Source of the DNA: Acidimicrobiia bacterium
GTDB lineage: Bacteria; Actinomycetota; Acidimicrobiia; IMCC26256; BP-133
Direction of reading: 5' to 3'
NCBI GenBank assembly: GCA_025934385.1
Contig: JAICYE010000068.1
Span: 1 to 8,410, forward strand
DNA: 8,410 bases
The notes beneath the pieces are model-generated. The model saw only the letters and a program-made list of their open reading frames with translations, ran no database searches and was not told the DNA's origin. Of the stretch, positions 1 to 8,410 are shown in pieces (position 1 is the stretch's first letter; every line of letters begins with the position of its first letter). A program made the translations under genes and the position numbers.

Positions 1-192
1 AATTTCGGCCTGGCGTGATGCGCGGTCTTGGGCCGGACCGGTGGTGGGGCGAGTATCAGGCGCGTCTTTTCGGCGGCGTGGCGGGGTCAAGCTTGCTCGC
101 CAAGCCGTTGTCGCGTCGCAGGGCGAACCCCCTCTCTGCACCAACTGAATGCGCTTTCAAATGCAGCAATCACGTAGCTCAGGGGGAAATGC
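1..192. other. Upstream non-coding region
   Basis: I see no convincing gene here. The first 18 bases read NFGLA followed by a TGA in frame 1, so the tail of an upstream plus-strand gene could end there, but nothing confirms it. The other open frames look like GC-driven noise. An 8-bp palindrome CAAGCTTG lies at 88-95. The last 70 bases are AT-richer and probably hold the promoter of the beta-propeller gene, but I could not pick a convincing -35/-10 pair. Confidence 0.5.
181..187 (+). promoter_or_regulatory. Ribosome binding site of the SBP56-like gene
   Basis: AGGGGGA lies 5 bases before the ATG at 193. It decides between two close ATGs: the one at 189 is out of frame with the long reading frame, while the one at 193 opens it and is followed by a typical signal peptide. 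Confidence 0.65.
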
Positions 193-2145
193 ATGAGGAC
201 CTTCAGAGGCGGGACCAGAAAGGGGATCGTGGTCCTGAGCGCACTCGCGCTCCTGGCCGTGTATCCCGGTGTGTCCAGCGGTAGCTCACAATCGAACTCC
301 GTGGCATCGGCGCTCACCGCAGCGCGACAGCGCGCCGACGCCATCAATAAAACCAATGACGTACCCAAGGTCACCCAGAACCTGATCCCCGGCGCTCTGC
401 AGGCCCGGAATCTGGCGATCAGCCAGTTCAAGGCGGCTCAGGCGACGGGGTCCGCCGCAGCGTTCAGCAAGCCGGAGTACGCCGTCATCTGGTCCGGCAA
501 GAACAACATCGGCGACATGAGCGGCAACGACTGGATGCGCTTCATCAACCAGGGGGCGATCAGCCCGACCGGTCTGATCAACGTGGGCAGCAAGCAGTGG
601 CTGGGCGGTCTCGACGCCATGGTCGTCGTCGACGTCCGCAAGAACAACGTCGACGGGTCGAGGAACCCGGACTACGGCAAGGTCGTCAACTTCGTCGAGG
701 TGCCGCCCCCGTTCGGGGTGGAGGGCGAGCCCCACCACATGCAGTACCAGTGGAAGCCCGGCGAGCCGATCGTGGCCGGCCACCTGTTCACCGACCTGAC
801 GTCGATCTGGGACGTCAACGACGTCCCCAACATCGTCCTGAAGAACATCGTCCGGGGTGAGGAGAACCCGATCGGTGCCTTCCCCGACGCCTACGACTTC
901 GCCGGCGACAAGGCCATCGGTACGTACATGACCGCCGGTGAGCCCAACTACGGTGGCTCGCCCGGCTCGGTCGTCGTGTTCAAGCCGGACTCGGCCAAGG
1001 GCATGGTCCAGGAGTCGGAGACCGCCGCCAGCCAGGTCGGGGCCGTCTTCCGGGGCAACCCCAACGGCATCCCCGAGCCCTGTACCCCGATCGAGGGTCG
1101 GCCGATGGGGACCTGCGGCAACCCGCACGGGATCCAGGCCCGACCGGACCTCAACCGGATGGTGACGGACGACTACGCCGACGCCCGGGAGCTCGGCTCC
1201 GACCCGCTCAAGACCGTGGAGCAGCACGCCTTCCGGCCGACGATCCGGGTCTGGGACATCTCCAACCCCGGGGAGCCCAAGCTGATCTCGGTGGCCCACA
1301 TGCCGAAGAGCGTGAAGAACACGCCGAACCCGGCCCACGACAACATCGGGATCATGGAGGGGGCCAAGACCTACGCCCCGGCCAAGGGGATGTTCTCCGG
1401 CTCGATGTGCGGCGGGGGGATCTTCTTCCTGCCCGACATGACCAACGTGCAGCCGGACTCCTCCAGCCAGTGGAAGCAGGTCTGGGACGACGGCATGGCC
1501 GAGATGCAGGTGCAAGGCCGTGACGTCCGCGGTGCCGGCGCAGGTACCGGCAACGAGCCCGGCGCCTGCGCCGGTGGCGCCTGGCACCAGGTGACCCCCG
1601 ACAACCGGTTCCTGTTCCGGGCCGTCGGCGGGCGCAACCCCGGCTCGACCAACACCTACGACAACGGCACGCCGAAGATGATCTACGTGATCAACGTCGA
1701 GAAGCTGATCAAGCACGCCACGGAGACCGGCACGGTCGACTGCAACATCAAGAGCGGTCGCGAACTGGGCCAGGGCCATGGCGACGCCGATGACTGCCCG
1801 ACGCTGGCCGGCGTGGTCACCGTTGACGACAACACATCGGGCGGCCCGCACTGGGGCGCCCTCGACAACCAGAACTTCACGGACAACGGGGCGCCGACCC
1901 GGAGCATCTTCTGCGACTACTTCGTCGCCAGGACGGGCTACGACGGCAACCACCGCTGCTACATGCTGAACGTCAACCCCGAGACGGGTGCGCTGAGCTA
2001 CGACACGACCTTCCGTGACGAGTACAACGGCTCCCTCGGCATCGACTTCAACCGCTCGGACTGGCCGGGCCACCCGGGTGGCGGGTTCTACAAGCCGCAC
2101 TCGATGGTGTTCGTTACGCCGGAGGCGGTGGCCGGCCCCCACTAG
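193..2145 (+). CDS. Secreted SBP56/methanethiol-oxidase-like beta-propeller protein
   Basis: 650 residues. The N-terminus is a secretion signal: basic residues (RTFRGGTRK), a hydrophobic stretch at about 11-24, then a small-residue region (VSSGS). From about residue 140 on, the protein follows the order of motifs in selenium-binding protein 56: VVVDVRKN with YGKVVNFVEVP (about 143-171), the double histidine of GEPHHMQYQ (H181, H182; compare ELHHSGWN in SBP56), TSIWDV, then RVWDISNPGEPKL (352-364), WHQVTPDNRFLF (464-475), GGPHWGALDN (550-559) and a tail rich in His, Pro and Gly (WPGHPGGGFYKPHSM, 624-638). In the family, methanethiol oxidase is a periplasmic copper enzyme that turns methanethiol into formaldehyde, hydrogen sulfide and hydrogen peroxide, with histidines binding the copper. 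H181, H182, H312, H465, H553, H627 and H636 are the candidates here. It is longer than the usual 460-470 residues because of an N-terminal extension and insertions, and it has eight Cys (297, 308, 406, 459, 517, 535, 574, 589) that could form disulfides outside the cell. The CopC/CopD gene next door supports a copper role. Family membership is fairly secure; the reaction is inferred. It could also be a non-enzymatic propeller. Confidence 0.78.
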   Translation: MRTFRGGTRKGIVVLSALALLAVYPGVSSGSSQSNSVASALTAARQRADAINKTNDVPKVTQNLIPGALQARNLAISQFKAAQATGSAAAFSKPEYAVIWSGKNNIGDMSGNDWMRFINQGAISPTGLINVGSKQWLGGLDAMVVVDVRKNNVDGSRNPDYGKVVNFVEVPPPFGVEGEPHHMQYQWKPGEPIVAGHLFTDLTSIWDVNDVPNIVLKNIVRGEENPIGAFPDAYDFAGDKAIGTYMTAGEPNYGGSPGSVVVFKPDSAKGMVQESETAASQVGAVFRGNPNGIPEPCTPIEGRPMGTCGNPHGIQARPDLNRMVTDDYADARELGSDPLKTVEQHAFRPTIRVWDISNPGEPKLISVAHMPKSVKNTPNPAHDNIGIMEGAKTYAPAKGMFSGSMCGGGIFFLPDMTNVQPDSSSQWKQVWDDGMAEMQVQGRDVRGAGAGTGNEPGACAGGAWHQVTPDNRFLFRAVGGRNPGSTNTYDNGTPKMIYVINVEKLIKHATETGTVDCNIKSGRELGQGHGDADDCPTLAGVVTVDDNTSGGPHWGALDNQNFTDNGAPTRSIFCDYFVARTGYDGNHRCYMLNVNPETGALSYDTTFRDEYNGSLGIDFNRSDWPGHPGGGFYKPHSMVFVTPEAVAGPH

Positions 2146-2185
2146 GTAGGACGAACTCGGGACGCTGCTCACGGCGGGGGGCGAT

Positions 2186-2208
2186 CTCAAGTTCCATAGG
2201 AACATGAG
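2186..2208 (+). promoter_or_regulatory. Imperfect inverted repeat ahead of the CopC-CopD fusion gene
   Basis: The left arm CTCAaGTTCC (2186-2195) and the right arm GGAACaTGAG (2199-2208) flank a 3-base centre ATA. Nine of ten pairs match, with one A-A mismatch. It sits in the 78-base gap between the propeller and fusion genes, and its right end runs into the Shine-Dalgarno sequence. It could be a protein operator for an internal promoter, or an mRNA hairpin that limits translation of the fusion gene. It does not match the CsoR, LexA or DtxR consensus I know (LexA has the GAAC/GTTC order reversed). Confidence 0.55.
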
Positions 2209-2219
2209 GGAGACTCTCC
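2206..2219 (+). promoter_or_regulatory. Ribosome binding site with a local hairpin
   Basis: GAGGGAG (2206-2212) is the ribosome binding site, with 11 bases to the GTG at 2224 and 14 to the ATG at 2227, which favours the GTG. GGAG (2209-2212) can also pair with CTCC (2216-2219) across an ACT loop, so the site may be partly hidden in the mRNA even without the larger upstream inverted repeat. Confidence 0.5.
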
Positions 2220-2223
2220 AACC

Positions 2224-5208
2224 GTGATGGCGATGATCAGCGGGGCACGGCCACGGCGATACGCCGTGGCCGTGCCCGCGCTTCTGGCCCTGTTCGTGGT
2301 GGTGCTCTCGCCCTGGGCGACGATGGCGGCCTGGGCCCATCCCTACCTCGTGCAGACCCAGCCCGGACCGGGTGTGGCGCTGCGGGACTCGCCCCCCTCG
2401 ATCCAGATCGGCTTCACGGAAAAGGTCGTGCTCCAGGGTTCGTCGCTCCGTCTCGAGGACGGCGACGGCCACCCGGTGGCGCTTGGGCCGGTCCGCGTGC
2501 CGAAGGAAGGGCCGGGGCTGGCCGCCGACATCAAGGGGCCCCTGGGCGGCGACGTCTACCGGGTGCGGTGGGCCGTCCTCGGCGAGGACGGGCACAGCTC
2601 CTCGGGCGAGTTCCGCTTCGGCGTCGACGGACCCGGCGGAGTCCCGCCCCGGCACGCCGAGCTGCTCAGCGCCACCGGCGGACCGGGCGAACAGGCGGCG
2701 GCGTCGGACGGGCCCGTGCGCATCGCCCTGCGCTGGCTCGGCCTGCTCGGCGCGGCGCTGCTCGTCGGCGGCGCCGTCCTGCTGACCCGGCTGCGGGGCC
2801 GCCTGGAGGACGCCGCCGCCGACACCGTCTCGCGCCGGTGGACACAGGTGGCCCGGATCGGGTGGGTCCTCACGCTGGCCGGATCGATCGCCGGTGTCGT
2901 CGGGGCCGCCGGCGCCGGTTCGGGCGGCGCCCGGATGTCGATCCTGCTGGCCACCAGCACCGGCGGGCTGTCCCTGGCCCGGCTGGCCGGCGTGGTGGTG
3001 ACGGGGATCCCCGGCCTGACCGGCCGGCCCGGGCCCCGCCGAGACCAGTACCTCGGCCTGGCCGGCGCCTTCTTCCTCGGGGCCGAGGCGGTCGGGGGCC
3101 ACGTCACCGCCATCAACGCCGCCGGCGCCCGGGCGGCGGCCATCGTCGCCCAGGGGGCGCACCTGGCCGCCGCGGCGATGTGGGTCGGCGGGCTCGCCGT
3201 GCTGGCCTACGCCATCGCCGGCGTCGACGCTTCGGTCCGGCCGTCAGCCTGGCGCACGGCCGCGGCCGCCTTCCGGCCGGTGGCGGCGATCTCCGCCGTG
3301 GTGGTGATCGCCACCGGCGTCATCGCCTCGGTCCGGGAGGTGCAGCACAAGTACTTCCTGCTGTGGTCGGCCTACGGCCGGTACCTGCTGGCCAAGTGGG
3401 TGCTGGTGGCCGGCATGCTCGTGCTCGGCGGGCTCGTGGGGCGGGCGCTGGGCGGCCGCCGCCGCGCCTACGTTCCCGGGTCGTCCTCGTCGGAGCGGTC
3501 GAGGCCGGTCGGTTCGCTCTTGCGGGTGGAGGCCGTGCTCGGCGTCGCCGTCCTCGTCTTCGCCGCCACCCTGGTCGGCGTGGCCCAGGGCCGGGGCCAG
3601 CCGCTGCCGGCCCAGAAGGGGAGCGTGCTGGCCGGCCCGGCCTTCGCCAACGCCGTCGTCGGCGGCGGGCTGGTGAGGATGGCGCTGTCGCCGGCGGCCC
3701 CGGGCCACAACCAGCTGACCGCCCTGCTGGCCCACCCCGTCGAGGCGGCCGCGGCCGGCGGCGTGCAGGCTTCGGCCCCCGCCCCCGGCGAGCAGGAGAC
3801 CGTGTCGGTGTCGATGGTGTGCGACTGCGCCGCCAAGCCCGTCGCCGCCGACCTCACCCGGGCGGCCGGTGCCTGGCGCGCCGACGTGAACCTGCCGTCG
3901 GCCGGGGTGTGGCGCGCCTCACTGAAGATCGGCGGCAGCTCGTCCCTGGCCCCCGTGGCGCTGCGGGTGGCCACCGGCTCGGCGCCGGGCGCCCCGGCCG
4001 GGGAGGTCAGCTCGATCGGCGACCTGTCGGGCCCCGCCGCCCGCCGCTGCCGGTCCTTCGAGCTCGGTCTCGTGCTGGCGCTGGGGTTCATCAACGCCAA
4101 GGGCGGCGTGGGCGGCCGCAAAGTCGTCGTCCGCTCCTCGGACGACGCCGGCGACCCGGCCAAGGCCCGGCAGCTGGCCGAGCAGGACACCGGCGCCGAT
4201 CTCGCCGTCCCCTGCGGAAGAACGGCGGCGGTGACCGCCGGAATCCTGCAGAAGCACATGCCGGTCGTCGTGGCCGACGCCCTGGCGCCGCCGGTGGCCG
4301 GGGACCGGGTGTATCGCCTCTCCGGCGACCCCTACGCCGAAGGCTGGTCGGCCGGCCGGACAGTGGCCCACAGCACCGCCTTGACCGAGCCGGACGTGCC
4401 GAAGCGCGTCGACGTCCTCGTGGAGGACGACGACCCCGGCGCCGACCGCATCATCGCCGGCCTGAAAGCGGCCCTGGCCCTCGATCCGGCGGCGGCGGCC
4501 AAGGTCGAAGAGGGCTTCAAGTCGATCAGCACCGCCAACGTCGAGGTCGTGGTGCAGCGGCACAAGCCCGGGACGCCGCTGGCGCCGCTGGTGGCCGAGG
4601 CGGTCGATGCCAGCAAGTACGTCACCAGCTTCCTGGCCGCCGATCCCGCCACCCTCGGCCCGGCCCTCGACTCGCTCACCGATCTCCAGGTCGCCCGGCC
4701 CCCCTCGCTGCTGGCCGCATCCCGGGCGTTCGACGAGGCGTTCCTGCGGGATTCGAAGATCGGGCGCCGGGGGGACGTGAAGGTCTTGGGCGAGGTGGCG
4801 CCGGACAGCGGGGAATCGCTGGTCTACACCAAGCTCGTCCAGACGATCTTCCCCGGCGAGCAGCCCTCGATCGACGGGCTGCGGGGCTACATGGCCGGGA
4901 AGGCCATCGCCACTGCGCTGGACAAGGGCGGCGACCTCGCCCAGCAGTTGAAGCTCCTGAACGTGTTCTCCGACGGCGTGGCGTCAGGGTGGAGCCCGGC
5001 GGCGCCGGCGGCGGGGTCGTGGCGGTTCTTCCTCTACCGGGGCACGTTCCTCTCCAGCACGCTCCAGCCCGGCGAGAAGGCCGAGCCCGGCCGGTTCTTC
5101 GCCGAGGGGGGCGCCTGGAACCGGGTGCAGACCGCCAACCTGGGCCTGTGCGGGCCACAGCTGACGTACGACGGGCCGCCCCCGCCCTGCACGCCTCCGC
5201 CCAAGTAA
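2224..5208 (+). CDS. CopC-CopD copper protein fused to a type 1 periplasmic binding protein domain
   Basis: 994 residues. A signal segment at 12-38 ends in the signal peptidase motif AWA, which would leave H39 as the mature N-terminus, as in CopC. Residues 39-134 are a CopC domain: PGPGVALRDSPPSIQIGFTEKV and GEDGHSSSGEFRF are family hallmarks, and H39, D122 and H124 are the expected copper(II) ligands. Residues about 165-455 are a CopD-type membrane domain with about eight hydrophobic segments (near 168-188, 210-231, 250-265, 276-295, 303-331, 350-370, 387-408, 432-454), a CopD-like GAHLAAAAMWVGGL (311-324) and YGRYLLAKW (384-392); H293 and H313 are conserved-type histidines. About 482-583 resembles the small beta domain (YtkA-like) seen at the end of other CopCD proteins. 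About 595-980 is a type 1 periplasmic binding protein domain of the Leu/Ile/Val-receptor class: FELGLVLALGFINAKGGVGG (612-631), SDDAGDPAKARQLAEQ (639-654), VLVEDDDPGADRIIAGLKAAL (731-751) and DGLRGYMAGKAIATALDKGG (884-903). With an even number of membrane segments, the CopC and receptor domains would both lie outside. CopC/CopD proteins bind or import copper; the receptor's ligand is unknown. A frameshift joining two genes is unlikely, since the frame is continuous and the domains are linked smoothly. The protein ends in a Pro-rich tail. Confidence 0.85.
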   Translation: MMAMISGARPRRYAVAVPALLALFVVVLSPWATMAAWAHPYLVQTQPGPGVALRDSPPSIQIGFTEKVVLQGSSLRLEDGDGHPVALGPVRVPKEGPGLAADIKGPLGGDVYRVRWAVLGEDGHSSSGEFRFGVDGPGGVPPRHAELLSATGGPGEQAAASDGPVRIALRWLGLLGAALLVGGAVLLTRLRGRLEDAAADTVSRRWTQVARIGWVLTLAGSIAGVVGAAGAGSGGARMSILLATSTGGLSLARLAGVVVTGIPGLTGRPGPRRDQYLGLAGAFFLGAEAVGGHVTAINAAGARAAAIVAQGAHLAAAAMWVGGLAVLAYAIAGVDASVRPSAWRTAAAAFRPVAAISAVVVIATGVIASVREVQHKYFLLWSAYGRYLLAKWVLVAGMLVLGGLVGRALGGRRRAYVPGSSSSERSRPVGSLLRVEAVLGVAVLVFAATLVGVAQGRGQPLPAQKGSVLAGPAFANAVVGGGLVRMALSPAAPGHNQLTALLAHPVEAAAAGGVQASAPAPGEQETVSVSMVCDCAAKPVAADLTRAAGAWRADVNLPSAGVWRASLKIGGSSSLAPVALRVATGSAPGAPAGEVSSIGDLSGPAARRCRSFELGLVLALGFINAKGGVGGRKVVVRSSDDAGDPAKARQLAEQDTGADLAVPCGRTAAVTAGILQKHMPVVVADALAPPVAGDRVYRLSGDPYAEGWSAGRTVAHSTALTEPDVPKRVDVLVEDDDPGADRIIAGLKAALALDPAAAAKVEEGFKSISTANVEVVVQRHKPGTPLAPLVAEAVDASKYVTSFLAADPATLGPALDSLTDLQVARPPSLLAASRAFDEAFLRDSKIGRRGDVKVLGEVAPDSGESLVYTKLVQTIFPGEQPSIDGLRGYMAGKAIATALDKGGDLAQQLKLLNVFSDGVASGWSPAAPAAGSWRFFLYRGTFLSSTLQPGEKAEPGRFFAEGGAWNRVQTANLGLCGPQLTYDGPPPPCTPPPK

Positions 5209-5213
5209 CCGGG

Positions 5214-5720
5214 TCAGCCCGACTGGATCAGCTTGTTCAGGCGTTTGAAGAGGTCGTCGGTCTTCTCCTTGGAGAGCCCGGTGACCTGGATCCGGCCGTC
5301 GAACGATGTGAACTGCAGCACTGGCGCGCTCACCACCTGACCCTGGGTCATGATCGCCAGCCGCTTGCCCTGGTTGCGCCGGGCGTAGCCGTCGAGATTG
5401 GCGCTGCCGACACCGCCGAGGACGACCGACAGCGCCGGTGCCCCCGAAGGGTCGTCCGCCACGGTGGCGGACCGGACGTCCTTGGCGTCGACCACCGGCT
5501 CGCCGAGCTCGAGGCATTCCGCCTTGCCGTCGGTGGTCTTCGGCCGCACCAGCTCGTTCTTCTTCGGCGCCTTGCTGGCGCAGGGCGGCGGCTTGGACGA
5601 CAGCACAGGCCGCAGCTCCAGCAAGCCTCGTTGCGCCGAGTCGTCGCTCTTCCGGCACGCCGTCCCGACGACGGGGAGCCCGACGGCCAGGGCGAGCAGC
5701 AACGTGGCCGGGCGGTACAT
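5214..5720 (-). CDS. Small SecD P1-head-like probable lipoprotein
   Basis: 168 residues from the ATG at 5720. Reading can be extended further upstream, but that part lies inside the preceding gene and lacks a signal peptide, whereas this ATG starts MYRPATLLLALAVGLPVVGTAC, a lipoprotein-type signal. VGTAC satisfies the broad lipobox rule, although Gly at -3 is unusual; C22 would be the lipidated residue. Residues about 70-165 resemble the head part of the SecD/SecDF first periplasmic domain: ELGEPVVDAKDVRSATV, LSVVLGG, and especially GKRLAIMTQGQVVSAPVLQF (118-137; SecD has GKRLAI-x-DGKVISAPVI), then IQVTGLSKEKTDDLFKRLN. No SecD membrane helices are present, so this is a free-standing module rather than a translocase subunit. 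Its role is unknown. It overlaps the upstream gene as TGATG and has no clear ribosome binding site of its own, so it is probably translated by coupling. C47 and C69 could form a disulfide. Confidence 0.75.
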   Translation of the reverse strand: MYRPATLLLALAVGLPVVGTACRKSDDSAQRGLLELRPVLSSKPPPCASKAPKKNELVRPKTTDGKAECLELGEPVVDAKDVRSATVADDPSGAPALSVVLGGVGSANLDGYARRNQGKRLAIMTQGQVVSAPVLQFTSFDGRIQVTGLSKEKTDDLFKRLNKLIQSG

Positions 5721-6763
5721 CAGGGAGTGAAGCCCGCCAGTACCGCTGTCGCGTTGGAGTCGTAGGTGAAGCTGAAACCGACCTGGTGGCGCTCGCCGTG
5801 GAAGACCTCGACGAACTTCACCCACGTGTTCCGGGCGGGGTCGAACCACATCGTCCGGTTGCGGTAGCCCTGGTCGGAGCCGCCGGGGCGGAACTTCCGG
5901 TCGACCTGAACCTTCCAGGCGTTGACGGTCGTGCCGCCGACGGTCACCGGCTCCTGGCCCACGACCGTGGTCGTCCAGTCCTCGGTGCGGCTCAGGCTGC
6001 CGTCACCGTTCTTGGCCTGGGTGACGCCGGTGCGTGTGTAGCCCGCCTTGAGCGGCCAGGGGATCTCGAGGATCGGGGGCTCGTAGTCGGCCTGGCTTGT
6101 CTCGGTCCGCGGCCCGAACGTCACCGAGCCGCCCTCGAAGTCGAAGTAGATGCCGTCGTTGCGGAAGCCGACGATCTCCCGCTCGGCGTGCTTGTCGGAG
6201 TACGTCAGGTCGTAGACCAACTGGTCGGGCTTCAGGCCCGGCGCGCTGTGGACGACCATCGTCATCTTGTCGGGGAACTTCCGGCTCCCGACGAAGGAGG
6301 CGCCCTCGGTGCCGTCGACATTCCAGGTGTAGGTGCCGAGCGCCGGTTTCCCGAGGGTGCCGGGCTGGCTCGGCGCCGGGGCGGGGGCGGGGGCGGTCGG
6401 CTTTGGTGTGGTCGTCGGCACAGGGCCGGAAGCCGCCCGGGTGGTGGGCGTGGTGGCCCGCGGGCCGGACGTGGCCGGGGTCGGGCTGGAGCCCGGCCTG
6501 GTCGTCGGGGCCGTGGTGCTCGACGACGGCGGAGCGGTGGCCGCGGGGTCGGTGACGGCGCTCGTCGGCGTCGCGCCGGTCGTGCCGGTGGTGGCCTCGG
6601 TCGACGTCGTGATCGGCGGGCCGGCGACGGCGAACTGCCCGCCCCGACGGAATGACGGCGGGCCTTTGTGGGTCAGCTTGTAGCCGACGACCCCGGCGGC
6701 GACAACGGTCACGGAGGCAACCCCCGCGATGATCTTTACCCGTAAGGACGGACCTTGCGCCAC
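5720..6763 (-). CDS. Membrane-anchored protein with Thr/Pro-rich linker and outside beta domain, unknown function
   Basis: 347 residues from a GTG at 6763, with a GGGGG ribosome binding stretch 9 bases ahead of it. Residues 9-28 are one hydrophobic segment after a short basic N-terminus, giving either a membrane anchor with the rest outside or an uncleaved signal. Residues about 50-133 (coding bases 6365-6616) are a low-complexity linker of Thr, Pro, Ala and Ser, typical of actinobacterial cell-wall-spanning regions and possibly glycosylated. Residues about 138-347 form one beta-rich domain with alternating hydrophobic and polar residues (GTYTWNVDG, GIYFDFEGGSVTFG, ILEIPWPLKAGYTRTG, TVNAWKVQVDR, RTMWFDPARNTWVKFVEVFHG). 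The late Trp-Phe-Asp-Pro followed by W-V-K-F-V recalls the sandwich folds of DUF3108 or LolA-like lipid-binding proteins, but this is only a resemblance. No cysteines or catalytic motif stand out. It is the first gene of a two-gene unit with the SecD-head-like lipoprotein, so the two probably act together at the envelope. Confidence 0.8.
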   Translation of the reverse strand: MAQGPSLRVKIIAGVASVTVVAAGVVGYKLTHKGPPSFRRGGQFAVAGPPITTSTEATTGTTGATPTSAVTDPAATAPPSSSTTAPTTRPGSSPTPATSGPRATTPTTRAASGPVPTTTPKPTAPAPAPAPSQPGTLGKPALGTYTWNVDGTEGASFVGSRKFPDKMTMVVHSAPGLKPDQLVYDLTYSDKHAEREIVGFRNDGIYFDFEGGSVTFGPRTETSQADYEPPILEIPWPLKAGYTRTGVTQAKNGDGSLSRTEDWTTTVVGQEPVTVGGTTVNAWKVQVDRKFRPGGSDQGYRNRTMWFDPARNTWVKFVEVFHGERHQVGFSFTYDSNATAVLAGFTP

Positions 6764-6801
6764 GGCGTCTGAACCCCCATCTGGCCTTCAGGCTTCATCC
6801 C

Positions 6802-6807
6802 AAGATA
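6802..6807 (-). promoter_or_regulatory. Possible -10 element for the minus-strand pair
   Basis: Read on the minus strand this is TATCTT. A start about 7 bases downstream would leave a leader of about 30 bases carrying the GGGGG ribosome binding site before the GTG at 6763. No good -35 hexamer lies 16-18 bases upstream. A small AGCGC/GCGCT inverted repeat (6807-6811 with 6818-6822) sits just beside it. This is a weak call. Confidence 0.25.
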
Positions 6808-6930
6808 GCGCACCCAGGCGCTGCACCGTTACCGAAGCCCCCTGATTAATGAGAAATACGGCCGCGAAATTCCCGACCTCCTCGCTACGGATTTGACTTG
6901 TATAACCGTGGAATTTCCTGGCTAATTTTG

Positions 6931-6946
6931 ATTGCGCAATTGCGCA
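6931..6946 (+). promoter_or_regulatory. Palindromic tandem repeat, likely operator of the ArsR repressor
   Basis: ATTGCGCA occurs twice in direct tandem (6931-6938 and 6939-6946). Because TGCGCA is self-complementary, the same stretch contains a perfect 14-bp palindrome, TGCGCAATTGCGCA (6933-6946). It lies 20 bases ahead of the arsR start, within the likely -35/spacer region, where a dimeric winged-helix repressor would block RNA polymerase. The binding protein is inferred from position and symmetry. Confidence 0.6.
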
Positions 6947-6966
6947 CATCCATGTACTGTGATGTC
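6932..6966 (+). promoter_or_regulatory. Predicted promoter for a leaderless arsR transcript
   Basis: A -35-like TTGCGC (6932-6937) and a -10-like TACTGT (6955-6960) are exactly 17 bases apart. Transcription 7 bases after the -10 would begin at 6967, which is the G of the in-frame GTG where ArsR homology begins. No ribosome binding site precedes that GTG or the in-frame ATG at 6952, which fits leaderless translation, common in actinobacteria. A second -35-like TTGACT at 6893-6898 has no -10 at proper spacing. Confidence 0.5.
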
Positions 6967-7269
6967 GTGACAGTTCCCGCCGGGCTGGTCGAAGAAGTGG
7001 CCCGGCGGTTTGCGCTCTTGTCCGACCCGACACGGCTGCGGATTCTCGACGTGCTGCTCGAACGTGACGACATCACGGTCACCGAACTGGCCGGAGTGGT
7101 CGGCGAGGCGGCGCCCAACGTGTCGCAGCACCTGAGCCGGCTGCTGGCCGCCGACATCGTGGGCCGCCGCCGCGACGGGCGGACGGTGCGGTACTCCGTC
7201 GCCGACCCCACGATCCGCCCGCTGTGCGATCTGGTGTGCAAGGCCCTCAGCGCCCGCGGGAGAGCGTGA
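6967..7269 (+). CDS. ArsR/SmtB-family winged-helix repressor
   Basis: 100 residues from the GTG at 6967; the frame could be extended to the ATG at 6952 (105 residues), but the promoter layout favours the GTG. It starts VPAGLVEEVARRF and carries the family signature FALLSDPTRLRILDVLL (15-31), a recognition helix region (VTELAGVVGEAAPNVSQHLSRLLAADIV, split about 38-65) and a wing RRRDGRTVRYSVAD (67-80). Such proteins are dimeric DNA-binding repressors released by metals or by redox or thiol signals. The ELCVC metal motif of arsenic sensors is missing: that position reads TVTELAG with no cysteine. Two cysteines do occur four residues apart near the C-terminus, C87 and C91 in PLCDLVCKAL, on the last helix at the dimer interface, so a metal or a thiol-type signal sensed there is possible. 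It heads a two-gene operon and probably represses itself through the palindrome in its promoter. The family call is firm; the signal is unknown. Confidence 0.92.
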   Translation: MTVPAGLVEEVARRFALLSDPTRLRILDVLLERDDITVTELAGVVGEAAPNVSQHLSRLLAADIVGRRRDGRTVRYSVADPTIRPLCDLVCKALSARGRA

Positions 7270-7667
7270 ACCACAACGGCGCCGACCCGTCCGAGGGCTG
7301 TATCTTCTGCCAGCGGGGTGATGCTCCCGATCTGCTGGCCGGGAACGACCTGGCGATCGCCTTTCCGGCGGGCTTCCCGGTGAGTCCGGGCCATGCGCTG
7401 ATCGTGCCCCGCCGTCACGAGCCCGACTTCTTCGCTCTCACGGCCGAAGAGCAGGCCGCCGTCGTCGCCCTCCTCGATCCGGTGCGGGCCGTGCTCGACG
7501 AGCGCTGGTCCCCGGATGCCTACAACCTCGGCGTCAACGCCGGGAAGGCCGCCGGCCAGACGATCCGGCACGCCCACTTCCACGTCATCCCCCGCTACGC
7601 CGGTGACGTGGCCGAGCCTCGCGGCGGCATCCGCTGGGTTCTGCCCGAGACGGCCCGCTACTGGTAG
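7266..7667 (+). CDS. HIT-family nucleotide hydrolase/transferase
   Basis: 133 residues from the GTG at 7266, which overlaps the arsR stop as GTGA; GGGAG (7258-7262) lies just upstream, rather close at 3 bases. Longer starts would lie inside arsR and add residues without homology. The N-terminal CIFC (C12, C15) is the zinc-binding pair found in many bacterial HIT proteins, with H51 (RRHEPDFF) and H102 the probable other ligands. VSPGHALIVPRRH (39-51) and NLGVNAGKAAGQTIRHAHFHVIPR (split about 87-110) are typical of the Ap4A-hydrolase-like HIT branch. The triad is HAHFHVI, with H104 as the expected nucleophile that forms a nucleotidyl intermediate. Likely substrates are dinucleoside polyphosphates or AMP conjugates, hydrolysed in the cytoplasm. 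The length is normal and the key residues are intact. The overlap suggests coupled translation with arsR, so its level probably follows the repressor's signal. Confidence 0.92.
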   Translation: MNHNGADPSEGCIFCQRGDAPDLLAGNDLAIAFPAGFPVSPGHALIVPRRHEPDFFALTAEEQAAVVALLDPVRAVLDERWSPDAYNLGVNAGKAAGQTIRHAHFHVIPRYAGDVAEPRGGIRWVLPETARYW

Positions 7668-7672
7668 CGGGC
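7653..7672. terminator. Hairpin between convergent genes
   Basis: GCCCGCTA (7653-7660) and TAGCGGGC (7665-7672) form a perfect 8-bp stem around CTGG. The TAG in the right arm is the HIT gene's own stop codon. It sits 10 bases from the end of the opposing gene and could stop transcription from both sides. There is no T-run, so it would be a GC-rich, U-tract-less terminator of the kind often proposed in high-GC actinobacteria. Confidence 0.5.
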
Positions 7673-7681
7673 GGGCGCCGA

Positions 7682-8410
7682 TCACGCGCTGACCCGTCCG
7701 ACGCGGCGGCTGAAGGCCAGTGCCGCCGTCCGGTACATGGCGTGGGAGAACTTGGAGAACGGGAAGTAGGCGAACAGTCCGAAGATGAAGAACAGGTGCA
7801 CGACGTAGGAGACGTAGGCCGCCGTGTGGACCTGGCCGTACCGGAGGATCTCCGTCAGGAACCCGGTCAGGGCCGTGAGCCCGAGCAGACCGGAGAAGAA
7901 CCAGTCGGAGTACGCCGACTTGCCCGACTGCTTCGGCCGGCTGAGCCGGACCCACAGCGTCTGCGCCAGCCCCGCCAGCAGGGCGATGCCGCCGACGTTG
8001 CCGACGATCTTGACCGGGTCCCAGATCGGCAGCGAGAGGACGTTGTGGTGGTGGTGGATGCCGATCCGGGGGAAGACCTCGGTGTAGAGGAAGGCCCCGG
8101 TGGTGGCGGCGGTGAGGCCGAGGAAGCCGTAGAAGAGGCCCATGTGCGCCCACATCCGCGGGTGGGCCGTCTTGCAGTCGTTGAAATCCTTGTGGGAGAA
8201 CACGTCGGCCACGGTGCTGCCCAGCGCCTTCGACATCGGCGCCCGCGGCATTCCGTCGGGCACGGTGCTCTCCAGGCCCGCCCAGAACTTCCGCAGGCTG
8301 AGGTAGGAGAGCACGGCCACGATGGCCACGATCGAGAGGGCGAAGATGTCGACGTACCCGTCGCCGAGGAACCGGCTGAAGAGGACGTCGCCCTTGGGGA
8401 ACACGCCCGC
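7682..8410 (-). CDS. QmoC/HdrE-like membrane cytochrome b subunit (partial, 5' end outside window)
   Basis: The reading frame stays open through the window edge (Ala-Gly precede the GTG at 8404), so the N-terminus is missing; 242 residues are visible. Counting from the codon at 8404, five hydrophobic segments lie near 20-37, 87-107, 135-152, 168-187 and 196-216. The segment layout and the motifs FPKGDVLFSRFLGDG, FSHKDFNDCKTAHPRMWAHMGLFYGFLGL (about 69-97) and YVSYVVHLFFIFGLFAYFPFSKFSH (about 197-221) resemble the NarI-like membrane part of QmoC and of heterodisulfide-reductase-related subunits. H87, H193, H203 and H221 are candidate heme b ligands. In that family the missing N-terminal part usually carries 4Fe-4S clusters, and the subunit passes electrons between quinones and a soluble Fe-S/flavin partner. 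A run of four histidines (117-120) lies in a loop after the second segment. Partner subunits would be expected beyond the right edge. Function is by family resemblance; the redox partner is unknown. Confidence 0.75.
   Translation of the reverse strand, partial: AGVFPKGDVLFSRFLGDGYVDIFALSIVAIVAVLSYLSLRKFWAGLESTVPDGMPRAPMSKALGSTVADVFSHKDFNDCKTAHPRMWAHMGLFYGFLGLTAATTGAFLYTEVFPRIGIHHHHNVLSLPIWDPVKIVGNVGGIALLAGLAQTLWVRLSRPKQSGKSAYSDWFFSGLLGLTALTGFLTEILRYGQVHTAAYVSYVVHLFFIFGLFAYFPFSKFSHAMYRTAALAFSRRVGRVSA

What the first reader, a model, noticed from the sequence alone, without database searches (positions are those of the whole stretch)
2224..5208. CopC-CopD copper protein fused to a Leu/Ile/Val-type receptor domain
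One continuous 994-residue frame joins CopC (39-134, with mature N-terminal H39 plus D122 and H124), a CopD-like membrane domain (about 165-455), a small beta domain and a complete-looking type 1 periplasmic binding protein domain (about 595-980). CopC-CopD fusions are well known, and so are free-standing type 1 binding proteins of ABC transporters. I know of no described protein that tethers such a receptor to CopD. It could sense or hold a small ligand, such as a copper-binding metabolite or amino acid, and gate copper movement, or it could deliver a copper-ligand complex.
Basis: partly seen in the sequence, partly recalled or inferred. Interest (0 to 1): 0.82.

Follow-up and report, generated by a model that had tools for sequence, protein, structure and literature searches.

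The report
Copper importer fused to receptor domain
This is a real, conserved bacterial membrane protein in which a copper-uptake type protein carries an extra ligand-receptor domain, and its gene sits beside one for a secreted propeller-shaped protein distantly related to copper-dependent sulfur oxidases, which suggests an undescribed two-gene copper system.

Summary

Window 193-2145 encodes a secreted-looking 650-aa protein without Pfam match, modelled as a propeller and distantly similar to SBP56, the copper-dependent methanethiol oxidase family. It lies directly upstream of the fusion in 8 of 8 Thermoleophilia genomes that hold it, of 399 searched.

Most likely: a copper-supply protein for a secreted copper propeller, with a conserved receptor cleft reading a small ligand or the partner. 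Architecture and linkage are shown; copper, ligand and mechanism are inferred. Propeller relatives apparently lacking the fusion exist. I found no published description.

The parts
2224..5208 (+). CopC-CopD-YtkA-like-type 1 binding protein fusion, 994 aa (or 993 aa from ATG 2227)
2224..2337 (+). signal peptide, residues 1-38; mature protein would begin at H39
   Evidence: sequence ...MAAWA|HPYL; cleavage inferred; that His is kept in 61 of 61 rows with a letter there
2338..2625 (+). CopC domain, residues 39-134, with H39, D122, H124
   Evidence: 9c14 (YcnJ CopC) is the best PDB sequence match, E 9.4e-7
2713..3591 (+). CopD membrane domain, residues about 164-456, eight long helices in the model, invariant H293 and H313
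3583..3615 (+). signature segment AQGRGQPLPAQ, residues 454-464, just after the last long helix; motif absent from the four plain CopC-CopD proteins aligned
3640..3972 (+). YtkA-like beta domain, residues about 473-583, with CxC motif C533/C535 that the four plain proteins lack
3982..5181 (+). type 1 periplasmic-binding-protein domain, residues about 587-986, with invariant C609, C664, D685, R698, D702
193..2145 (+). partner gene: secreted-looking 650-aa propeller protein, distant SBP56/methanethiol-oxidase relative, 78 nt before the fusion; invariant H181, H182, H312, H553, H636

Best explanation
The two adjacent genes form a copper module. The fusion is a YcnJ-type copper importer or handler: CopC captures Cu(II) outside the membrane and CopD moves or offers it. 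Its added type 1 binding-protein domain has a conserved cleft of unknown ligand, probably not a plain amino acid. It serves the secreted SBP56-like propeller made by the upstream gene, a putative copper oxidase. I think the receptor reads or captures a small ligand tied to that enzyme (substrate, product or a copper complex) and so couples copper handling to enzyme need. Shown: architecture, folds by prediction, conservation, gene linkage. Inferred: that either protein binds copper, the direction of copper flow, the ligand, and the coupling.
For: CopC D121/H123 and CopD H292/H312 (P0002 numbering) are kept in 66 of 66 long members, CopC H38 in 61 of the 61 that reach it; all five are shared with the 4 plain CopC-CopD-YtkA-like proteins aligned. 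In B. subtilis YcnJ a CopC His (H24) and a CopD His (H295) are needed under copper limitation (PMC13344008, abstract and sections 8 and 9); I did not align H295 to this protein. The receptor part evolves about as slowly as the rest: mean identity 0.68/0.53/0.33 (within clade A, within clade B, between) against 0.69/0.50/0.37 for CopD. 8 of 14 invariant polar, charged, Cys or aromatic positions of the receptor lie just after strand ends, 2.9 expected, P 0.002; all 26 invariant positions give 10 against 5.3, P 0.02; before strand starts 3 of 26 against 5.0. Propeller gene next to fusion: 8 of 8 propeller-bearing genomes of 399 searched. In addition 9 of 40 propeller rows share source and exact contig length with a fusion row. 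SBP56 relation: Foldseek first hit 2ECE, E 1.1e-12; hhalign Prob 92, E 6.7e-7, with 12 of 12 reversed or block-shuffled controls under Prob 1; H181-H182 opposite the SBP56 His-His pair. MtoX needs copper and its operon holds a gene for the copper chaperone SCO1/SenC (PMC5739008, passages).
Against: I know of no experiment on a member and found none in the papers searched. The propeller family looks wider than the fusion: 642 matches against 78, though the two searches differ in query and length window. A propeller group about 55% identical shows 0 of 11 contig-length matches to fusion rows, against 9 of 29 for the closer group. By Z, several other propellers align to the partner as well as or better than 2ECE, which is rank 4. 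The SBP56 Pfam model does not match the window protein. A first hhalign in global mode with a poor profile gave nothing (Prob 0.1). H312 is not opposite the second-site His of SBP56 in the hhalign alignment. The cleft test used a zone width I chose, and one strand (658-661) that is not in the element list. The CxC motif is lost in some clade B members. Among ten ORFs profiled at Thermoleophilia loci, one of them the propeller, none hit a copper family.
Confidence: 0.45

Rival explanations
1. Maturation cradle. The receptor domain binds the partner propeller rather than a small molecule, holding the apo-enzyme while CopC/CopD copper is inserted, as proposed for the binding-protein-like XoxJ/MxaJ and apo-methanol dehydrogenase.
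For: Tight linkage to the propeller gene. [quoted passage not shown] No ABC permease was matched among the window ORFs profiled.
Against: The XoxJ-like PedG is annotated there in another class of amino-acid binding protein (PAAT); I did not test homology. Invariant cleft positions fit a small ligand at least as well.
Confidence: 0.2
2. Metallochaperone uptake system. The propeller is a copper chaperone that hands copper to the fusion for import, as the propeller AztD hands zinc to the solute-binding protein AztC.
For: AztD is a periplasmic propeller that transfers zinc directly to AztC (PMC6689063, passages). AztD structure 6n01 is among the Foldseek matches of the propeller, rank 50, E 9.1e-6. 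Apart from the receptor the fusion has the order of importers such as YcnJ.
Against: The propeller matches SBP56 better than AztD by Foldseek (2ECE E 1.1e-12). AztD has eight blades and acts on the binding protein of a zinc ABC transporter; this receptor is of the Leu/Ile/Val type.
Confidence: 0.17
3. The receptor domain has only a structural role (spacing or oligomerisation) and the fusion is an ordinary YcnJ-like importer; the propeller is a neighbour with an unrelated job.
For: LivJ contact positions are not kept. The propeller family looks wider than the fusion.
Against: Conserved cleft positions, conservation about equal to CopD, and linkage kept between fusions only about 35% identical.
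Confidence: 0.15
4. Assembly join or chance read-through.
For: Some relatives look broken or run on into the opposite strand of the next gene (P0018, P0066, P0068, P0225).
Against: 58 of 78 database matches carry all three Pfam domains; fusions lie inside contigs of several million bases in G013, G079 and G089, although G013 shows one in-frame TGA in the matched stretch.
Confidence: 0.01

Closest known systems
YcnJ of Bacillus subtilis (CopC-CopD-YtkA copper importer)
   Same: Domain order CopC-CopD-YtkA-like, N-terminal His of mature CopC, conserved CopD His residues
   Different: Adds a type 1 binding-protein domain after the YtkA-like domain; a GRGQPLPAQ segment and a CxC motif absent from the four plain relatives aligned; the neighbour is a propeller, whereas ycnJ lies between ycnI and ycnK
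LivJ/Leu-Ile-Val type 1 binding proteins (Peripla_BP_6)
   Same: Fold and Pfam family
   Different: Tethered to a membrane protein; Ser79 opposite Gly and about Ala100 opposite Asp; the Cys78 position is Cys but the Cys53 position is Gly, with an invariant Cys opposite Gly19 (the LivJ disulfide is recalled)
SBP56 / MtoX methanethiol oxidase and SELENBP1
   Same: For the partner gene: beta-propeller fold, His-His pair, signal-like N-terminus as in periplasmic MtoX
   Different: 650 aa against 435 aa for MtoX; no match to the Pfam model; neighbour is CopC-CopD rather than SCO1/SenC plus MauG
AztD/AztC zinc chaperone and solute-binding protein
   Same: Pairing of an extracytoplasmic propeller with a metal-uptake system that has a binding protein
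   Different: Zinc, ABC transporter, eight blades
XoxJ/MxaJ and ped-cluster PedA1/PedA2
   Same: Binding-protein-like accessory near a periplasmic oxidoreductase or propeller
   Different: PQQ-dependent enzymes; not described there as joined to CopC/CopD

Membership tests
YcnJ-type CopC-CopD-YtkA importer | CopC domain with mature N-terminal His plus second His and Asp | tested here: met
   Pfam match; H38 in 61 of 61 rows with a letter, D121 and H123 in 66 of 66
YcnJ-type CopC-CopD-YtkA importer | CopD membrane domain with conserved His | tested here: met
   Pfam match; H292, H312 in 66 of 66 and shared with the 4 plain proteins aligned
YcnJ-type CopC-CopD-YtkA importer | C-terminal YtkA domain | tested here: inconclusive
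   Aligns through the beta tail of plain CopC-CopD proteins but no Pfam hit; that the plain tails are YtkA domains was not tested
YcnJ-type CopC-CopD-YtkA importer | Copper import | not testable with these tools
   needs experiment
Type 1 periplasmic binding protein fold (Peripla_BP_6) | Sequence profile and fold | tested here: met
Leu/Ile/Val amino-acid receptor (LivJ) | Lobe-1 amino-acid contacts Ser79, Ala100, Thr102 (recalled) | tested here: not met
   Ser79 opposite invariant Gly; the alignment near 100-102 is of low confidence
Leu/Ile/Val amino-acid receptor (LivJ) | Cognate ABC permease genes nearby | tested here: inconclusive
   none among the 7 window ORFs profiled, but the window is short
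SBP56 / methanethiol oxidase (for the partner) | Match to Pfam SBP56 above cut-off | tested here: not met
   no hit for the window protein; a distant relative in G616 hits at E 0.0028, below cut-off
SBP56 / methanethiol oxidase (for the partner) | Propeller fold like 2ECE | tested here: met
SBP56 / methanethiol oxidase (for the partner) | Copper His set (MtoX His89, 90, 140, 412) | tested here: inconclusive
   His-His pair aligns; H312 is not opposite the second-site His; H636 lies beyond the aligned part but in the expected order
SBP56 / methanethiol oxidase (for the partner) | Copper content and thiol oxidation | not testable with these tools
   needs experiment

The most novel reading that the evidence does not exclude
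A receptor-controlled copper supply system: the type 1 receptor senses the substrate or product of a new secreted copper-oxidase family and controls the CopC-CopD copper path that metallates it, a single-chain bacterial metallation regulator that I have not found described.
Probability: 0.25. Interest if true: 0.85.

Novelty: new variant of a known kind. Interest (0 to 1): 0.62.

Why it matters
How extracytoplasmic copper enzymes get copper, and what CopD-type importers are for, is still open. A conserved gene pair in which a YcnJ-type protein carries a receptor and travels with a putative copper propeller ties one importer to one client and gives a testable ligand-binding domain. It also brings a large family without Pfam domains, named 'hypothetical protein' wherever a listed row had a name (642 matches, 120 listed), near the methanethiol oxidases.

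Tried and rejected
Own-genome and relatives searches were not possible: no genome is held for the window.

Mce/MlaD genes lie beside the pair at L013, L014 and L029, but 8 of 9 genomes hold 18 to 91 MlaD matches, so the adjacency says nothing.

A free-standing ancestor of the receptor domain was not found. One search gave 37 matches: 9 already seen and 28 new. I read 7 of the 28: they begin inside the beta or receptor part or look broken; one, P0207 (467 aa, 6677-base contig), begins with Met inside the beta domain and could be a shorter gene or a miscalled start. The search reaches only relatives that share 5-residue words.

Viral contig scans found no relative. I did not reach an Acidimicrobiia genome sample; the class of G616 (66 genomes) held no propeller but G616's own at E 1e-15. 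Paper searches: DUF2182 with copper gave none; PpoB2 or DUF2182 gave 4 listings, not read; Acidimicrobiia with selenium-binding protein and copper gave none. The first SBP56 profiles had wrong-frame rows (L032, L043); one search replaced the last one and also used another MAFFT mode, and the hhalign E-value went from 5.2e-5 to 6.7e-7.

Full report

It is not an artefact. A search with residues 585-994 against 5.8 billion proteins returned 78 matches at E <= 0.001 among 7994 scored candidates; 58 of the 78 carry all three Pfam domains, the window's own protein among them. Two sets appear: one close to the window, with source names such as Acidimicrobiia and Actinobacteria, and one 33-40% identical overall. 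A genome scan found relatives in two Solirubrobacterales MAGs, class Thermoleophilia. The second set is closer to fusions in such genomes (best match 43-76% identical for the 11 proteins compared) than the window protein is (35%). Of 399 genomes in that class, 8 hold the C-terminal part; in a 396-genome phylum sample 2 do, both already seen. Conservation was counted on the 66 of 70 aligned rows longer than 880 aa (55 close, 11 distant).

It has the order of a YcnJ-type protein plus one domain. Six of the nine genomes searched hold a CopC besides the fusion's; G089 and G280 show only the fusion's, and G396 shows none. I fetched seven such regions; four gave a protein that aligned with the fusion, three gave no match at E 1e-4. 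The four align through CopC, CopD and a beta tail and end a few residues before the receptor begins. CopC H38/D121/H123 and CopD H292/H312 are shared by the four and kept in the fusions: H38 in 61 of the 61 rows that reach it, the others in 66 of 66. The GRGQPLPAQ segment and a CxC motif are absent from the four plain proteins; CxC is in 100% of the close set and 73-80% of the distant set. [quoted passage not shown]

The receptor is under constraint but is not a LivJ copy. Mean pairwise identity of the receptor is 0.68, 0.53 and 0.33 within the close set, within the distant set and between them, against 0.69, 0.50 and 0.37 for CopD. In the hmmsearch alignment to LivJ, LivJ Ser79 is opposite an invariant Gly, Tyr18 opposite Arg607, Cys78 opposite invariant Cys663, Gly19 opposite invariant Cys608, and Ala100 roughly opposite invariant Asp684. 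Of 14 invariant polar, charged, Cys or aromatic positions, 8 fall in the seven positions from each strand end, 2.9 expected, P 0.002; all 26 invariant positions give 10 against 5.3, P 0.02; zones before strand starts give 3 against 5.0. The zone width is my choice, and one of the ten strands is not in the element list. That strand ends face the cleft in this fold is recalled. No free-standing close relative of this domain was established (7 of its 28 new rows read).

The neighbour. Window 193-2145(+) encodes a 650-aa protein with a signal-like N-terminus and no Pfam or PDB sequence match, 78 nt before the fusion. A homologue was found at six of the seven loci first examined; the seventh, L016, begins inside the fusion. 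Searched over the 399-genome class sample it occurs in 8 genomes, and in all 8 the fusion start follows on the same strand. Seven of these are on the fusion list. The eighth fusion genome, G396, has its hit starting at base 3 of a contig, so its upstream side is not held; the eighth propeller genome, G280, has the fusion cut by its contig end. For Acidimicrobiia-like sequences I could not read contigs, but 9 of 40 propeller rows share source and exact contig length with a fusion row.

Mechanism. I read the pair as a copper-handling importer (CopC-CopD) dedicated to a secreted copper propeller, with the receptor domain binding a small ligand tied to that enzyme. Rivals are a maturation cradle like XoxJ/MxaJ (PMC12997753, passages), a copper-chaperone uptake system like AztD/AztC (PMC6689063, passages), and a merely structural receptor. 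Against a strict partnership: the propeller family looks larger (642 against 78 matches), and a 55%-identical propeller group shows 0 of 11 contig matches to fusions against 9 of 29 in the closer group.

Print. Searches for CopC/CopD with binding-protein or architecture terms, for selenium-binding protein or methanethiol oxidase with CopC/CopD and for Acidimicrobiia with selenium-binding protein and copper showed no description of the fusion or the pair in the titles and abstract starts listed; one search matched 260 papers, of which 12 were listed. The library lacks most subscription journals and preprints. Verdict: a real, conserved new variant of the YcnJ-type architecture, with an undescribed and strongly linked partner; function inferred.

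Noticed in passing
window 5214-5849(-): Lipoprotein-like ORF with SecDF P1-head domain (PF22599, E 2.4e-11), convergent with the fusion. The tail of P0018 looks by eye like antisense reading of a similar gene, so the neighbour may be conserved in relatives.
   Followed up: partly
window 5720-6763(-): 347-aa secreted-looking ORF, DUF3108 at E 0.0013, below cut-off; its end overlaps the start of the 5214-5849 ORF.
   Followed up: no
window 6898-7269(+) and 7224-7667(+): ArsR/SmtB metalloregulator (NF033788, 77 bits, cut-off 55) followed by a HIT-domain protein.
   Followed up: no
window 7682-8410(-): QmoC-like membrane subunit, NF038018 E 6.3e-53 but 180 bits against cut-off 300; the frame is open at the window's end.
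   Followed up: no
L027 4682-8251: In G616 a distant SBP56-like secreted-looking propeller (6419-8251) follows a PF09948 'copper chaperone' gene (5363-6199); a Cys-rich 148-aa ORF (4682-5128, minus strand, no Pfam match) lies beside them.
   Followed up: partly
L013, L014, L029: MlaD/Mce genes beside the pair; these genomes hold so many MlaD copies that the adjacency is not informative.
   Followed up: yes
L043 2860-4857: Skermanella rosea plasmid pSR-1 has an SBP56 gene next to an SCO family gene, like the mtoX operons described in PMC5739008.
   Followed up: no
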